In this document: one piece after another, positions 1 through 64,000 of the stretch
Numbering within the stretch: the stretch's first letter is position 1
Layout of the letters: the number at the start of each line of letters is the position of its first letter
Translations under genes and position numbers: made by a program
Source: Blastocatellia bacterium
GTDB lineage: Bacteria; Acidobacteriota; Blastocatellia; Chloracidobacteriales; JADJPF01
Direction: 5' to 3'
Assembly: GCA_025057015.1 (NCBI GenBank)
Contig: JANWYG010000004.1
Coordinates: 1 to 64,000, forward strand
DNA: 64,000 nt
Notes under the pieces: model-generated
Seen by the model: the letters and a program-made list of their open reading frames with translations, nothing else
Told to the model about the DNA's origin: nothing
Databases searched by the model: none

Positions 1-372
1 GGACTACAAAGGCACGAAGGACCCAAAGAGGACGCAGAAAACAAAATACAGATATAAAAGAACACATCAGCTCTCTTTGTGCCCTCTCTGTGTCCTCTGT
101 GTCTCTGTGGTGAAAAATAAAATAAACCACAGAGGCACAAAGGACACAAAGGTTGCACAAAGGATAGACCACAGAGGCACAAAGGACACAAAGATTGCAC
201 AAAGGATAAACAACACAGAGAGTGCACAGAGAACTAAAGAGAACGGACTACAAAGGCACGAAGGACCCAAAGAGGACGCAGAAAACAAAATACAGATATA
301 AAAGAACACATCAGCTCTCTTTGTGCCCTCTCTGTGTCCTCTGTGTCTCTGTGGTGAAAAATAAAATAAACC
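1..372. repeat. Interspersed CACAGAGGCACAAAG-type repeat array, left copy
   Basis: Bases 1-128 recur exactly at 245-372, a direct repeat with a 244-bp period. Both copies end in 'tctctgtggtgaaaaataaa' followed by ataaacc. Between them are tandem variants of ccacagaggcacaaaggacacaaag followed by ttgcacaaagga. The left arm at 103-111 (CTCTGTGGT) and the right arm at 126-134 (ACCACAGAG) form an inverted repeat around an A/T-rich loop. The right arm is missing from the second copy. Short open frames here translate only the repeat and are not genes. The same family occurs at 43685-43755 and 55260-55585. The rest of the stretch to 451 shows nothing further. Confidence 0.9.
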
Positions 373-451
373 GCACGCAAAGGTTTTAGGACTTTGATAA
401 AGCTTTTCGAGTTGAAGGTCTCCTGAGGGTTTTCTGGGACGGGCTCATGGC

Positions 452-1981
452 TCACCCCTTTTTACTTTGGGTACTATCTCGACGCAGAAGTGACACGCAG
501 ACTAGGCATACGGTTAGAATACATGCAGAGATTGCATAAGTGTCGCCATATTTTACATACGTGGTAGGTGTTGGATTTAGGCTTTGCAGCTTCCAGAGCC
601 TAGAGGCATTTTCGAGTGGCTTAGTTTCATCTTCAACTTTGCCGTCGGGAGTTATAAGTGCCGTTATTCCGGTGTTTGTTACTCTGAACTGCCTAAGGCC
701 GGTCTCTACGGACCTCATTACTGCATGTGCTAGGTGCTGCCGCATTTCTGGCGAATTGCCAAACCAAGCGTCGTCGGCTACGTTAACTAGTGCTTGTGCT
801 CCGCGGCGGGCAAACTCGACATGCAACTCAGGAAAGACAGCTTCAAAGCAGATAGAAGGTCCCAGCTTATATCCTTCAAATTCAAGCAGGTTAGCTGATT
901 TTCCTGCCTCATACTCGCCTGCTATAGCTGCTATTTCAGCAAAAAGCGGTAGGTTCCTAAACGGGACGTATTCGCCAAAAGGAAGTAGATGTATTTTATC
1001 GTATACGGCCAGGCGCTTCCCAGAAGGGCTCATCAGCAGGACACTGTTATATGTCTTTTCGGCTCTTTGCGTGTTTGCGTTGAATATGAGGTAGACATCT
1101 CGGCTGCGTACGTAGTGTTCAAAGGCCGACTTTACTTGTGGGTCGGTGTCTATGGCGAAGTTAAACGGTGCTTCAGGCCAAATGACTAGCACAGGGCGCT
1201 TATTGCCAAGCGACTTGAGGCAAGCGTCAGTCATATCTATCTGTCGTTGCAAGGCCTCGTCTAGAGCAGTCGCTGGTACGTCACCTACAGGGGCGTTTGC
1301 TTGCACTACCACAACGTTGATTTCTATGTCTGATTGCTGTTTTGGCTTTGTCATCAACTTTGCGCTAAGGTACACAGCCACGGGTAGCAGCAAGAAGCAC
1401 AGTAGGCGCTTGTCTTTGGTCACTATGGCTAGCGCGGTTCCCAAAGCTGGTATCGTCGTCAGAGCTCCCACGAGGTAAACGCCGCCGTAACTTGCAGGCC
1501 AGATGAGTTCGGGCACAAAGCTCTGCGAGTAGCCCACCATGTTCCAACCCATGTCAGTGATTTGATGTCGCAAGTACTCTGTGGTGGTCCAAAGTAGCGG
1601 TGTTGCAAAAGCTGCATAAGCGCCTAGGCGCAGGGTAGTTAGGCTGAGCAGGAAGCAAAAAATTCCGCTGAAAGCCCCTAAGGCTACCGCTGGTATAATT
1701 GCAAGAAGATATGCTACGGCCGGGGTTATCTTGCCATGGGCTATCATTGAATTAGTAATCCAGTAACTTGATCCGTAGAAAAATGTCGTGCCGAAGATTA
1801 GCCCTATGAGAAATGCTTGCAGGGGGTGACTGCGCATGGCGGCAAGTATAAGCGGTGCGAATGCAATCCAGGCTAGATACCATAGCTCGTAGTTGGGAAA
1901 CGCTAAGACCATCATGGTGGTGCTCAGGATGGCAAGCGTTATAGAGCTGATGGCACTTCTGAGGGTCGTTTTAGACCTCAC
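452..1981 (-). CDS. lnt: Apolipoprotein N-acyltransferase
   Basis: This is the inner-membrane enzyme that adds the third acyl chain to the N-terminal Cys of lipoproteins, the last step of lipoprotein maturation. The 509-residue length is normal for the family. The first ~210 residues are a series of hydrophobic membrane segments. A nitrilase-fold domain follows with the expected triad context: Glu in 'WPEAPFNF', Lys in 'YDKIHLLPFGEYVP' and Cys in 'SICFEAVFPE'. A final hydrophobic segment precedes the C-terminus. The start is GTG at 1981, which overlaps the stop of the upstream SPOR gene (GTGA), with AAGGA about 8 nt upstream, so the two are translationally coupled. Together with lolA further along it indicates a diderm envelope with a lipoprotein sorting pathway. 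Confidence 0.95.
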   Translation of the reverse strand: MRSKTTLRSAISSITLAILSTTMMVLAFPNYELWYLAWIAFAPLILAAMRSHPLQAFLIGLIFGTTFFYGSSYWITNSMIAHGKITPAVAYLLAIIPAVALGAFSGIFCFLLSLTTLRLGAYAAFATPLLWTTTEYLRHQITDMGWNMVGYSQSFVPELIWPASYGGVYLVGALTTIPALGTALAIVTKDKRLLCFLLLPVAVYLSAKLMTKPKQQSDIEINVVVVQANAPVGDVPATALDEALQRQIDMTDACLKSLGNKRPVLVIWPEAPFNFAIDTDPQVKSAFEHYVRSRDVYLIFNANTQRAEKTYNSVLLMSPSGKRLAVYDKIHLLPFGEYVPFRNLPLFAEIAAIAGEYEAGKSANLLEFEGYKLGPSICFEAVFPELHVEFARRGAQALVNVADDAWFGNSPEMRQHLAHAVMRSVETGLRQFRVTNTGITALITPDGKVEDETKPLENASRLWKLQSLNPTPTTYVKYGDTYAISACILTVCLVCVSLLRRDSTQSKKG

Positions 1982-2403
1982 TGGGCATGTCCTTGTGGCT
2001 GTTTTTTGAAGGTAAAATTCTGAAGCTTTGCTGCTATTTGTTCTGCTGTTTCTAGCTTAAAAGGGCCAACGCGCACGGCGTAGAGATTCATATCCTGGGG
2101 TTTAACTATGTGAGCGCTTTCAAATCCTGCATTATATAGCTGCTCTAACAACTGTTTAGCTTCTTCTTGCGAGGCAGTAGCAGCTATCTGTATAGAATAT
2201 AGGTCTTGTGCTTCGGCGATAAGTCGTGTTGAGGGCTGCTCGGTGGCTATCTCGGTAGACTTAAGATTGCTGGTTGCAGCTGTTGCTGGATTTTCCCTTG
2301 ACATTTTGCCTATATATAGGCCCATCGTGTAGAATCCTAAGCAGAAAAGAGTAAATACGGTAAATAGGAGCATCATTTTCTTACCGCTCAAACTCTCATT
2401 CAT
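1978..2403 (-). CDS. SPOR-domain membrane protein
   Basis: A 141-residue protein with one transmembrane segment near residues 11-31, a linker rich in Thr, Ser and Ala, and a SPOR-type domain at about 68-133 ('YSIQIAATASQEEAKQLLEQL' region, then 'LYAVRVGPF'). SPOR domains bind denuded peptidoglycan at division sites, so a periplasmic cell-wall role is likely. The start ATG at 2403 has GGAG 9 nt upstream. The stop overlaps the GTG of lnt, so the two form one transcription unit on the minus strand. The specific partner cannot be told from the sequence. Confidence 0.8.
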   Translation of the reverse strand: MNESLSGKKMMLLFTVFTLFCLGFYTMGLYIGKMSRENPATAATSNLKSTEIATEQPSTRLIAEAQDLYSIQIAATASQEEAKQLLEQLYNAGFESAHIVKPQDMNLYAVRVGPFKLETAEQIAAKLQNFTFKKQPQGHAQ

Positions 2404-2487
2404 TTTTCAACTCCGACAGAGTTTTTCTAATAATACTTTGGTTAGGACTGAGTAGCAAAACCGTCCATAGCGGTAGCTTTGATTAAC

Positions 2488-2516
2488 TTGACTTACCGGT
2501 AGTGTTGCTATATCTT
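2488..2516 (+). promoter_or_regulatory. Sigma-70-type promoter for the diheme cytochrome operon
   Basis: TTGACT at 2488-2493 and TATCTT at 2511-2516 are separated by exactly 17 nt. The expected transcription start near 2522-2524 lies only about 6 nt before the ATG at 2529, so the message would be nearly leaderless. This also argues against the GTG at 2502, which sits between the two promoter boxes. Confidence 0.6.
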
Positions 2517-2528
2517 TCGTACTTCAAT

Positions 2529-2798
2529 ATGAAGCTACACGACTGGATCTTTGGTGGTATCATACTGCTGGTCGTAGCGGCGCTGTTTTACATATCCGTT
2601 ACGGGTCGTCATCCACAAAGTATTTCGATAAATACCATAGCTCATCAACAGATCAAAGCGTCGACGCCGCGTTCTACATGTTTGGAGTGTCATGATCCCG
2701 TAAATGGCTTAGCAGGTGTAAAGATTCAGCCCGACCACCCTGAAAAGTGGAAAGACGAGAAATTTTCATGTCTGAGGTGTCATAAACTACAGGAGTGA
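2529..2798 (+). CDS. Small membrane-anchored diheme c-type cytochrome
   Basis: A small protein of 89 residues from ATG 2529 (98 from the GTG at 2502). It has an N-terminal transmembrane segment ('[16 protein letters not shown]') and two CxxCH haem c attachment motifs, 'CLECH' and 'CLRCH', in a periplasmic tail. Covalent haem binding outside the membrane and an electron-transfer role follow from the motifs; the partner is unknown. The ATG at 2529 is chosen because a promoter at 2488-2516 leaves no room for the earlier GTG. There is no clear ribosome-binding site, which fits leaderless translation. The aldehyde dehydrogenase starts 5 nt after the stop, so the two are probably co-transcribed. 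Confidence 0.75.
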
Positions 2799-2802
2799 AG
2801 AT

Positions 2803-4293
2803 ATGCAAAACTACCTTAACTTCATAGATGGTGAGTGGGTACCTGCTCATTCAGGCAAAACCTACCAGACTTTTAATCCGGCTGACACACGTCAATGTTT
2901 GGGCAGTTTCCCGGACTCGGATGCCGCTGATGTAGAAGCGGCTGTGGAAGCTGCTGCGCGTGCTTATGAAAGGTGGCGGCTTGTGCCTGCACCTAAGCGT
3001 GCTGAGATACTTTTCCGTGCTGCCGAGCTACTTGTGCAGCGCAAGGAGCCTTTTGCTAGGCAGATGACTGAGGAGATGGGTAAGGTACTGAAAGAAACTC
3101 GAGGCGACGTACAAGAAGCCATCGATATGTCGTACTTTATGGCCGGCGAGGGTCGCAGACTCTATGGACAGACTACGCCGGCGGAGTTGCCGTCAAAGTT
3201 TGCCATGTCGATTAGGCAAAGTGTAGGCGTTTGTGGGCTTATAACACCTTGGAACTTCCCTATGGCGATACCGAGCTGGAAGCTAATGCCAGCTCTAGTT
3301 TGTGGCAACACTTGCGTTATAAAGCCGGCCGAGTCGACGCCTATATCGGCTATAAACCTCGTCAAGACGCTACAGGAGGCTGGATTACCAAAGGGTGTAG
3401 TTAATCTGGTCTGTGGTCATGGCCCGCAAGTAGGTGCACCGATTGTCACGCATCCCAAGGTGCGCGTGGTGTCTTTTACTGGTTCTACCGAAGTTGGCAG
3501 ACTGGTTGCGCAAGCTGCTGCACCGACGTTTAAGCATTGTCATATGGAGATGGGCGGTAAAAACGTCATAATGGTCTTGGATGATGCGGATATTGACCTA
3601 GCTGTAGAGGGTGCCGTATGGGGCGGATTTGGCACTACGGGTCAGCGTTGTACAGCTGCTTCGCGCGTGGTTGTACACAGAAAGGTCTATCAGGAGTTTG
3701 CTGAAAAGTTTGTCTCGCGGGCACGCAAGATCAAAGTGGGTAATGGACTGGACGAGACGGTAGAAATGGGACCGTCGCATAGCGAGAGCCAGATGCAGAC
3801 CGTACTTAATTACATAGAGATAGGCAAGGGTGAAGCTGAACTACTTACAGGCGGCTCGCGGTTGACCGAAGGGGACTTGCGCTACGGCTATTTTATCGAG
3901 CCTACGATTTTCGGTAATGTCCCACCTACGGCGCGCATAGCGCAGGAGGAGATCTTCGGGCCGGTTGTAGCACTGATACCTTGTGATTCGCTAGAGGAAG
4001 CGATAGCCATAGGTAATGGTGTGGAGTATGGACTTTCAGCGGCAATATATACGCGGGATGTAAACCGCGCTTTCATCGCTATGCGCGACATGTATACGGG
4101 TATATTTTATGTCAACTCATCTACTATAGGGGCTGAGGTTCATCTGCCTTTCGGCGGTACGAAGAATACTGGCAATGGTCACCGCGAAGCTGGTATAGCT
4201 GCGCTGGATATCTTTTCCGAGTGGAAGTCGATCTACATCGACTACAGTGGGCGGCTACAGAAAGCACAGATAGATGAATACAAGGGGGAGTGA
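2803..4293 (+). CDS. NAD(P)-dependent aldehyde dehydrogenase
   Basis: A 496-residue member of the ALDH superfamily, full length for the family. It oxidises an aldehyde to the acid with NAD(P)+. Visible motifs are '[13 protein letters not shown]' (cofactor pocket), 'FTGSTEVGR' (Rossmann glycine motif), the catalytic Glu in 'EMGGKN' and the catalytic Cys in '[10 protein letters not shown]', plus 'EEIFGPVV' near the C-terminus. The substrate cannot be assigned; the closest-looking families act on semialdehydes. It sits 5 nt after the diheme cytochrome and its TGA overlaps the ATG of the following aminotransferase, suggesting joint amino-acid or amine catabolism. Confidence 0.9.
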
Positions 4294-5486
4294 TGATAAA
4301 ACCTGCAAGTAGAACACAAAACTTTACCTATGCGATAAGAAACATCGTAGTTGAGGCAAAGCGCTTAGAGGCTGAAGGCAAGCAGATCATCTATCTCAAC
4401 GTAGGTGATCCAGTGCCTTATGGGTTTAACACGCCGGAGCACCTTGTCGAAGCTGTTGCAAAGGCTGTCCGTGATGGGCTGAATGGGTACGCTCCAAGTG
4501 CCGGCATTCCGCAGGCACGAGAGGCTATTGCTGCTGAAGCCGAGCGTCGCGGAGTAAAGATCTCACCTGACGATGTCTTTATCACTTCCGGTGCTTCTGA
4601 AGCTGCCGATATTCTCCTGAGCGCTATGCTAGAACCGGGAGATGAGGTACTTGTGCCTTGCCCTGGTTATCCTTTGTACACGGCGATACTTGCTAAGCTC
4701 GGCGCAAGAGAAGTACCATATTTGCTTGATCCGGAAGATAATTGGTCGCCTTCTATCGAAGCGATAAAGGCCTCGATATCGCCTCGTACTCGGGCAATAG
4801 TCATAATCAATCCTAATAATCCTACTGGTGCCGTCTATGGGAAGGAGCGGTTGTTGCAGCTTGTAGAGATAGCTGCTGAGCATCGGCTGCTAATTGTTGC
4901 AGATGAAGTCTACTGGAGGATGACCTATAGCGAGCCGGCGCCGCCCATAGCTACGCTTGTGGATAAAGAAGTACCTGTAGTAACGCTGGAGAGTATGTCC
5001 AAAATCTATCTCGCCCCAGGCTGGCGTGTTGGCTGGATGAAAATCTCGAATTCGCATTTGATGAAAGATTTGCTCGTCGCAATTCGCAAGATGGCCGACG
5101 CTAGACTTTGTAGTCCTTGTCCGCCACAATATGCAATTAAGCCTGCACTTGAGGGTGATCATAGTTTTCTGGAGCAGGTGATGCAGCGATTTAGAGAGTT
5201 GAGAGATATAACTTACCGAAGGATAAACGCTTGTGAGAGCTTGCGGTGCACTCTACCCGAAGGAGCCTTCTACGTAATGGCACAGATGCGACGTCTTGGC
5301 GAAGCTACGGATGAGGAATTCGTACTGTCACTGCTGCGTCAGACAGGGATACTGTTCGTGCATGGCTCAGGCTTTGGGATGAAGCCTTCTGAAGGGTACT
5401 TTAGAATAGTTTATCTGCCACCACCAGAAGTACTCAATAAAGTCTATGACACTTTGGAAGATTTCGTGCGCTCATGGAACAGGTAA
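4293..5486 (+). CDS. Class I/II pyridoxal-phosphate aminotransferase
   Basis: A 397-residue fold-type I aminotransferase resembling the alanine/aspartate aminotransferase subgroup. The Schiff-base Lys is in 'SMSKIYLAPGWRVGWM', the PLP phosphate and ring contacts are in 'SGASEAADI', 'NPNNPTGAVY' and 'ADEVYW', and the substrate-carboxylate Arg is in 'YFRIVYLPP'. The start is the ATG at 4293, whose A is the last base of the upstream TGA stop; GGGGGAG lies just upstream. A GTG one codon earlier is possible but less likely. Coupling to the aldehyde dehydrogenase suggests sequential deamination and oxidation of one substrate, which is an inference. Confidence 0.9.
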   Translation: MIKPASRTQNFTYAIRNIVVEAKRLEAEGKQIIYLNVGDPVPYGFNTPEHLVEAVAKAVRDGLNGYAPSAGIPQAREAIAAEAERRGVKISPDDVFITSGASEAADILLSAMLEPGDEVLVPCPGYPLYTAILAKLGAREVPYLLDPEDNWSPSIEAIKASISPRTRAIVIINPNNPTGAVYGKERLLQLVEIAAEHRLLIVADEVYWRMTYSEPAPPIATLVDKEVPVVTLESMSKIYLAPGWRVGWMKISNSHLMKDLLVAIRKMADARLCSPCPPQYAIKPALEGDHSFLEQVMQRFRELRDITYRRINACESLRCTLPEGAFYVMAQMRRLGEATDEEFVLSLLRQTGILFVHGSGFGMKPSEGYFRIVYLPPPEVLNKVYDTLEDFVRSWNR

Positions 5487-5506
5487 AGCGGGAGCTTTCT
5501 CCCGCT
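5487..5506 (+). terminator. GC-rich hairpin after the aminotransferase
   Basis: AGCGGGAG, a CTTT loop and CTCCCGCT form a perfect 8-bp stem directly after the stop codon. No T-tract follows, so it may stabilise the 3' end or act with Rho rather than terminate on its own. Confidence 0.45.
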
Positions 5507-5632
5507 AACTTGCATTAACACAGTCTCTTGACAGATTAGTCGATTGCTACCTAAGCTTATCACGTCTTTTGTTTAGCCACTTTACAAACTAGCTTCTTCT
5601 TTGCTGGATGTGACTTACGCTGGGATAGTCTT

Positions 5633-8600
5633 GTGGAAGCGCAAATATTAGGCCGCAATCTCGGAGAGTTCATCATTCGCCAGAAACTTGGCGAGGGAGG
5701 CTTTGCCTCGGTTTACAAGGCTTATCAGCCGGTGCTTGACCGCGAGGCTGTAGTCAAGGTTTTGCATCAGAAGCATCATAGCGATGCAGAAGTTATAGAG
5801 CGTTTCAAACGTGAAGCACGCATAGCTTCCCAGTTGGAACATCCTTATAGCGCTCATATTTATGCTTTTGGTGCGGAAGAGGATGGGTTGCTGTGGATTG
5901 CTATGGAGTTTGTGCGTGGCACGCCACTGGATCAGATGCTAAAAACTTCGGGAAGATTGCGTTTGGACATTTTCACACCTTTGCTTGAGAGGATTTGTGA
6001 AGTGGTACAGACTGCACATGAAGCGGGCATAGTGCATCGTGACTTGAAACCAGCGAACGTGATGGTGCTCTCGCGTGCAGGCAGGCTTATACCTAAGCTG
6101 CTTGATTTTGGGATAGCTAAGATTATTTCCAAGGATACCCCTGCTGTAAAACTCGTTGATGCTAGTGAGCTGCCTAAAAGCTTTAGTTCTAGTGAGACAC
6201 TGAAGTTACCGGTAAAGATGACGCAGGAAATATCTGTCAGCTCGGCCGATGAGACAGTCGGGCTAATTGGCTCACCGATGTATATGAGCCCCGAACTTTG
6301 GCATGGTAGCAGTGCTACTGCTGCTTCCGATATCTATGCTCTTGGCATACTCAGCTATGAGGTACTAACAGGTAGACTGCCCTTCAAAGGCGACTTGTTA
6401 TCGCTCATACAAGCGCACGAAAAAGAGCTCTTGCCGTCACTTGGGTCGGAGTTTCCGCCTGCTCTTGATGAAGTGCTTAGGAAGGCTACTGCGAAGCTGC
6501 CACAGCACCGCTATCGTACTGCTTTAGAGTTTGCCGAAGATTTTAGGAAGGCTACAAGACTCACTCATGATCCATTACCTCAGCTTGACTTTGCTCTGAT
6601 GGAAGAATTGCTCGCAAATGCCCCCCAGCCCATAGCTGATGCGGTTTCTGCTCTAAGAGCAGCTGATAGTTTACGCCAAAGCATCGATGCTTTGCGGGAA
6701 GTGGTACATGCAGTAGTTCGGTACGTAGGTGTGCTTGCTATGGCAGTATCGGTCAATTTGCCGGAAATAACTTCTGAGGACAAGTTGCAAGGAATATTTA
6801 AGAAGCTACGCCGTGTGCGCATAGACGATCGGCGCTGGGTAGAACTAGCTGCCTTGATTATGAAGTCTTCGGAGGATTCCTCAAAAATTGAGGCTGGAAG
6901 TTCAGAAAGACTGTTGCCAGAGCTGGCTAAGTTTTTTGAGCTTGACGGAAAAGAGCGGTTAGAAGAGCTAATATCTGCCGCTGAAAACGCCTGTGATAAA
7001 GCTTCCGCTAAGCAGCTAATACGCAAGCTCGAGACTGTACTGATGGCTTTGCAGCCTTTGTGGGAATACTTGCTGGTGGTACCCAGCGATGGTATAGCCA
7101 AGTCATGGATGGGTGCCATCAAAAATAGGGCTAGTTTACCTGTGGCATCTGATCTACCTCAGCACCCTATGTTAATAGGGCGTGACCGACAGCCTATATT
7201 GCAACTTTGGCCTCTTGTGCAAGTTGCTACTGCAATAGCTGGTCAGAGTGAAGAGCTGTTCTTTTTTGATGGTCGCGGACGTTATGCTGCTCGGTTTGTT
7301 TCGATACCATCGAACTTTGAAATAGAAGATGAGCAGTTCTGGGAGTGGTACTCTGAGACTTTCTTAGATATAGAAGAGGAATCTATAGTACCAGTAGAGC
7401 CAGAGCGTTCTCCATATCCAGGCTTGAGCGCTTTCACTTCATCCGAATCGAAGCTATTTTTCGGTAGAGAACGGGAGATAGAGCGAGCACTTAACAGATT
7501 AAAGGTTGAACCTTTACTGACCGTAGTGGGAGCAAGCGGTGCGGGCAAGAGCTCTTTTGTACAAGCAGGTATCTTACCTAGTCTTGACATTCCTAGTGTG
7601 ATTGTCCGTCCAGGTGTTGAGCCGCTTCAGACTTTGCGGGCGAAGCTCGGCACTGTAGAGCAAGGAAAACCTTTTGTGTTGGTAGTGGATCAATTTGAGG
7701 AGCTGCTAACGCTCTGTGAGGATGCTAAGCAAAGAGAAGAATATGCAAAGCTGCTGTGTTCGCTGATGGACAGTGGTGTCAAGGTGATACTGACTTTGAG
7801 AGACGATTTCTTGCTTAGAGCTAAGGAACTGCCGTTGCTTGGCGAACGATTGCAGCATAGTCTGGAGCTTCTATCAACGCCGCAGTTTACTGATCTGGTA
7901 AGAATAATTACCTTGCCGGCACTCAGAGCCGGTTATGACTTTGATGATCCGGATTTGCCACAGGAGATAGCGCGAGAGGTCAGCGGTAAGACAGCAGCAT
8001 TACCTTTATTGGCATTTACAGCTCTGAAACTTTGGGAAAAACGTGACCGAAGGTTAATGCGTCGGGCTGACTATATAGCTATGGGGGGAGTTGCAGGAGC
8101 ACTTGCGCAGCACGCTGAAGCGACATTAGAAGGAATGACTCCGGGTGAGGTAGAGCTGGCAAGGAAGGTGTTTCAAAAACTTATTACTGGCGAAGGCACT
8201 CGTGCCGTAGTAAAGCGAAGTGACCTAGTAGCTACTTTTGGACGCAGAGTCGAGCTGGTAGTTGAGCAACTTGTTTCTGCTAGGCTTTTATCTGCTTCAG
8301 AAGATACCAGTTATATAGAGCTTGTGCATGAAGCACTTCTTTGGGCCTGGCCTAGGCTAGCAAAGTGGCGACAGGAGGCCTCAGCTGAGGAGCGTTTTCA
8401 TGAAGAGATAAGGCGTGCTGCAAGAACTTGGGATGAGCGAGGCCGACCAGATGCTCTGTTGTGGCGAGGTGAGTTACTGGCCGAGCTTCGCCTTTGGAGA
8501 ATTCGCTACAGGGGGCAACTGGATGCTACCGAAGAAGCTTTCTTTCGTAGTTCGCTTGCTGAAGCAAGAAGAGCACGCAGAAATCGTAGTACGGCAGCCC

Positions 8601-10642
8601 TCTTAGCCGCTACTTTGCTTTTTGCTGGCTTAATAGTGCTTTTTCTGCAAAGACGCGAAACCCAACTGCAGATACTCAATCTCTATGTCGAGCAAGGACG
8701 GCAACAATTACAGGCCGGTAAGGCTGAACAAGCGCTGCTGTACCTTAGCCAAGCATATAGCGGTGGTAAGCAGGACCCCGGTATACGTTTTATGCTCGCT
8801 AGGGCGTTCGAGAAAGTGGAGCCTAAACAACCTCTGCTGCTTGAAGGCCACCGTGCGGAAGTGCTGGACTTAGCCTTTAGTCCTGATGCTACTAAGCTTG
8901 CCTCAGCATCTGCTGACCGTAGCTCTATCGTGTGGAACTTAGAAACTGGAAAGCCGCTGTTAAGGCTTAACATGGATGCCGTAGTTTCTCGGTTAGCTTT
9001 CAGTTCAGACGCAAGGCTGTTGGCTACTGGTGCAGATGATGGTTCAGTAGCTGTCTGGGATGTAGGTTCTGGACAGCAGATCAAACTTATCAAAGCCCAT
9101 ACTGGTCGTGTTACAGGGCTACGATTCGGAGCAAACGGAAGTTTGATATCAGCAGGTATAGACGGCAGCTTGAAATTATGGACTTTAGATAACTTTTCCG
9201 AAAGGCGTATTGATCTACCCTCAGTAGTTATTACTGCGATGGACTTTCATGAGGGATTGCTGCTCATAGCTTCAGACTCTTTCCTCTGGATAGTGGATTC
9301 TGCTACTGGTAGGCGACTTTCTACTCTACTTGGCCACAAAGGCTCGGTTAAATCTGTGAGTTTCAGTAAAGATGGTCGTAGAGTTGTTTCTGCTGGCGCG
9401 GATACTACGGTGAGGCTTTGGGATATTAGTTTGCAGGCTCAACCGTCGCAGGTAGTACTTGACGGACATACCTCGATAGTTACTTCCGCAGTCTTTAGTC
9501 CCGACGGACACCTGATCGCTAGTTGTGGAACTGATCGAACTGTACGCTTCTGGGAAGCTACGGGCAAGCCTCTTGTGGCGCTTGCTCCATTTACAAGGCC
9601 ACTCAACGCCCTTGCATACGATCCTACAGGCAAGCTCCTTGCCGTAGCTTGTGATGATCAGACTATATGGCTTTGTAACGTCACTCTAGAAGAACGTTCG
9701 CCTGCAGAGGTGGCAAAGACTGTCGCACAGAAGACCTCTCTGCGACTAGTAGGTGAGCGTATAGAAACAGTACGTCCAACAACAAATGCCGGTGTTACTG
9801 TGGAAGCTAAGTATGTGCAGATAGAACCACGCATCTACGAATATGAAACTGCTAGAGTGGATGAAAAGGGGAAGATAGTCGAGCGTAAGAGTTTGCGTTG
9901 TGAGGGATATGTAGAGCGCATAGGCAGTAGTGTTCTAGAGATGGTGTTCGTGCCAGGTGGACAGTTTCTTATGGGGTCACCTGAAGATGAACCGAAACGC
10001 GAGGCTGAGTATGAAGGACCGCAGCATCCTGTAACTGTGAGAGATTTTTACATGAGCCGCTTTGAGATTACTCAGGCCCAGTGGCAGGCGGTTATGGGTA
10101 ACAATCCGGCGAACTTTAAGGGTGACAATCTACCTGTGGAAAGCATTGATTGGCATGAAGCGAACGAGTTTTGTAGGAGATTATCAGAGCTAACGGGACG
10201 TCGCTACCGCTTGCCTACAGAAGCTGAATGGGAATATGCCTGTAGAGCTGGAACGAACACTGCTTTTCATTTCGGTCCGACGATCACTACTGATTTGGCA
10301 AACTATGATGGTAAGTCAGAGACTTACTTGTCAGAGCCACGCGGTAAAATGCTCTCTAAGACCCTACCTGTCGGTAGTTACAAGTTTGCAAATGCCTTTG
10401 GGTTGTATGACATGCACGGTAATGTCCATGAGTGGTGTCAGGACGTGCTTCATAACGGCTACAAAGGAGCACCATCGGATGGCAGTGCCTGGGAAAGGCC
10501 TTATGCAGAAAACATCCAGCGCGTTTTGCGTGGCGGTTCTTGGAGTAGCGACGCCGACTTTTGTCGCAGTGCTGTACGAGTCCGTGCTGCTCCTACTCTT
10601 AGGACCTACGTAGTAGGCTTGCGAGTCGTCGCTGACAAGTAG
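5633..10642 (+). CDS. Giant Ser/Thr kinase - STAND NTPase - WD40 - FGE-like fusion
   Basis: A 1669-residue multidomain signalling protein. Residues ~14-300 are a complete Ser/Thr kinase ('LGEGGFASVY', Lys in 'AVVKVL', 'HRDLKPAN' near 132, 'DFGIAK' near 156). After a helical linker, residues ~600-960 are a STAND-type P-loop NTPase with the Walker A 'GASGAGKSS' near 632 and Walker B 'LVVDQFEELL' near 682. A transmembrane segment lies near 988-1008. A short TPR-like helical pair follows, then about six WD40 repeats (~1070-1350) and a C-terminal FGE-sulfatase/DUF323 domain (~1436-1669; 'RLPTEAEWEYACRAG', 'RVLRGGSW'). That last domain keeps only one of the two copper-ligand Cys of true formylglycine-generating enzyme (Ser in place of the first), so a binding role is more likely. 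The start is GTG 5633; no strong ribosome-binding site is visible. Kinase and NTPase lie on one side of the membrane, the sensor repeats on the other. Confidence 0.9.
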   Translation: MEAQILGRNLGEFIIRQKLGEGGFASVYKAYQPVLDREAVVKVLHQKHHSDAEVIERFKREARIASQLEHPYSAHIYAFGAEEDGLLWIAMEFVRGTPLDQMLKTSGRLRLDIFTPLLERICEVVQTAHEAGIVHRDLKPANVMVLSRAGRLIPKLLDFGIAKIISKDTPAVKLVDASELPKSFSSSETLKLPVKMTQEISVSSADETVGLIGSPMYMSPELWHGSSATAASDIYALGILSYEVLTGRLPFKGDLLSLIQAHEKELLPSLGSEFPPALDEVLRKATAKLPQHRYRTALEFAEDFRKATRLTHDPLPQLDFALMEELLANAPQPIADAVSALRAADSLRQSIDALREVVHAVVRYVGVLAMAVSVNLPEITSEDKLQGIFKKLRRVRIDDRRWVELAALIMKSSEDSSKIEAGSSERLLPELAKFFELDGKERLEELISAAENACDKASAKQLIRKLETVLMALQPLWEYLLVVPSDGIAKSWMGAIKNRASLPVASDLPQHPMLIGRDRQPILQLWPLVQVATAIAGQSEELFFFDGRGRYAARFVSIPSNFEIEDEQFWEWYSETFLDIEEESIVPVEPERSPYPGLSAFTSSESKLFFGREREIERALNRLKVEPLLTVVGASGAGKSSFVQAGILPSLDIPSVIVRPGVEPLQTLRAKLGTVEQGKPFVLVVDQFEELLTLCEDAKQREEYAKLLCSLMDSGVKVILTLRDDFLLRAKELPLLGERLQHSLELLSTPQFTDLVRIITLPALRAGYDFDDPDLPQEIAREVSGKTAALPLLAFTALKLWEKRDRRLMRRADYIAMGGVAGALAQHAEATLEGMTPGEVELARKVFQKLITGEGTRAVVKRSDLVATFGRRVELVVEQLVSARLLSASEDTSYIELVHEALLWAWPRLAKWRQEASAEERFHEEIRRAARTWDERGRPDALLWRGELLAELRLWRIRYRGQLDATEEAFFRSSLAEARRARRNRSTAALLAATLLFAGLIVLFLQRRETQLQILNLYVEQGRQQLQAGKAEQALLYLSQAYSGGKQDPGIRFMLARAFEKVEPKQPLLLEGHRAEVLDLAFSPDATKLASASADRSSIVWNLETGKPLLRLNMDAVVSRLAFSSDARLLATGADDGSVAVWDVGSGQQIKLIKAHTGRVTGLRFGANGSLISAGIDGSLKLWTLDNFSERRIDLPSVVITAMDFHEGLLLIASDSFLWIVDSATGRRLSTLLGHKGSVKSVSFSKDGRRVVSAGADTTVRLWDISLQAQPSQVVLDGHTSIVTSAVFSPDGHLIASCGTDRTVRFWEATGKPLVALAPFTRPLNALAYDPTGKLLAVACDDQTIWLCNVTLEERSPAEVAKTVAQKTSLRLVGERIETVRPTTNAGVTVEAKYVQIEPRIYEYETARVDEKGKIVERKSLRCEGYVERIGSSVLEMVFVPGGQFLMGSPEDEPKREAEYEGPQHPVTVRDFYMSRFEITQAQWQAVMGNNPANFKGDNLPVESIDWHEANEFCRRLSELTGRRYRLPTEAEWEYACRAGTNTAFHFGPTITTDLANYDGKSETYLSEPRGKMLSKTLPVGSYKFANAFGLYDMHGNVHEWCQDVLHNGYKGAPSDGSAWERPYAENIQRVLRGGSWSSDADFCRSAVRVRAAPTLRTYVVGLRVVADK

Positions 10643-10778
10643 CATTTGGCTACTGAGTATTGTAGATCTTTAAGTGAATGAGATACTTGCAACTTTGTTG
10701 CTGTAAGACTGCTAAAGTGGCCTGGCTTTGAGAGCTGAATGCTATCGGCAGGTAGGCCATATCACGGAAAGGTAGAAA

Positions 10779-11883
10779 ATGTACGAAGAGCTTGAAGAGT
10801 TCAATAGCCTCAAAACAAGAGCTGACGAACTACGGAGGTTTCTTTGACAAGGAAAGCAAACTTGCTAACCTTGCTCAAATAGAACAAGTGGTAGCTAGTG
10901 CTGACTTTTGGAACGATCAAAAGACTGCGCAAAAACTGCTTCAACAGCGGCATCGGCTGGAGTCTGCTATAAGGAAAGCTGACTTCCTGGAAAAAACTGT
11001 GGCTGATCTAGAAGTGCTCTTTGAATTTGCTGCTGAGGACCCCACATCTATGGATGAGTTGGTGACTACTTTAAGGCAGCTTCGCTCTGCCGTAGAAGAA
11101 GGCGAGATAGAAATGCTCTTTACCGGTCAGCATGATATCGCAAATGCCATAGTTGATATCAATCCCGGTGCCGGTGGTACCGATGCTCAAGATTGGGCAG
11201 AAATGCTGCTTAGAATGTACATTAAGTGGGCCGAAAGGCGGGGTTTCAAGGTAGAAATAGTTGATGAACAGCCAGGCAAAGAAGCAGGTATAAAGTCGGC
11301 TACGTTCACCATTGCAGGCGACTATGCTTATGGCTATATGAAATCTGAAATAGGCGTACATAGATTGGTACGACTATCACCATTTAACTCTGGACAAAGC
11401 CGCGAAACTTCCTTTGCCTCGGTCTACGCCGTACCTGAAGTGGATGACGATTTTGAAATAGAGATCCTAGATAAGGATATACGCATAGATACATATCGTT
11501 CTTCTGGAGCTGGAGGGCAACACGTTAACGTAACAGACTCTGCCGTCAGAATTACACACTTGCCGACCGGTATAGTTGTAAGCTGTCAAAATCAACGCTC
11601 CCAACATCAAAACCGAGAAATGGCATTCAAGATACTTCGTTCTAGGCTCTATGAGTTGGAAATGCAGAAACGCAGAGAGGAGCTAGCAAAAGCTGAAGCA
11701 GCAAAAATGGACATCAGCTTTGGCTCGCAGATAAGAAACTATGTTTTACACCCATACCGCTTGGTCAAAGATACACGTACTAAATTGGAAACTAGCGACA
11801 TAGATGCTGTACTAGATGGTCGAATCGATATGTTTATGAAGGAGTATCTTCTGCAGCAGTCTCGTAAGACGCTCTCTGAATAG
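10779..11883 (+). CDS. prfB: Peptide chain release factor 2 (programmed +1 frameshift)
   Basis: Release factor 2 reads UAA and UGA stop codons. The true gene starts at ATG 10779 and encodes 22 codons ending RRFL before an in-frame TGA at 10845-10847. Translation then slips +1 and continues DKESKLANL... to 11883, giving 367 residues. The RF2-specific 'SPF' stop-recognition motif is present in 'RLSPFNSGQ', as is the peptidyl-tRNA hydrolysis 'GGQ' in 'SSGAGGQHVNV'. An AAGG-type ribosome-binding site precedes 10779. Taking the ATG at 10792 would give a protein with a nonsense N-terminus in the wrong frame. The biotin genes bioF, bioD and bioA follow closely on the same strand. Confidence 0.95.
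10833..10848 (+). promoter_or_regulatory. RF2 programmed frameshift site
   Basis: CGG AGG TTT CTT TGA C has the layout of the classical prfB recoding site. An internal Shine-Dalgarno (GGAGG, 10834-10838) lies one codon before the slippery CTT, which is followed by the poor-context stop TGA C. RF2 shortage makes the ribosome pause at the TGA and slip +1, so RF2 autoregulates its own synthesis. Confidence 0.93.
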
Positions 11884-11972
11884 CCTGTGATTCTCTTGGC
11901 TCTCTAAGTTTTAGTCCCGTTGCGAAGGTGGCTGCTCTAAGTTTTTTAAGAAAACCAAGCCAGAAAGTTGAT

Positions 11973-13109
11973 ATGAATCAAGAAAAACTGTACCTAAGAA
12001 CGCTTGGCAGGCTGAGCGAACTAGAGAAATCAGGTCTACGGCGGCAGTTGAGACCACGCTTTGGTGTGGATTTATGCTCGAATGACTATTTAGGACTGTC
12101 TGAGCATCCCTTAGTCAAAGCCGCTATGTGTGAAGCTATACAAAGACTGGGTTGTGGAGCTACGGCATCAAGACTCCTACGGGGTCACTTCGACGAATTT
12201 TCTTATGTTGAGCGGAGGTTTGCCGAGTTTAAAGGGACAGAAGCTGCACTTTTCTTTTCAAGTGGCTATGCAGCGAACCTAGGCGTGTTGACAACCTTTC
12301 CGGAAAGCGGAGATGTGGTGTTCTCAGATAGCCTTAATCATGCAAGCATTATCGATGCCCTGCGCCTTTCGAGGGCGACAGTTAAAATCTACGAGCACTG
12401 TAACACCGATGCTCTTGCCGCTCGAATAGCTGAGACGCCTTGTATAGGCCAAAGGTTTCTGGTTACAGAGTCACTTTTCAGCATGGATGGCGACATAGCC
12501 CCACTCAGAGAGTACGTGCAGTTATGCAAGGCGACAGATACAGTGCTGATAGTCGACGAAGCACACGCAACCGGCGTCTTTGGAAAAAGAGGAAGTGGAC
12601 TTCTTGAAGAGCTAGGAGTAACTGAGGACTGCTTTGTTTCTATCAATACGGCTGGTAAGGCACTTGGTGTGATGGGAGCTTTTGTGGCCGGGCCGCAGTG
12701 GGCGATAGATTACCTTGTGCAGAAGGCTCGTACGTTGATATTTTCTACAGCTCCACCGCCTGCAGTAGCGGTGGCGCTAAGTCAAGCTATAGAGATCGTG
12801 GCAACGCAACCTAAGCTGCGGACCGAGCTACTTTCTCGCGCATCGCTTGTAAGAAGTGAGCTACTGGCTATTGGTGCAAACGTACCCCAGGGTCGATCTC
12901 AAATCGTGCCCGTTATACTGGGTAAACCAGAGGTTGCGCTCAAAGTGGCCGGTGAGTTTCAAGCAAGGGGCTATGATGTAAGAGCAATTCGTCCGCCTAC
13001 AGTGCCTCCTGGTACTTCTCGTCTCCGACTTTCAATCAATCTAAAGATTTCAGAAGGACAATTGAAGGACTTTTTACACGCTGCTTCAGATATCATGCCT
13101 AGGGTTTAG
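11973..13109 (+). CDS. bioF: 8-amino-7-oxononanoate synthase
   Basis: A PLP enzyme that condenses pimeloyl thioester with L-alanine, the first committed step of biotin ring assembly. Family landmarks are 'SNDYLGLSEHP', 'GATASRLLRG', 'SLNHASIIDALRLS', 'VDEAHATG' and the PLP Lys in 'NTAGKALG'. The start is set at ATG 11973, because that product aligns from its first residue with known BioF N-termini (378 residues). A GTG at 11928 would add 15 residues with no family counterpart. It ends 1 nt before bioD and forms a bioF-bioD-bioA cluster behind prfB. bioB and pimeloyl-synthesis genes are not in the window. Confidence 0.93.
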   Translation: MNQEKLYLRTLGRLSELEKSGLRRQLRPRFGVDLCSNDYLGLSEHPLVKAAMCEAIQRLGCGATASRLLRGHFDEFSYVERRFAEFKGTEAALFFSSGYAANLGVLTTFPESGDVVFSDSLNHASIIDALRLSRATVKIYEHCNTDALAARIAETPCIGQRFLVTESLFSMDGDIAPLREYVQLCKATDTVLIVDEAHATGVFGKRGSGLLEELGVTEDCFVSINTAGKALGVMGAFVAGPQWAIDYLVQKARTLIFSTAPPPAVAVALSQAIEIVATQPKLRTELLSRASLVRSELLAIGANVPQGRSQIVPVILGKPEVALKVAGEFQARGYDVRAIRPPTVPPGTSRLRLSINLKISEGQLKDFLHAASDIMPRV

Positions 13110-13110
13110 T

Positions 13111-13743
13111 ATGAGAGGGTTATTTATTACTGGTACAGATACAAATGTTGGCAAGACCTATGTTTCTGCTGCTATAATTGCCCGCTACGACAACGTTACT
13201 TACTGGAAGCCTATACAGACCGGAATAGAATCTGACGATGACACCAAACAGGTTGCGTTGCTTGCTGAAGCGGAAGGGCGTGTTATCGACGTAGGATTTA
13301 GATTACCTCTGCCACTTTCACCTCATCTGAGTGCTCGGCTTGCAGGCGTTACTATAGAGTTGAAGGAGGTACTATCGCTTGTTAGCTTCAAAGGCGACAG
13401 CGCACTAGTAGTTGAGGGTGCAGGTGGTCTACTTGTGCCCATTAACGAGAGAGAGAAAATAGCTGATTTGATAGTTGCTTTGAAGTTGCCGGTAGTTATT
13501 GTGGCAAGAACTACGCTTGGGACTATCAATCATACTCTTTTGACTCTAGAAGCCTGTCTTAGGCGCAGCATAGAGGTTGCCTGTGTGGTTATGTCCGGGC
13601 GGCCTAATAAGGACAATAAAGAGGCAATAGAAGAGTATGGTAAGGTAAAGGTTCTCGAACTACCTTATTTCGAAAGTGGTAATTTTTCTCTGTGGGCACG
13701 GCAAGTATTTGACTCTGAGTCGTTTCTCGAAAGGTATTTATGA
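13111..13743 (+). CDS. bioD: ATP-dependent dethiobiotin synthetase
   Basis: It closes the ureido ring of dethiobiotin from 7,8-diaminopelargonate, CO2 and ATP in the cytoplasm. The 210-residue length is normal. The extended P-loop 'GTDTNVGKTYVSAAI' is at the N-terminus, followed by 'WKPIQTG' (substrate Lys) and 'EGAGGLLVPI' (Walker-B-like/glycine region). It starts 1 nt after bioF and its last codon overlaps the bioA start (ATGA), so the three genes are translationally linked in pathway-related order. Confidence 0.95.
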   Translation: MRGLFITGTDTNVGKTYVSAAIIARYDNVTYWKPIQTGIESDDDTKQVALLAEAEGRVIDVGFRLPLPLSPHLSARLAGVTIELKEVLSLVSFKGDSALVVEGAGGLLVPINEREKIADLIVALKLPVVIVARTTLGTINHTLLTLEACLRRSIEVACVVMSGRPNKDNKEAIEEYGKVKVLELPYFESGNFSLWARQVFDSESFLERYL

Positions 13744-15065
13744 AATCGGACATATTGACTCGTGACTTGAAGTACGTTTGGCATCCATACACACAGGCAA
13801 AGACTGCTACCTTGCCTGTACCTATAGTTCGAGGCGAAGGAGTGTATTTGTATACTGAAGATGGGCGCAGATTACTTGATGGGATATCATCTTGGTGGGT
13901 AAACATTCACGGGCACAGTCATCCTAGGTTGAATGACGCACTTTACAGGCAGGCATCCATACTAGAACACGTCGTCTTTGCTGGTTTTACACATCGGCCA
14001 GCCGTAGAACTTGCCGAGCGGTTGATTGAGCTGCTGCCAAAAGGCATAACGCGCGTCTTTTATTCCGACAATGGCTCTACTGCGGTAGAAGTAGCTCTGA
14101 AGATGGCCTATCAGTACTGGAAGAATAGAGGACAGACCCGGCGGACATTCTTGGCTATGGAATATGCCTACCATGGAGACACTTTTGGGGCTATGGCTTC
14201 AAGTGCTCGATCTGTATTTACTGCTGCCTTTGAAGAGTTGCTGTTTCATTGTGAGCGCGTTTCTCCACCTTATTGTTACAGGTGTCCGCTGGGGCTTGAG
14301 CGTAGTAGCTGTAAAATAGATTGCCTCGAACTACTGGAAAACAAACTTCGTGAAACGGCAGGCGAATGTGCTGCTGTGATAGTAGAGCCTATGGTACAAG
14401 GTGCAGGTGGGATGATCATCTGGCCTGCCGAATATTTGGCTTCGGTTCGCCGCTTATGCGACAAGTATGACGTGTTATTGATAGCTGATGAAGTGTTTAC
14501 TGGCTTTGGTCGTACTGGAAAGATGTTTGCTTGTGAGCACGCAAGTATCAGTCCAGATATAATCTGCCTGTCGAAGGCTTTGACTGGTGGCTATCTTCCC
14601 TTAGCAGTAACTGCGACTACGGAGGCTGTTTACGAAGCATTTTACAGCGATGATCGGCGCCGGACATTTTTTCACGGGCATTCTTATACAGCAAATCCGC
14701 TGAGCTGCGCTGTAGCTTTAGAAAGCCTAGCTATTTTTCAAGATGAGGCGGTACTCGAGAGAGTCGGTCAATTAGAAACTAGGTTTAAGAAAAACTTCAG
14801 TTCTCTGATAGATTTACCTCGGGTGGGTGAGGTGCGTATTATCGGAGCGTTGGCTGTAGTTGAGCTAGTGGAGGATAAAGCTAGTAAGAAAGCTGCTGGC
14901 TATTTGGATAATATTGGCACAAAGATAACTGCCGCTGCATTAGAGCGAGGACTACTACTGCGTCCGCTCGGCAACGTGCTTTACTTTCTGCCGCCTTACG
15001 TTATCACTGAGCAGGAAGTGGATTATGTTGCTGAGCAGATTTATGAGATACTCCGCTCTTTATGA
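13740..15065 (+). CDS. bioA: Adenosylmethionine-8-amino-7-oxononanoate aminotransferase
   Basis: A PLP-dependent transaminase making 7,8-diaminopelargonic acid with S-adenosylmethionine as amino donor, the step between BioF and BioD. 441 residues. Motifs are 'VWHPYTQ' at the N-terminus (BioA signature), 'SWWVNIHGH', 'YSDNGSTAVEVALKMA', 'DEVFTGFGRTG', the PLP Lys in 'LSKALTGGYLP' and 'FHGHSYTANP'. It overlaps bioD by 4 nt. No T-rich hairpin is visible after the stop at 15065. Confidence 0.95.
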   Translation: MKSDILTRDLKYVWHPYTQAKTATLPVPIVRGEGVYLYTEDGRRLLDGISSWWVNIHGHSHPRLNDALYRQASILEHVVFAGFTHRPAVELAERLIELLPKGITRVFYSDNGSTAVEVALKMAYQYWKNRGQTRRTFLAMEYAYHGDTFGAMASSARSVFTAAFEELLFHCERVSPPYCYRCPLGLERSSCKIDCLELLENKLRETAGECAAVIVEPMVQGAGGMIIWPAEYLASVRRLCDKYDVLLIADEVFTGFGRTGKMFACEHASISPDIICLSKALTGGYLPLAVTATTEAVYEAFYSDDRRRTFFHGHSYTANPLSCAVALESLAIFQDEAVLERVGQLETRFKKNFSSLIDLPRVGEVRIIGALAVVELVEDKASKKAAGYLDNIGTKITAAALERGLLLRPLGNVLYFLPPYVITEQEVDYVAEQIYEILRSL

Positions 15066-15210
15066 GATAGCCAGATAACTTTTTTACGATCGAGATAAAG
15101 TTGTAGAAACAAAAGTTACTTTTTTCTTGACAAATTGCAAGTATACAAGAAGACTTGTAGACGCCTTCCTGCCATAGAATTTGTCATAGTTAATTAAACT
15201 AGGAGTCTAT

Positions 15211-18200
15211 ATGCGAAAGTCAGTGAAGATACTTTTGTGTCTGTTTATTGGTCTGGCTATAGGAGCAACAGACTGGTCAGTTTCCTTTGCGCAGTCGCAA
15301 ATAAACGCTGCCGATCTGATGGGTACAGTAGTGGATGAGAACGGGGCTGTGCTTTCGGGTATCAGATTGACACTTAGGAGTCCTGCTACTGGTTATACCA
15401 GAGAAGCTACTTCGGGTGAGGATGGCAGCTTCAGGTTCTTAGCTGTTCCACCGGGCATGTACGAAGTTACTGCTGAGGGAGAAGGCTTTTCAAAATATGT
15501 CAGCAAAGAGATCAAGCTCACGGTAGGTCAAGTTGCTAGTCTGGAAGTGCAGATGAAGATAGGCAACGTCACCGAAGAAGTCGTTACAGTGACTGGTACG
15601 CAGATCATAGAGACAAGTAGGACATCTGTAGCAGAGACGATCAATCAAACTGCTATCAATAACTTACCTTCGAACGGGCGTAGTTACGTCAACTTTACGC
15701 TGCTTACGTCTACGGCCTCGCGAGATAATCAACCAGTGCTAGGGCCTGGTCCGACCTCAGGGCTGAACTTTGGAGGCCAACGCGCACGTGCAAACAACGT
15801 ATCGATAGACGGAGCAGATGCTACTGACAATGCCACCAACGGAGTGCGTTCGTCGGTGTCTCAAGAAGCTGTGCAAGAGTTTCAAATACAGACAAACAGT
15901 TACGCTGCTGAATTTGGTAGAGCATCTTCCGCCGTGATAAACATAGTGACCAAAGGCGGTACGAATGAGCTTCATGGTAACTTATTTGCCTTTTTGAGAG
16001 ATCAAGCGGTGTCAGCTGACAATCCTCTTTCGTTCGAACCCGGCTATGCTGCGACTCGTTTCCAAGGTGGGACGACGTTGGGCGGCCCAATCAAGCGCAA
16101 CAAGACGTTCTTCTTTTTTGCTTTTGAGACGACTCAGCGTAACGAGACCGGTTTTTCACAGATAGGTCGTGATGGTTTTGGTCTGATTCCAGTAAGTCCT
16201 GGCGACTTAGCTGTTGCTGTAGGTCCTGCTCCTGCACTACTTACTCCGGCGCAGGCAGCATTTGTACGCAATACTGCAGTACCCTTTCAAGTGAGAGCTG
16301 TTTACTTTGGCCTTGCACGTGAAGCTTCTAGCGTTGCTCTAACGGGTAAGACAACTACTGGAGCTGGTGTTTTCTTCGCTACTCGTGTACCGTTGCCTCA
16401 GAGATACGTACCGCTCAATACCTTGATAGGCAACTATCCGCAGTACGAGAAGTCGTACTTTCCTTCGCTCAGGATAGATCACAGGTTCAATAACAGCAAT
16501 AATGCCTTCGTGCGCATAAGTTTCACGTCCTCAACCGTAGGAGGTACGCCCTCGAATGGCCAGAATCAGCCGAGTGCAATCAATGCATTTTCCAGAACTG
16601 GCTTCACTGGTGCGAGAGATTTTGCTGTTGTGGCGCAAAACATGACTACAGCCAGTTCAGGCATAGTTAATGAAGCGAGGTTTCAGTTTGCTCGCCGCGG
16701 ATTGAACTACGGCCCGAACGGCTTGGATGTTGGTATTGAAGTCGCTGGATTTGCATCGTTTGGTCGAGAACCTTTCTCACCCGTCTTTAGGACTGAGAAG
16801 AGGACTCAGCTTACTGACAATATGACTATCATACGTGGTGGTCATACTTTCAAATTTGGAGTTGACTATAACTTTGTCCAGACAGATGCAACGTTTGAGG
16901 TAAACTTTGGCGGCATATATTCTTTCACCAGCATTTTGCCTACTAGTCCGCTGCTGGCGTCACTTAGGTTGCCCGCAAACGCTCCGCCGTTTACTCCGGT
17001 GCAAGCCTATGGTCTCGGTTTTCCGGAGTCGTTCGTACAGTCTTTTGGCAATCCAACGAGCAAGTTTAACAATCCTTCGCTAGGCCTCTTCGTGCAGGAT
17101 AGCTGGAAAATACGTCCAAACTTCACTATGAACTATGGAATACGCTATGACGTGGAGTTCACTAAACGTTTTAATCCGGTGAACGAGCTAGTGGCGCGTG
17201 CGGAAGAGTTCTTTCAAATACAGCAAGGGCTGCCAAGAGACTACGACAACTTTGCACCTAGGCTGGCTATCTCCTGGGATCCTTTCAAAGATGGCAAGAC
17301 AGTAATAAAGGCAGCTTATGGACTATTTGTGGGTCGGCCGTTGCTTGGTGTCGTCTTCTTGTCTGACGTAAACGACGGAGCACAGTCGCCTTTTTTGGCT
17401 GTACCGAACGTGCTCGGAGCGGTCAATATCTTTCAAGGAGCACAAGTTACGCCTGGCCCTGGACCTAACGTTCCAGGTTATCTACCTGGACAGTCTAAGT
17501 TCAATCCGTTTGCGCCGGCGCTGTCTGATCAAAATACCCTGCTTAGAATCTCACCCGTTCTTCCGCAGACGCTGCACATAGCCCGCAGCTTCGAGTATGA
17601 CTACACGAGCCAAGCGAACTTGGCGATAGAACGCCAGCTAGCGTCTAACTTAGGTATCGGAGTTACTTATAGCTTCATTAAGGGTTCAAAGCTGCTACGG
17701 CCTCGCAACATCAATCAGGCAAACTCTCAATTAGTGATAGCTTATCGTAGAGCACTTGCAGGCGATACTACTAGTCCTTTGATAGGACTGGTACGGGCTT
17801 TGGGACCGGCGGCTGCAGCAGGTGAGTTGATCTTCAATGGTTTTAGAGCTTCGGGGCCGAACTTCGCTTTTGCTCAACAACTAGGCTTATCTGAAGCCCA
17901 AGTGCGCGCTCTGGCACGACAGTTTGGGCTACCTCAGGTACCGGGAGCGTTTATACCGTTTTTCAACGTGAAGAACTATGAGTCAAGCGGCAGCTCTGTT
18001 TATCACGCTATGACCGTCAATGTTACAAAACGTTTTTCAAATAATTTCCAATTCTTGTCGTCTTACACTTGGTCGCATGCTATAGACGACTCGACGGATA
18101 TACAGACTCAACAGGAACCGCAAGATAATAGTAATCCAGGTCTTGATCGTGGGAATTCGAACTTCGATCAGCGGCATAGGTTCGTCTTTAGCGGAGTCTT

Positions 18201-18678
18201 CTTAAGTCCGTTTGACCGCAGTGCAGGCGGGATGAACTACTTTCTGGCTGATTGGACGTTTGCTCCGATTATAGAAATAGGAGCTGGAAGACCGCATGCG
18301 GTACTTACAGAGAATGACCGAACCTTTGCTAATAGCTCATCGACGGCAAGACCTGATGTTGTTCCTTTGGGCACACCGGGCTCATTCCCTTCACCAGACG
18401 GTAAAGTAGGTCTGATTTTGCCGCCTTTAGGTAGAGTAGGTAATCTCGGTAGGAATGTATATACTACTCCTCCGTTTGCTAGCGTAGATTTCAGGCTCTC
18501 ACGTAAGTTTTATCTGCCGCAGCGCGAAGGAATGAACCTGGAATTTATCTTCGAAGTGTTTAACCTGTTTAATAGGACGAACATCAGCGAGGTGCAATTT
18601 TTCTATGAAAGAGCAGGGCAGCCTGTTGCTGCTCAACCTGCTAGACAGATACAATTTGCCTTCAAATTCAACTTCTAG
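15211..18678 (+). CDS. Carboxypeptidase-regulatory/TonB-dependent receptor-like outer membrane protein
   Basis: A 1155-residue outer-membrane beta-barrel protein of the Oar-like type common in Acidobacteriota. An N-terminal signal peptide ('ILLCLFIGLAIGA' core, cleavage near 'SFAQS') is followed by a carboxypeptidase-D regulatory-like domain (~32-115, 'MGTVVDENGAVLSGIRLTL'). Then come a plug-like domain ('IDGADATDNATNG', 'EFGRASSAVINIVTKGGTN') and a long barrel with many Tyr/Phe-rich strands. It ends in aromatic 'FAFKFNF', the usual signal for outer-membrane insertion. Family members import or bind large substrates; the ligand here is unknown. AGGAG lies 6-7 nt before the ATG. A strong hairpin terminator follows at 18706-18742. 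Confidence 0.88.
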   Translation: MRKSVKILLCLFIGLAIGATDWSVSFAQSQINAADLMGTVVDENGAVLSGIRLTLRSPATGYTREATSGEDGSFRFLAVPPGMYEVTAEGEGFSKYVSKEIKLTVGQVASLEVQMKIGNVTEEVVTVTGTQIIETSRTSVAETINQTAINNLPSNGRSYVNFTLLTSTASRDNQPVLGPGPTSGLNFGGQRARANNVSIDGADATDNATNGVRSSVSQEAVQEFQIQTNSYAAEFGRASSAVINIVTKGGTNELHGNLFAFLRDQAVSADNPLSFEPGYAATRFQGGTTLGGPIKRNKTFFFFAFETTQRNETGFSQIGRDGFGLIPVSPGDLAVAVGPAPALLTPAQAAFVRNTAVPFQVRAVYFGLAREASSVALTGKTTTGAGVFFATRVPLPQRYVPLNTLIGNYPQYEKSYFPSLRIDHRFNNSNNAFVRISFTSSTVGGTPSNGQNQPSAINAFSRTGFTGARDFAVVAQNMTTASSGIVNEARFQFARRGLNYGPNGLDVGIEVAGFASFGREPFSPVFRTEKRTQLTDNMTIIRGGHTFKFGVDYNFVQTDATFEVNFGGIYSFTSILPTSPLLASLRLPANAPPFTPVQAYGLGFPESFVQSFGNPTSKFNNPSLGLFVQDSWKIRPNFTMNYGIRYDVEFTKRFNPVNELVARAEEFFQIQQGLPRDYDNFAPRLAISWDPFKDGKTVIKAAYGLFVGRPLLGVVFLSDVNDGAQSPFLAVPNVLGAVNIFQGAQVTPGPGPNVPGYLPGQSKFNPFAPALSDQNTLLRISPVLPQTLHIARSFEYDYTSQANLAIERQLASNLGIGVTYSFIKGSKLLRPRNINQANSQLVIAYRRALAGDTTSPLIGLVRALGPAAAAGELIFNGFRASGPNFAFAQQLGLSEAQVRALARQFGLPQVPGAFIPFFNVKNYESSGSSVYHAMTVNVTKRFSNNFQFLSSYTWSHAIDDSTDIQTQQEPQDNSNPGLDRGNSNFDQRHRFVFSGVFLSPFDRSAGGMNYFLADWTFAPIIEIGAGRPHAVLTENDRTFANSSSTARPDVVPLGTPGSFPSPDGKVGLILPPLGRVGNLGRNVYTTPPFASVDFRLSRKFYLPQREGMNLEFIFEVFNLFNRTNISEVQFFYERAGQPVAAQPARQIQFAFKFNF

Positions 18679-18705
18679 TGTCAGAACTTAAAACTGCCTT
18701 TATAA

Positions 18706-18742
18706 AAGAGCTATCGCAGGATAGAGTTCTGCGATAGCTCTT
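18706..18742. terminator. Bidirectional Rho-independent terminator
   Basis: AAGAGCTATCGCAG (18706-18719) and CTGCGATAGCTCTT (18729-18742) form a perfect 14-bp stem around a 9-nt loop. A T-rich run follows on each strand. It separates the convergent receptor gene and dcd and can serve both. Confidence 0.85.
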
Positions 18743-18769
18743 TGTTGTGATGGAAAAGCTAGTGCTAGG

Positions 18770-19360
18770 TTATAGCTTGGCTAGAGTAAGGCCGGTCTGA
18801 TCTTGGTATTTCCCACCGCGATCAGCATAAGATGTTTCACAGTTGTCATCCGATTCAAAGAACAATATTTGTACAAATCCTTCTTCTGCAAATAGCCGTA
18901 CAGGGAGATTTGCAGCATTGTAAAGTTCGACTACCAGTCTACCGCGCCAAGCTGCCTCAACTGGAGTGGTATTGACAACTATTCCACAGCGTGCGTAAGT
19001 TGATTTTCCTAGTGCTATAGCAGTTACGTTTCTTGGAATGTTGAACTGCTCTATAGTAACTCCAAGGGCATAGGAGTGAGGGGGCAATAGCCAATAAAGC
19101 GATCCGTCGTCATCACGGCGAAGGGGTACATCTAGCAGACTTTGCGGATCAAAGCGTTTTGGATTGATTTCAGTTCCTTGTACTGGCGAGAAAACTTTGA
19201 ATTCATCGCGGGCCAGTCGGCAATCGTACCCGTAGCTAGATAGACCGCAGCTAATGATTCGGCGGTTTTCTATCTGCCTTAATAAGCGGGGTTCAAAGGG
19301 ACTTATAAGCCCCATAGTTTCACACATCCTCTTTATCCACTTGTCTGATTTAATCGTCAA
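18770..19360 (-). CDS. dcd: dCTP deaminase (dUTPase superfamily)
   Basis: A trimeric cytosolic enzyme that deaminates dCTP to dUTP in pyrimidine nucleotide supply. The 196-residue protein shows the family motifs 'SSYGYDCRL', 'GKSTYARCGI' and the catalytic Glu in 'TPVEAAWRG', and ends with 'YADRGGKYQDQTGLT', which closes over the nucleotide. It is transcribed toward the receptor gene and shares the terminator at 18706-18742. I cannot tell from the sequence whether it is the bifunctional deaminase/dUTPase form. Confidence 0.92.
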   Translation of the reverse strand: MTIKSDKWIKRMCETMGLISPFEPRLLRQIENRRIISCGLSSYGYDCRLARDEFKVFSPVQGTEINPKRFDPQSLLDVPLRRDDDGSLYWLLPPHSYALGVTIEQFNIPRNVTAIALGKSTYARCGIVVNTTPVEAAWRGRLVVELYNAANLPVRLFAEEGFVQILFFESDDNCETSYADRGGKYQDQTGLTLAKL

Positions 19361-19554
19361 TTTGGCGCCCGCTTCAAATATAGAGTGATAACAGAAAGGA
19401 CAAAATTATTCACGTATCCGACCGATAGTCAAGGTGGCTTGGAAGGACAGTTGCACGTCAATCGGGGTTTCTTCGTTAAGTTTCTGAGCTGGCTTACAGC
19501 TGCTAAGCAAGATATGCTATGCTTTTACGTAAAACCTATCTTCTGGAAGGTGTT

Positions 19555-21171
19555 ATGCATAAGTTCTCTGTATTTCTGGCAATAGGGATAATTTCGGCTG
19601 CAGCAGTGACAGGCGGGCTACGTCAGAAGGTACAAGCTACGTTTCCTGCGCAAAGTGATAAGCCACGGGCTGTAGACGTAGAAAGGAGTTTTAGCGAAGC
19701 AGTAGCTGTTGTTGAGAATAATTATGTAGACCGAGTCGAGAACGATGTGCTTACAAAGGCATCTATACAGGGATTGTTGCGCACTCTGGATCCGCATTCT
19801 AGCTATTTTGACAGCAAAGAATTTCAAGAATTGCAGAGCGAGCAGCATAGTCAGTTCTTTGGAATTGGTGTGACTATCAACAGGCGCAATGATCGTGTTT
19901 ATGTCTTGTCAACAATCAAGAATACACCTGCTGAGCGAGCAGGGCTGAGATATGGGGACGCTATAATTAAGGTTGATGGTAAGTCTGCTGTGGATTGGTC
20001 GACACAGGAGGTAATGGAGCGAGTTCGCGGACCCAAGGGTGAACCTGTAGAGATAGAAATTGAACGTCCCGGTGTGCCTAAGCCCTTAACCTTCAGGATA
20101 TACAGAGACGCTGTTCCTCTCCCGTCTATCCGAAATGCCTACATGATCCGTCCAGGAATAGGATACATAGCACTGGTTGGGGGATTCAATCATACTACCG
20201 AGCAGGAATTATTACGCGCGATCGAAGATCTCAAATTGCAGGGGATGCAGTCCTTGATACTTGACTTGCGGAACAATCCAGGTGGTTTACTGACACAAGC
20301 CGTCAAAGTTGCAAATATTTTCTTACAACGCGGTCAGGTAGTGGTGTCTGTTCGGGGTCGCAACGAGAGGTTTGAATCGCGAGTGTATGAAGCTGTCAAT
20401 CCTGATCCTGAGGATATGCCACTAGTAGTACTCATTAACCGCAGTACTGCTTCAGCTTCGGAGATAGTTGCTGGAGCAATACAAGATCACGACCGAGGCT
20501 TGATAGTAGGCGAGACTAGCTTCGGTAAAGGACTCGTACAGACGGTCTTTCATCTCCCGTATGGCTCGGGACTGACGCTTACTACGGCGAAGTACTATAC
20601 TCCAAGCGGACGGCTAATTCAGAGAGAATATAGAGGCCTTTCGCTTTATGACTACTATGTACGACGCGAGCAAAATACAAACTCTAGGACGGTTCACCGA
20701 ACTGATGCTGGCAGGAATGTCTATAGTGGAGGTGGTATAAAGCCAGATATCGAAGTCAAAGGCCTAGAAGCCAATCCCTTAAGAGTGAGGATATTTGAAG
20801 GAGTATTTGATTTTGTTCGACAACTGGTGAATGGCCAGATGCAAGGGTTTGCTAATTTCAAGATCACTAAGACAGTTTTTAATCACAAACTACGTGACGA
20901 CGAATTTCAGATAACGGACAAGCTGCTAGCGGCTTTTCGCGCACACATATCCCTCAATGAAAGGTTTAAGCTGACGGATGCTCAGTTTAATGAAAATCTT
21001 GCTTATATCAAACAACGGCTGCGAGAAGAAATAGTTACTGCAGCCTATGGTACAGAAGTAGCTCAGCAGGTCTTTCTTGCGTCTGATCCGCAAACGCTGC
21101 GAGCAATAGAGGAACTGCCCAGAGCTAGACTGCTTGCCGAAAATGCACGAGCTGCACGCTTTAGAAGATAG
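19555..21171 (+). CDS. ctpA: C-terminal processing protease, family S41
   Basis: A periplasmic serine protease of the CtpA/Prc family that trims or degrades envelope proteins from the C-terminus. The product (538 residues from ATG 19555) has a signal-anchor ('FLAIGIISAAAVTGG'), a helical N-terminal cap with 'LDPHSSYFD', and a PDZ domain (~75-160, 'GIGVTINRR', 'PAERAGLRYGDAIIKVDG'). The S41 core has the catalytic Ser in 'NRSTASASEIVAGA' and Lys in 'SFGKGLVQT'. The start at 19555 is chosen for its GGAAGG site 4 nt upstream; the ATG at 19519 has none. It ends 1 nt before the convergent SurA-like gene. Confidence 0.92.
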   Translation: MHKFSVFLAIGIISAAAVTGGLRQKVQATFPAQSDKPRAVDVERSFSEAVAVVENNYVDRVENDVLTKASIQGLLRTLDPHSSYFDSKEFQELQSEQHSQFFGIGVTINRRNDRVYVLSTIKNTPAERAGLRYGDAIIKVDGKSAVDWSTQEVMERVRGPKGEPVEIEIERPGVPKPLTFRIYRDAVPLPSIRNAYMIRPGIGYIALVGGFNHTTEQELLRAIEDLKLQGMQSLILDLRNNPGGLLTQAVKVANIFLQRGQVVVSVRGRNERFESRVYEAVNPDPEDMPLVVLINRSTASASEIVAGAIQDHDRGLIVGETSFGKGLVQTVFHLPYGSGLTLTTAKYYTPSGRLIQREYRGLSLYDYYVRREQNTNSRTVHRTDAGRNVYSGGGIKPDIEVKGLEANPLRVRIFEGVFDFVRQLVNGQMQGFANFKITKTVFNHKLRDDEFQITDKLLAAFRAHISLNERFKLTDAQFNENLAYIKQRLREEIVTAAYGTEVAQQVFLASDPQTLRAIEELPRARLLAENARAARFRR

Positions 21172-21172
21172 G

Positions 21173-21814
21173 CTACTCTATGATTATTATTTCGGCTTGT
21201 TGTCTGAGCTCATCTATGTAGCTCTCTGTTGCATTGCTCACTTGTTCCTCGATGAGGATCTTTTCTATCAAATCGCGTTCAGCAGTTTGCATAGGACGTG
21301 CTTCTTTGCTGGGTAGTCGTGGCAAGAGAAATTTTTCATAGTAATTTACTATTTCGGTTTCCGAGACTGTAGCGAATGCTCTGAACCGGAAATCTATGAA
21401 GTTGAGTATGATGAGCCTACTTCTGATGATGTCTTGAAGTGCGTTTTTTGTCAGCCCGACGCTGGCAATTCTATCATAGAAAAAGGCTTCTGAAGGAAAC
21501 AGCTCGATTAGTTTCGCTATTGCTTGTGCCACTTCAGCTTCCGTAGGTTCTACCGCTGGCAAGCCTTTAGCTTCCTGCAACAAAAGCTTTTGATCTATCA
21601 GTCGTTCCAACATCTGCTGCTGGGTTTCTGCTAGAAAGAGCTCACCATTAGAAACTTTCGGATCTAGGGCTAGATTCCAGATAATGTCAGTTTTGAGTAT
21701 AGGTTGATTGTTCACTACAGCTACTATCTTCTCTATTTCCAGAGAGTTCGTTTGTGGAGTAGAGCTTGTTTGTATTTGGGAGCACAAAAAGATTAAAACC
21801 ACGATGGCGCTCAT
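21173..21814 (-). CDS. SurA N-terminal-domain-like periplasmic chaperone
   Basis: A 213-residue exported protein. A short signal peptide is followed by 'IEKIVAVVNNQPILKTDI' and 'MLERLIDQKLLLQEAK', both typical of the SurA_N/PpiC-associated chaperone module. The rest is helical and charged. No parvulin prolyl-isomerase domain is present, so only the chaperone part remains. It directly follows the Omp85 gene (stop and start adjacent) in the minus-strand operon ribB-tamB-Omp85, which fits a role in delivering outer-membrane proteins. Confidence 0.75.
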   Translation of the reverse strand: MSAIVVLIFLCSQIQTSSTPQTNSLEIEKIVAVVNNQPILKTDIIWNLALDPKVSNGELFLAETQQQMLERLIDQKLLLQEAKGLPAVEPTEAEVAQAIAKLIELFPSEAFFYDRIASVGLTKNALQDIIRSRLIILNFIDFRFRAFATVSETEIVNYYEKFLLPRLPSKEARPMQTAERDLIEKILIEEQVSNATESYIDELRQQAEIIIIE

Positions 21815-24550
21815 TTAGAATGCTTGACCAAAATTAAAGTGTACTCTTATACGTGGTTCTGCTGGCAGTAGCGGATTTGGCCGGTTATTGATTAGCATAC
21901 CCACGTCGAGGCGGATCGGACCTAGAGGCGTTTTTAGCCTCAAGCCTGTGCCTATAGTATTTGAGAACTTGTTTAGGCGAATGTCGCTTACTTTTCTAAA
22001 GACATTTCCGGTATCGTAAAACGCTGCGCCTCCGAGCGAGCCTGCTATTTGAAACCTTAACTCGGTTATAAACACGATCATAGCATTTCCGCCGCTAGGC
22101 AAGCCAGTTGATGCTCGTATAGGCCCTGCACGCTCGAAACCGAATCCGCGTAAGCTGTTTGATCCGCCGGCGAAGAACCTTTCGCTTATAGGTATTCTCC
22201 TAGACTCATCAAAGCTTTTTGCAAGTCCTGTTTGAACGCTTGTTGCTAAGACTAGCTGGGGGCGCTCAGAGAGTTTGCGGTAAGTTTGGTTTAGCGCAAA
22301 CAGTCTTAGGTAGTTGCGGTTACCGCCTATGGCAGAAGCTGCCAAGGTAAGATCGGCTGTGACAAAAGAGCCACTTTCAGCATCAATTACGTTGTTGCGG
22401 GTATCCTTGAGATAGGTAATAGAGAGACGGCCCAATCGGATGCTTCTATCACGTCTATCAACCTGAACAGCACTGAAGTTATCTGTACGGACATTCTCAA
22501 ATGAGTATCGCAAAATGAATTCATTATTCTTGTTCACCTGTTTTTCTGCCTGCACTATTGCAGTCAACCTATCGGAGCTAAAACCAGCTTCGCGACGCTT
22601 TCTGTAAAAGAATATGGCAAGCGGGCTAATAGGTAGTTCAAAAGGATTTCGAAATTGATATGATAGCTGGGCTAGTTGTTCCCGCCGGCTTGCGCGTAGC
22701 GTGAGCGTAGCGGTTTGTAAACGACCTAGAAAGTTGGTGTCAGAAAGTTGTAGTAGTCCGCGTACGCTATCCTCGCTCTGATAACCGATGCTGTAGACTA
22801 GAGTGTAAGGCTTGGTTTCTTCGGTATTAACGTATACGTTATGTACGGCTCGGCCTTGCTCATCACGGCCTTGGTACTCACTTTGAATACTTACTCGCTG
22901 AAAAGCTCCTGTGGCGTAAAGTCTTTGTTCGCTTTGGCGTATCAGGGAGTTCTTCAATAGCTCGCCGGCTTTGAATAAAAGCTGCTTTTCTATAGTGCGT
23001 GCAGAGGCTCTGCCTTGGTTTGTAACAAGTAGCTTACCTATTAATATCTGTTCACCTTCTTCCACACTGATCCGCAGACGAGCCTTGGTTTCATCGATCT
23101 GCTCTGCTTTGGCTTCTACTGTAGCTTCTGCATAACCGTGCTCATCGTAGAACTTCCGCACAGCGTCTTCTACAGCTGCTATATGCTCAGAAGTGAGATA
23201 GTTGGTTTGGGGCAATATGTCTGTAAGCTGCTTTTGCGTGAATGTTTTGTTTCCTTCTATTACTACCTCGCTTAGGCGAGTCCGCGGACCTTCGTCGACG
23301 ACAAAACTGATAATTAGCTCTTCTTTACCGCTCGAAACACCCAACCGCGTGGCTTTTACACGGGCATTGGCGTAGCCCAAGCTGCGCAAGGTGTAGACTA
23401 TAGTATCTGCGTCTCGCTTGAGATAATCGCTGCTGGTTACACCTCTGCTAAGGCCACTTGCGCGCTTTGAGTAGAGTTTTGAAGCAATTTGCTTGTACTC
23501 TAAGGTTGTCCCTATGAGAGATATTTCGCCAACTCTGTATCTCTGACCTTTGTCTACTTCATAGGTAATCGTCACTTTGTTGGCATCACCGGTGACATTG
23601 GCGGTCGCCTCTGCAAAGAAGAATCCCTGAAGTTGTAGCTGTTGTATTAAGCTGCGACGGCTTTCTTCTATAGCGAAGTCATCTATACCACTGCCGGAAA
23701 AAACACCTAACTTGTTCCTGAGGAGCTTTTGATCTAGCTTTGCACCGATTATCTTCACTTCGACCAGAGGTCCAGCATTCACTTCTATGCTCACTGCTAC
23801 GGTGTTTGTTGTGGGATCGTATTCTAGTGCTGGCTGGCCTATATAGTTGCCAAGGTAGTTTTGTGACAGCAGGTGCTTTCTGATTAGTTCTAAGTCCCGC
23901 TGAAGTGCCTTGGACGAAAATGGCCTATTTACTCCACTTTCTAGCCGGGTCAAGAGTTTCTTTAGCTCGAGTTTCGGATCCCCTGTTAGTTGCAGCTTGC
24001 TGACTTTAGACTGTAGACCTGGCCTGATGTGAAACACTACAGTGGCGTATTTTGAGTCATCAGTTTTGACTTCACTTTCGACTTCTACCTGAAAATAACC
24101 AAGAGACTTGAATAGTTCGCTTATAGCATCGGCAGACCTATTTACGTTGCTTATCCTTAGCTGTTTGCCTTGGCCTAGGTTGTAGACTCTTGCTTGCAGC
24201 TCGTTTTCGTCTATAGCGACGGGGCTATCGAACTTCACTGCTTTAATAACAAGCTGGCGCTTTAGTTCAAATAGCAACACGACAGAGCTGCTTACCGTCG
24301 TTGCTGATACCCGTGCTTCTGCTATTTTGCCCAACCGATAGAGCCGTAGTACTGCACGCCTTATCTTATCTATTGCTAACGGCTCACCAGCTTGTAAGTT
24401 AATCGTAGCTAGGAGGTCTTGCCGTTCTGCCTCGGCTATGTCCATACCGTCTACTTTCAACACTATTTGTCCGATTCGCTTACCGGCAAGTTGGTCTAGC
24501 GTCTGTGCATATGCAGAGAGGGCAAGTAACAGTATCAACAGATAGCGCAT
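21815..24550 (-). CDS. Omp85-family outer membrane assembly protein (TamA/BamA-like)
   Basis: A 911-residue protein with a signal peptide ('YLLILLLALSAYAQ'), several POTRA repeats over ~20-590 (for example 'KVSKLQLTGDPKL', 'VKIIGAKLDQKLL', 'LSEVVIEGNKTFTQKQL'), and a C-terminal 16-strand Omp85 barrel. The barrel carries the conserved 'FFAGGSNSLRGFGFERAG' loop-6 segment and a final 'RVHFNFGQAF' with terminal Phe. It inserts or secretes outer-membrane proteins. The start overlaps the stop of tamB, and a TamA-TamB partnership is the most economical reading. The POTRA number is higher than in TamA, so a BamA-like role is not excluded. Confidence 0.88.
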   Translation of the reverse strand: MRYLLILLLALSAYAQTLDQLAGKRIGQIVLKVDGMDIAEAERQDLLATINLQAGEPLAIDKIRRAVLRLYRLGKIAEARVSATTVSSSVVLLFELKRQLVIKAVKFDSPVAIDENELQARVYNLGQGKQLRISNVNRSADAISELFKSLGYFQVEVESEVKTDDSKYATVVFHIRPGLQSKVSKLQLTGDPKLELKKLLTRLESGVNRPFSSKALQRDLELIRKHLLSQNYLGNYIGQPALEYDPTTNTVAVSIEVNAGPLVEVKIIGAKLDQKLLRNKLGVFSGSGIDDFAIEESRRSLIQQLQLQGFFFAEATANVTGDANKVTITYEVDKGQRYRVGEISLIGTTLEYKQIASKLYSKRASGLSRGVTSSDYLKRDADTIVYTLRSLGYANARVKATRLGVSSGKEELIISFVVDEGPRTRLSEVVIEGNKTFTQKQLTDILPQTNYLTSEHIAAVEDAVRKFYDEHGYAEATVEAKAEQIDETKARLRISVEEGEQILIGKLLVTNQGRASARTIEKQLLFKAGELLKNSLIRQSEQRLYATGAFQRVSIQSEYQGRDEQGRAVHNVYVNTEETKPYTLVYSIGYQSEDSVRGLLQLSDTNFLGRLQTATLTLRASRREQLAQLSYQFRNPFELPISPLAIFFYRKRREAGFSSDRLTAIVQAEKQVNKNNEFILRYSFENVRTDNFSAVQVDRRDRSIRLGRLSITYLKDTRNNVIDAESGSFVTADLTLAASAIGGNRNYLRLFALNQTYRKLSERPQLVLATSVQTGLAKSFDESRRIPISERFFAGGSNSLRGFGFERAGPIRASTGLPSGGNAMIVFITELRFQIAGSLGGAAFYDTGNVFRKVSDIRLNKFSNTIGTGLRLKTPLGPIRLDVGMLINNRPNPLLPAEPRIRVHFNFGQAF

Positions 24551-27500
24551 CAGAACTGTTTCCTCAAACGTACCTCGAAGCCGTATGAACCATCCTCACT
24601 CCTTACGCCTACGAGGGAGAGGTTGTTCTTGAGCTGATATTCTATCAAAAAGATCTGCTCTCGTCCTGTAGACAGATCTGTAGAGTATGTGACCGATAGA
24701 TTGCGACTGATGCGCCTGCCTAAGGTGATTCTTGCTGTTGGATTAGAGCCTCGGCCAGTAAGTAAGGGATCTATCTGAAAGCGGTTGAGACCAAACAATC
24801 TATCGGTTTGCTGTTCTACTTTTGAAGAGAGTGTGCCAAATAGTATACCTGCTGCTGTGTCTGCTGCTATGCGTGCACTTGATACGGTTCCGGCCGTCTG
24901 TACTTGACCTATGTTGGTTGGTGGCTGACCTGTGGTAAGTAGTCTAACTATGTCGAGCTGAGAGAGGGCGGGCTCTGACCTGAATGACACGTTAAGCTTG
25001 TTTAAGCTGCCATTTAAATTGAGTAAGATTCGATAGCCGCGAATGTTTGTCTCAGACTCTATATCAAATTGTACTTGACGACTACGTGTACCGGAAAAGA
25101 AAAATAGTCCTCGATTGATCTGATAGCGTTCATTTCTAAGAAAGAGAGTTCCTCGGGTTACAGAGGCTTTACCGGATACTATAGGGTTATTGATTGGGCC
25201 GGTCAGCTTGAGAGCAGCGCTAGCTGTTAGTTCAGCAATGTTGTTGTTTACTGAGAGCGTATCCTGAGCATTGATCGAAACGTCAAGCTTGACCGTACTT
25301 TCTGTCGTGGGATCGACAACTAACTGTGTTTCTGCAGCAAGTATGGACGCTAGATCTGTGTTTTCGCGGTAATCAAACTGTGTTATGTCTATATTACCCG
25401 ACAGTACTTGCAACTTCTTCGTACCTTGTAATGTTAGATTACCGCTGAGCATTGTCCGCGCGCCTGCTGGATACGAGACTTTTACCTCTTCAGCTTGTAT
25501 CGCTAGTCTGAATGTTGGATCATCTTTGTCGAACCGAAGACCACCTGCTAGACGTACTCTGCCGCCACCTGCTTTGGCGGTGAAACTGTCAAGTACTAGC
25601 CGGTCGGAGTTGAATACTACCTTGCCGTTGCCGTCACTTATCGCAAGAGGTAGACCTACATATCTGATCGATGCGTTCTGTAGATCTGCTACGCCTTTAA
25701 TTAGCGGACCGTCTCTACTGATCCCAACAAGCTGTACTGCAAGGCTAGCCGTACCATCCGCAAAAAGTGATCTTGACAACGTGCTGAGCAAGCCTAAGTT
25801 GAGCTGACCACGTAGCTCAAGCTGAGAAGTACTTCCAAAGTTGTAGTTGCCAGTAACGGTCAAGCTTGTCTTCTCACCTTTTAGACGAAACGCTAACACT
25901 TTTACTTGGTCGGCTGTAATGTCTACCAGCACCTGTCCGTCATTCGTAGCTGAGTATTCGAGGTCATCTTCCTTGAGCTTCTTCACCTTAAGATCGAGCT
26001 TATCAAGCTCGATACGTGCTTTGAGCTTCGCAGTACTTAGCCCTTCGTCAGTAGATATAGGCCCTCGTATCAGTACCTTTCCGTTTGCTGTGGCAATTAG
26101 TCGTGGTGGTACGTCAAATAAAGGTGCAAGTAAAGGTACAATTGGGCTGTCTTGGAGTACCATCTCGGCTTCCATTGGCAGGTCATCTTCAAGCTTTAGC
26201 TTGGCAGTGATTTCATGCAGATGCCCTGAATACGAAGCTTTTAGGCGACCGGTTGCAGTACTATCCTTTACTTGCGATTCGAGCCGTACATCGTCAAGTA
26301 GGGCCGGACCTATCTTTAGCTTCGAACTATGTAGGTTCAGCTCTAAGCTTGGTTCAGACACTTGACCGCTGCCTCTGAGCTTCGCCTGAAGCTGACCTTC
26401 TACTGGCAGGCCTATGTTTAGCTGCTTAGCGTCAAGGTCAATGTCTAGATTCACGTCGTATCTGCTGGCAGATAACTCATAGCTGAAACTGCCAAATATC
26501 TTAGCAGCCGGTAGTTCTGCCGCTAAATCTCTTATTCGTATATTGGAATTGGCTAGATCAAATGTAAAATCTATCTGCTTGAACTTCGATGCAGCGCGGT
26601 TTGTTAAATGTATGGCGCCTTTTCCTGTAAGCCCAGAGATGACCTGCTTGATGTTGATGTTACCTTCGGCAAGTTCGGCAAGTGTGGGCACACCTAGAAG
26701 CGATAATCTACCGGAAATTTTTCCTTCGTACCCTTGAAGCAGTGTGACGACAGGTAAAAGTTGAGCTTCCAGGAGTTTTCGCCGAGCTAGATTCGTCAGC
26801 GCAGGAGTTACTTCATAATCGCTTATTTCTAACTTTACTTGCCGAGCTGCCCCGTCGAAGTCGACGTCTACCTTGCCTCCATCGGCCTGTCTCAGACTTC
26901 CACCAGTTACAGCTATTTGTTTGGCGCTGATTCTTATGTCTGCTGCAAATTTGCCTAGCTCGATACCTTCTGCTTGAAGACTTCCTAGCTCAACCTTGCC
27001 GATGATCTCTGGAGCAGCTAGGCTGCCAGTGACGCGGCCATAAAACTTTGCCGCTCCATGAGCTTGCAGCCTGCTCTCTTTTACTTCTGCAGCGACTACA
27101 CCGCTATACACCGCTAGAGATAGAAGTTCTTCTAACTTTCCAGTAGCTCCATCTACTTGTACATCTACTTCAGGACCTATTTCCCCTTTTATGCTGAGCT
27201 GGCTGCTGCCAGCAATCAAACTTGCCTGATCTATCGAAAGTAAGTTGCCTTTAAGCTTGCCTCTCAAGTTGCCGCTAAGTTGTTCGTTAGTTGCGAAGAT
27301 GCTCGGCACGGTAGCAGTAAAATCGAAGGCTAAATCTGTTGAGGCACTACTCAGTTTCAATCCTCGCCACTTAGAGAGTATGTTTCCATCAATATTAGCG
27401 GCTATCTGCAGGTGTTTTAATGTTGGCCATATTCTAGCGATTTCTATCAGGGAAATGTCATCTATTTGACAGCGTAGCGTTGATATATCGTCGGTTAGGG

Positions 27501-28563
27501 AAATTGAAAGCTGTCCCTTTATGGTACCTGAGGATGTTTTGGTATAAATATCTTTTATTTCAAGCTTTTGGTCATTTAGTAGCACGCGTGCTGAAAGCTT
27601 CTTAGCTAATATATTACCGACCTCAAGGTGTTCTAGTTCTAGAAAACTTGAAAGCAGCGGCAGGACGGCTTCTGTATTTAGTCTGAGCCCGCTTGCGTTG
27701 ATTTCAGCTATGTTGAAAGTTTTGGACTCTATCATGCCTCTAAACTGTGGAGCGCTGCCTTGACCTTCTATCTTTCCCCTTACTGTGATTGTTCCTGCTA
27801 AGGGTATACCGGCGGTGAATTCAGATAGAGCCTTTAGATCTATTCTAGAAAACAGTTGGAGGTTGTAAGATAGTATTTGCAAGCCTATGCTGCCGCTTAA
27901 ATGGACCTGTGTGCCGGATGAGAGTAGCTCGGCACGTTCTACTTCGAGGCGGCCGCGGTTGAACATCATTTGTGCTTCTAAACGATCCAGCAAGACCTTC
28001 TTGTCATCATAGCTAAGCTTGATTTCTGCTGCCGCAAGTCCGACCTTGAGTTTGTGCCCTATCGGTTGAGCCGACAGGGTTAGGTCAGACAACTGGCCTT
28101 GGATGCGGTGAGCAGAGTCATTCCATATTAGCTCACCATCATCGATGGTGACTTTAACTTGGTGTAAGCTGCTTTCTTGCGGCAGAGCGGTAGCTTCGAA
28201 TTCGGGGAAACCTTGTTCAGGAACCTGCAGGTTAACTACTGGCCGACGTAGTGTCAGAGTATCTAGCAAAATACCAGAGCGTGTGCTTAATCTAAAGCCT
28301 AAGTAAACTTTGTCTATTTTTACTGACTGGGGTTTTTCACAGGTGTTCAAACTAAGGTCTTCTATTTCTATTTGTAACCGCAATGGCCGGAAGCGCAGAC
28401 TACTATAGCTCAGGCATAAGTTATACTTTGTTGCAGTGAGCTTGAGCTGCTGCCCTAGCAAGCTGGCAAAATAATCGCTTTCTAGCCATAGAAAACCTAT
28501 TACTGCTACTGCGGCGACAGCTACTGGAGTTATTATTAGTAGCCTAAGTGCTATCTTCTTCAT
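24550..28563 (-). CDS. tamB: TamB/AsmA-like translocation and assembly module protein
   Basis: A very long inner-membrane-anchored protein (1337 residues from ATG 28563) with one N-terminal transmembrane segment ('LLIITPVAVAAVAVIGFLWL'). A repetitive beta-rich body spans the periplasm. The C-terminal DUF490/TamB domain shows 'LNLNGSLNKLNVSFRSEPAL' and 'IVRLLTTGQPP'. Such proteins form a groove between the membranes that helps outer-membrane protein assembly and phospholipid transport. A GTG start at 28623 would place an extra 20 residues, including a 9-bp hairpin, before the membrane anchor, so ATG 28563 is preferred although no ribosome-binding site is visible. It overlaps the Omp85 gene. 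Confidence 0.9.
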   Translation of the reverse strand: MKKIALRLLIITPVAVAAVAVIGFLWLESDYFASLLGQQLKLTATKYNLCLSYSSLRFRPLRLQIEIEDLSLNTCEKPQSVKIDKVYLGFRLSTRSGILLDTLTLRRPVVNLQVPEQGFPEFEATALPQESSLHQVKVTIDDGELIWNDSAHRIQGQLSDLTLSAQPIGHKLKVGLAAAEIKLSYDDKKVLLDRLEAQMMFNRGRLEVERAELLSSGTQVHLSGSIGLQILSYNLQLFSRIDLKALSEFTAGIPLAGTITVRGKIEGQGSAPQFRGMIESKTFNIAEINASGLRLNTEAVLPLLSSFLELEHLEVGNILAKKLSARVLLNDQKLEIKDIYTKTSSGTIKGQLSISLTDDISTLRCQIDDISLIEIARIWPTLKHLQIAANIDGNILSKWRGLKLSSASTDLAFDFTATVPSIFATNEQLSGNLRGKLKGNLLSIDQASLIAGSSQLSIKGEIGPEVDVQVDGATGKLEELLSLAVYSGVVAAEVKESRLQAHGAAKFYGRVTGSLAAPEIIGKVELGSLQAEGIELGKFAADIRISAKQIAVTGGSLRQADGGKVDVDFDGAARQVKLEISDYEVTPALTNLARRKLLEAQLLPVVTLLQGYEGKISGRLSLLGVPTLAELAEGNINIKQVISGLTGKGAIHLTNRAASKFKQIDFTFDLANSNIRIRDLAAELPAAKIFGSFSYELSASRYDVNLDIDLDAKQLNIGLPVEGQLQAKLRGSGQVSEPSLELNLHSSKLKIGPALLDDVRLESQVKDSTATGRLKASYSGHLHEITAKLKLEDDLPMEAEMVLQDSPIVPLLAPLFDVPPRLIATANGKVLIRGPISTDEGLSTAKLKARIELDKLDLKVKKLKEDDLEYSATNDGQVLVDITADQVKVLAFRLKGEKTSLTVTGNYNFGSTSQLELRGQLNLGLLSTLSRSLFADGTASLAVQLVGISRDGPLIKGVADLQNASIRYVGLPLAISDGNGKVVFNSDRLVLDSFTAKAGGGRVRLAGGLRFDKDDPTFRLAIQAEEVKVSYPAGARTMLSGNLTLQGTKKLQVLSGNIDITQFDYRENTDLASILAAETQLVVDPTTESTVKLDVSINAQDTLSVNNNIAELTASAALKLTGPINNPIVSGKASVTRGTLFLRNERYQINRGLFFFSGTRSRQVQFDIESETNIRGYRILLNLNGSLNKLNVSFRSEPALSQLDIVRLLTTGQPPTNIGQVQTAGTVSSARIAADTAAGILFGTLSSKVEQQTDRLFGLNRFQIDPLLTGRGSNPTARITLGRRISRNLSVTYSTDLSTGREQIFLIEYQLKNNLSLVGVRSEDGSYGFEVRLRKQF

Positions 28564-28573
28564 AGTTAAAACA

Positions 28574-28602
28574 GGGTCGCCCGAATGATTCTGGGGCGAC
28601 CC
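28574..28602 (-). terminator. Strong hairpin between ribB and tamB (terminator or attenuator)
   Basis: GGGTCGCCC and GGGCGACCC pair perfectly around an 11-nt loop. On the minus strand they are followed by TGTTTTAAC and then, 11 nt after the stem, the ATG of tamB. It could end the ribB transcript, attenuate read-through, or shape the tamB translation start. Confidence 0.55.
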
Positions 28603-28662
28603 GAAAAAGAGGAAGAGGTTCACAGAGATTAGTTTGCTTTCTGCCCATAAATAGTTGTCTTA

Positions 28663-29799
28663 TCAGCCGGAAGGAAACGGATCTATAGGCACGGTCTCGA
28701 CGATTTTGATGCCGAATCCCTCTAGTGCTGTCAGACGCTTCGGATGATTAGTAAGCAGGCGTATACGCTGCAGGCCGAGCATGCGCAGTATCTGTGCTCC
28801 TATGCCGTAATCTCTAGCATTGCCGTATGTATACTGGAATGGTTCAGAATTTCCTGAGGCTTGATGTGCTGCCAGTGCTTTAAGGTACCTCTCTGTCTCG
28901 TTTCCGGAAGATTCCATACACAAGTAAAGTACTACACCGCAACCTTCTTCCGATATTTTTTCAAGCGATCGGCGTAACCATAGCCCCATGTCATCTGCCT
29001 TGCTGCAGAAGACATCTGCAAGTACATTCTCTGTGTGCACTCGCACTAGGACGCTTTCCTTATCGCTGAGCTTGCCAAGTACCAAAGCCAGATGTGTTTC
29101 GCCGTTCAGTTCATTTCTAAAAGTGCTTGCAGAGAAGACGCCGAAGGGCGTAGGAACGAGTGCTGTAGCTGTTTTAGTAACAAGTAGCTCGTTCTGCATC
29201 CTATAGCGAATGAGATCCGCTACAGAGATGATCTTCATTCCATGCAGGCGTGCGAAAGCTTCAAGCTGAGGTAGCCGCGCCATGGTTCCGTCGTCGTTCA
29301 TTATCTCGCATATGACGCCAGCAGGAGTAAGTCCGGCTAATCGAGCTATATCGACGCTGGCTTCAGTCTGACCAGGCCTTACTAGTACGCCCCCGCGGCG
29401 GGCTCTCAGCGGAAAGACGTGTCCCGGTCTAGCTAGATCATTAGGACGGGTCGCAGGATTTATTGCCGTAAGTATAGTGTGAGCTCGATCGGCAGCCGAA
29501 ATACCTGTGGTTACGCCGTGTTTCGCCTCTATGCTTACTGTAAAAGCTGTGCCGAAGTTTGAAGTATTGTTCTGAGTCATCAGCGGTAAGTCTAGCTCAT
29601 CGCAGCGTTGCTCGGTTAAAGCTAGACAGATAAGACCACGGCCAAATTTGGCCATAAAGTTGATTATTTCGGGCGTAACTTTTTCAGCTGCACAGGCCAG
29701 ATCGCCTTCGTTTTCGCGATCTTCGTCGTCGACTATTATTATCATCCGTCCGGCACGTATCTCTTCTATGGCCTCTTCTATGCTAGCAAAGACGCTCAT
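28663..29799 (-). CDS. ribB: 3,4-dihydroxy-2-butanone-4-phosphate synthase with degenerate GTP cyclohydrolase II domain (RibBX type)
   Basis: Residues ~1-200 are a full RibB domain ('[16 protein letters not shown]', '[16 protein letters not shown]', 'HTEASVD'-type segment '[14 protein letters not shown]', '[11 protein letters not shown]'), which makes the four-carbon precursor of riboflavin from ribulose 5-phosphate. Residues ~205-378 align with GTP cyclohydrolase II but have lost its zinc-binding Cys triad: '[19 protein letters not shown]' stands where the family has HSEC...C-x-C. The 'RGHEGRGIG' loop is also gone. The second half is therefore probably not a cyclohydrolase, as in the known RibBX proteins. 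The ATG at 29799 has GAGG 6 nt upstream; a TTG 12 nt earlier overlaps that site. No FMN riboswitch could be seen upstream. Confidence 0.85.
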
Positions 29800-29832
29800 C
29801 CCAAGCCTCAAAAGGTGACTGAGATAGCAAGT

Positions 29833-30921
29833 CTAGCACCTAGAAGGTGTTCTTCTCAACGTGACAAGGTAGCCTCTAGCCGAGGTCGCTTCCGTTTGGG
29901 GTAAGTGTGCGGGTTCGCCCCCGGTAGCTTGCCGCAACGCTTGGGCTAAACGTTTTGTGAAGAAAGAATGAAGCCGCCTCTTTCTAGCTCGCTCTAGCTC
30001 TGCTGTAGCAGCCTCGTAATCGCCGCATTTAAGTAGTCAGGATGCCTTTGACTAGGTGAATAAACGGCTAAAGGGATCGATTCTTTTGCTTGCTTAATAG
30101 AGATAGCGGCCTTGTCAAATTGCCGTAGCTCTATCTGTAACTGTGCAATGTTAAGTAGCCGCATCTAGGGTTCTAGAGTCACCTTTGTTGCTGTCTGCAC
30201 TTTCTCGAGGGCTAGCTGCGGATATTTCTCGCTGTCAGCATCATTTTTCTCTGTGGCTAGTAGCTCTAAGGCTTGTGCGGATAGCAATAAATAATCCGTT
30301 TGGTAGTCTTTGATTGACGAGCAAATGCGACTCTGTTGTAGAACAGTTTTGACATCAGCCGCTTGTGCGGCACGCATAGCTACAGCTGCAACCCAGTCTG
30401 CTCGAAGCAGGTTGAATGAATAGGTTACTGCGCCTGCTAGTGGCAGCAGACATAGCCCCACATAGACTCCCTTGATGTTGTACTTGTAGGCAGCATCTTC
30501 TGCTTCTTTCTGAGGAAAGAGATAACATAAGGTGAGAAAGAAGTAGAGACCTCTAGAGGAATGTTAAAAATAAATAAGTTATGTACTAAGACTGCTGGTA
30601 TGGCTGCAAGTAGTCCACAGCCTTGTAGTTGCTCGTTTGGAGATCTCTGAATACCTCTGTAGAGCACTTTTATAGAAATAATTATCAATACTAGCAGCAG
30701 TATCAATGCTGCTATCCCACTGTTTAGCAGAGTGCTGGGATAGAGATTATGCGGGTTGTCGGAGTCAATCCCTTGGGTTTTTTGGAAGTATTCTTCTGTT
30801 TTGTAAGGTATGGAAGCGAGGACTTTACTTTTGCTAGCCGGTACTGTTTCGTTCCTGTGAAACCTGTCTCCTGGCAAAGATTTTGAGATAGCATTGTTAA
30901 TAGTAAAAGGATTAATTGCAT
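29833..30921 (-). pseudogene. Decayed O-antigen ligase/TPR membrane protein
   Basis: Fragments in different frames join into one protein. 30877-30437 has 'DNPHNLYPSTLLNSGIAALI' followed by hydrophobic segments, the motif of the Wzy_C/O-antigen ligase family. 30461-30165 continues with a membrane segment and a helical, TPR-like tail. The same frame resumes after an in-frame TAG (30165-30167) with 'MRLLNIAQLQIELRQFDKAA', a TPR helix pair. A last shifted frame ('CGDYEAATAELERARKRR') ends at 29833. At least two frameshifts and one nonsense codon are present and the 5' part is missing. Such proteins polymerise or ligate surface glycans; this copy cannot be functional as read. Confidence 0.75.
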
Positions 30922-31031
30922 AGCTTACCTGACCTTATCTCTCAGTCTCCAAGGTATTTAGAGCTTTGTTAAAGCCTTATAATCTCATAGCCATTTGACC
31001 AACAGCAAATCTTGACAGGGATTTGAGCAAG

Positions 31032-31059
31032 TTGACGCGAGTACTTACGAGCATATAGA
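31032..31059 (+). promoter_or_regulatory. Candidate promoter for the M16-menG-tldD-tldE unit
   Basis: TTGACG (31032-31037) and TATAGA (31054-31059) are 16 nt apart. The predicted transcript would start near 31066, which excludes the TTG at 31061 as start and supports GTG 31094. Confidence 0.45.
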
Positions 31060-31093
31060 CTTGCTTCTATACGAGCTTACAGGTGGAGGACGT

Positions 31094-32392
31094 GTGAGGA
31101 GGTATTTTTGTGCGTTGATCTTGTATTTAGCGACTGCTGCTATAGCGCAAGAAGATATCAAAGCATTACCTAAGCGAGAAAGATTATTGAATGGCCTATC
31201 GGTAGCTATACTCGAGCGACCAGGTAGTGGTACGGTAGCGGCGCATCTTGTGGTGCGTGCTGGAGCTACCTTTGACCCTGTTAGTAAGTTTGGTATCAGC
31301 AAAGTTATGGCGGAGATGCTGCTTAGAAGTGCTGGTGGTTGGACACTCGAGAGGTTACAAGAAGAGCTTGCTGACATAGACGCTACGATAGAAGTGAGAA
31401 CTGGTTGGGATTCTATAGAGCTAGCTGCAATGACGCGGTCGTCACTAAACGTAGCAGGGCTTCTGTCCATACTAGGCCAAATAGTAGCAGATCCAAAGTT
31501 TCGTGAGCAGGAACTTGAAACTTTTAAGTCTGAGCATAAAAGGATTTTAGAAAGCGTCCCGCCGCCTACTGTCCTGGCTTCTCAGCTTTTACAGAAAGCA
31601 CTTTTTGGCATGCATCCTTATGGACACACCATTGACGGCGAGCTTGCTGATTTAGCGGCACTAAAGCGGCCTGATCTGTTTGACCATTACGATAGGATAT
31701 TCCTAGCCAACAATGCTGCGCTAGTAGTAGTCGGCGACGTCTCTGCTGAGAAGATACTACCTGTGATAAAAAGAGCTTTCGGCGGGTGGAAAAAGGCTAC
31801 GCCTGCTCCTTATACTTTTATACCACCTACAGATTTTACAGGCATACATGTGAAGTTGGTGGAGAAAGACTTGCCTCAGAACGCTTTCTGTGCGGGTGCT
31901 TTTGCTATGCGTCGTACAGATGCTGACTATCTGCCAGCATTGCTGCTTACAGAAGTATTGAATATCAAGTTTGAACAAGCCAAGTTAGAGCTGAAAGCGG
32001 TGTTACATGCTAGAAGGATGCGCGGTTATATAGAAATCTGTGGCCGATCTACGGATGTAGTATCAGATTTAGCTACCTTCTTAAAACTGCGACAGCTTGA
32101 GACAGTAAGTGAGCAGGAGGTTATGGCGGCCAGAGCTAGGGTGAAGGATAGCTACTACGCTCCGTTACGGACTGCTCAAGCAGAGCTAAATAGTGTTCTG
32201 GCCGAAAAGTTAGCAGAGCTTGAAAGTTATAACTACGGAGCAAGTTACTTGAATGGGTTTGCGGCTGATGTTGATAAGGTGACCTTACAGCAGATAAGAC
32301 TGGCTGCTCAGTATCTTCAAAATCTCAAGGTAGTAGCAGTAGGTCGCGTGGGTGACAAGGCGGCTTATGAAGCTTTGGGAAAGGTGGAATGA
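31094..32392 (+). CDS. M16-family peptidase-like protein lacking the zinc motif
   Basis: The 432-residue product has a signal peptide ('FCALILYLATAAIAQ') and the two-lobe M16 (insulinase/processing peptidase) pattern: 'NGLSVAILERPGSGTVAAHL', 'VVRAGATFDP', 'PYGHTIDG', 'NAALVVVGDV'. Where active enzymes carry HxxEH this one reads 'GISKVMAEMLLRS', so both His ligands are gone. It is therefore the non-catalytic type that normally pairs with an active M16 subunit, but no active partner is next to it. GTG 31094 is preferred because GGAGG lies about 4 nt upstream and the signal peptide follows. menG starts at the next base after its stop. Confidence 0.8.
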   Translation: MRRYFCALILYLATAAIAQEDIKALPKRERLLNGLSVAILERPGSGTVAAHLVVRAGATFDPVSKFGISKVMAEMLLRSAGGWTLERLQEELADIDATIEVRTGWDSIELAAMTRSSLNVAGLLSILGQIVADPKFREQELETFKSEHKRILESVPPPTVLASQLLQKALFGMHPYGHTIDGELADLAALKRPDLFDHYDRIFLANNAALVVVGDVSAEKILPVIKRAFGGWKKATPAPYTFIPPTDFTGIHVKLVEKDLPQNAFCAGAFAMRRTDADYLPALLLTEVLNIKFEQAKLELKAVLHARRMRGYIEICGRSTDVVSDLATFLKLRQLETVSEQEVMAARARVKDSYYAPLRTAQAELNSVLAEKLAELESYNYGASYLNGFAADVDKVTLQQIRLAAQYLQNLKVVAVGRVGDKAAYEALGKVE

Positions 32393-33106
32393 ATGCCTGC
32401 TATCGGAATCAATGTCGGAAAAGCACGGCAAGTTCGGGAGATGTTTGTGCGGATTGCTCCTAGCTACGACCTTCTTAACCACCTGCTATCCTTTAATATA
32501 GACAAACTATGGCGTAGGCGTGTTGTCGAGCTGCTCAGGGACGTGCTTGACCGACCGAGTGCTGAAGCTCTTGACGTTTGCTGTGGTACGGCTGATCTAG
32601 CAGTTGAACTAGGTCGGCAGGTTCCTACTGTTGGTGTTGATTTTTGTCATCAGATGCTACTTATAGGAAACAAAAAAGTGTTGCAGTCGAACAGTTTTGT
32701 CTATTTGCTTGAAGCCGATGCTTTAAGTCTTCCTTTCGCAGATGAAAGCTTTGATGCTGTAACCTGTGCTTTTGGGCTGCGTAACTTGGCCGATATCAAG
32801 ATCGGCCTGCAAGAGATCTACCGAGTGATGCGTCGAGAAGGACGCGCTGCTATACTAGAGTTTTCTCAACCGGTGATACCTGGTTTTCGTCAGCTATTTA
32901 AATTTTATTTTCACCATGTGCTGCCTCTAATAGGTGGTGCTATATCGGGCAGCCTTGCAGCATACAAGTATCTACCAAGCTCTGTAGAAGAGTTTCCTGA
33001 TCAAGAATGCCTTGCTGAGATTATGCGGAGGATGGGGTATCAGAACGTGCGCTATGAAAACCTAACAGGCGGTGTAGCCGCTATACATCTAGGAGAGAAA
33101 AGATGA
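32393..33106 (+). CDS. menG: Demethylmenaquinone methyltransferase
   Basis: A SAM-dependent C-methyltransferase of the UbiE/MenG family, performing the last step of menaquinone synthesis. 237 residues. Motif I is 'ALDVCCGTADLAVEL', the UbiE signatures are 'MFVRIAPSYDLLNHLLSFNID' at the N-terminus (shown in part) and 'RNLADIKIGLQEIYRVM' in the core, and the C-terminal part has 'AYKYLPSSVEEFP'. Whether it also serves ubiquinone cannot be told; in this type of organism menaquinone is expected. It overlaps tldD by 4 nt. Confidence 0.92.
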   Translation: MPAIGINVGKARQVREMFVRIAPSYDLLNHLLSFNIDKLWRRRVVELLRDVLDRPSAEALDVCCGTADLAVELGRQVPTVGVDFCHQMLLIGNKKVLQSNSFVYLLEADALSLPFADESFDAVTCAFGLRNLADIKIGLQEIYRVMRREGRAAILEFSQPVIPGFRQLFKFYFHHVLPLIGGAISGSLAAYKYLPSSVEEFPDQECLAEIMRRMGYQNVRYENLTGGVAAIHLGEKR

Positions 33107-34527
33107 ATCCAGTTGAGTTCTTCTTCAATAAGTTTGGGATTACGGTCAGTCAGATCGAAAGATTGCTGGCTGAGGCTCTTTCTAAGGGCGGAGATTATGC
33201 TGATCTTTATTTTGAGTATAGGATAAACAACTCCGTTAGCCTTGAGGAGCAGTTGGTAAAATCAGCGTCAAAGTCGGTCTCTCAAGGTGTTGGCGTGCGA
33301 GTAAATGTAGGGGAAAAAACCGGTTATGCTTACACAGATGAAATAGACTACGATGCGATAAGGCGAGCCGCCAATGTAGCAGCACACATAGCTCGAAGAG
33401 GTGGCGCGCTTCGGCCTATAGCTGTAGCTACCGCAAAACCGAGCCGGGATCTTTATTCCGTTGCACCCATCAGCGAGGTCTCCGTCGAGCGCAAGATAGA
33501 GCTTGTTAAGGAGGCTGACGCTGTAGCACGTTCGTTCGATAGGCGTATTCGAGAAGTACAGGCCAATTTTCTCGACGAGTATAAACTTATAATGATAGCT
33601 ACGAGCGAAGGTCGGTTAGTAGGTGATGTACAGCCGCTTGCACGGTTTGGAGTAGTCTGTATAGCCGATGCTGACGGACAGTTGCAGATTGGGCGTGCAG
33701 GCGGTGGAGGTCGTTATAGTATAGACTACTTTCTGAACACGCTTACGCCGCGCAAACTTGCTGAAGAAGCGGCTCGTCAAGCTATAGTTAACCTTGATGC
33801 TGTGGAAGCTCCGGCAGGGACTATGGAAGTAGTGCTAGGCCCAGGTTGGCCAGGCATATTACTACACGAAGCTGTAGGACATGGCCTGGAAGCCGACTTT
33901 AATAGGAAGCAGACATCAGCCTTTTCTAACCTAGTAGGTCAGCAAGTTGCATCTGAGCTTTGTACTGTAGTAGATGATGGAACTCTACCAAATCGGCGCG
34001 GTTCGATTAACATCGATGATGAGGGTAATGACAGTTCTAGTACGGTCCTAATCGAGAGCGGCATTCTTCGAGGATATATAAATGACCGACTGAACGCAGG
34101 CTTGATGAAAGCTGCACTTACTGGTAATGGTCGACGCGAGAGCTATCGCCATATGCCACTGCCAAGGATGACGAACACCTACATGCTTGCCGGACAAGAT
34201 GATCCTCAGGATATTTTGCGTTCAGTAAAACGGGGCCTTTATGCCGTGCAGTTTGGCGGTGGGCAGGTAGATATTACAAGTGGTAAGTTTGTTTTTACGG
34301 CTTCCGAAGCCTATCTTATAGAAGACGGTAAAGTGACTGCTCCAGTACGTGATGCTACGTTGATAGGTAACGGGCCGGATGTCCTCAAGAAGGTCGTTGC
34401 CGTAGGTTATGACCTACAGCTTGACCAAGGCGTAGGAGTGTGCGGTAAGGATGGACAAAGTGTACCTGTGGGCGTTGGTTTACCTACTATAAAGATCTCT
34501 GAACTGACTGTGGGGGGGACAAAGTGA
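33103..34527 (+). CDS. tldD: TldD metalloprotease subunit
   Basis: The catalytic subunit of the TldD-TldE zinc protease, which degrades unfolded peptides and matures some ribosomally made peptides (microcin B17 leader in E. coli). 474 residues. The HExxxH zinc motif is present as 'LLHEAVGHGLEADF', and 'YGGGQVDITSGKF'-type C-terminal segments ('FGGGQVDITSGKFVF') complete the family pattern. Its ATG overlaps the menG stop by 4 nt and its TGA overlaps the tldE start, so the two subunits are made together. No peptide substrate gene is apparent next to it. Confidence 0.93.
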   Translation: MNPVEFFFNKFGITVSQIERLLAEALSKGGDYADLYFEYRINNSVSLEEQLVKSASKSVSQGVGVRVNVGEKTGYAYTDEIDYDAIRRAANVAAHIARRGGALRPIAVATAKPSRDLYSVAPISEVSVERKIELVKEADAVARSFDRRIREVQANFLDEYKLIMIATSEGRLVGDVQPLARFGVVCIADADGQLQIGRAGGGGRYSIDYFLNTLTPRKLAEEAARQAIVNLDAVEAPAGTMEVVLGPGWPGILLHEAVGHGLEADFNRKQTSAFSNLVGQQVASELCTVVDDGTLPNRRGSINIDDEGNDSSSTVLIESGILRGYINDRLNAGLMKAALTGNGRRESYRHMPLPRMTNTYMLAGQDDPQDILRSVKRGLYAVQFGGGQVDITSGKFVFTASEAYLIEDGKVTAPVRDATLIGNGPDVLKKVVAVGYDLQLDQGVGVCGKDGQSVPVGVGLPTIKISELTVGGTK

Positions 34528-35858
34528 TGCTTGCTCTTGAAGTGATGGATATGGCTATCAAGCGCGGTGCGACTGCTGCCGAAGTGGTTGTTTATGAAAG
34601 TACTGAGTTTTCTGTGAGTGTTCGCTTAGGTGAGATAGAGACTTTGCAGGAAGCAAGTACCAAGCAGATGGGACTGAGGGTCATTTTCGAAGGGCGGCAA
34701 GCAAGCGTTGCTACGGCCGACTTTAGCGATAATTCCTTGACGCAACTGGTTGAAGAAGCCATGACACTTGCCCAAGCGACTTCAGTAGATGAGCAGTTGG
34801 TACTACCTTCTAGCGACGATTTTGCTCGCGAGATACCAGAGCTGCGGCTTGCAGATGCCTCTTTCGAAGCTCTATCTACTGAGGAGAAAATAGATGTAGC
34901 GCTGAGGGCTGAGCAAGCAGCCAGAGACACTGATCCGCGGATAGTAAACTTCGAAGGCGGGGGCTTTGAGGCTACTTTTGGCAAGGTGACTATGGTTAAT
35001 TCGCTTGGCTTTCAAGGCAGCTATAGTGGTACGGTTTTTTCCCTTACTACGGTACCAGTAGCGCGGCAAGATGGGCAGATGCAGCGTGATTATTGGTACA
35101 GCAGCGCACGACACTTTGCCGAGCTAGAGAAACCTGAAAGCGTAGGTCGCAAGGCTGCTGAGCGTGCTTTGCGGCGTCTCGGAGCTCGAAAAGTGAAAAC
35201 CGTGCAGGTACCTGTCGTGTTTGACCCACTATCTGCGGCTGATCTACTTTCTAGCATCTTTCAAGCGGTGTCTGGCGATAGCATTATCCGCAGATCTTCG
35301 TTCCTGATAGGCAAACTAGACGAGATTATCGCAAGTCCTTTGCTTACCGTAATTGACGATGGGACGATCGTAGGGGCTTTAGGATCCAGGCCGTTTGATG
35401 GTGAAGGGCTACCTACGCGTCGCACCGTTGTAATCGAAGATGGTGTTCTGCGAAGTTATCTGCTCAACACTTATACTGCTCACAAGCTTAAGCTGAAGTC
35501 TACTGCCAATGCTGCGCGTGGAGTTGTTGGTATACCTTCGGTAGGCCCTAACAATTTCTTTATAAAGCCAGGACAACATACTGCCGAAGAAATTATATCT
35601 TCGGTTAAAAACGGCTTTTATGTGACCGATCTGATAGGCTTTGGAGTGAACATAGTCACTGGGGACTACTCGCGCGGAGCTACCGGTATCTGGGTAGAGG
35701 ATGGGAGACTAGCCTATCCGGTAGAGGAAGTGACTGTAGCGGGTAATCTGAAAGACATGCTTAAAGGTATAGAGATGATAGGTAGCGATCTGGAGTTTAG
35801 GAGCCGAATAGCTGCTCCTACTTTGAAGATAAACTTGATGACCGTAAGCGGAGAATAG
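34527..35858 (+). CDS. tldE: TldE/PmbA metalloprotease partner subunit
   Basis: A 443-residue paralogue of TldD lacking the HExxxH motif, as is normal for TldE/PmbA, which forms the barrel-shaped heterodimer with TldD. Family landmarks are 'GLRVIFEGRQASVATADFSD', 'PVVFDPLSAADLLSSIF', 'DDGTIVGALGSRPFDGEG' and 'VTGDYSRGATGIWVEDG'. ATG 34527 is preferred over the GTG one codon earlier; it overlaps the TldD stop as TGATG. Confidence 0.92.
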   Translation: MLALEVMDMAIKRGATAAEVVVYESTEFSVSVRLGEIETLQEASTKQMGLRVIFEGRQASVATADFSDNSLTQLVEEAMTLAQATSVDEQLVLPSSDDFAREIPELRLADASFEALSTEEKIDVALRAEQAARDTDPRIVNFEGGGFEATFGKVTMVNSLGFQGSYSGTVFSLTTVPVARQDGQMQRDYWYSSARHFAELEKPESVGRKAAERALRRLGARKVKTVQVPVVFDPLSAADLLSSIFQAVSGDSIIRRSSFLIGKLDEIIASPLLTVIDDGTIVGALGSRPFDGEGLPTRRTVVIEDGVLRSYLLNTYTAHKLKLKSTANAARGVVGIPSVGPNNFFIKPGQHTAEEIISSVKNGFYVTDLIGFGVNIVTGDYSRGATGIWVEDGRLAYPVEEVTVAGNLKDMLKGIEMIGSDLEFRSRIAAPTLKINLMTVSGE

Positions 35859-35860
35859 CT

Positions 35861-36370
35861 ATGTTTGAAACGGCATTACCTAAGCTTGATAGTGGTCAAG
35901 ATTCGAGGAAATACATTCTGATTGCTGTAATAGCTGTGCTAACACTAATCGTATTGATAGGCCTATACGGCGCTTTCAGCTCGCATAAAGAGGCACCAAA
36001 GGCGCCTGGACTGCCTAATGCAAAGCGTGCTGGTAGTCCAGAATTTGACGCTTATGCTAAGGATGTTGCTATTACAAACAAGGAGTTTTTCTATGCCCAG
36101 AACCTGCTAGGAGGCAACCAGATAACGGCGAAGGGACGGTTGCAGAACATGGGTAATAAGACCATACGTGGCGTAGAGGTCAAGGCTTATGCTGTGGGTT
36201 TTGACGGCAAGGTACTCATAGAGCGCCTCGCCGTGCCTATTCCAAAAATGCGCTCTGAACCTTTAAGGCCTTACGAAACGCTTCCAATAACTGTAGTAAT
36301 AAATAATGCTCCGGATGAAGGGATAGTACAGGATATAAAACTTGAGCTTTCAGGGCTAATTTTAGAGTAA
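35861..36370 (+). CDS. Membrane-anchored protein with FxLYD-like beta domain
   Basis: A 169-residue protein with a single N-terminal transmembrane helix (~20-41, 'YILIAVIAVLTLIVLIGLYG'), a short Pro/Ala linker and a soluble beta-sandwich-like domain ('ITAKGRLQNMGNKTIRGVEVKA', 'YETLPITVVINNAP', shown in part). The pattern of 'added-linkage' phrases such as GRLQNMGNKTI is typical of FxLYD/DUF2393-type extracytoplasmic domains. No catalytic residues are seen. It begins 2 nt after tldE and is probably the last gene of the menG-tldDE transcription unit or nearly so. Confidence 0.55.
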   Translation: MFETALPKLDSGQDSRKYILIAVIAVLTLIVLIGLYGAFSSHKEAPKAPGLPNAKRAGSPEFDAYAKDVAITNKEFFYAQNLLGGNQITAKGRLQNMGNKTIRGVEVKAYAVGFDGKVLIERLAVPIPKMRSEPLRPYETLPITVVINNAPDEGIVQDIKLELSGLILE

Positions 36371-36382
36371 GAAAATCGTTGT

Positions 36383-36715
36383 ATGAAGACAATATTACTG
36401 CTTACTATATCAAATATTTTCATGACTTTTGCTTGGTATGGACATTTAAAATTCAAGCACAGCACGTTGTGGAAAGCTATATTAGTAAGCTGGCTGATAG
36501 CTTTTGTTGAGTATTGTTTTCAAGTACCTGCAAATAGGATAGGGCATTATCAGTTCAGTGCAGCACAGCTTAAGGTTATGCAAGAGGCGATCACTTTGAT
36601 AGTCTTTTGCGTCTTCTCGGTACTTTATCTCAAAGAGTCCATCAAGTGGAACTATTTGCTAAGTTTTATGATGATATTAGGTGCTGTGTTTTTCATGTTT
36701 TATGATTGGAAGTAA
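36383..36715 (+). CDS. DUF486 small membrane protein
   Basis: A 110-residue protein with four hydrophobic segments and the layout of the DUF486 family ('FMTFAWYGHLKFK', 'WLIAFVEYCFQVPANRIGH', 'FSVLYLKES'), which belongs to the drug/metabolite transporter-like fold. The substrate, if any, is unknown. It lies 12 nt after the FxLYD-like protein on the same strand and ends exactly where the convergent lolA gene ends. Confidence 0.8.
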   Translation: MKTILLLTISNIFMTFAWYGHLKFKHSTLWKAILVSWLIAFVEYCFQVPANRIGHYQFSAAQLKVMQEAITLIVFCVFSVLYLKESIKWNYLLSFMMILGAVFFMFYDWK

Positions 36716-37339
36716 TTAACGTAGGATTTGTGTACCCGCAGGTGGAGTAAATACAAATAGTGCATCATTGGCTGAATAGTTTTCTTGTATGTTAGTCAGC
36801 AAGAAATCTGAGCGTGCACCTGAGGGGCTGATCAACGTGATGCGGTACACTTGTGCTGTTTGAGGGTCTACTTCGGCATAGCCGCGCTCGAAGCTACTGT
36901 TGATTTTCTTTGGCACTAGTTCCAAGACTACATTTCCTGCCTTAGTAGGGGATTCGGTAGATGCTTCTATTTTTGCAAAGTCTTTGCGCAAGTTTGTGCG
37001 TCCTAGCAAGAAGAGAAACGGTGTGCGTGGATCTTCGCTTTCGCGTATAGAGGTAATGGTAAGTTGTTTGTCAGCAGGAACATAGAAGTAGATTTTGCTT
37101 CCGTTGACTAAGAAGAGCTTTTTCTCTGGGGAGTTGTACTCCCAGCGCATTTTATCGGGGCGTTTCAAGACAAGATTGCCACGTTCGACTAGTCTTCGTC
37201 CTGAGCGATCTGTATATACCTGGGTGAAATCTGCTGCTAGAGAGCGCATCTTGCCGTAGCGTGTTTGCAGCTTTGCTATTAGCAGGTTTATGTCTGTATT
37301 GCTAGAGATAAATAGGGCTATCAGCAGAGCAGCTTTCAT
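36716..37339 (-). CDS. lolA: Outer-membrane lipoprotein carrier protein LolA
   Basis: A periplasmic chaperone that ferries lipoproteins from the LolCDE exporter to the outer membrane. 207 residues with a short signal peptide ('ALLIALFISS') and the LolA beta-sandwich pattern ('SLAADFTQVYTDRSGR', 'GNLVLKRPDKMRWEYNSPEKK', 'LFLVNGSKIYFYVPAD'; shown in part). It is divergent from the patatin gene with a 60-nt shared upstream region. The truncated ABC ATPase at the right end of the window is of the LolD/MacB type but too distant to infer linkage. Confidence 0.88.
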   Translation of the reverse strand: MKAALLIALFISSNTDINLLIAKLQTRYGKMRSLAADFTQVYTDRSGRRLVERGNLVLKRPDKMRWEYNSPEKKLFLVNGSKIYFYVPADKQLTITSIRESEDPRTPFLFLLGRTNLRKDFAKIEASTESPTKAGNVVLELVPKKINSSFERGYAEVDPQTAQVYRITLISPSGARSDFLLTNIQENYSANDALFVFTPPAGTQILR

Positions 37340-37399
37340 CTTGTTTATCCTATTACTGTTAATTAGAGTCTATACGGAGTTTTCTCGGAGGTCTACTTA

Positions 37400-38230
37400 G
37401 TGCGACCGAAAATAGGCTTGGCGTTATCTGGTGGTGGTGCACGTGGTTTGGCTCATATAGGTGTGCTGAAGGTACTTGAAGAGCATCAATTTCCCATAGA
37501 TTTCATAGCAGGTACTAGTATGGGAGCGGTCATTGCAGGTACTTATGCGTCTGGGATGGAGCTTTCACAGATAGAGGAAGTAGCCCGTAGCGTTCGGTGG
37601 CGGGACGTGACTCGTATGGTATTTTCTCGACTAGGACTGATGTCTTCTGAGCCTCTTGAGCAGATGTTACGACGGCTAATGCCGGTGACGGATTTTGCGA
37701 AGATGCGGATCAAACTCGCTGTTGTAGCAGCTGATATACAAACTGGTCTGCCTGTGATGCTCACTGAGGGCGATGCAGCTCATGCCATAAGGGTAAGTTG
37801 CACTATACCAGGAATATTTACTCCGGTGCTGGATTCAAAGGGGCGGATGTTGGTAGACGGTGGGCTGGCGCAGAACTTGCCCGTGACTGCCGTGAAGCAG
37901 CTTGGTGCCGAGCGCGTCATAGCCGTAGATGTGAACTCTTCCGTGGCGATGGATGAGCCACCCAAAGACATATTTCAGATAATATTGCAATCTTTGATGA
38001 TCATAGGTCGAACTTCGAGTCAGTATCAGGCAATGCGGGCAGATCTGTTGCTACAGCCCATAGCGGGTCGAGTCAGAGTCGATGAGCTTGAACGTGCACC
38101 TGAACTGATAGCTGCTGGTGAAAGGGTGATGCGACAGGCGATGCCTGCAGCGATGCAATTGTTAGACAACCGACGGGTATCTCTCTGGGAACGTGTCAGA
38201 GGCAAGTTGTTGAACTTATCTAAGGGGTAG
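37400..38230 (+). CDS. Patatin-like phospholipase (RssA/NTE family)
   Basis: A 276-residue lipid acyl hydrolase. The oxyanion hole 'SGGGARGLAHIGVLK', nucleophile elbow 'GTSMG' and dyad Asp in 'VDGGLAQNLPV' are intact, so it should be active on lysophospholipids or related lipids. No signal peptide is seen, which suggests a cytoplasmic or membrane-peripheral protein. GTG start at 37400 with TCGGAGG about 8 nt upstream. Its 3' end overlaps the convergent gene by 15 nt. Confidence 0.88.
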   Translation: MRPKIGLALSGGGARGLAHIGVLKVLEEHQFPIDFIAGTSMGAVIAGTYASGMELSQIEEVARSVRWRDVTRMVFSRLGLMSSEPLEQMLRRLMPVTDFAKMRIKLAVVAADIQTGLPVMLTEGDAAHAIRVSCTIPGIFTPVLDSKGRMLVDGGLAQNLPVTAVKQLGAERVIAVDVNSSVAMDEPPKDIFQIILQSLMIIGRTSSQYQAMRADLLLQPIAGRVRVDELERAPELIAAGERVMRQAMPAAMQLLDNRRVSLWERVRGKLLNLSKG

Positions 38231-39571
38231 CTGCCAAGGGAGACCTCTTATACCGTCCTTCGTTGTAACGACTATTTCTATTTTGTCACGCAGGGCAAGC
38301 TCTTTGGGTAAGTCAACGACGAGCTTGTCGGCAAACTCGGTAGATTCGGCTTTCCTTCGTTTTAGAACTAAGCCATCTGCGCTTACGGTTGCACCACGAC
38401 CGAACCCGTAGCCTATAAGGCGTAGTCCTGTTACTTCTCCTATAGTGTTGCGTAGCCGTTTTGCTTCTGCTATCAGTGGCGCATGCACTCTAAGCTTACG
38501 GCTACCTACAGCGCCTGCTACACTTATTTCGAGTAAGCCTGGAGGGAGTGCAGGTAGCTCGAACTGCAAGGCTTTCTTTTGCTCTGCTGTCACTTGTAGC
38601 TGTTTGCCATCTTCAGTTCGAATGAGTATTTGAGCTATAGATCCTAGTTGCTCTCCGTAAATCTGGATCGTACTGCTACTAGTGGGAACACCGTCTTTGG
38701 AAAGAAGTCTCAATGTAGGCAGCAGTACTGGTGTGTCTTCAGGCTTAAATACTTCGACAAAAAAGCTTTGTATGGCAGTTTCTCTTCCATCTGTTACGTA
38801 GAGTACGAAAAGTCCGCGGCCAGCTTCTACTGCTTTAAGCTCTATACTGTTTGGGCCTATAAACGGACGGATGAGGCGGGAGGCATAGGCAAGATAGAGT
38901 ATGCCGTAGCTGAGAGGTCTATGTTCGAGGGTATCTGCAGCAAATACTATGCGTACACGTTCTTTCAGGGCTAGGCGTAGATCTGTTACTGGATCTAAGA
39001 ATTGTGGTTTTGGGACTGGTGTATCTGGTTCATTTGTGTCTAGGACGCGAATGGCAAACTCTCGGTGGGAAATCTTACCTGAGATTAGTCGTACTTGGTC
39101 ACCGTCTCGAACAGTAAACAACTCAGCTATGCTGACAAAAAAGACTGCTGTGCCGGGATTTTGTGCTGTAAGTTCCCAGTTAACTATGGAATTATCTATA
39201 GTTGGCAAAATATCTATCCTGAGTGAAGCAGCACGGGCTATTTGCCGGGGTTTTTCGCGGCCAGGTTCGAGTTTGATTCGCGGGGTAACAGCTATAACGG
39301 CAGCAAAGTAGGCATCTCGATCGGGATCATAGAAAGCAAACGATAGTCTGATTTTCTCACCTTTGCGCAGGGTAGGGGGTGGCGGGGGAGTTATTTCGAA
39401 ATTAGGAGGTGAATTGTTTTGTGGCGAGCTGCGGATAAAGTCACTTTTGCGAACTTCGCTATAAGCGGCTAGATCTGTACTCTGATTACTCAGGTATAGC
39501 TCTTGTCCGGATGCTTCTGTTTGGGAAACAAGTAGAAGGATTATGAAAAACAAGTATAGTTGGCTAGGCAT
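38216..39571 (-). CDS. Secreted protein with IPT/TIG-like beta domains
   Basis: A 451-residue exported protein with signal peptide ('YLFFIILLLVSQTEASG'). A Pro-rich stretch is followed by Ig-like beta domains, including one or two IPT/TIG-like segments in the second half ('TIQIYGEQLGSIAQILI', 'LRLIGYGFGRGATVSADG'). No enzymatic motif is present. It overlaps the patatin gene tail-to-tail and lies 6 nt downstream of a Ser/Thr kinase gene on the same strand, so it may be a kinase-linked envelope factor; that is inference only. Confidence 0.55.
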   Translation of the reverse strand: MPSQLYLFFIILLLVSQTEASGQELYLSNQSTDLAAYSEVRKSDFIRSSPQNNSPPNFEITPPPPPTLRKGEKIRLSFAFYDPDRDAYFAAVIAVTPRIKLEPGREKPRQIARAASLRIDILPTIDNSIVNWELTAQNPGTAVFFVSIAELFTVRDGDQVRLISGKISHREFAIRVLDTNEPDTPVPKPQFLDPVTDLRLALKERVRIVFAADTLEHRPLSYGILYLAYASRLIRPFIGPNSIELKAVEAGRGLFVLYVTDGRETAIQSFFVEVFKPEDTPVLLPTLRLLSKDGVPTSSSTIQIYGEQLGSIAQILIRTEDGKQLQVTAEQKKALQFELPALPPGLLEISVAGAVGSRKLRVHAPLIAEAKRLRNTIGEVTGLRLIGYGFGRGATVSADGLVLKRRKAESTEFADKLVVDLPKELALRDKIEIVVTTKDGIRGLPWQLPLR

Positions 39572-39577
39572 GGTTTT

Positions 39578-40717
39578 TTAGTTAAATATGATAACCAGTA
39601 TTGCTATGAGCAACAACAGTATGCCACCTAGTATTAAAGGTAGAAGGTTCTTCGTTTTGGATGATTCTGATGATGAGGGCAAAGCCTTTTCTGGAGTGGT
39701 TTGTTTTATCAACGTTGCTTGTGAGTTTGAAGACATATCTTCTACGAAGTACTCTTTTCTTATATCGGCCAGAGCTTCTTGACTGATTTTGAGCTCTCCT
39801 GTGTCGGATAGGCGTATAACCACTTTTTGGAAATCTTTGAAGAAATCACCTACAGTAAAGTATCTATCTTCGGGAGAGCGTGCTAGAGCTTTCTTTAGTA
39901 CCGGATCGAAAGCTTTGTGAACGGAAGGATTTTTTTCTGAAGGCAAGGGAGGCTCTTTACTCACCTTTGCTATGAGTAGCTGTCGAATATCTGAGCCTTC
40001 GACAGGAAGCTTGCCGGTGAGCATTTGGTAGGTTATTACTCCGAGTGCATAGATATCTGAGGCAGGCGAGATCTGATGCCCAAGCACTTGTTCTGGAGCC
40101 ATGTAATGAGGTGTACCGAAGACTTCTCCAGCTTGGGTGAGGTTTGCACCTTTGGTGATTTCGCTGTCTGGTTCGAGAAGCTTTACGAGGCCAAAGTCGG
40201 CCAGTTTAACAGTCCACTTACCGTCTTGGGTTTTAGAAAGCATTATGTTGTCAGGTTTTAGATCACGGTGTAGCAGTTTGCGTTTGTGTGCGGCTTCGAG
40301 ACCTTCACACAGCGGGCGCAATATTTCAAGGCATTCGGTAGGTGCAAGCGGACCTGAACTTCTGAGATAGCTTCTAAGTGACTCGCCTTCGACGAACTCC
40401 ATAGCCATGAAGTAGAGCTTATCTTCCGAGTCACCAGTTTCACCAAACTCATAGACTTTAATTATGTTGGGATGTGACAGTATCCAGCCTACTTTTGCCT
40501 CGCGTTGGAATCTGCGTACAAACGTCTGGTTATGAGCTAGCTGAGGAGAGATTGTCTTGATTGCGACACGGGAGTTATCTGTGAGGTTGATTGCTTCGAA
40601 AACAGCTCCCATGCCTCCAACTCCGATCTTCCTATTAAGCTTGTACCTGCTTTTAGTGCCCTTAATCTCTCTATTTACGAGGCTATCGTAGTATTCATCT
40701 TTGTCCTTATTGCTCAT
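39578..40717 (-). CDS. Tail-anchored Ser/Thr protein kinase
   Basis: A 379-residue PknB-type kinase. Residues ~24-290 hold a complete catalytic domain: 'IGVGGMGAVFEA' glycine loop, Lys in 'VAIKTI', 'HRDLKPDNIM', 'DFGLVKL' and 'GTPHYMAPEQ'. A Ser/Thr/Pro-rich linker leads to a single C-terminal transmembrane helix ('LLPLILGGILLLLIAILVII') and three further residues, so the kinase is cytoplasmic and anchored by its tail with no sensor outside. It lies 17 nt downstream of the kinase-FGE gene and is likely co-transcribed with it. Confidence 0.92.
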   Translation of the reverse strand: MSNKDKDEYYDSLVNREIKGTKSRYKLNRKIGVGGMGAVFEAINLTDNSRVAIKTISPQLAHNQTFVRRFQREAKVGWILSHPNIIKVYEFGETGDSEDKLYFMAMEFVEGESLRSYLRSSGPLAPTECLEILRPLCEGLEAAHKRKLLHRDLKPDNIMLSKTQDGKWTVKLADFGLVKLLEPDSEITKGANLTQAGEVFGTPHYMAPEQVLGHQISPASDIYALGVITYQMLTGKLPVEGSDIRQLLIAKVSKEPPLPSEKNPSVHKAFDPVLKKALARSPEDRYFTVGDFFKDFQKVVIRLSDTGELKISQEALADIRKEYFVEDMSSNSQATLIKQTTPEKALPSSSESSKTKNLLPLILGGILLLLIAILVIIFN

Positions 40718-40734
40718 AAAGATCCATTTTTGTT

Positions 40735-42393
40735 TTAATCTGCATTACAGACCACTCGGAACCCCAAGTCTCCTGCTGAGTAGGTCTTAGGCTGATAGCC
40801 TCTATAGTAGATATCGCCTTTACCAGTAGAGAGGTTTTTACCGCGAAACACCATAGTATTAGCTTCGAGCAGTTCTCTGTCAAGCTTTAACCGCGAGCCA
40901 GGATATAGGGTTAGCTCACTGCCTGTCCATTCAGTATAACTATTTGCTATTTCTTCGACAGCCAGATCTATAGCTTTACTGGCTACGTATTCCCATTCCT
41001 GTTCTGTAGGTAAGCGGTATCTTTTTGTTGTGCCTTGGCTAAGCCAGAGGCAATATTCATTTGCATCGTGCCAGCTTACAAAAACTACAGGCTTCTCTAA
41101 AGCATCTGCTGGAGGGGTGCCACCATTCCAATTTGGCGGCGGCTGTCTTTTGGTCTGTTTGACGAACTCTGCATATTGTCGGTTAGTTACTAGGAATTTG
41201 GATATGCGAAATGGCTTTAGCTCAACTTCATGCTCTGGGCGGGAGTACTCATCAGCTTTGTCGTTTCCTATCTTAGTCTTACCGCCTTTGATGAAGACTG
41301 TAGCAGGTATAACCGTTTCCGGAATCTTAACTGCTGCAGGACCGTCTTCTGGACTTTTATCTGGTTGTTTTAAGATTTGGTAGAGAGCCGCTCCTACTAT
41401 CAATCCTAGGGTAATTGCGAGAAGCTGGGTAACTATGCTTTTTTGTTGTGGCTGAGGTTCGATTGGTACTGGCTTCTCGATAGCAGTTTGTGTAACAGAG
41501 GCAGCGATAGAAAGTTCCTTTTGGATGTCCTCTTTGACAAATCCTTTGGTAATTTTGTCTAGTTCTTGCTTAAATTCCAGTGCACTCTGCGGACGTTCAG
41601 CTGGGTCTTGCTTGAGACCACGAGCTATTAGTTCGCTTAGTTCGGGAGTTGCTCCAGGACGCATTTCTACTAGAGATTTATATTTACCTATCAGCACGGA
41701 GGGGACGGTTCCTGTTAGCATCTCGTAAACTATCAAGCTAATGTTGAAGACGTCGGTGCGGGCGTCTACCGGTAGGCCTGATAGTTGTTCTGGAGCTATA
41801 TATTTAAGTGTTCCGGCAAGGTCTGTTCCCGTAAGGTCTCTGTTATCTTCTGCTGCTTTACCGATGAGTTTTGCAATCCCGAAGTCCAGAATTCGCACGT
41901 TGATTGAGCCATCGGCGAACTGTTGTACCATGATATTTTCGGGCTTGAGGTCTCGATGTACTATCCCTCGCGTATGAGCTTCATGTAGGCCTGCGGCTAT
42001 TTGCTTAGCGATCTCGATAGCCTTAGGTTCAGAGAGCGTGCCCTTTTCTCTTAAAATCTGTCGTAGCGACTTACCTTCCAGATATTCCATTACGATATAA
42101 GGAAGGTTTGACTGTGGCAGGACGCCGAAATCAGTGATCGCGACGATGTTTGGATGGGTGACTTTAGCTAGGGTTTCAGCCTCACGCTTGAATCTGAGTA
42201 TTTGGTTTTCGAGCGCCTCTTTTTTGAGGTCCCTATCGAAGTGCATGAGTTTTAGTGCAAAAGTCTTATCGAGTTTAGTATGAGTAACTCGAAAAACTTT
42301 ACCCATACCACCTTCGCCTATAAGTGAGTCTATGCGGTATTTGTCTTCTATAATATCTCCGATTTCTGGTCCCTTTACTGGAGATTGATACAT
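40735..42393 (-). CDS. Ser/Thr kinase with extracytoplasmic FGE-like domain
   Basis: A 552-residue receptor kinase. Residues ~18-280 are a full kinase domain ('IGEGGMGKVFRV', Lys in 'FALKLM', 'HRDLKPENIMV', 'DFGIAKLI', 'GTLKYIAPEQ'). A transmembrane helix lies near 325-345 ('LLAITLGLIVGAALYQ'). Residues ~370-550 are an FGE-sulfatase/DUF323 domain ('FIKGGKTKIGNDKADE', 'RLPTEQEWEYVAS', 'GDLGFRVVCN') lacking the active-site Cys pair of formylglycine-generating enzyme. This suggests a ligand-sensing or adhesion domain outside. A decayed second copy of its 5' part lies at 46310-46590, together with its upstream region. Confidence 0.92.
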   Translation of the reverse strand: MYQSPVKGPEIGDIIEDKYRIDSLIGEGGMGKVFRVTHTKLDKTFALKLMHFDRDLKKEALENQILRFKREAETLAKVTHPNIVAITDFGVLPQSNLPYIVMEYLEGKSLRQILREKGTLSEPKAIEIAKQIAAGLHEAHTRGIVHRDLKPENIMVQQFADGSINVRILDFGIAKLIGKAAEDNRDLTGTDLAGTLKYIAPEQLSGLPVDARTDVFNISLIVYEMLTGTVPSVLIGKYKSLVEMRPGATPELSELIARGLKQDPAERPQSALEFKQELDKITKGFVKEDIQKELSIAASVTQTAIEKPVPIEPQPQQKSIVTQLLAITLGLIVGAALYQILKQPDKSPEDGPAAVKIPETVIPATVFIKGGKTKIGNDKADEYSRPEHEVELKPFRISKFLVTNRQYAEFVKQTKRQPPPNWNGGTPPADALEKPVVFVSWHDANEYCLWLSQGTTKRYRLPTEQEWEYVASKAIDLAVEEIANSYTEWTGSELTLYPGSRLKLDRELLEANTMVFRGKNLSTGKGDIYYRGYQPKTYSAGDLGFRVVCNAD

Positions 42394-42487
42394 CGGGTCA
42401 CCACAAAAATCGCTTAAGGTGGACTAGCCTACACTAGACTTCTGGCCTACAAATAAGGTATATCTGCTATAGACTGCCAACTAGTAT

Positions 42488-42619
42488 ATGTTTAAAACCA
42501 GCAAGTGTCAAACTGTCGGGATTTCTTTCCTGAGAACTAGCAGTTTATCGACATATTTACAGCAGTTGCGACAGGCACTTTTTATTACGATCGTCGCTAT
42601 TTCTGATATTTTTTGCACA
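42488..42619 (+). pseudogene. 5' relic of a duplicated TPR-protein gene
   Basis: The stretch resembles the first part of the TPR gene at 46689-46822: 'tgccaactagtatatgttta' here against 'tgccaactagtgtatgttta' there, and 'ttacagcagttgc' further in. Insertions and deletions break the frame. Together with the shared upstream region (42394-42487 and 46591-46688) this shows that the kinase/TPR divergent pair was once duplicated. The copy stops near 42619, where sequence of a different character begins. Confidence 0.7.
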
Positions 42620-42645
42620 ATAGAACTGCAAGACGGGTCGCTAGT

Positions 42646-43608
42646 ATGATTCAAAAAACTATTTGCTTATCTTCTGTGACACACGTTGACCAGTTTATCG
42701 GGAAAGGGCAACTTGTAGCCTTCAACGCCGGTCCGGATGGAATAACGTATTTTGTCATGGCGCTCGAGCCACTTGATTATAAAGAAGTCTCGCAAGGCGG
42801 AGCTGGGTTTCCGAAAACTATTCCCGACAAGCCGCAACTTTATCGTGTCGTTGGGATGTCAGGCGCACGGATTGTCCTTGACGTGATGATTGAAGATGAA
42901 CACTTCAACATCCACCATGTCCAACCTCTATCCAATGAGCTGCTTCTTGTGTGCGCTCGCTCTCGCTACCATGGGCCTGATAATTTCGAGAAAAACGGGC
43001 GCATCTATACCCGCAGCGGAAAGTTTGCCCGCGAAATCCTGCTCGGTGATGGCATTCGATCAGTACAGGCGACCGCCAGTGGGACGATTTGGACGAGTTA
43101 CTTCGACGAGGGGATTTTCGGGAGTTACGGCTGGGATGACTCCGACCCAGTAGGGGCTTCAGGCCTGGTTGCTTGGGATGCGGCGGGAAATAAGTTGTAT
43201 AGCTTCCGACCGTGCGGTGGACTGGCATGGATCGACGATTGCTATGCGCTGAACGTTGCGTCCGAAAACGATGTCTGGCTTTACTACTACAGCCAGTTCC
43301 CACTAGTCCACCTATACGATCGCCAAATCCAATCGTTTTGGAAAGTGCCGCTGCAAGGCAGTTCTGCATTTGCAGTTTCGGCTGGTTATGCGCTGTTCTG
43401 CGGTGGATACGGAGATCGGGACACCTATCACCTTTTTTCGATTGATGAGGGCAAAGATCCGACGCTGCTAGCTACTATCACGCTTCAAGACAGGAACGGC
43501 GAGATGTTGAAGGCAAACAGTGCTGTAGGACGGGCAGACGTTATCTACTTCATCAGTAGTAACGGGTTCGTGTATCGCTTTGACGTACATACGGCCCTCG
43601 CAGGGTAG
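42646..43608 (+). CDS. Unrecognised beta-propeller-like protein in inserted segment
   Basis: A 320-residue protein without signal peptide or membrane helix. I do not recognise a family. It has recurring beta-rich units ('LVAFNAGPDGITYFV', 'LLLVCARSRYH', 'VQATASGTIWTSYFDEG', 'DVWLYYYSQFPLVHLYD', 'YALFCGGYGDRDTYHLF'), which suggests a WD/YVTN-like propeller. Codon third positions are visibly richer in G and C than in the neighbours, indicating a foreign origin. ATG 42646 is used; a TTG at 42613 lies inside the relic TPR region and is unlikely. No good ribosome-binding site is visible. It seems to be the only intact gene of the insert. Confidence 0.5.
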   Translation: MIQKTICLSSVTHVDQFIGKGQLVAFNAGPDGITYFVMALEPLDYKEVSQGGAGFPKTIPDKPQLYRVVGMSGARIVLDVMIEDEHFNIHHVQPLSNELLLVCARSRYHGPDNFEKNGRIYTRSGKFAREILLGDGIRSVQATASGTIWTSYFDEGIFGSYGWDDSDPVGASGLVAWDAAGNKLYSFRPCGGLAWIDDCYALNVASENDVWLYYYSQFPLVHLYDRQIQSFWKVPLQGSSAFAVSAGYALFCGGYGDRDTYHLFSIDEGKDPTLLATITLQDRNGEMLKANSAVGRADVIYFISSNGFVYRFDVHTALAG

Positions 43609-43684
43609 CGTGCCAGCGACATTCCTTGACCGCCAACGACTTTTCAGCATCTCATTCGCCGCCAGTATGGCCGATGTGTCATTT

Positions 43685-43755
43685 CTTTGTGCAATCTTTG
43701 TGTTCTTTGTGTCTCTGTGGTGAGTTTTTATTTTCACCACAGAGGCACAGAGGGC
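43685..43755. repeat. CACAGAG-type repeat with hairpin arms
   Basis: GTGTCTCTGTGGTG (43709-43722) and CACCACAGAGGCAC (43735-43748) form an inverted repeat with one mismatch around a 12-nt T-rich loop, preceded by tandem 'ctttgtg' units. It belongs to the same family as the arrays at 1-372 and 55260-55585. Confidence 0.85.
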
Positions 43756-44611
43756 AGTGCGGGATGGCATTTCGATTTCCCTTGGAGAACTTCGCAGGCC
43801 AACTAGGCGCAGAGGGCAATATGTATCGGCATTGGGCTACTGATTGGACGGCACGGAGAACGTGGCATAGTAGAAGCGACATAGTCTTGTGGGTACGGTT
43901 GGAGAAAATCTAAATCTCGCTGCTGGAAAAGAACAATCATCGCGCCGAGAGCGCCCACATGTTCTAATCCACCGCGCCATCCTCGCTGTAGGGCGCGTTA
44001 GCTTTGATAGCTCACTTTAATGAAAGTCGTCTGATAGGGCGCAGTGTAAGAAGTACATTCCAGCGGGCGAACAAGTAGTACCGACTGCGTTCTGCGTGAT
44101 GGGCACTGGATCGTGGAAATCTTCGTAGAGAAGACTGCATTCACCTTACCCGTGTGATAGAACTTGTCTTCTGGCTAAATTTCACCCTCCAGCGCTACAC
44201 TCTTGTTTTCCTTATGGGCAGACTTAGCATAGGAGACGGAATTCCCTAACCAGGCCCTGAGAGCTCTTAAAATACATCTGGTATGTATCGCCGGGAATGG
44301 TGATGATATCCAGCGTGAGGATTACGCCGAGTTCCGGCTAAGCTTTCTTGCTTCCCAGCGCTGGATTGCCAAAATTTCAGGAGCAAGGAAAATCCTTTGT
44401 AGGACAGGCACTTCGACAGCAACAGTGGCTGGAGCGTAACCAGCGCGGAGAGTGAGGTCTTGGTATGAATACTCTGAGTCACCGCTGGTGTGGAGACGGA
44501 GACTTTGGTGGTGGGATGAGGCGTGCTGAGCGTGTCGCTCCAGGAAAAGGTAAGAAGTTAGTGCTTTCTGTTTGTAATAAATAAATGAATCAAGTCGTCT
44601 GGCATTCCTTT
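43756..44611. other. Gene-free segment of the insert
   Basis: About 850 nt with only short overlapping open frames in several phases and no recognisable protein, RNA or regulatory motif. Short stretches at 44270-44480 read like worn coding sequence on the minus strand but cannot be joined into one frame. I see nothing functional here. Confidence 0.5.
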
Positions 44612-45133
44612 TCATACCACCTGGCGCACCAGGCGGGCTACGGGGAATGCCATCAGCTCTGCAATCAGGGCAGCCAACAAAGCCAGCCATGGCACAGCAG
44701 GAGATTGGATGGTATGGTCGCGCGGGCAATCAGTAAGTAGGACATCATGAAGCTCACCCAACTGCCAAGGACAACGTAAACGACGATGAAAACGCTGATC
44801 ACTACCTTGTAAAGCCGGGCATTTTTCAGGGGATAGAAGAACAGACGTGTAAGAATGCTCAGTAGCAAACCGCTACTTACGCCAACAAAGAGTCCCATCG
44901 GCAAGCTGAAAAATCCACCTGCTACAGCACCGACTAGTCCTAGGAAAGAGATAGCCAGCATGGCTTGCAGGATATACTCCGGCCCTGGTGAACGTCCCAG
45001 CGGATTGGAAGCCGCAGCGAACAAACCGATTACAGCAAACAGGGCAAATGAAGATTGCTTGCACGAACGCGGCGGAAAGAATGCCCGCCACCGCTTGCCA
45101 GGTAATGTTCCAGAACAGTTTCAGTGTGGACAT
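44612..45133 (-). pseudogene. Frameshifted small multi-spanning membrane protein
   Basis: Three frames chain into one membrane protein. ATG 45133 (GGGGAG upstream) gives 'MSTLKLFWNITWQAVAGILS'. After a shift near 45050 the frame reads 'FAVIGLFAAASNPLGRSPGP' and continues through hydrophobic helices ('FVGVSSGLLLSILTRLFFYP', 'VVISVFIVVYVVLGSWVSF'). A second shift near 44715 restores 'PWLALLAALIAELMAFPVAR' and a TGA at 44612-44614. Four or five membrane segments are predicted, with no known family. Two indels in a gene that otherwise reads well could also be sequencing errors. Its G/C-rich codon use matches the propeller gene. Confidence 0.65.
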
Positions 45134-45194
45134 AATTCAATACTCCCCGTGTCGGAAGATGAAGACGGTGGCTTCTCAGGCGCAGGCTTCATGG

Positions 45195-45788
45195 CTACTC
45201 AGCGGCTAGTTCGACGATATCCTCCGACGCCACGTTCAGGTTTGCGGCGGCGGCATATGCCACGAGTTTTTTGTAAACCTGTCAGCCAAATAGTAGCTAA
45301 CTTTTCAGCAATACGCGAAGGTGTAAGGACCAGACGCGCAGGAGATTCCAGCGTAGCGAGAGTGGCTCGCCTTTTTTGCTGCCTTCGAGAGTGAAGTAAA
45401 TACGAAGTCCAACCTTCCGCGCAACAGCAGTAGAGATTGTTTTTGTGAATGAGCAAGGTAGTGAAAGGAGCGCGTTTGTGAGCAAGCTTCCAAGTTTGCT
45501 GCTCCCCCACTTCCAACCCTAATTTCAGTAAACGTGGAGGAGGCTTGTCTGCTGCGTTGGGCTTACATTCATAATTCGTCCCGTCCACAGTCATGTTGGC
45601 GTGACGCTGAAATCGCTGGGGCGGAGAAGCAGACTGTTGACATATTCGAATAGCTGTTTGAGTTTCATTCCTTCTTCATGGTAGAGAATACTCATCTTGA
45701 GGAGGATTCCAGAATACCTTCCTTGTGAAGGTATGCTGCACAAGTGCCAGAAGGTATGCCGTAGGAGGCACAAAAGCATTTCGAGCAA
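45195..45788 (-). pseudogene. Decayed unidentified gene
   Basis: Minus-strand fragments in alternating frames run one into the other: 'YHEEGMKLKQLFEYVNSLLL', then 'MTVDGTNYECKPNAADKPPP', then 'VGLRIYFTLEGSKKGE' in another frame, 'LESPARLVLTPSRIAEKLAT', and after a shift at an A-run 'LVAYAAAANLNVASEDIVEL' to a stop at 45195-45197. The order and spacing suggest one ancestral gene with several frameshifts. No family is recognised. Confidence 0.4.
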
Positions 45789-46309
45789 GTTATAGTCTCG
45801 TATATGGTCTCGTAGTCGGATAGTCCTACGGTTGGATTGCGACGTTGTGGCTTCTGCTGTGTATAGGATAAACCGATCTTGCTGACGTCGAGAACGTCAT
45901 CAGGCAGTGGGCAGGCGGATTGTTTGGGTCGTAGATCTGATTTGGAAGTCTAGTTGTTGAGATGCATGTAGGGAGCACACTGCTGTTAAATTATTCGCCA
46001 TCAAAGTTGCATGGGCGTTATCCAGCTGGACAAAGTCTTTTTGTGACTACCCGTGCTGATAGGAAACGCTAAATCTGCCCGATGAACGTGCTGACTTTGC
46101 GATCCACTCAGGGGGCTTCGTCAGTGCAGGAAGCGACCTGCCGAGATATACCATCAGGCCACCGGTATCGTTTCGGTTTACTGGTTCTTCAAATTTAATC
46201 AATAACTTGACCGACAAATCGGGGTGACGCGCCAACGTTCCTGTTGTGATTTCATAGGAGTAGATGACCCGGACTGATGTTGTGGGGCCAAGCCGAACAG
46301 AGTCGTGAT
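45789..46309. other. Gene-free segment of the insert, right part
   Basis: About 520 nt without a convincing gene. A minus-strand open frame at 46047-46340 ('VRVIYSYEITTGTLARHPDL') has the G/C-rich codon character of the insert. It runs into the kinase relic and has no recognisable domain, so it may be another remnant. Confidence 0.4.
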
Positions 46310-46590
46310 GTAATGTTGAGAAGATCGGTACGTGCGTCAACAGGTAGACCTGAAAGTTGTCTGGGCTGTATGTTTAAGTATTCTGGCAAGATTTATTCCT
46401 GTGATGTCTTCGCTATCTTCTGTAGCTTTACGAGCTAGCTTTGCAATTCCGAAGTCTAATATCCGCTGCTGATTGAACCATCAGCTGGCTGCTGTATCGT
46501 AAGGTTTTCGGGTTTTGAGGCACAGTGTTATCTTCGTATGTGAGCTTCAGGTAACTTGCTGCTTTCTGGATTTGCCGTAGATTGGTACAT
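46310..46590 (-). pseudogene. Remnant of a duplicated Ser/Thr kinase gene
   Basis: The sequence matches the intact kinase at 40735-42393 with clear but diverged similarity. For example 'tttgcaattccgaagtctaa' here corresponds to 'tttgcaatcccgaagtccag' at 41869-41888. The start ATG equivalent lies at 46588-46590 (42391-42393 in the intact gene). About 330 nt between the 'HRDLKPEN' region and the N-terminus are deleted, and several indels break the frame. It faces the TPR gene exactly as the intact kinase faces the TPR relic. Confidence 0.75.
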
Positions 46591-46739
46591 CGAATCACTA
46601 GAGAAGTCATTTAAGGTGGTCTAGTCTATAACAATAGACCTCTAGCCAACAAATAGGGTAAAATCTACTATAAAATGCCAACTAGTGTATGTTTAAAGCT
46701 AGCAAGTCAAACTGTCGGAAGTTCGAATTTGTGAGAACC

Positions 46740-48218
46740 ATGCGACGCGTTTACAGCAGTTGCAACAGACGCTTTTTAGTACTTGTGTTTGTGCTCGTTG
46801 CTGTTTCTGGTGTTTTTGCGCAAGCAGTTAAGAGTAGCGATGACAAGGCTCGGCGCTACAATCCTACTAGTAGCACTTTTGCTGTTAGATTTGTTCCGGC
46901 CAGTAGTACTGTTTCTGCTGTGCGTTTTAATCCCTTAGAGCGTAGTCAACGTTATGGGGTGCAACAGGTAGGCGAGGCTGTGGCTCAGGCTACAAGGCTG
47001 GCTCGTCCGACACGACCTAGGCTAAGTGCAGCTGAGATACTGGTAGCAAAGGCGGACAAGCTAATAGACAGTGAAGACTATCTAGCCGCTCTTTCAGTTT
47101 ATCGGCAGGCTGTTGATACTGATCCGAAGCTTGCTAGTGCTCGTTTAGGACTGGGGATAGCTTTGCTTGAAATCGGTGATTTTGAAGCTGCTGAGAAGGA
47201 ATTTCTTGAAGCACTTATTTTAGCTCCTAAAGATGCAGAAAGCCGGCTCAATCTGGGAGTGGCTCTTTATAGGAGTGGCAGGATAGATGCTGCGATAGTG
47301 CAGTATCAGCAGGCATTACAGATAAATCCGAATCTTGCGGCAGCATATTTTAACCTAGGGATGGCATATGCCCACCTAGGAGATTTTGAGAAAGCCTTAA
47401 CCAACTATCAGGTGGCGGTGCGCAAGAGGAAGCTTTATGCCGAAGCTTACAACAACATGGGCATAATTTATGAGGCAATGGGTCAACTTGAAGTTGCGCG
47501 CAAGCATTTCGAGCAAGCGATAGCTCAGCGGCAGAATTATGCTTTAGCGTGGTATAACCTTGCGAGACTTTACTTTGATGAGGGTAAATATCAAGAGGCG
47601 GAAGCACAATTTCAGCAAGCTGTCAAGCTTCGTCCTGTTTTTGCTGAGGCGTATCTAGAGCTTGGCAATCTTTATCTTATTCGTGCAACGACTATGAACA
47701 CTCCAGAGATGAACCGTGCTGTAGAGGCTTACAGAAGGGCGATAGAGCTTAGAAAAGGTGAGTATCCTCTTGCACATGAGAACCTGGCTATAGCTTTGAC
47801 AAAACTCGGTCATAGAGAACAAGCTTTTGCTGAATACAGGCAGGCATTTGAGCAAAATGAAGGTCGTTCGGCCGATACGCTTAGGAATTTAGTTTCTACC
47901 ATTTTAGGCAGGGGCTCATTTTTGATAGGAAACGAGTTGAAGAGATCAGATAATCCCGGTAACCTGAAGTCGAAGAAAGAACCACTTGCTACTACTAGAG
48001 AGCAGCTAGAAAAAGCTGTAGGGGAGTATTATGAAGCAGAGGATTCCTTCAAGGACAATGCGGATATACGCTACTGTGGGGGGTTAGCATTTCTGGCTTT
48101 GGGGGATATATACTCAGCTATAGAGGAGTTTGCTGCTGCCGTAGAGCTTTCTTCGGGTAGGGATAAGGCGGCCGAGAAGGCTCTAGATACTTTGATAGAA
48201 GCCATTCTCTACTTCTAG
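46740..48218 (+). CDS. Exported tetratricopeptide-repeat protein
   Basis: A 492-residue protein with a signal peptide ('FLVLVFVLVAVSGVFAQA'), a variable region, and about eight or nine TPR units from ~95 to 340 ('ASARLGLGIALLEIGDFEAA', 'ESRLNLGVALYRSGRIDAAI', 'AAAYFNLGMAYAHLGDFEKA', 'AEAYNNMGIIYEAMGQLEVA' and so on). A further helical TPR-like part lies at the C-terminus. TPRs mediate protein contacts; the partner may be the neighbouring kinases or phosphatases. ATG 46740 is chosen over 46689 because the signal peptide follows directly; neither has a clear ribosome-binding site. It leads a run of signalling genes on the plus strand. Confidence 0.8.
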   Translation: MRRVYSSCNRRFLVLVFVLVAVSGVFAQAVKSSDDKARRYNPTSSTFAVRFVPASSTVSAVRFNPLERSQRYGVQQVGEAVAQATRLARPTRPRLSAAEILVAKADKLIDSEDYLAALSVYRQAVDTDPKLASARLGLGIALLEIGDFEAAEKEFLEALILAPKDAESRLNLGVALYRSGRIDAAIVQYQQALQINPNLAAAYFNLGMAYAHLGDFEKALTNYQVAVRKRKLYAEAYNNMGIIYEAMGQLEVARKHFEQAIAQRQNYALAWYNLARLYFDEGKYQEAEAQFQQAVKLRPVFAEAYLELGNLYLIRATTMNTPEMNRAVEAYRRAIELRKGEYPLAHENLAIALTKLGHREQAFAEYRQAFEQNEGRSADTLRNLVSTILGRGSFLIGNELKRSDNPGNLKSKKEPLATTREQLEKAVGEYYEAEDSFKDNADIRYCGGLAFLALGDIYSAIEEFAAAVELSSGRDKAAEKALDTLIEAILYF

Positions 48219-48256
48219 ATGAAGCAGAGATTGGTCTGTGTTAACTTAATTTTGCT

Positions 48257-50071
48257 ATGGTAGTCTGTCCCAAATGTAAATATACAGGACATTTAGGGAG
48301 ATCAAGGGAGTGTATAAAGTGTGGAGCTCGGCTAGAAGTGCAGCTTGAGGAGAAGTGTAAGGATGCTCATGAGATGGCTATTTCAGAAGCTTTAACAGAA
48401 ACTGCCGAACATTTTGCCTCCCTAGGACAAGGGAAATTGGTAATAGACGAGCTAGTAGCACAGCTTGGTGCTGTTCAGTACTATGATGTTCATGAGGATG
48501 GTGATAACTTGCACTACACTTTGGCTGTCTGTTCTAAAGATGTTGATGATCCTTTGTCAAAAGTAGGTCTATACGAGGAGCTAGGAATTCCCAGAGATGC
48601 TGAGGAAGACAATCCTTTCAAGACGCAATTTGAGATGCTTTCGCGTTTTAACTCGCCCGGAATTATAAAAGCTAAGCAATGTTTTTCTGATGGCGAGCTT
48701 TCCTACATGCTACTTGAACGGATAAGTGGCAGGAAGCTTTCTGAAGTACGAGGGTTAAATGAAGCTGATGTACGTCAGATAGGAATACAGCTTTGTCAGA
48801 TAGCTGACAGTTTTCATCGGCAGAGGCTTGTGCATAACGGGCTTGAGCCGGACAGCATACTGATAGATGAGCGATGCAGGATCAAAGTAATAAGGTTTGA
48901 TCGAGTTCGACCTGCAAGGCGCTACGATCCGACAGTTCCGTTAGAACCTATCGATTCCTATTCTGCCCCGGAGATCTATACTTTGACAGAGAAGTCCGTT
49001 CTTGATCGACGCTCGGATATCTATGCTATAGGTGCGATAATGTATTTTCTTTTGACTGGGCAACCTCTACCGCCTGCAAACGAGATGAACGACTTTGTCT
49101 ACGAATTCTATCCGACAGCCGTAGTATCTCCGGCACTTGAGCGGATAATTATGCGGGCAATTTCTCCTGATCCGGCTGATAGGTATAACTCTGTTAATGA
49201 AGTAAAGTTTGCGTTGACGGGGCTGAGTGCTCCGACTTCGGTGCAGGTTGGCTATGCTAGTGACGTGGGCAAGATACGTGATCTGAATGAGGACAGCGTG
49301 CTGGTACTTGACCTAAGGCAGTGCTTTGAGTCTCTGGGTACTCATATAGGACTTTACGTAGTGTCAGATGGGATGGGAGGAGAGGCTGCAGGAGAAGTAG
49401 CCTCACGTATAGCAGTACGTGCTGTTGCAGAATGGGTAACTGATAAGCTTATTTCTGCTTCGCTCAGGTCTACGCATGGAAGTCAGCTAGCTGAGCCGAC
49501 GCAGACAGGGTCGTTGATGTTAGCCAGTGATACGGGTGTGGACATAAAAGCTTCCAAGCTTTTGACCGATGCTATTTGCTATGCTAACTCTGAAGTGCTC
49601 GATTATGCACAGTATCATCCGACGACACGAGGGCTTGGTGCTACGCTTACTGCGGCACTGCTGGTTGGTAACACTCTGACCGTGGGTCATGTTGGTGACA
49701 GCCGTTGTTATTTGCTGAGTGCAGGTAGGATACAGCAGATAACCGAAGATCATTCGCTTGTAGAGCGTATGGTGAGGCGGGGTGAGTTGACTCGTGAGGA
49801 AGCGAAGATCCATCCCAATAGAAATATAATCTATCGTTCCATAGGTAGCCGCAGGGAGATAGAAGTAGATGTTCTTACTCGTTCGCTAAGACGCGGCGAT
49901 TATGTGCTGCTGTGCAGTGATGGACTGACGAGTATGCTTAGTGATGAACAAATAGAGCTGATCCTCAAGAGGAATACCGATCCTGCCCAGGCAGCAAAGG
50001 AACTAGTAGTTGCTGCAAATGCTGCAGGTGGAGAAGATAATGTGTCGGTCATAGTGGTAGCAGTTGACTGA
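48257..50071 (+). CDS. Zinc finger - pseudokinase - PP2C phosphatase fusion
   Basis: A 604-residue protein. Residues 1-35 form a zinc ribbon ('CPKCKYTG', 'CIKCGARLE'). Residues ~90-310 have a Ser/Thr kinase fold that is clearly inactive: the catalytic-loop position reads 'VHNGLEPDSILID' instead of HRDLKPxN and the metal loop reads 'IRFDRVR' instead of DFG. No glycine loop is visible. Residues ~335-604 are a PP2C-type phosphatase with all metal-binding Asp positions ('DLNEDSVLV', 'SDGMGGEAAGE', 'CSDGLTSML', 'GGEDNVSVIVV'). The enzyme should dephosphorylate Ser/Thr, with the pseudokinase as regulator or scaffold. It sits between the TPR gene and the FHA-kinase genes. Confidence 0.85.
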   Translation: MVVCPKCKYTGHLGRSRECIKCGARLEVQLEEKCKDAHEMAISEALTETAEHFASLGQGKLVIDELVAQLGAVQYYDVHEDGDNLHYTLAVCSKDVDDPLSKVGLYEELGIPRDAEEDNPFKTQFEMLSRFNSPGIIKAKQCFSDGELSYMLLERISGRKLSEVRGLNEADVRQIGIQLCQIADSFHRQRLVHNGLEPDSILIDERCRIKVIRFDRVRPARRYDPTVPLEPIDSYSAPEIYTLTEKSVLDRRSDIYAIGAIMYFLLTGQPLPPANEMNDFVYEFYPTAVVSPALERIIMRAISPDPADRYNSVNEVKFALTGLSAPTSVQVGYASDVGKIRDLNEDSVLVLDLRQCFESLGTHIGLYVVSDGMGGEAAGEVASRIAVRAVAEWVTDKLISASLRSTHGSQLAEPTQTGSLMLASDTGVDIKASKLLTDAICYANSEVLDYAQYHPTTRGLGATLTAALLVGNTLTVGHVGDSRCYLLSAGRIQQITEDHSLVERMVRRGELTREEAKIHPNRNIIYRSIGSRREIEVDVLTRSLRRGDYVLLCSDGLTSMLSDEQIELILKRNTDPAQAAKELVVAANAAGGEDNVSVIVVAVD

Positions 50072-50187
50072 TCTCAAATATATTGCAAATTGTGAAGATC
50101 TTTAGCTAAGCTTAGCAAAGAATCTAGTATTTCAGTAGAATCAAAGATTATAATATTGCAAACAGGTCATCTTGGGAGGCGGAAGAG

Positions 50188-50823
50188 ATGATTCGGTGCA
50201 ATAATTGTGGGACGGATAACCTTGCTGGCTCAGAGTATTGTGACGAGTGTGGAATGAAACTAAACATTTCGTTTCCTATGCCGCCGAGGCCGATAGTTTC
50301 AGCGCCACCGCCATCCTATGGGGCACCTAGTCCGCCTGGTCAGGCTTTTTCGCCTGAGCGGCGCTATGAGCCGCTGCGACAGCCTATGGCACCACCAGCG
50401 CCTGTGCCCCCGCCATCTCAGCCGGTACCTGCTAGAGCAGAACCTATACAGCAGCAGCCGATGCCTCAAGCACGTCAGTCTACTGCTCAGAAGCCCAAGG
50501 CGAAGCTAGTGATTCAGCGTGGTGGGACTGTAGGTAAGGAGTTCATTCTTGGAGAAGGAGAGTCGCACATAGGCAGATGGGATGCTGATGGAGGGATTTT
50601 TCCAGATATAGATCTTGATCAGGATGATCCTGAGGCTAAGGTCTCTCGGCGCCATGCCAGAATAATTAATCAGAATGGACAGTTCTTAATCGAGGACTTA
50701 GGTAGTACAAACGGAACATTTGTCAACAGAGGAAGACGTCTTTTACCAGGCAATCGACATCCGCTTAATAATGGAGATGAGATCATAGTCGGCAAGACTT
50801 TCTTGAAGTTAATCATAGAGTAG
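50188..50823 (+). CDS. Zinc-ribbon and FHA-domain protein
   Basis: A 211-residue protein with an N-terminal zinc ribbon ('CNNCGTDN', 'CDECGMK'), a Pro/Gln/Ala-rich low-complexity linker (~30-105) and a C-terminal FHA domain (~110-211) with the phosphopeptide motifs 'HIGRWD', 'VSRRHARI' and 'GSTNGTFVN'. FHA domains bind phosphothreonine, so it should read the output of the kinases here. A GGAGG ribosome-binding site lies about 8 nt before the ATG. The kinase-FHA gene follows 12 nt later. Confidence 0.9.
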   Translation: MIRCNNCGTDNLAGSEYCDECGMKLNISFPMPPRPIVSAPPPSYGAPSPPGQAFSPERRYEPLRQPMAPPAPVPPPSQPVPARAEPIQQQPMPQARQSTAQKPKAKLVIQRGGTVGKEFILGEGESHIGRWDADGGIFPDIDLDQDDPEAKVSRRHARIINQNGQFLIEDLGSTNGTFVNRGRRLLPGNRHPLNNGDEIIVGKTFLKLIIE

Positions 50824-50835
50824 ACATAGCTTGCT

Positions 50836-52203
50836 ATGTTAGACAGCACGGTAGGAGTTCCTAGAGGGTCTAAAAGAAGCCCAAACGCTCAACTGGAACC
50901 AGGTACGCTGCTCAATGGACGATACCAGATTGTGAGGCGTGTTGGTGGGGGCGGTATGGGCAATGTCTATATGGCACGCGATAAGCGCTTGGCCGATGCC
51001 CTGCGTGCCGTCAAAGAAATGATAGAGATGTTTTCCGATGAGGCTATGCGTAGGAAAGCGATAGAAGACTTTGAACGCGAATCGCAGATCCTGGCTAGCC
51101 TGGAACATCCTTCTATCCCGACTATATATGACTACTTTATTGCCGATGGCCGCTATTATCTAGTGATGAAGTACATAGGTGGGGGAGATCTCGCTGGCAG
51201 ACTGCGAGCCTCGCCAAATCGGTGCATAGATGAAAAAACTGTGACCGAGTGGAGTATACAAGTTTGTGATGTGCTTGACTTCCTGCACTCTCAGCGCCCA
51301 CCAATCATCTATCGCGATCTCAAGCCGGCTAATCTAATGATAGATGACAGAACAAACAGAGTGATGCTAATAGACTTCGGCATAGCTCGCTGTGTCAGCC
51401 CTACTCAAAAGGGAGTTACCGCAATAGGAACTATGGGCTATGCCCCACCGGAACTGTTTTCCGGAAAGGTAGAACCGCGCTCAGATATCTACAGCCTAGG
51501 TGCTACGATGTTTCACTTGCTGACTGGCTCAGATCCACAAGACAACCCGTTGCTCATCTTCGATTTTAGCAAGTATCCTCGACCTCGACAGATAAATCCT
51601 TCTATCTCGCCTAAAATGGACGAGATAATATGCAAGGCTGTAGAACATAAACCTGAACGCCGTTTTAGCAGTGCTCTCGAGATGAAACGTGTCCTTGAAG
51701 AACATCTGAAGTTCTTAGAAAGAGGGGCAGATCGGCGGGTGGGTAGTGGTACAGTAGGCTTGTCAAGTGGACAGGTTTTTTGCGGTAATTGTGGACTGAA
51801 AATAGCCGCTGAAGATCTCTTCTGCGTTCATTGCGGCGCACGTCAACCTATTCAGTCAGCCCCAGAAGTTGCTAAAGTTATAGCTCGTTTGGTGCTCGTT
51901 CAGGGCAACGGCCCAGGTGCATCCTTTATCCTAGATAAGGATACAAATATCATAGGCCGGGTAGATCCGCATACCGGAATCTTTCCCGAAATAGACCTTT
52001 CGTCTCATGATCCAGAAACAAAAGTTTCACGTCGACACGCAAAGATTTACCGAGAAGGTGGACAGTTCTTGGTAGAGGATCTATCAAGTGTAAATGGTAC
52101 GCTTATTAACAACTTCAAGCTCTATCCCCGGCAACCAAGAGTGTTGCAAAATGGCGATGAGCTTAGGCTAGGTGAGACGGTGCTTAAATTCATAGTAGGC
52201 TAA
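50836..52203 (+). CDS. Ser/Thr kinase with zinc ribbon and C-terminal FHA domain
   Basis: A 455-residue soluble protein. The kinase domain (~28-290) shows 'GGGGMGNVYMARD', Lys in 'LRAVKEM', 'YRDLKPANLMI' (Tyr replaces His of HRD, a tolerated change) and 'IDFGIARC'. A zinc ribbon ('CGNCGLK', 'CVHCGARQ', ~315-340) and an FHA domain follow ('IIGRVDPHTGIFPEIDL', 'VSRRHAKI', 'SVNGTLINN'). No membrane segment is present. A kinase that carries its own phosphothreonine reader, with an FHA paralogue of the same design next door, suggests self-recruitment or assembly through phosphorylated partners. 12 nt separate it from the preceding gene and 1 nt from the next. Confidence 0.92.
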   Translation: MLDSTVGVPRGSKRSPNAQLEPGTLLNGRYQIVRRVGGGGMGNVYMARDKRLADALRAVKEMIEMFSDEAMRRKAIEDFERESQILASLEHPSIPTIYDYFIADGRYYLVMKYIGGGDLAGRLRASPNRCIDEKTVTEWSIQVCDVLDFLHSQRPPIIYRDLKPANLMIDDRTNRVMLIDFGIARCVSPTQKGVTAIGTMGYAPPELFSGKVEPRSDIYSLGATMFHLLTGSDPQDNPLLIFDFSKYPRPRQINPSISPKMDEIICKAVEHKPERRFSSALEMKRVLEEHLKFLERGADRRVGSGTVGLSSGQVFCGNCGLKIAAEDLFCVHCGARQPIQSAPEVAKVIARLVLVQGNGPGASFILDKDTNIIGRVDPHTGIFPEIDLSSHDPETKVSRRHAKIYREGGQFLVEDLSSVNGTLINNFKLYPRQPRVLQNGDELRLGETVLKFIVG

Positions 52204-52204
52204 A

Positions 52205-52834
52205 ATGCTAGAAAAAAGATGTGCAAACTGCGGCACACAGGTGCTGAGAATTGCAAATTTCTGCAGAATTTGTGGCTCTCCTCTCGTAGCCGAAGCGCAA
52301 ATTGCCATAACCAAACCGATGTTCTCGCCTCCCAGACCGCATAGCAGGAGGAATGACGTAATAGGCTTTCAAGAACTCCATTCGCAAGCGCAAAGTTGGA
52401 TTTTCGATAAGCTAGCGCCCCCAACGCATGCTATCGTGGCTGGTTTCGAACTAGCTGGATTTAACTTGAGACTTGCGGCAACGATGCTAGATACGCTCCT
52501 TCTAATGCTAGTGCTATTGCTGTCTGCCTTGCCAGCAAGCGAGAGTTTACAGTGGCTAGGGTATGTTATAAGCTTTGTCTTTCTACTGTTTAACTACGTA
52601 GTTCTTCCAGCTAGGGGAGGACAAACTGTCGGCAAGAAGCTGCTTGGAATAAAGATTATCCCAGCTAAGCTGGATAGCTCACGACTTGGATACGGTAGGA
52701 TACTGTTGCGACACTTGGTCGGCTACCCAATGGCGAGCTTAACAGTACTGGGCCTGTTGTGGATACTCTGGGATCCAAGACAGCAAGGCTGGCAGGATAA
52801 GCTGGCTGATACTTTAGTAGTTAAGGCCATTTAA
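52205..52834 (+). CDS. Zinc-ribbon RDD-family membrane protein
   Basis: A 209-residue protein with an N-terminal zinc ribbon ('CANCGTQ', 'CRICGSP'), a linker, and an RDD-type membrane domain (~90-209) with three hydrophobic helices ('LLLMLVLLLSALPA', 'VISFVFLLFNYVVLP') and the family motif 'GGQTVGKKLLGIKI' near the middle. RDD proteins are small membrane proteins of uncertain function, some linked to ion exchange or kinase clusters. The shared zinc ribbon suggests a common docking surface among the three neighbours. It begins 1 nt after the kinase-FHA gene, so they are co-translated. Confidence 0.85.
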   Translation: MLEKRCANCGTQVLRIANFCRICGSPLVAEAQIAITKPMFSPPRPHSRRNDVIGFQELHSQAQSWIFDKLAPPTHAIVAGFELAGFNLRLAATMLDTLLLMLVLLLSALPASESLQWLGYVISFVFLLFNYVVLPARGGQTVGKKLLGIKIIPAKLDSSRLGYGRILLRHLVGYPMASLTVLGLLWILWDPRQQGWQDKLADTLVVKAI

Positions 52835-52856
52835 CTATTTTGCTACAACGGATTTC

Positions 52857-54632
52857 ATGGCAAAGCTTCTCTTAGAACGGCCAGGAAACGAAAGCAGAGA
52901 AATTAAGCTGACTAAAGTGAAGATTTCCATAGGTAGATCTTCTCGTAACGATATATGTGTCAATGATCCCTACGCTTCGCGCCTTCATGCAGAAATTAGG
53001 AAAGATGGCAAGATCTACTACTTGACGGATCTGGGTAGCGCAAACGGTACCTTCTGTAACGGTACAAGAGTAACAGGTACTATCCCTATTAAGGTTGGCG
53101 ACGTGGTTCAAATAGGTGAAACGCGTCTCAGCTTAGTAAGCGATTCCTCTTCAGGTTCATCTAACGAGATAATGCTTTCAGATGACAGAGTCCAACCTGA
53201 AGCAGAGCTTACTATCTCTTCCACTAGACATACCTCGGATATATTTGCCATACTCAAGGAAGTCACCGGAGGTGAGCAGGCTAGATCAATATCTAAACGA
53301 CAGCCAGATAATACCTTCGTTTCTGCTCCAACACAGCTAGAAACCCCTTCAGCTGCACTCCATAAACGTGACTTGCTTGCTATAGTCAGCAAAGTTGGTG
53401 TAGCACTTCTTTCTGACGCCTCTTTAGACGATACCCTTCGCCTTGTAATGGATCTTGTTTTCGATGCTATACCTGCTGAACGCGGCTACCTGTTGCTGTC
53501 TAGCAACTGGGCTCAGAAGAAAGCTAAGCGCCCTGAACGCTCTGCCGAACTCATCTGTAGAGTAGCACGTAGCAAAACCAGAGAGCTTGTCGGTGAGGAG
53601 ATTAAAATAAGCCGTGCTATCTCTGAGAAAGTCGTGTCTGAAGGCATTTCAGTACTTACTTCAGACGCAACCCACGATCCACGCTTTCAAGACCGGCAGT
53701 CCATAATGCTCAGTAATATACGCTCAATAATGGCCGTGCCGCTGGCTGTGGAATCCGAAATCATAGGTATGATCTATGTGGATAATCCATATGCTACAGG
53801 ACGCTTTACTGAAGATGAACTTAGAGTCTTAACAGCACTGGCTTCTGTAGCCGCCATCAAGATAGAAAATGCGCGCCTGATGGAAGAACGCATCGAGCGT
53901 AAGCGCATAGAAGAAGAATTGAAAGTAGCAGGCGAGATACAATCGCGGCTGCATCCTCTGTCACCACCGCGAGTGCCAGGATATGACATGGTAGGAGTAA
54001 GCTTTCCTTGTCGTGAAGTTGGTGGTGACTATTATGACTTTATAAAACGTAAAAACGGTCGCATCATCTTCGCTATCGGCGATGTCTCGGGCAAAGGTAT
54101 TGGCGCAGCACTGCTTATGTCTAGCCTTCATGCCGCACTGCGAGCTCAGGCACAGACCGGTCTAGGTCCTGCAGAAATACTCACCGAAGTAAATAACTAT
54201 ATTTTTGAAAGCTCCCCTGAAAACAAGTTCCTGACGCTGTTTTGTGCTGAGCTAGATCCAGCTACCGGTGCCTTGATCTACTCAAATGCCGGTCATAATG
54301 CTCCTGTTCTGGTCTCTAAAGATGGTAAGACACTGCGCCTAACTACTGGTGGCCTGCCCATCGGTATAGTGGATGATATAGTCTACGATTCAGGTATGCT
54401 CTTTATGAATCCAGGCGACGTAGTGGTTGCTTATACCGATGGTGTACCCGATAGCGTCAACCGAGATGACGAAGATTTTGGAGAAGAGCGGCTCGCAGAA
54501 GTAGTCCAAAAATATAGGAGTAAAACAGCTGCTCAAATACGCGACCGTATAGAAGAAGCACTTGCACAATTTGTAGGCCAAATGCCGGCTGTAGATGATA
54601 TGACTCTAGTCGTAGTTAAAAGACTGGAATGA
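52857..54632 (+). CDS. FHA - GAF - PP2C (RsbU/SpoIIE-type) phosphatase
   Basis: A 591-residue soluble protein. Residues ~1-95 are an FHA domain ('ISIGRSSRNDI', 'ASRLHAEI', 'GSANGTFCNGT'). After a low-complexity linker, residues ~175-340 are a GAF sensor ('AERGYLLLS', 'SIMAVPLAVESEIIGMIYVD'). A coiled coil ('EERIERKRIEEELKVAGEIQ') leads to a PP2C/SpoIIE phosphatase (~365-590) with 'REVGGDYYDF', 'GDVSGKGIGAALLM', 'YTDGVPDS' and 'DDMTLVVVK'. Family members dephosphorylate anti-anti-sigma or other partner proteins; no STAS protein is nearby. It closes the plus-strand signalling cluster, with tRNA-Gly on the opposite strand just after it. Confidence 0.9.
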   Translation: MAKLLLERPGNESREIKLTKVKISIGRSSRNDICVNDPYASRLHAEIRKDGKIYYLTDLGSANGTFCNGTRVTGTIPIKVGDVVQIGETRLSLVSDSSSGSSNEIMLSDDRVQPEAELTISSTRHTSDIFAILKEVTGGEQARSISKRQPDNTFVSAPTQLETPSAALHKRDLLAIVSKVGVALLSDASLDDTLRLVMDLVFDAIPAERGYLLLSSNWAQKKAKRPERSAELICRVARSKTRELVGEEIKISRAISEKVVSEGISVLTSDATHDPRFQDRQSIMLSNIRSIMAVPLAVESEIIGMIYVDNPYATGRFTEDELRVLTALASVAAIKIENARLMEERIERKRIEEELKVAGEIQSRLHPLSPPRVPGYDMVGVSFPCREVGGDYYDFIKRKNGRIIFAIGDVSGKGIGAALLMSSLHAALRAQAQTGLGPAEILTEVNNYIFESSPENKFLTLFCAELDPATGALIYSNAGHNAPVLVSKDGKTLRLTTGGLPIGIVDDIVYDSGMLFMNPGDVVVAYTDGVPDSVNRDDEDFGEERLAEVVQKYRSKTAAQIRDRIEEALAQFVGQMPAVDDMTLVVVKRLE

Positions 54633-54633
54633 A

Positions 54634-54704
54634 GCGGGCGACGGGATTCGAACCCGCAACTTTCAGCTTGGGAAGCTGACACTCTACCGTTGAGTTACGC
54701 CCGC
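54634..54704 (-). tRNA. tRNA-Gly (CCC anticodon)
   Basis: The minus strand folds into a 71-nt cloverleaf: acceptor arms GCGGGCG and CGCCCGC, D-arm containing CAACGGTAGAG, anticodon stem TCAGC/GCTGA with loop TTCCCAA, and T-arm with GGTTCGAATCC. The loop places CCC at the anticodon, reading GGG for glycine. The CCA end is not encoded. Confidence 0.95.
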
Positions 54705-54743
54705 AAGAAGTAGTCTCAAAATATCAAAAAAGCAGCCCTTGCG

Positions 54744-55142
54744 TCAAGATCCACTGCTGCTCTTCATATAAGTTGCCCTTATGCGCGAACTTATCCCTCC
54801 ACGAGGCGTGAACCGGCCCACTACCTCGCACCTTACTGGCTTACAAGCTCTAACTACGTCCTGTAAGATGCGGTTGACGACGTTTTCATAAAAAATACCT
54901 AGGTTGCGGTAAGCTAAAATATATTGTTTTAAAGACTTCAGTTCTAAACAGAATTCGTCAGGCTCGTATCTTATGATTATCGTCCCAAAGTCCGGTAAAC
55001 CTGTCTTGGGACAAACTGAGGTGAATTCTGGTATCTCTATCTCTATCTCATAGCCTCTGAACTGATTTGGCCAACAGTCTATCATTGGTAACTCTGCGTC
55101 TAGCCCTGCTACAGCCTCTTTGTCTGTGTAGCCTGTAGACAT
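54744..55142 (-). CDS. queF: NADPH-dependent 7-cyano-7-deazaguanine reductase
   Basis: It reduces preQ0 to preQ1 in the queuosine tRNA-modification pathway, in the cytosol. The 132-residue length is that of the short unimodular form. The nitrile-attacking Cys is in 'FTSVCPKTGLPDFGTI' and the 'LELKSLKQYILAYRN' substrate motif with its Glu is intact, as is 'RFTPRGGIS' near the C-terminus. It lies just upstream of the tRNA-Gly gene on the same strand. No other queuosine gene is in the window. Confidence 0.95.
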   Translation of the reverse strand: MSTGYTDKEAVAGLDAELPMIDCWPNQFRGYEIEIEIPEFTSVCPKTGLPDFGTIIIRYEPDEFCLELKSLKQYILAYRNLGIFYENVVNRILQDVVRACKPVRCEVVGRFTPRGGISSRIRATYMKSSSGS

Positions 55143-55259
55143 TACCCTTTCTCCTCCTTATACAGGCTTACAGCTGCCGATTATACTATACCCTAAATAT
55201 CATCGATAGATACAACAAGTAGCTCTCTGGAACTCTCTCTTATGTTTTTCCATTTTTCT

Positions 55260-55585
55260 TTGTGCAATCTTTGCGCTCTTTGTGTCTCTGTGTTCTCTAT
55301 GCTTCCTTTGTGTTCTCTGTGTCTCTGTGTTCTCTGTGCTTTCTTTGTGTTCTTTGTGCCTCTGTGGTGAGGTTATTTTATTTTTCACCACAGAGACACA
55401 GAGGACACAGAGAGGGCACAGAGAAAGTTAAAATCTCTGTGTCCTTTGTGTCTTTGTGTCCTTTGTGCTTTCTTTGTGTTCTCTGTGTCTCTGTGTTCTC
55501 TATGCTTTCTTTGTGTTCTTTGTGTCTCTGTGGTGAGGTTATTTTATTTTTCACCACAGAGACACAGAGGACACAGAGAGAGAGT
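55260..55585. repeat. CACAGAG-type repeat array with two hairpins, right copy
   Basis: Two related units. Each has tandem 'tctttgtgttctctgtgtct' phrases followed by a hairpin: GTGCCTCTGTGGTG (55356-55369) with CACCACAGAGACAC (55386-55399), and a perfect 14-bp pair, GTGTCTCTGTGGTG (55522-55535) with CACCACAGAGACAC (55552-55565). Both loops are the same 16 nt (aggttattttattttt). The array ends about 60 nt before the methylmalonyl-CoA mutase start. Open frames inside only translate the repeat, including an apparent 5' extension of the mutase from 55446. Confidence 0.92.
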
Positions 55586-55646
55586 CGGCTGTTTGCCATT
55601 GCCTTCAATCCTTTGGCTTAGATACGATCTTATAGAGGGTTCGGTT

Positions 55647-57257
55647 ATGGAAAAGGAAAAAATGAGTAAGCAAAGAAAACAGAAATTCGAGACTTCCTCT
55701 GGCATAGAGTTAAAAGCTGCTTTTCAGCTACAAGATGTTGCCGCAAGCGGTGAGATTGATACTTCTATGCCGGGAACCTTTCCCTTCACCCGTGGTATAC
55801 ATCCCAGCATGTATCGCACCCGCTTTTGGACTATGCGCCAGTATGCTGGCTTTGCTACCGCTGAGGAATCTAACAAACGGTATAAGTATTTGCTTGCAAA
55901 TGGTACTACGGGACTTTCGATAGCTTTCGACTTACCTACCCAAATAGGCCTGGACTCTGACAATCCACTTGCAGCAGGGGAAGTAGGTAAAGTCGGTGTA
56001 GCAATAGATTCACTAAGGGACATGGAGATACTGCTTGATGGTATACCGCTCGACAAAGTCTCTACTTCCATGACGATCAATTCTACAGCAGCTATATTGC
56101 TTGCTCTCTATATAGCGGTAGCACGCAAACAAGGCGTACCCACTCATAAGCTGAATGGTACGATACAAAACGACTTGCTTAAAGAATACATAGCACGAGG
56201 AACTTATATCTATCCACCTCGTCCGTCGCTTAGAATTATCACAGATATCTTTGCCTACTGTTCTAAGCATCTGCCTAATTGGAACACCATATCGATTTCG
56301 GGATATCACATAAGAGAAGCAGGCTCGACTGCCGTGCAAGAAGTTGCATTTACCCTGGCAAATGCTATCTGTTACACACAAGCGGCTATAGATGCAGGGC
56401 TGGAAGTGGATAGTTTTGCCCCGCGCCTCAGCTTCTTCTTCAATGCTCATAATAACCTTCTCGAAGAAGTGGCTAAGTTTCGTGCTGCACGTAGACTATG
56501 GGCGAAGATAATGAGAGAACGCTTTGGAGCAAAGGATGAACGCTCTTGTATGTTGCGCTTCCACGCGCAGACAGCAGGCAGTACGCTGACTGCACAGCAG
56601 CCCGATGTGAATGTAGTGCGCGTGACAATACAAGCACTTGCTGCAGTCCTCGGAGGAGCCCAGTCCTTACATACTAACTCTCGTGATGAAGCTCTTAGCT
56701 TGCCTACGGAAGAAGCCGCTCGCTTAGCCCTGAGAACTCAGCAGGTCATAGCCTATGAATCCGGCGTTGCAGACATAGCCGATCCTCTAGGTGGTAGCTA
56801 CGTGGTAGAGTATCTGACAAACGAGATTGAAGCTAGAGCTTTGGATTATATACGCAAGATAGATGAAATGGGAGGCGTGTTAACAGCGATAGAGACAGGA
56901 TGGATACAACGCGAGATTCAAGAAGCGGCCTACCGCTATCAGAAAGCCTTGGAAAGAGGTGAAGAAGTAGTTGTCGGACTAAACAAGTTCCAGATAGAGG
57001 AATCCGAGCACATACCAATTTTCAAGGTAGATGATTCTATAGAGCGGGCTCAGGTAGAAGCGCTTCGAAGACTGCGTAAAGAACGTGATAACGCAAAAGT
57101 AGCTGCCGCGTTAGACGCTGTAGAGGCTGCTGCGCGTACTACTGAAAATCTCATGCCACATATACTTAATGCCGTCGAGTGTTACGCTACCGTGGGTGAA
57201 ATTTCTGATCGACTGCGCAAAGTCTTCGGTGAGTATAGAGAAGCGCTGGTACTCTAG
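55647..57257 (+). CDS. Methylmalonyl-CoA mutase, large-subunit catalytic domain
   Basis: A 536-residue B12-dependent mutase catalytic (TIM-barrel) domain interconverting methylmalonyl-CoA and succinyl-CoA. Family signatures are '[22 protein letters not shown]' (shown in part, the substrate entrance), '[20 protein letters not shown]', '[11 protein letters not shown]', '[21 protein letters not shown]' and '[19 protein letters not shown]' (each shown in part). The separate ~130-residue B12-binding domain is not fused and not in the window, so the enzyme is of the split type. ATG 55647 with AGAGGG 7 nt upstream is the start; the longer open frame from 55446 is repeat sequence. Its TAG overlaps the stop of the convergent E1-like gene in a shared CTAG. 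Ethylmalonyl- or isobutyryl-CoA mutase cannot be fully excluded. Confidence 0.88.
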
Positions 57258-58702
57258 TTTTGGTCAAAGGGAATTTGAAGGCTTGAGAGATCGAAGGCTT
57301 CTTTAAGCTTTAGGGCTACTTCTAGTTTTCTTTTGCACTCTGCACACTCTACGTAATCTCCGCGCCCGGCAATCTCGTCGGGGCCGTATACTCTGGCTGC
57401 ACCAACTTTGTCTATGCCATATGGATATAGGCCGTCAGCATTAATTTCAGCATAGTTTGCTCCAAGCAGCAGGGTACGCTCTTCTGCTATTATTCTGCAA
57501 AGCCAGACTTCGGGGTTAAGGTAGCTTGTTGTAATCAAAGCTGCTGCTATTGCCGCTCTTGCAGTCTCTACTATTGTTGCTGGTTCGGCTTGTAATTCGT
57601 GTGGTGCTGCATACATCCTTCTTTGCTCGGGCGTAAGTTCCGGAGTCGGACCACGGTGTATGTGCCCTCTGATACAACTAAAGCAGGGGCCTTCTTCCGT
57701 GACGATTATCGCTTCGAAGTATCTTGCCCTAGCATAGCAGCTAATTGCTAAATGGGGTACTTTGATTGACCTTAACTGTGCTGACACTGCTCGGTCGTGA
57801 TTAGTACCCGTAGAAAGCACGGCAAAGTCCAAGTGTCCGAGTCTGTCCAGCTCATCTAAATTAGTTTCATCCAGGTTTTTCATGAAAGTTAAACACTTTG
57901 ATGCGCCCAGTAGCTCTGCGCAAGCCTCTACTTTTGGTTTACCTACTTGTTTCACACTATATAACTGCCGAATAGGATTAGTTATATCGACACTTTCTCC
58001 GTCAAAAAGCACCAAGTCGGCACCAAGAGTTGCTAACTTTTCGGCTACGATACTGCCGAGGCTGCCGAGGCCTACGATAAGGATTCTCTTACCATTGAGA
58101 GTACTACTCTTTAACTGTCCTTTTGCTACTAAGCTGAGATTTTGCGAGCTTACTTCTTCTACTGCCCAAGGCCAGGAAGGATGCCCAATAAGCAAAGGAC
58201 GACCGTTGTAGAAGCTGTTGATGTCGCTACGTGCTAGCGGAGTTGAGTTTAGCAATCGGCCTTTGACCAGTGCAGCAGCTACCGTGAGAAGGTTATCAAG
58301 AAGTAATGTACCTCGTATGTTGACATCCACAATTAGATCAGCTGTAGTAGTAGGTAGCGTAACTATTAAGCCTGCGCCGTTCTCAAGCTGAGAAAAAAAT
58401 AGTCCTTCACAAGTATTTGTAAGGCAGAACTTGTTTGCTGTCTGTAGTACATCCCTTCTGCCAGCGGCTACTAAGAAGTCGATATTGCCGGAGCTAATTT
58501 CTATTCTGAGTCCTAGTTTTTCAGAGAGTCTGTTTGCAGCTCTTTCTACGGCAAGGCGATTGTCTTCCGTAACAGCATATTTGGTAATACCACAGCCACA
58601 GAGGTAATCCATCAACAAGTAGGCATCGCCTAGTATAGCTATGTTTTTGTTAAACAAATGGTTGCCGACTATGGGTAAGATCCTTGCGAAGACATCGTTC
58701 AT
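57254..58702 (-). CDS. E1-like ubiquitin-activating protein with tandem Rossmann halves
   Basis: A 482-residue ThiF/E1-superfamily protein. Residues ~200-345 are a canonical adenylation domain: '[14 protein letters not shown]' (ATP glycine loop 211-216), Asp234 in 'LVLFDGE', Asn242 and Arg245 in 'NPIRQLY', Lys255 in 'GKPKVEA', and a candidate thioester Cys322 in '[12 protein letters not shown]'. Two CxxC pairs (340/343 and 453/456) form the zinc site. Residues ~18-180 look like a worn second copy: '[19 protein letters not shown]', 'TEDN', '[13 protein letters not shown]' and 'LLIG' follow the order of '[12 protein letters not shown]', 'FDGE', '[13 protein letters not shown]' and 'LLLG', but without the glycine loop. 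That is the plan of eukaryotic Uba1 in one chain. AGAGGA lies 9 nt before ATG 58702, inside the preceding peptidase gene (53-nt overlap). It is the last gene of the operon. Confidence 0.85.
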
Positions 58703-59558
58703 TTGCGGTTTCCTCTATTTTAGTGAGCTTGTATTTGCTAAAGCTTGTACCAAGATTGATAACGAAATTGGATGAAATAACTGCGTTATGCAAAACCCGC
58801 GCTACGATAGGTTGAATTGGAAAGCTGGGCGGTAGTAGCAGTAATATTGCGTCACAGGTCTTTGAGTAGAAGGCAAGTGATGTCCAAGCACCAGGCCATC
58901 GCTCCAGCTCTATCAATCTGTCGCCAAGTTCGCTTCTGAGTGATTGCTCCCAATCTTGCCCTCGGACTGTTTTGTAATATGGCTGCTTGAGGTAATGGCA
59001 TTTATGCGAGTCAGAGATTTCTGCTTTGCCTAAATCCCATACTTGATTTTCATCGGCTGCAAAACAACAAGGATTCCAACCCTCGTCGTTACGCGCAAGA
59101 ATTATGGCAAGACTTAGGTGTATATCTAGCAAAGCAGAGTTTTTGTTCAGGTAGGGCAAGATGTGGCAGCGTAGGTCTGTACTGGAAGGATATGTGTAAC
59201 CGATTGCAAACGGGTGCGAGTGGCCTGGGCCGAGAAAAAGTAGTTGAGGGTATCTCTTGTTTATTTTCGATACCCCTTCGTGGAAGATTGAGTTTATTGA
59301 CGCGTCATGACGAAAGCTCGCAGAATACTGGCTATATGACGCAAATTGGCGCGGTGGCAGAAACACTTCACATATTACTATCTGAGATAGGTCTTCTAAG
59401 CGGCAGCTGTCACATAGCGTACGACCTATCTTAGGCTGTAGAGCTACCATTGGGTAGAACGTAGACTCAAGTGCTGTATCACTACGATTAGCCCAAAAGT
59501 CTGTCTCTTGACAGATCTTTTTCCAAGCTCTTGCGAGTATCGTTACTTTGGGTAGCAT
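58650..59558 (-). CDS. JAMM/JAB-family metallopeptidase (deubiquitinase-like)
   Basis: A 302-residue protein with the zinc-peptidase signature of the JAMM/Mov34/MPN fold: Glu64 ('VICEVFLPP'), His113 and His115 in 'LGPGHSHPF', Ser125 and Asp128 in 'YPSSTD'. The spacing from the second His to the Asp is 13 residues, two more than in AMSH-like enzymes, a small insertion. Such peptidases in E1/E2 operons trim the ubiquitin-like modifier to Gly-Gly or remove it from targets. The C-terminal ~110 residues are of unknown fold. ATG 59558 is 4 nt after the E2-like stop; an in-frame ATG at 59600 would overlap that gene. The gene overlaps E1 at its end. Confidence 0.82.
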   Translation of the reverse strand: MLPKVTILARAWKKICQETDFWANRSDTALESTFYPMVALQPKIGRTLCDSCRLEDLSQIVICEVFLPPRQFASYSQYSASFRHDASINSIFHEGVSKINKRYPQLLFLGPGHSHPFAIGYTYPSSTDLRCHILPYLNKNSALLDIHLSLAIILARNDEGWNPCCFAADENQVWDLGKAEISDSHKCHYLKQPYYKTVRGQDWEQSLRSELGDRLIELERWPGAWTSLAFYSKTCDAILLLLPPSFPIQPIVARVLHNAVISSNFVINLGTSFSKYKLTKIEETANERCLRKDLTHSRQPFV

Positions 59559-59562
59559 AGTC

Positions 59563-60486
59563 TTACCGGAAGTATTTAGGAACTTGTTTGTCTTCTGCAT
59601 ATTTCACCAAAGCAAAAGTATGAGGGGCTATTCGGTTTGCAACTACTTGTAGAATAGTTATGCTCTCGTTCCACTCTTTGGAAGCGTATAAGCAAATCTG
59701 TGTTTCTCCGATCAAATGAGCAGTATGGCCAGCAGCTTCGAGCAGATCAACGAATTCAAAACTACCATAGTAGGCTGTGGGCTGATTATGTGGCCAGTCA
59801 CGTGGATAATACACTTCTATGGGGATAAGTATGTGTTTTGCTCCCAGGATGTCTATTATTGGATAGGATAGCTTACGATCCTCGATTGCCTTTTGCAGCA
59901 CTTCTAGCACTTTAGGTCTGTCAGAGAGGTTTACTGGTAGTAGGCCTGACCAACCTAGGTAAGTTGGCCTTTTTACTTTGTATGGCTTGTCGCAGAAGAT
60001 ACATCTGACTGCACCGCGGGTGGGTACTAGATTGTCCTTGCAGCAAGGTGAAAGAATAGACGATTTTTCATACTTCTCATAAGGGTCATCTTCTCCGAAG
60101 GTGAGTATCCAATTTGGTAGATGTTGCTGCATTTCTTCAAGGTCGCGCTTTAGTAGATTTTCATTTCTGAGCCATTTGTAGTGACTGAAAAGTTCTTTAA
60201 TGAGTTCTATGTCAACCTGCCAAGTTTTGATGCTGCGATCGGGCATAATTCTTCTTTGTGTGAAGCTCTCTGGTCTGCCAAATCTGTCTTCTGCGGGGTT
60301 AATCGTCATTGGCAGCTCATCACCTCTGGCTTTGTTTCTACTTGGGAAGAAGTCAACAGGTGTAGAGCTAACTTCAGCTTCTTCAGCTGCTTTGGAACTT
60401 GTATAAATCCTTTCGCATAGAGGGCAGAAGGCTATCGGGCCTGTCTGTATTAACTCTTGAGGTGGGAAGCAAAATTTACATCTCAT
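59563..60486 (-). CDS. E2-like (UBC-fold) conjugation protein with zinc clusters
   Basis: A 307-residue protein. Residues 1-24 carry a zinc knuckle (C3, C6, C21, C24); C148/C149 with C162/C165 form a second. Residues ~195-295 follow the UBC pattern: 'IPIEVYYPRDWPHNQP' corresponds to the 'FPxxYPxxPP' strand-turn of E2s. 'HLIGETQICLYASKEWNESI' matches the active-site run GxICL...W, with Cys265 as candidate thioester residue and His257 at the position of the HPN Asn, a substitution seen in other bacterial E2-like proteins. 'TILQVVANRI' matches the following helix. No RING partner is needed for the call but none is seen. TAGGAGG lies 6 nt before the ATG. The assignment rests on motif order and on the E1 and JAMM neighbours. 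Confidence 0.7.
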   Translation of the reverse strand: MRCKFCFPPQELIQTGPIAFCPLCERIYTSSKAAEEAEVSSTPVDFFPSRNKARGDELPMTINPAEDRFGRPESFTQRRIMPDRSIKTWQVDIELIKELFSHYKWLRNENLLKRDLEEMQQHLPNWILTFGEDDPYEKYEKSSILSPCCKDNLVPTRGAVRCIFCDKPYKVKRPTYLGWSGLLPVNLSDRPKVLEVLQKAIEDRKLSYPIIDILGAKHILIPIEVYYPRDWPHNQPTAYYGSFEFVDLLEAAGHTAHLIGETQICLYASKEWNESITILQVVANRIAPHTFALVKYAEDKQVPKYFR

Positions 60487-60496
60487 AATAGTCCTC

Positions 60497-61135
60497 CTAT
60501 TTTTTGGTTATGAATCCGCCATAATAGAACCGTGCTGTTCCGGCATTAAGTGCCTCTTCTATGCTAGAAGCTAAGGTGAAAAACCTCTTTTGGATGCCTC
60601 CTTGAGTGAGCATGTATTCTTCTAATGAGTGAGGGCAGAACAGAATATTTTCCGAACGTGCTATTAGTGGCCTCGTGGGGTTGCAGCAGCTACAAGTGCC
60701 GTAGGGCAATTCTTGAAGTCTCTTGTACTCTCCTAAGTACTGTGCGTAGCGTTCGTTTGTTAGCGAGCAGTAAATGATGTCGTCCTTTGTTATTAGTGGC
60801 CGCTTAGGATTGCAGCATTTACAGGCACCTATCGGTAGGCTGTTAGTAGGTACCAGCAAGTTGTCTGGAACTCGAGGGACAAACATCTTGTTACAATTTC
60901 GGCAAACCAACAACCCGTTCTCTAGCTGCAGCTCATGCACGCACGAAGGGCAGCAGGGCAAACTCTTTGAGCTGACAGTTGTTGGGTTGCCATCTGTCTT
61001 CAAACTCTCTAGAGTGCTGACGACTTCCTGTTGCAACTGCCGTTGTTGTTTACGCCGGAGGAGTTCACCGATCAATGTCAAGTTTGACGCGTGCGTACCG
61101 TTTAGTGTCGCTTGAAGCTGTTGGTCTTTTTTCAT
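60497..61135 (-). CDS. Small multi-zinc-cluster protein with C-terminal Gly-Gly
   Basis: A 212-residue protein of no known family. After a charged helical N-terminus it has a Cys cluster (C61, C62, C65, C78, C81) and two repeats of the unusual motif C-x-C-C-N-P-x-R-P-L-I, at 105-115 ('CKCCNPKRPLI') and 148-158 ('CSCCNPTRPLI'), each followed about 10 residues later by an aromatic-Cys (Y122-C123, F166-C167). The chain ends 'RFYYGGFITKK', so a Gly-Gly (206-207) sits five residues before the C-terminus. Because it lies in an operon with E1, E2 and JAMM peptidase, it could be the modifier precursor, an E3-like adaptor or a substrate. No beta-grasp fold can be recognised by eye. AGGAG lies 8 nt before the ATG. 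It begins 9 nt after the preceding gene. Confidence 0.6.
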   Translation of the reverse strand: MKKDQQLQATLNGTHASNLTLIGELLRRKQQRQLQQEVVSTLESLKTDGNPTTVSSKSLPCCPSCVHELQLENGLLVCRNCNKMFVPRVPDNLLVPTNSLPIGACKCCNPKRPLITKDDIIYCSLTNERYAQYLGEYKRLQELPYGTCSCCNPTRPLIARSENILFCPHSLEEYMLTQGGIQKRFFTLASSIEEALNAGTARFYYGGFITKK

Positions 61136-61144
61136 ATTCTTCTC

Positions 61145-61996
61145 CTAAATCGCCACACGCAAAGCTGCCTCAAAGGCTTCTTTCTGAGCGGCAGGAATGA
61201 AAGATCTGGCTTTTTCCAAGTGCTTTCTGTTAAGTAGGAAATACTTGGAGCTTTCAAGGTAGGCTACTGACTCTGGTCTTGGTTCTATACCGAGTGATTC
61301 AGCGAGCTTTGAGAGGCATTCGTTGCCTTTGATGATTTGGGCATGTCCATAAGCTGCCATTTGCCTAATAGCTTCGTGGTGCTTAGCAGGCTGCTGTGAC
61401 ATACAGGCTGGTTCTATGACTTTGACGCGAAAGCCTAGAGCAGTAAACACCTGCGCGTTAAGTTGTATCATGTAGTCTGTCCAGACGCCGGCAAGATAGA
61501 TTTCTACCTCTTCAGCTGGAGCATTGCCTGTGTGGTCGTTGATCCAGTCCAGTATAGGCGAAGGTTGTTTGCCTTCGGGTAGCACCATAATCGCTTGATG
61601 AGCTCGATACTCACGTGAGTTACCGCATCCGACATATGGCTGCAGATCCTCTATCCAATCCCAACCGGGATGACCTTCTATAGCGTGCGGATTGAAGGTC
61701 TTAAGGTGCGGATAATGATCTATATTTTCTGCCGTGTGGCTATCAGCTCGCCATATTGTGAGGACGTTTGATGATCCCTCGCCCATAGTGACCAAGTCTG
61801 CCAACCATTGCCAGACACCACCGTTGGTTGCCACTATACGGGGATCAATTCTTATGAGGCAGTCTGCCTCTTTAGGCCCGTCAGGTGGTCCTACGAGATC
61901 GTTGATTAGGTCACAAATAATTACTATCTTCTTGTCGCTTATGCGACTGGAAGGTTGGTACGTATAAAACTTTTCGGGCATTATTGGCCTTGCCAT
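61145..61996 (-). CDS. Isochorismatase/nicotinamidase-fold protein lacking the catalytic Cys
   Basis: A 283-residue protein of the cysteine-hydrolase (isochorismatase-like) fold. The N-terminal strand with the catalytic Asp is present ('IVIICDLINDLVGPP', Asp29), as are a nicotinamidase-like metal-ligand region ('WRADSHTAENIDHYPHL') and 'NPHAIEGHPGWDWI'. At the active-site turn, active members read G-x-x-T-D-x-C; this protein reads 'AGVWTDYMIQLN', with Met176 in place of Cys. I cannot place the catalytic Lys either. It is therefore probably a pseudo-enzyme used for binding. AAGGAG lies 8 nt before the ATG. It is the second gene of the operon, after the Hsp70-like gene. Confidence 0.75.
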   Translation of the reverse strand: MARPIMPEKFYTYQPSSRISDKKIVIICDLINDLVGPPDGPKEADCLIRIDPRIVATNGGVWQWLADLVTMGEGSSNVLTIWRADSHTAENIDHYPHLKTFNPHAIEGHPGWDWIEDLQPYVGCGNSREYRAHQAIMVLPEGKQPSPILDWINDHTGNAPAEEVEIYLAGVWTDYMIQLNAQVFTALGFRVKVIEPACMSQQPAKHHEAIRQMAAYGHAQIIKGNECLSKLAESLGIEPRPESVAYLESSKYFLLNRKHLEKARSFIPAAQKEAFEAALRVAI

Positions 61997-62011
61997 GGTG
62001 TTTTCTCCTTT

Positions 62012-63505
62012 CTATAGGTCGTAGGTTATGGTTATTTCTTGCTGATTTCCTGAAGAAGGATCTGTTGCACGCACGACTACTATGCCGTCTTCATCTTTGC
62101 CTATGGTCACCTTGATCGGCGATCTTGCCGGTAGATTAGGTGGTAGAGGTAGACGAAATTCTCCAAGCAGTCGATTGTCACTAGCTTTTATATTTTCACC
62201 TTCACGAACTTCTATGACGACGTAAGCAAGGTTTGATGAAGTAGTTTCGAAAGTTTTTGTAGTAGTAGCTGGCACTATTGTCTGTCTTTTTAGCACAAAC
62301 CCCATACTTCCGTCGTAGAGAGTTATGCCGAGCGAGTGAGCAGTAACATCTTCGACCTTTATGTTTGAAGCAACTGATGCACCGTTGAGCTTGCCGGCAT
62401 ATATAGCAGCACCTCGGACAGCGAGCTCTTCGGGACGATCTATGTTGATTGGGTTTTTGCCGGTGACCTTATATAGCAAGTCTTTGAAGACTTGCATTCT
62501 ACAACAGCCGCCTAGGAGGATAACTTCGTCTACTGATCCACCTTCGGAGAGGCACCGCTCGACTAGTTTTTGAGCACGTGCAACCAGCGGTGAGATGAGC
62601 TTTTGTAAGATCCGTTGTGAGAGTATTGCTACAAGGTGAAGTGGTTTACCGTCTTCGGCAAAGGAGACAAAAGGCACGGTTAGCTCTACTTTTTGTTCTT
62701 GTTCTAAGCGGTGCTTGGCTTCCTTTACAGCCATCATCACTTCATGCCGAGCCATTTGTGAGCTATTTGCAAGAGCTACCCCGTTGTGGCGGCGGGCAAA
62801 GTTTTTTGATAGGTACTGGTATATCAGCAGATCGATGTCATTACCGCCAAGATCGGTATCTCCGACTATAGCTTTAACGTACAACTGGCCCTGGCGGGAT
62901 AGTTCCAGAACGGCAGCTTCACATTTACCTGCACCCATGTCAAACGTTAGTATTCTTTTTGGGGGACGTTCGAAAGTTACCATAAGCGGAAGAGCTGCTG
63001 CTGCTGGCTCGTTTATCAATTTGCTCTTTTTGAAGACAGCGGCTGCGGCTAGTCGCACGCTTCTTCTTTGAAAGTCGTTTGTACTGCCTGCCACTGTTAA
63101 AACTGCGTGTTCGACTTCATGGCCGAGATATCTTTCTGCAAAATACTTGAGCCGTTGCAGCACCATTGCATAAAGCTCTACCGGCGAATATGTCTGGTTG
63201 CCAGCTCCTACTAGCCTTATTCGTCCGTTGTCGTCTACTATCTCTACAGGTAGTGGCAGGTCTTTGACCTCGACATACCGCTTGCCGAGCAGTCTTCCTA
63301 TGCTGCTAACATACAGGTTCGAATCTGTGCCGGAATAGAGATAGGCATACTTGCCAACCTCGCGCATCCGGTGCAGCAGCACAGCGCTTGGCATCGATAA
63401 GTCACCTTCTTCTAGTGGTACTAGCCTCGTTTGACCATTTTCGTACACTGCCACTCGTGCGTACTCGTTTCCGACTGCTATTCCTATCCATTCTCCTTGC
63501 TTCAT
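62012..63505 (-). CDS. Hsp70-like protein with degenerate ATPase site and no lid
   Basis: A 497-residue Hsp70-family protein (DnaK is ~640). The nucleotide-binding domain (~5-370) retains 'LINEPAAAALPL', 'LGGNDIDLLIYQYL' and 'EVILLGGCCRMQVFKDLL'. Most catalytic positions of DnaK are changed: the phosphate-1 loop 'IGIDLGTTNS' is 'IGIAVGNEYA', the Lys70 position is Gly in 'SSIGRLLGK', and phosphate-2 'DLGGGT' is 'DMGAGK'. Only the Asp and Glu166 equivalents remain. A short substrate-binding beta domain (~385-497) follows and the helical lid is absent. ATG 63505 has GGAG 6 nt upstream. An earlier in-frame ATG at 63577 lies within and upstream of the promoter, so it is excluded; ATG 63517 is possible. 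It is the first gene of the ubiquitin-like operon. Confidence 0.8.
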   Translation of the reverse strand: MKQGEWIGIAVGNEYARVAVYENGQTRLVPLEEGDLSMPSAVLLHRMREVGKYAYLYSGTDSNLYVSSIGRLLGKRYVEVKDLPLPVEIVDDNGRIRLVGAGNQTYSPVELYAMVLQRLKYFAERYLGHEVEHAVLTVAGSTNDFQRRSVRLAAAAVFKKSKLINEPAAAALPLMVTFERPPKRILTFDMGAGKCEAAVLELSRQGQLYVKAIVGDTDLGGNDIDLLIYQYLSKNFARRHNGVALANSSQMARHEVMMAVKEAKHRLEQEQKVELTVPFVSFAEDGKPLHLVAILSQRILQKLISPLVARAQKLVERCLSEGGSVDEVILLGGCCRMQVFKDLLYKVTGKNPINIDRPEELAVRGAAIYAGKLNGASVASNIKVEDVTAHSLGITLYDGSMGFVLKRQTIVPATTTKTFETTSSNLAYVVIEVREGENIKASDNRLLGEFRLPLPPNLPARSPIKVTIGKDEDGIVVVRATDPSSGNQQEITITYDL

Positions 63506-63545
63506 CTCAAGCTCCATAGTGTGATATATACACTTTCTAATGATA

Positions 63546-63574
63546 AGGATATACATGAAATAGTGTCTTGTCAA
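63546..63574 (-). promoter_or_regulatory. Sigma-70-type promoter of the ubiquitin-like operon
   Basis: On the minus strand TTGACA (63574-63569) and TATCCT (63551-63546) are separated by exactly 17 nt. Transcription would start near 63539, about 34 nt before ATG 63505. No further promoter of this quality is visible downstream, so the six genes likely share it. Confidence 0.75.
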
Positions 63575-63603
63575 CACTTTTTTTTAAAAAAAAGAGAGGG
63601 GGG

Positions 63604-63631
63604 GCATTTCATCGCAGTAGCGACGAAATGC
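63604..63631 (-). terminator. Rho-independent terminator of the ABC-transporter gene
   Basis: On the minus strand GCATTTCGTCGC and GCGATGAAATGC pair over 12 bp with one G-T-type mismatch around a TACT loop, followed by a pyrimidine run ending in eight T. It insulates the ubiquitin-like operon from the upstream gene. Confidence 0.85.
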
Positions 63632-63641
63632 GAAGAGGGTT

Positions 63642-64000
63642 TTAGCGGGTACGTTCGTCTTTAGCTATTTTGCCGTCGCGTATAGATAGGACGCGATGGG
63701 CGTGTGCGGCTATATCGGGTTCGTGGGTGACTATGATGATAGTATTTCCGGCTTTATGCAATTTATCGAAGAGTGCCATTATTTCAGCACTAGTGACTGA
63801 GTCGAGGTTGCCTGTAGGCTCGTCGGCAAGGATGATAGAGGGATTATTGACAAGGGCGCGAGCTATGGCGACGCGTTGACGCTGGCCGCCGGAAAGTTCG
63901 TTTGGCTTGTGATACATCCTTGAGGCTAGGTCTACTTGTTCGAGAGCACGTTTAGCGCGGGCGATCCTTTCTGCTGAAGGCATACCGCTGTATATAAGCG
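63642..64000 (-). CDS. ABC transporter ATPase, MacB/LolD type (5' part beyond window)
   Basis: The last ~119 residues of an ABC ATPase. The reading frame is open through the right edge ('[19 protein letters not shown]'), so the true start lies outside. The signature '[19 protein letters not shown]', Walker B '[13 protein letters not shown]', and switch His in '[14 protein letters not shown]' are present; Walker A is not in the window. The '[13 protein letters not shown]' spacing is typical of the MacB/LolD subfamily, which handles lipoproteins or macrolide-type export. It ends 10 nt before its terminator. Confidence 0.9.

Follow-up and report, generated by a model that had tools for sequence, protein, structure and literature searches.

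The first 64,000 nucleotides of contig JANWYG010000004.1 from a Blastocatellia bacterium, hereafter the window, contain six adjacent genes that an earlier note interpreted as a ubiquitin-like conjugation operon carrying a pseudo-chaperone and a pseudo-hydrolase, and the locus therefore raises the question of whether these genes encode a protein-modification system and, if so, which modifier it would attach. The list of open reading frames and their translations places a tightly packed operon at positions 57,254-63,505 of the minus strand, the strand of all features described below. The six reading frames lie where the note had put them, in the order Hsp70-like, isochorismatase-fold, zinc-cluster, E2-like, JAMM-like and E1-like, with successive spacings of 15, 9, 10 and 4 nt and a 53-nt overlap between the last pair. 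The first start codon had been set at GTG 63577, but a promoter-like site (TTGACA-17-TATCCT, 63,546-63,574) makes this a poor start for the Hsp70-like gene, and ATG 63505, immediately preceded by GGAG, or ATG 63517 fits instead. With 10/12 matches this site is the best among 13 promoter-like sites found, a count that is itself unremarkable because shuffled sequence yields 8.9 ± 2.7. It follows a strong terminator-like hairpin (63,604-63,631; 12-pair stem and T-run, -19.4 kcal/mol, z -10) that trails the upstream ABC-transporter gene and separates it from the operon. The other genes scanned or read nearby encode a membrane-fusion protein, a glycosyltransferase, a kinase, which is a shared neighbour of the operon in the three genomes known to carry it, and a protein that we take, from its translation, to be methylmalonyl-CoA mutase.

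The first two genes encode members of well-known families that lack the residues on which family activity depends. The Hsp70-like gene (62,012-63,505; alternative start 63,517) matches Pfam Hsp70 with an E-value of 4e-86 and encodes a nucleotide-binding domain and the beta part of the substrate-binding domain. Alignment with eight other Hsp70s from the same genomes (8 of 15 further Hsp70-family matches; L040 had no usable reading frame and six had no locus) reveals that the phosphate-1 Asp, the Thr-Thr pair, the catalytic Lys and the phosphate-2 Thr are all replaced in 3/3 operon sequences, in which the linker is also changed and the lid absent. The protein thus departs from DnaK-type chaperones in ATPase residues, linker and lid, and its earlier description as ATPase-degenerate is confirmed. 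The isochorismatase-fold gene (61,145-61,996; Pfam Isochorismatase, E 9e-8) likewise lacks the nucleophile Cys of isochorismatase-type hydrolases, as had been noted: the position is occupied by Met (Met176 in the window) in all three operon sequences, and by Cys in the three other relatives aligned, two of which were chosen with a motif that includes this Cys.

The zinc-cluster gene (60,497-61,135) had no match in a Pfam search and encodes a CxxC..CxxC ribbon followed by two CxCC-PLI-C modules. Near its C-terminus, a FYYGGF motif (60,512-60,529) is invariant in three homologues, while the tail beyond it differs among them in length and sequence. A search of 396 genomes of the phylum for further homologues of this protein returned four weak matches (E 0.004-0.009), which we took as chance. 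Gly-Gly pairs occur within the last 30 residues of 7/50 open reading frames of at least 150 aa in the region (any frame, zinc protein included), and within the last 10 residues of 3/50. Against the PDB, the zinc-protein profile matched below E 0.01 only two designed helical toroids (E 0.0005 and 0.004); these matches arise from repeated weak stretches over the C-terminus, and we read them as chance, though they are compatible with a helical C-terminal end. The zinc module is common to this protein and to the N-terminus of the window E2-like protein, no shuffle among 2,000 being as good, but the same comparison with the sequences of genome G002 fails (478 of 2,000 shuffles as good).

In the E2-like gene (59,563-60,486), this N-terminal zinc module is followed by a second zinc site and a predicted C-terminal UBC-type domain. 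Sequence comparisons of the protein are weak: Pfam returned no E2 family and only zinc-finger matches with E-values of 0.13 or worse, PADLOC gave an E2 match at E 0.005, and profile comparison with E2 proteins gave P 0.13 against 0.47-0.70 for five controls. A two-row AlphaFold model (pLDDT 60.8, about 72 in the core) has the TSG101 UEV domain as its best structural match (Z 10.3, rmsd 3.1, 134 residues), and the 50 structural matches listed are all E2 or UEV proteins by title; the best Foldseek E-value was 0.07. On the strength of this model we assign a UBC-type fold to the protein with moderate confidence, in agreement with its initial identification. Its putative catalytic residue is Cys265 (59,692-59,694), conserved together with its flanking residues in both known operon E2 sequences and embedded in ICLYASKEW, a stretch that, in our judgement, resembles the eukaryotic E2 motif. 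The gene is split by a minisatellite repeat in G002, and in genome G003 both operon contigs end inside it.

The JAMM-like protein (58,650-59,558; alternative start 59,600) also went unmatched in Pfam, but its motif HSHP(x8)SSTD (His127, His129, Ser139 and Asp142; 59,175-59,222) is invariant in 3/3 sequences, with Glu45 upstream, and its profile compared with 28 JABs gave P 0.00093 with HxHP..S..D aligned, against 0.079-0.28 for five controls, which supports the proposed JAMM peptidase. Its structure prediction was poor (pLDDT 34.6) and the model was set aside; a second UBC/RWD domain, considered for the C-terminal part around the LPPRFPAQ stretch, received no support from profile comparison. 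The E1-like gene (57,254-58,702) encodes a ThiF core (about residues 195-460; Pfam ThiF, E 8e-15; P 1.4e-13 in profile comparison with other E1s) and two CxxC pairs. It was aligned with 19 other ThiF proteins, a set to which L019, L020, L022, L023, L024, L026, L080, L085, L087 and two resident E1s (see below) were added and from which L084 was left out. In this alignment the E1 motif that had been reported as visible survives in the nucleotide-loop glycines but not beyond them: the Mg-binding Asp, present in 18/19 of the other proteins, is replaced by Gly299 (Gly in 3/3 operon sequences), and there is no Cys at the usual E1 site. The sole exception among the 19, L085, is a 793-aa E1/JAMM-type protein with Ala at the Asp position, so that loss of this residue is not unique to the operon. 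E1 enzymes depend on this Asp for adenylation and on this Cys for thioester formation. The degeneracy of the E1-like protein weakens the case for a simple self-contained cascade. In a tree of E1s its core forms a separate long-branched clade, and the tree does not single out the JAB-E1 fusions as its closest relatives.

The six-gene order recurs in G002 and is present on two contigs in G003, so that the Hsp70-like and isochorismatase-fold genes accompany the other operon genes in all three genomes; this synteny takes the gene set beyond chance and upholds the proposal of a conserved unit. With the UBC-type fold predicted for the E2, neither of the two outcomes that the earlier note had named as refuting came about. 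Searches of 396 phylum genomes with the isochorismatase-fold, JAMM-like and zinc-protein sequences gave no further strong match, the JAMM-like query matching the same two genomes that have strong isochorismatase-fold matches, and an isochorismatase-fold pattern scan of 84,980 species likewise gave none. Between two related genomes, the five operon genes tested have dN/dS values of 0.04-0.24, and purifying selection on these genes is well supported. The strongest conservation is that of the isochorismatase-fold gene, with a dN/dS of 0.04 as compared with 0.09 for a glucose-6-phosphate isomerase-like gene adjoining the locus in both genomes, which by reading we presume to be Pgi.

The absence of an evident beta-grasp protein, already remarked upon, holds in the two loci seen whole, which leave no room for such a gene between the six. 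Downstream of the E1-like gene in G002 and G003, the only reading frame of suitable size on the operon strand (82-83 aa) was rejected as a hidden ubiquitin-like (Ubl) protein, having the look of a LuxR-type HTH protein. The family PF14461 had no match in 98 relatives, a result that is uninformative because control genomes were silent too, and the ThiS/MoaD family was dropped as a pointer, since it matches 4/4 family genomes but also 12/14 control genomes. All three operon-bearing genomes, however, encode elsewhere an intact-looking E1/Ubl/E2/JAMM set whose modifier is a ubiquitin/SUMO-like protein ending in RGG and a short tail, nine residues long in G000; the G000 protein is 85-87% identical to those of the three further genomes of the family. 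The operon may thus use a modifier without carrying a gene for one, and this resident protein could supply it. The co-occurrence of the two sets is in itself uninformative, because they are unlinked and the resident set is also present in genome G001, in which the operon E2 was not found. The operon does not appear to be a recent duplicate of the resident genes: profile comparison reveals no similarity between the two JAMM proteins (P 0.1, control 0.11) or the two E2 proteins (P 0.076, misaligned; control 0.04), and the E1 core stands in its separate clade. The proteasome family has matches in 4/4 genomes.

Comparison with known systems places the locus among the prokaryotic E1-E2-JAMM operons by its ThiF-type E1, its JAMM motif and its predicted UBC-fold E2 with Cys, but not by the Mg-binding Asp, and apart from Bil, Bub and types 6d and 6e, in that no beta-grasp gene lies within the two loci seen whole. 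Bub systems, which we equate with type 6e operons, combine Ubl repeats, a JAB-E1 fusion, an E2/RWD-like protein and a zinc protein. The operon resembles them in bringing together JAMM, E2-fold and Cys-rich zinc proteins and in an E1 without the usual Cys, and differs from them in its separate JAMM and E1 genes, the lack of a Ubl, an E2 that keeps its Cys, the added Hsp70-like and isochorismatase-like genes and an E1 in a clade of its own. With BilABCD and type 6d-like sets, including the resident one, it shares separate E1, E2 and JAMM genes, but it lacks their Ubl, and its E1 lacks both Asp and Cys; BilD has a second, inactive adenylation domain, and the N-terminal 190 or so residues of the operon E1, which carry no domain assignment, gave P values of 0.036, 0.073, 0.1 and 0.5 in four comparisons with ThiF profiles. 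The open literature searched contained no paper on this gene combination, although Burroughs 2011, Gong 2025 and Ye 2026 may bear on it. The lack of a Ubl gene has precedents in type 6a-6c operons, which have E1, E2 and JAMM (PMC1779556). These types, which include type II CBASS (Cap2/Cap3), offer a precedent for conjugating a protein other than a separate Ubl, but their E2 and E1 are fused and their partners are metallo-beta-lactamase, nucleotidyltransferase or other proteins, in contrast to the separate genes and the Hsp70-like, isochorismatase-like and zinc proteins found here. Unlike type II CBASS, the operon has no CD-NTase gene in the region scanned (Pfam and PADLOC for the six proteins, Pfam for four genes upstream and one downstream). 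Links of chaperones to Ubl conjugation and of Hsp70 to conflict operons are described for FtsH-ternary and GTPase/Hsp70 systems (PMC7159879), the former pairing a Ubl set with MoxR-vWA/FtsH and the latter Hsp70 with GTPases, combinations that differ from the present one. Judged from the encoded proteins, the operon joins E1-, E2- and JAMM-type genes with an apparently degenerate Hsp70 and an apparently degenerate isochorismatase, and the degeneracy of the E1 adds to what the earlier note had observed.

Our preferred reading, with a probability of roughly 0.4, is that the operon encodes an accessory conjugation module of ubiquitin type that is specific to this lineage; its chemistry is inferred, and its Hsp70 would present clients independently of nucleotide. 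The interpretation in the earlier note is thereby supported in part, conjugation itself and a role in quality control or defence being conjectural. The Hsp70-like beta domain would grip exposed client stretches without an ATP cycle and pass them to the E2, with the isochorismatase-like and zinc proteins serving as scaffold and adaptor and the shared zinc module bridging zinc protein and E2. The modifier would most likely be the resident ubiquitin/SUMO-like protein, which either its cognate E1 or the operon E1, as a partner, would charge and which the JAMM-like protein would take off again. Against this reading stand the residues lost from the operon E1, the lack of profile similarity between the operon and resident JAMM and E2 proteins, the failure of the zinc-module link in G002, the weak sequence-profile and Foldseek scores of the E2 and the splitting of its gene in G002. 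The operon might instead be self-contained, with a modifier outside the beta-grasp fold: JAMM would trim the zinc protein after FYYGG, E1 and E2 would attach its C-terminus to Hsp70-held clients, and JAMM would reverse the reaction. The lack of a Ubl gene in both whole loci, the constancy of FYYGGF in 3/3 sequences with variable tails, the JAMM-like and E2-like proteins encoded alongside and the example of type II CBASS, which conjugates its CD-NTase in place of a separate ubiquitin (PMC10097602, PMC10449767 and PMC11153139), all favour this reading; we nonetheless consider it unlikely, given that Gly-Gly pairs near the C-terminus also occur in other reading frames of the region, that the case is built on three sequences, that the toroid matches would suit a helical end and that the E1 lacks its Mg-binding Asp. 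Its fully specified form, with a JAMM-exposed C-terminal Gly-Gly, a non-hydrolysing Hsp70 for aiming, an isochorismatase scaffold and non-standard E1 chemistry, seems to us distinctly doubtful.

Another unlikely reading is that of a non-catalytic regulator of the resident pathway, in which the E1-, E2- and Hsp70-like proteins act as decoys or scaffolds that bind clients or the Ubl, the JAMM alone being active, as a deconjugating enzyme. Three of the six operon proteins lack key catalytic residues, in genomes whose resident pathway appears intact, but the E2 Cys and its flanks are conserved in both sequences, and purifying selection on E1 and JAMM does not by itself discriminate between an active and a regulatory role. 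We regard an anti-phage operon of Bil, Bub or CBASS type as improbable: similar enzymes do build the Bil and CBASS anti-phage pathways and the putative Bub pathway, according to PMC13373217, and four JAB-E1 fusion proteins share with the operon E1 the lack of the usual Cys, but PADLOC yielded no convincing family beyond generic E1 models and the weak E2 match, the neighbours, with a kinase common to all three genomes, speak against it, and no relatives were found on plasmids (JAMM, E2 and isochorismatase queries) or viral contigs (E2 and JAMM queries). A small-molecule or sulphur-transfer pathway without protein conjugation is the least probable reading. JAMM proteins are also used in pathways of the thiamine and molybdenum-cofactor type, and the operon includes an isochorismatase-fold protein, but the nucleophile of this protein is lost, the operon holds no sulphur carrier, and E2-type proteins and chaperones are not known to be part of such pathways. 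E1-like enzymes do act in thiamine and molybdenum-cofactor pathways (PMC1779556).

If the accessory conjugation module is the right interpretation, the operon would be a natural case, outside eukaryotes, of a chaperone fold acting as the substrate receptor of a ubiquitin-like pathway. In the two related genomes compared, the gene of the apparently non-catalytic hydrolase is constrained more strongly than the glucose-6-phosphate isomerase-like gene beside the locus. These genomes each encode two conjugation sets that are distantly related to one another, along with a single clear ubiquitin-like protein in addition to the usual ThiS/MoaD proteins, so that whether the operon borrows the tag of the resident set or makes its own can be tested directly within them.

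The six-gene operon spans 63505 down to 57254 on the minus strand, with intergenic gaps of 15, 9, 10 and 4 nt followed by a 53-nt overlap at the last gene pair. A terminator-like hairpin (63604-63631; -19.4 kcal/mol, z -10) after the upstream ABC-transporter gene and a promoter-like site, TTGACA-17-TATCCT (63574-63546, minus strand), lie ahead of the Hsp70-like gene. The GTG at 63577, with which the earlier note had begun the first gene, is an unlikely start because it lies upstream of this site; ATG 63505, with GGAG just 5', or ATG 63517 would fit. At the other end the operon meets a convergent gene (55446-57257), presumably a methylmalonyl-CoA mutase from the look of its translation. Low-complexity repeats with CLCVLCVFSV-type frames on both strands occupy 55200-55620, upstream of this gene, whose first listed start, inside the repeat, is probably wrong.

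Several of the encoded proteins depart from their families at key residues. The E1-like protein has a clear ThiF core (profile P 1.4e-13), but the position that we take to be the Mg-binding Asp of E1 is Gly in all three operon copies. Of 19 other ThiF proteins aligned, 18 have Asp there; the exception, with Ala, is a 793-aa E1-like protein carrying a JAMM-type motif (L085:1478-3856, genome G419). What we take to be the usual E1 Cys is also absent, as it is from four JAB-E1 fusions aligned. In a tree of 12 rows the operon ThiF core stands apart on a long branch of its own (2.85 changes per column, support 100/100), and none of the rows is a supported sister to it. We aligned the three operon Hsp70s with eight other Hsp70s from the same three genomes: the Asp of GIDLG is replaced by A, T and T, the Thr-Thr is absent, Lys is replaced by G, N and N, and the Thr of GGGT by Lys, all positions that we assume to be catalytic; the linker is altered and the lid absent. 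A second short Hsp70 outside the operon also has no lid and keeps its ATPase residues (534 and 533 aa frames; L035, G000:C16:116404-117894 in the window's own genome, and L037, G002:C90). In the isochorismatase-like proteins the nucleophile Cys is Met in 3/3 and the first Asp is retained; the Cys is present in a same-genome family member and two other relatives aligned.

The E2-like protein was modelled with AlphaFold from two sequences (pLDDT 60.8 overall, about 72 in the core). Foldseek placed UEV domains at the top (best E 0.07, none below 0.001), and with a second structural aligner the TSG101 UEV scored Z 10.3, the 50 entries displayed being E2 or UEV proteins by title. UBC kinship is not evident from sequence profiles alone (P 0.13, controls 0.47-0.70); a PDB sequence search to E 10 brought up no E2, and the PADLOC E2 model matched weakly (E 0.005). 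The JAMM-like protein yielded a poor structure model and no match in a Pfam scan; its profile aligned HxHP..S..D with 28 JABs at P 0.00093 (five controls 0.079-0.28), and gave P 0.01 with the JABs of JAB-E1 fusions (controls 0.28-0.79). The zinc-cluster protein comprises a CxxC/CxxC ribbon and two mutually similar CxCC-PLI-C modules (z 14.9; 0/2000 shuffles as good). These modules resemble the N-terminus of the window's E2 (0/2000), whereas the corresponding comparison in G002 is negative (478/2000). The only PDB sequence matches of the zinc protein below 0.01, designed helical toroids found via repeated weak stretches, were read as chance.

The operon E2 protein matched 3 of 58 relatives, namely its own genome and the related genomes G002 and G003, and was not matched in G001, a genome of the same family (83% complete). 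Across 396 phylum genomes, the isochorismatase query gave two strong matches (own genome, G002) and two weak ones at E 0.0009, the JAMM alignment two (own, G002), and the zinc-protein alignment two strong and four weak. When 84,980 species were scanned with the isochorismatase alignment, by way of two 7-residue patterns that distant relatives could escape, two loci came up, taken as the G002 and G003 contigs. Gene order (Hsp70, isochorismatase, zinc protein, E2, JAMM, E1) is identical in the window and G002, where a 59-bp minisatellite (L009:7480-8060; 8.7 copies, 93% match) parts the zinc module of the E2 gene (86 aa) from its UBC core. The G003 operon lies on two contigs, the first genes on one and JAMM-E1 on the other; the break falls within the E2 gene, whose core was not recovered.

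In both G002 and G003 the operon has a protein-kinase gene as its neighbour. The probable orthologue in the window's own contig (L011:10118-11518, contig C17:67117-68517), with 55% and 53% identity to these neighbours versus 35% for one other kinase, lies 3.6 kb upstream of the operon, past the window end. It encodes a serine/threonine kinase whose N-terminus bears a CxxC pair motif. The kinase is possibly part of the operon neighbourhood, and this shared neighbour suggests that the operon was inherited vertically and does not belong to an island. Directly downstream of E1, on the operon strand, G002 (L009:11522-11770) and G003 (L028:3722-3973) carry a small gene (82-83 aa) that by its look we take to be a LuxR-type HTH; in the window the convergent gene occupies its place. 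Between G002 and G003, dN/dS is 0.04 for the isochorismatase, 0.13 for Hsp70, 0.22 for the zinc protein and 0.24 for both E1 and JAMM (not computable for E2), with comparison genes at 0.09 (Pgi-like), 0.10 (M28 peptidase) and 0.17 (kinase). The five operon genes tested are therefore not decaying, and constraint is strongest on the dead-looking hydrolase.

ThiS/MoaD-type matches occur in 4/4 family genomes and 12/14 control genomes. A YukD search, in which only genome G041 exceeded the curated cut-off, led on to an 82-92 residue SUMO/ubiquitin-like protein (Ubl) encoded in all three operon-bearing genomes. In the window's genome and G002 it matches Pfam Rad60-SLD above cut-off (E 6e-7 and 7.5e-6), and Pfam ubiquitin and YukD below theirs. 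The Ubl is highly conserved, the form of the window's genome being 85-87% identical to the G001-G003 proteins. The C-terminus reads NTRGG followed by A, S or GLKWVHQKK, the nine-residue tail past RGG in the window's genome overlapping the E2 start. Nearby lie an E1 of ordinary look, with Asp and Cys, and a UBC-type E2 (HPHVWPDGKVC or -KIC); the resident JAMM is adjacent in G002 and G003 and on another contig in the window's genome. The set as a whole lies at L106:5241-7938 and L107:5957-6685 in the window's genome, at L108:5304-8679 in G002 and at L109:4077-7454 in G003 (Ubl at L098:1492-1740). It is also present in G001 (L110:1320-7207), and at least its E2 and JAMM in genome G004; it is thus wider than the operon, and finding both together does not argue for a link. 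Comparison of the two sets did not support the operon E1, E2 and JAMM as recent copies. Between the resident E2 and JAMM, G001 carries a CBS-domain gene with a weak glutamate-cysteine-ligase match (L110:2090-3991), absent from the G002 and G003 sets. Other relatives in the class have multi-ubiquitin/JAB-E1 and Prok-E2_E sets. The window's genome also encodes a strong proteasome-family protein on C21 and a second, weaker one (E 6e-5; G000:C10:146637-147137); in G002 and G003, too, one match is strong and the other weak.

By its parts list the operon resembles a ubiquitin-type operon. PMC1779556 describes five E1/JAB operon types, 6a-6c with E2-E1 fusions and without a Ubl gene, 6d and 6e with Ubls and some with E2/RWD-like and metal-binding proteins; its text contains zero occurrences of Hsp70 and of isochorismatase. 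Other papers report MoxR-vWA/FtsH chaperones that accompany Ubl sets and, as a distinct association, Hsp70 together with GTPases (PMC7159879), and BilABCD, whose E1 has inactive and active halves (PMC11354881). According to PMC13373217, Bub operons number in the hundreds and protection by them against phage is yet to be demonstrated. Bil, Bub, 6d and 6e have a Ubl in the operon, whereas the six-gene operon has none, and it differs from all E1/JAB types in an E1 without the Asp kept by 18/19 relatives. The six-gene combination was not found in open papers, most subscription papers lying outside the search.

We infer all of the proposed chemistry. The parts fit a conjugation module, with a Cys in the E2 and the motif residues in the JAMM, and are also compatible with one where half the enzymes now serve as binders. 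The zinc protein, ending in FYYGGF and a variable tail, might conceivably be the operon's own modifier, but its terminal GG is weak by itself, since GG falls within the last 30 residues of 7/50 local ORFs of at least 150 aa and within the last 10 of 3/50. Just as doubtful is a non-catalytic regulator of the resident Ubl pathway. A defence system is less probable still, with no support from the operon's context here. We place first, tentatively (probability roughly 0.4), an accessory module that would borrow its modifier from the resident set, using the resident Ubl, and in which the beta domain of the Hsp70-like protein may act as an ATP-independent receptor, receiving clients without an ATP cycle.

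Follow-up and report, generated by a model that had tools for sequence, protein, structure and literature searches.

Genes and features of the operon

The window, which is the whole stretch of 64,000 nucleotides of a Blastocatellia bacterium analyzed here, contains a minus-strand operon of six genes encoding an Hsp70-like protein, an isochorismatase-like protein, a cysteine motif protein referred to as the zinc protein (the third of the six), an E2-like protein, a JAMM protein and an E1-like protein. Neighboring genes lie within about 15 bases of each other or overlap. The features are as follows:

62012..63577, minus strand: Hsp70-like protein (Pfam HSP70, 4.4e-86), found at the same place in the genomes G002 and G003
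61145..61996, minus strand: isochorismatase-like protein (Pfam, 9.4e-8), directly upstream of the zinc protein gene
60497..61135, minus strand: zinc protein, 212 amino acids (codons), ATG start, with orthologues in G002 and G003
60893..60952, minus strand: zinc unit 1, C62-x2-C65 ... C78-x2-C81, cysteines invariant in all three orthologues
60767..60823, minus strand: zinc unit 2, C105-x-C107-C108 ... C123, from the alignment and a CxCC profile
60635..60694, minus strand: zinc unit 3, C148-x-C150-C151 ... C167, from the alignment and a CxCC profile
60515..60526, minus strand: YYGG (amino acids 204-207), followed by F-I-T-K-K; FYYGGF is invariant and the segment is predicted to be disordered (pLDDT about 27-30)
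59563..60486, minus strand: E2-like protein with an N-terminal zinc motif (C3, C6, C21, C24) and the candidate catalytic C265
58650..59558, minus strand: JAMM/MPN+ metallopeptidase-like protein (E45, GHSHPF...PSSTD); the start at 59558 is inferred from the orthologues, and the reading frame is open from 59600
57254..58702, minus strand: E1-like (ThiF) protein with an extra N-terminal region (Pfam ThiF, 8.4e-15)

The sequence-only reading had proposed a gene at 60497-61135, and this was confirmed, since the minus strand carries an uninterrupted frame of 212 codons starting with ATG and the plus strand of the same segment contains many stop codons. The operon was found in three genomes only, i.e., the window genome, G002 and G003, which all belong to one family of the Blastocatellia. 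The order in G002 is Hsp70, isochorismatase-like protein, zinc protein, E2 zinc domain, E2, JAMM and E1; a 59-bp tandem repeat of 8.7 copies lies inside its E2 gene (L004:10530-11032), and the array divides the E2 zinc domain from the rest of E2, resulting in two ORFs. G003 shows the same order divided over two contigs, which end within or beside the E2 gene. The operon was not found in G001, a member of the same family with a completeness of 83%, and no further operon genome was found among 396 sampled genomes of the phylum. Profile searches with E2 and JAMM agree with this distribution, save for a marginal, stop-interrupted E2 match in the genome G234 (E=0.0095). The public contigs that match the orthologues are metagenome-assembled genomes (MAGs) labelled Blastocatellia bacterium or Acidobacteria bacterium; a contig scan with the zinc protein returned nothing and one with the isochorismatase-like protein only the two known MAGs, and no wider relatives were found in plasmids or viral contigs.

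E1-like, E2-like and JAMM proteins are encoded together in this operon, the JAMM protein being assigned by its fold and the E2 by a weak profile match and a Cys motif. The predicted JAMM fold, from a model of modest confidence, matches the MPN domains of Rpn8/Rpn11 (E=5.4e-7, probability 1.00), the residues E45, HSH and SSTD are conserved in the orthologue alignment, and the G002 orthologue matches the PADLOC JAB profile (E=0.006); a Pfam search of the window JAMM protein gave no match. The protein at 59563..60486 matches an E2 profile of PADLOC weakly (E=0.0054, amino acids 221-283) around the candidate catalytic Cys, and C265-L-Y and W272 are conserved in G002. It is termed E2-like and regarded as a putative E2. 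The E1-like protein has Cap2, Nedd8-E1 and MoeB as matches in the PDB. Aligned to the MoeB of the same genome it has no Cys at the position of the MoeB crossover loop, and two other cysteines, C261 and C322, are conserved. This lack of the MoeB/ThiF crossover-loop Cys is accompanied by retention of the four MoeB-type zinc cysteines. No beta-grasp protein was detected within the six-gene operon by Pfam, PADLOC and NCBIfam.

The isochorismatase-like protein is 77% identical between genera, compared with 34-47% for the other operon proteins compared. In all three genomes it carries a Met (GVWTDYMIQ) at the apparent position of the nucleophilic Cys of the family, and it is probably a conserved pseudoenzyme.

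Zinc sites of the third protein and their relation to the E2-like protein

Two exact copies of the motif C-x-C-C-N-P-x-R-P-L-I, noticed already in the sequence-only reading, are indeed present in the zinc protein, namely CKCCNPKRPLI (amino acids 105-115) and CSCCNPTRPLI (amino acids 148-158). In the alignment of the three orthologues the motif loosens to C-x-C-C-x(4)-P-L-[IV]. Altogether twelve cysteines are invariant, and they form three groups of four, C62/65/78/81, C105/107/108/123 and C148/150/151/167. The alignment contains no invariant His. All statements on conservation of the zinc protein are based on three sequences, two of which (G002 and G003) are congeneric. The structure predicted for the zinc protein consists of three repeated small beta units and is of low confidence (mean pLDDT 54.7), with zinc unit 1 as the best-predicted part (pLDDT 73-85). 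A Foldseek search of the PDB with this model gave no significant match; the small zinc fold of YcaR/Trm112-like proteins (2jny, probability 0.38, E=1.6) is too weak a match to be more than a lead. No homology was found via Pfam, PADLOC and NCBIfam. There is also no Pfam match to a beta-grasp domain and no beta-grasp fold among the listed matches of the low-confidence model, so that a hidden beta-grasp in the zinc protein is supported neither by the model nor by the searches.

The sequence-only reading had considered treble-clef-like zinc sites that would make the protein RING-like. The three separate four-Cys groups, the lack of an invariant His and the lack of a significant fold match speak against this idea, and a RING or binuclear treble-clef E3 is not supported by the ligand pattern, as eight ligands including a conserved His would be expected in a cross-brace. 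From the Cys spacing and the model, the zinc sites look like three tandem ribbon-like units rather than a RING cross-brace. Besides the zinc units, possible short linear motifs are found as one or two N-terminal helices of the type K-I-x-x-M-L-R-x-K-Q and as the C-terminal ALNxGxAxFYYGGF.

Apart from self-matches, a profile built from the CxCC units fits best to the N-terminal E2 domain of G002 (E=0.0023); the corresponding domain of G003 follows with E=0.055, and the window E2 is indistinguishable from background. A Cys motif common to the zinc protein and the E2-like N-terminus is hence suggestive only. This motif bears on one alternative, namely that the zinc protein serves a complex of Hsp70 and the pseudo-isochorismatase as a client or regulator, that this complex is regulated by E1, E2 and JAMM, and that the zinc protein exerts no ligase-like role. 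The conservation of the isochorismatase-like protein, the highest among the operon proteins compared, the Met at its nucleophile position in all three genomes and the location of its gene directly upstream of the zinc protein gene agree with such a complex; however, a type of Cys motif common to the E2-like protein and the zinc protein suggests, if weakly, a tie to the E2, and we regard this alternative as rather unlikely, though as the next in probability after an adaptor role.

The Gly-Gly motif and a separate ubiquitin-like system

The zinc protein ends with YYGG and five further residues (FYYGG-FITKK), and no other protein of the six-gene operon has a near-terminal GG, as the sequence-only reading had stated. 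A near-terminal GG alone is weak evidence: of shuffled versions of the zinc protein, 3% have a GG among the last 12 residues, and a GG is found in the last 15 residues of five of the 46 non-overlapping ORFs of the window, one of them encoding an unrelated protein that ends with VGGTK. Conservation of the GG in the orthologues had been proposed as a check, and its outcome is divided. FYYGGF[IV] is kept in all three orthologues, so a GG near the C-terminus is conserved, and the Phe following it is invariant. The tail after the GG, however, comprises 5 residues in the window protein and 24 residues in G002 and G003, and the long tail is constrained. Between G002 and G003 it is 79% identical, with 7 synonymous and 5 nonsynonymous codon differences. 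The identity of the zinc units is similar (76%), and that of the N-terminal linker is only 46%. A discarded propeptide is expected to drift, and propeptides are rarely as constrained as this tail. Conservation in the three sequences thus does not stop at the GG, and a second GG is found two residues after the first in G002 and G003. Because an invariant Phe follows the GG and the long tail is constrained, the motif does not look like a cut site. The last 20 residues of the model have a pLDDT of about 30; the tail is probably flexible according to this prediction, which is compatible with a flexible motif.

A search of the window genome with a ubiquitin profile revealed a protein of 90 amino acids (C7:33132-33401; Pfam Rad60-SLD, 5.7e-7), the C-terminal end of which is RGGGLKWVHQKK. 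Its operon, located at G000:C7:31240-33940 (L030:5241-7941), encodes an E1, the ubiquitin-like protein (Ubl), an E2 and two small proteins, each of which carries a C-x-x-C...C-x-x-C motif and is apparently anchored in the membrane by its N-terminus. Operons of this kind, with one or more such small C-x-x-C proteins, were found in 13 more genomes (L032-L044). All 14 genomes of the order that were searched, the window genome among them, carry this Ubl system, and it was found in none of the 84 other genomes searched in the class. The Ubl core comprises exactly 81 amino acids in each of the 14 genomes, ends with RGG and is followed by mutually unrelated tails of 0-21 amino acids. A JAMM protein matching the Ubl system is likewise encoded in 14 of 14, adjoining the E2 in G002 and G003 and located at C23 in the window genome. 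An RGG core with unrelated tails is, at the level of the sequences, the behavior of a true JAMM-trimmed precursor, as demonstrated by experiment for the pro-ubiquitin of Caldiarchaeum (PMC5654768). The Ubl of the same genomes, in which conservation stops at RGG, therefore serves as a control for the tail of the zinc protein, and the zinc protein fails this control because its tail is constrained.

The Ubl may also be used by the E1/E2/JAMM module of the window. All three operon genomes have the Ubl system; it occurs without the operon in 11 genomes (ten members of the order and G001), and a link between the two systems is therefore not required. When the profiles of the two E2s of the window genome were compared, and likewise those of its two JAMM proteins, no match emerged, the alignments being probably too shallow. 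A Multi_ubiq search of this genome yielded nothing above the cut-off. Three ThiS-fold proteins are encoded in it. One is a ThiS with a ThiG-like gene as its neighbor, another is a fusion of MoaD and MoaE, and the third is a JAMM-ThiS-MoeB-rhodanese fusion. The latter (G000:C8, L020:346-2202) unites JAMM-like, ThiS, MoeB and rhodanese parts in a single polypeptide, adjoins a cysteine-synthase-like gene and resembles a fused CysO/Mec-type cysteine pathway. None of the three was retained as a modifier of the operon, given the ThiG-like neighbor, the fusion to MoaE and the fusion beside the cysteine-synthase-like gene, respectively. It is very improbable that the module itself belongs to a sulfur-carrier or metal-handling pathway, in which the E1 would only adenylate similarly to MoeB and no proteins would be conjugated: the four MoeB-type zinc cysteines of the window E1, its lack of the crossover-loop Cys and the presence of the C8 fusion would fit, but such systems need no E2, and the operon does encode an E2-like protein, the candidate catalytic Cys of which is conserved.

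These data also weigh on the possibility that the zinc protein is itself the modifier, so that JAMM would trim it after YYGG, the E1 would adenylate the new C-terminal Gly and the E2 would conjugate the whole protein. In its favor, the zinc protein is the sole operon protein with a near-terminal GG, FYYGGF is the longest invariant run in its C-terminal part, the tail is predicted to be flexible, the operon contains E1, E2 and JAMM with no beta-grasp protein detected, and Cap2 of CBASS conjugates cGAS, which lacks a beta-grasp, through a C-terminal glycine (PMC10097602). Opposed to this are the invariant Phe and the constrained 24-residue tail of G002 and G003, the opposite of what the genuine Ubl displays, as well as the second GG in these genomes, the real Ubl encoded in the genome and a window E1 that has no counterpart to the crossover-loop Cys of MoeB. 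Nor does the zinc protein end with an encoded Gly or Ala as in CBASS-type modifiers; its GG could be exposed solely via trimming. We consider this possibility improbable, and a low probability is assigned equally to its consequence, a non-beta-grasp zinc-ribbon modifier that would be served by its own JAMM, E1 and E2 alongside a true Ubl system of the same cell.

A putative adaptor role and its precedents

With about even confidence, we favor an adaptor or scaffold role for the zinc protein, which with its three zinc ribbons would be a subunit of an E1/E2/JAMM module restricted to one family, and not a modifier. Its role would be at most E3-like, and not that of a RING protein. The adaptor reading is based on the tight, synteny-conserved operon with E1-like, E2-like and JAMM proteins, on the three four-Cys units and on the similar Cys motif of the E2-like protein; it is preferred over a modifier because of the invariant Phe, the constrained tail and the complete separate Ubl system in 14 of 14 genomes. 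It is weakened by the number of three orthologues of which two are congeneric, the poor model with no significant fold match, the weak PADLOC match of the E2, the negative profile comparison of the two E2s, the marginal CxCC match and the occurrence of the Ubl system in genomes without the operon. Through its zinc units and short linear motifs the protein might connect the E2-like enzyme to a client, for which Hsp70 and the seemingly inactive isochorismatase-like protein are conceivable. The modifier would be the separate order-wide Ubl encoded elsewhere in the genome, which would be matured and removed by JAMM enzymes. Of the earlier suggestion of a missing modifier or an E3-like adaptor, the adaptor half is thus plausible from the operon context and from Zn-finger precedents, and the modifier half is poorly supported. 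The latter is weakened most by the RGG-ending Ubl, for which the window genome encodes a separate set of E1, E2 and JAMM, and the premise that a modifier is missing mostly fails.

Neither an adaptor nor a non-beta-grasp modifier is without precedent (PMC1779556, PMC10097602). In 2006, Iyer and colleagues described bacterial operons (types 6c and 6e) in which E1, E2 and JAB are encoded with a Zn-finger or metal-binding protein, and the Zn-finger proteins were proposed as E3-like adaptors (PMC1779556). Like the window operon, types 6c and 6e combine E1-like, E2-like and JAB proteins with an extra predicted metal-binding protein. However, their signature C-x3-C-x(35-38)-H-x2-C forms one domain, whereas the window protein has three tandem four-Cys units and no conserved His, and Hsp70 and the isochorismatase-like protein are additional in the window. 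In type II CBASS (Cap2/Cap3), in which cGAS is conjugated, E1, E2 and JAB likewise occur with a partner lacking a beta-grasp (PMC10097602). The cGAS of CBASS is an enzyme ending at its glycine, whereas the zinc protein continues for 5-24 residues after the GG with an invariant Phe, and the E1 and E2 of the window are separate proteins, unlike those of CBASS. In the Bil system (BilABCD) and in the archaeal ubiquitin operon of Caldiarchaeum, which additionally has a small RING protein, a modifier precursor is trimmed by JAMM (PMC11354881, PMC5654768). This modifier is a beta-grasp protein, and in the window genome it is the separate operon at C7 that corresponds to these systems and not the operon of the zinc protein.

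An E3-like adaptor role, if correct, would make the zinc protein a compact bacterial test case for the choice of targets without RING ligases. The combination of ubiquitin-type enzymes with Hsp70 and a seemingly inactive hydrolase in one operon hints at a role in protein quality control. The order-wide Ubl operon merits a study of its own, and as the same genomes carry this Ubl with its variable precursor tails, side-by-side testing of both systems is possible.
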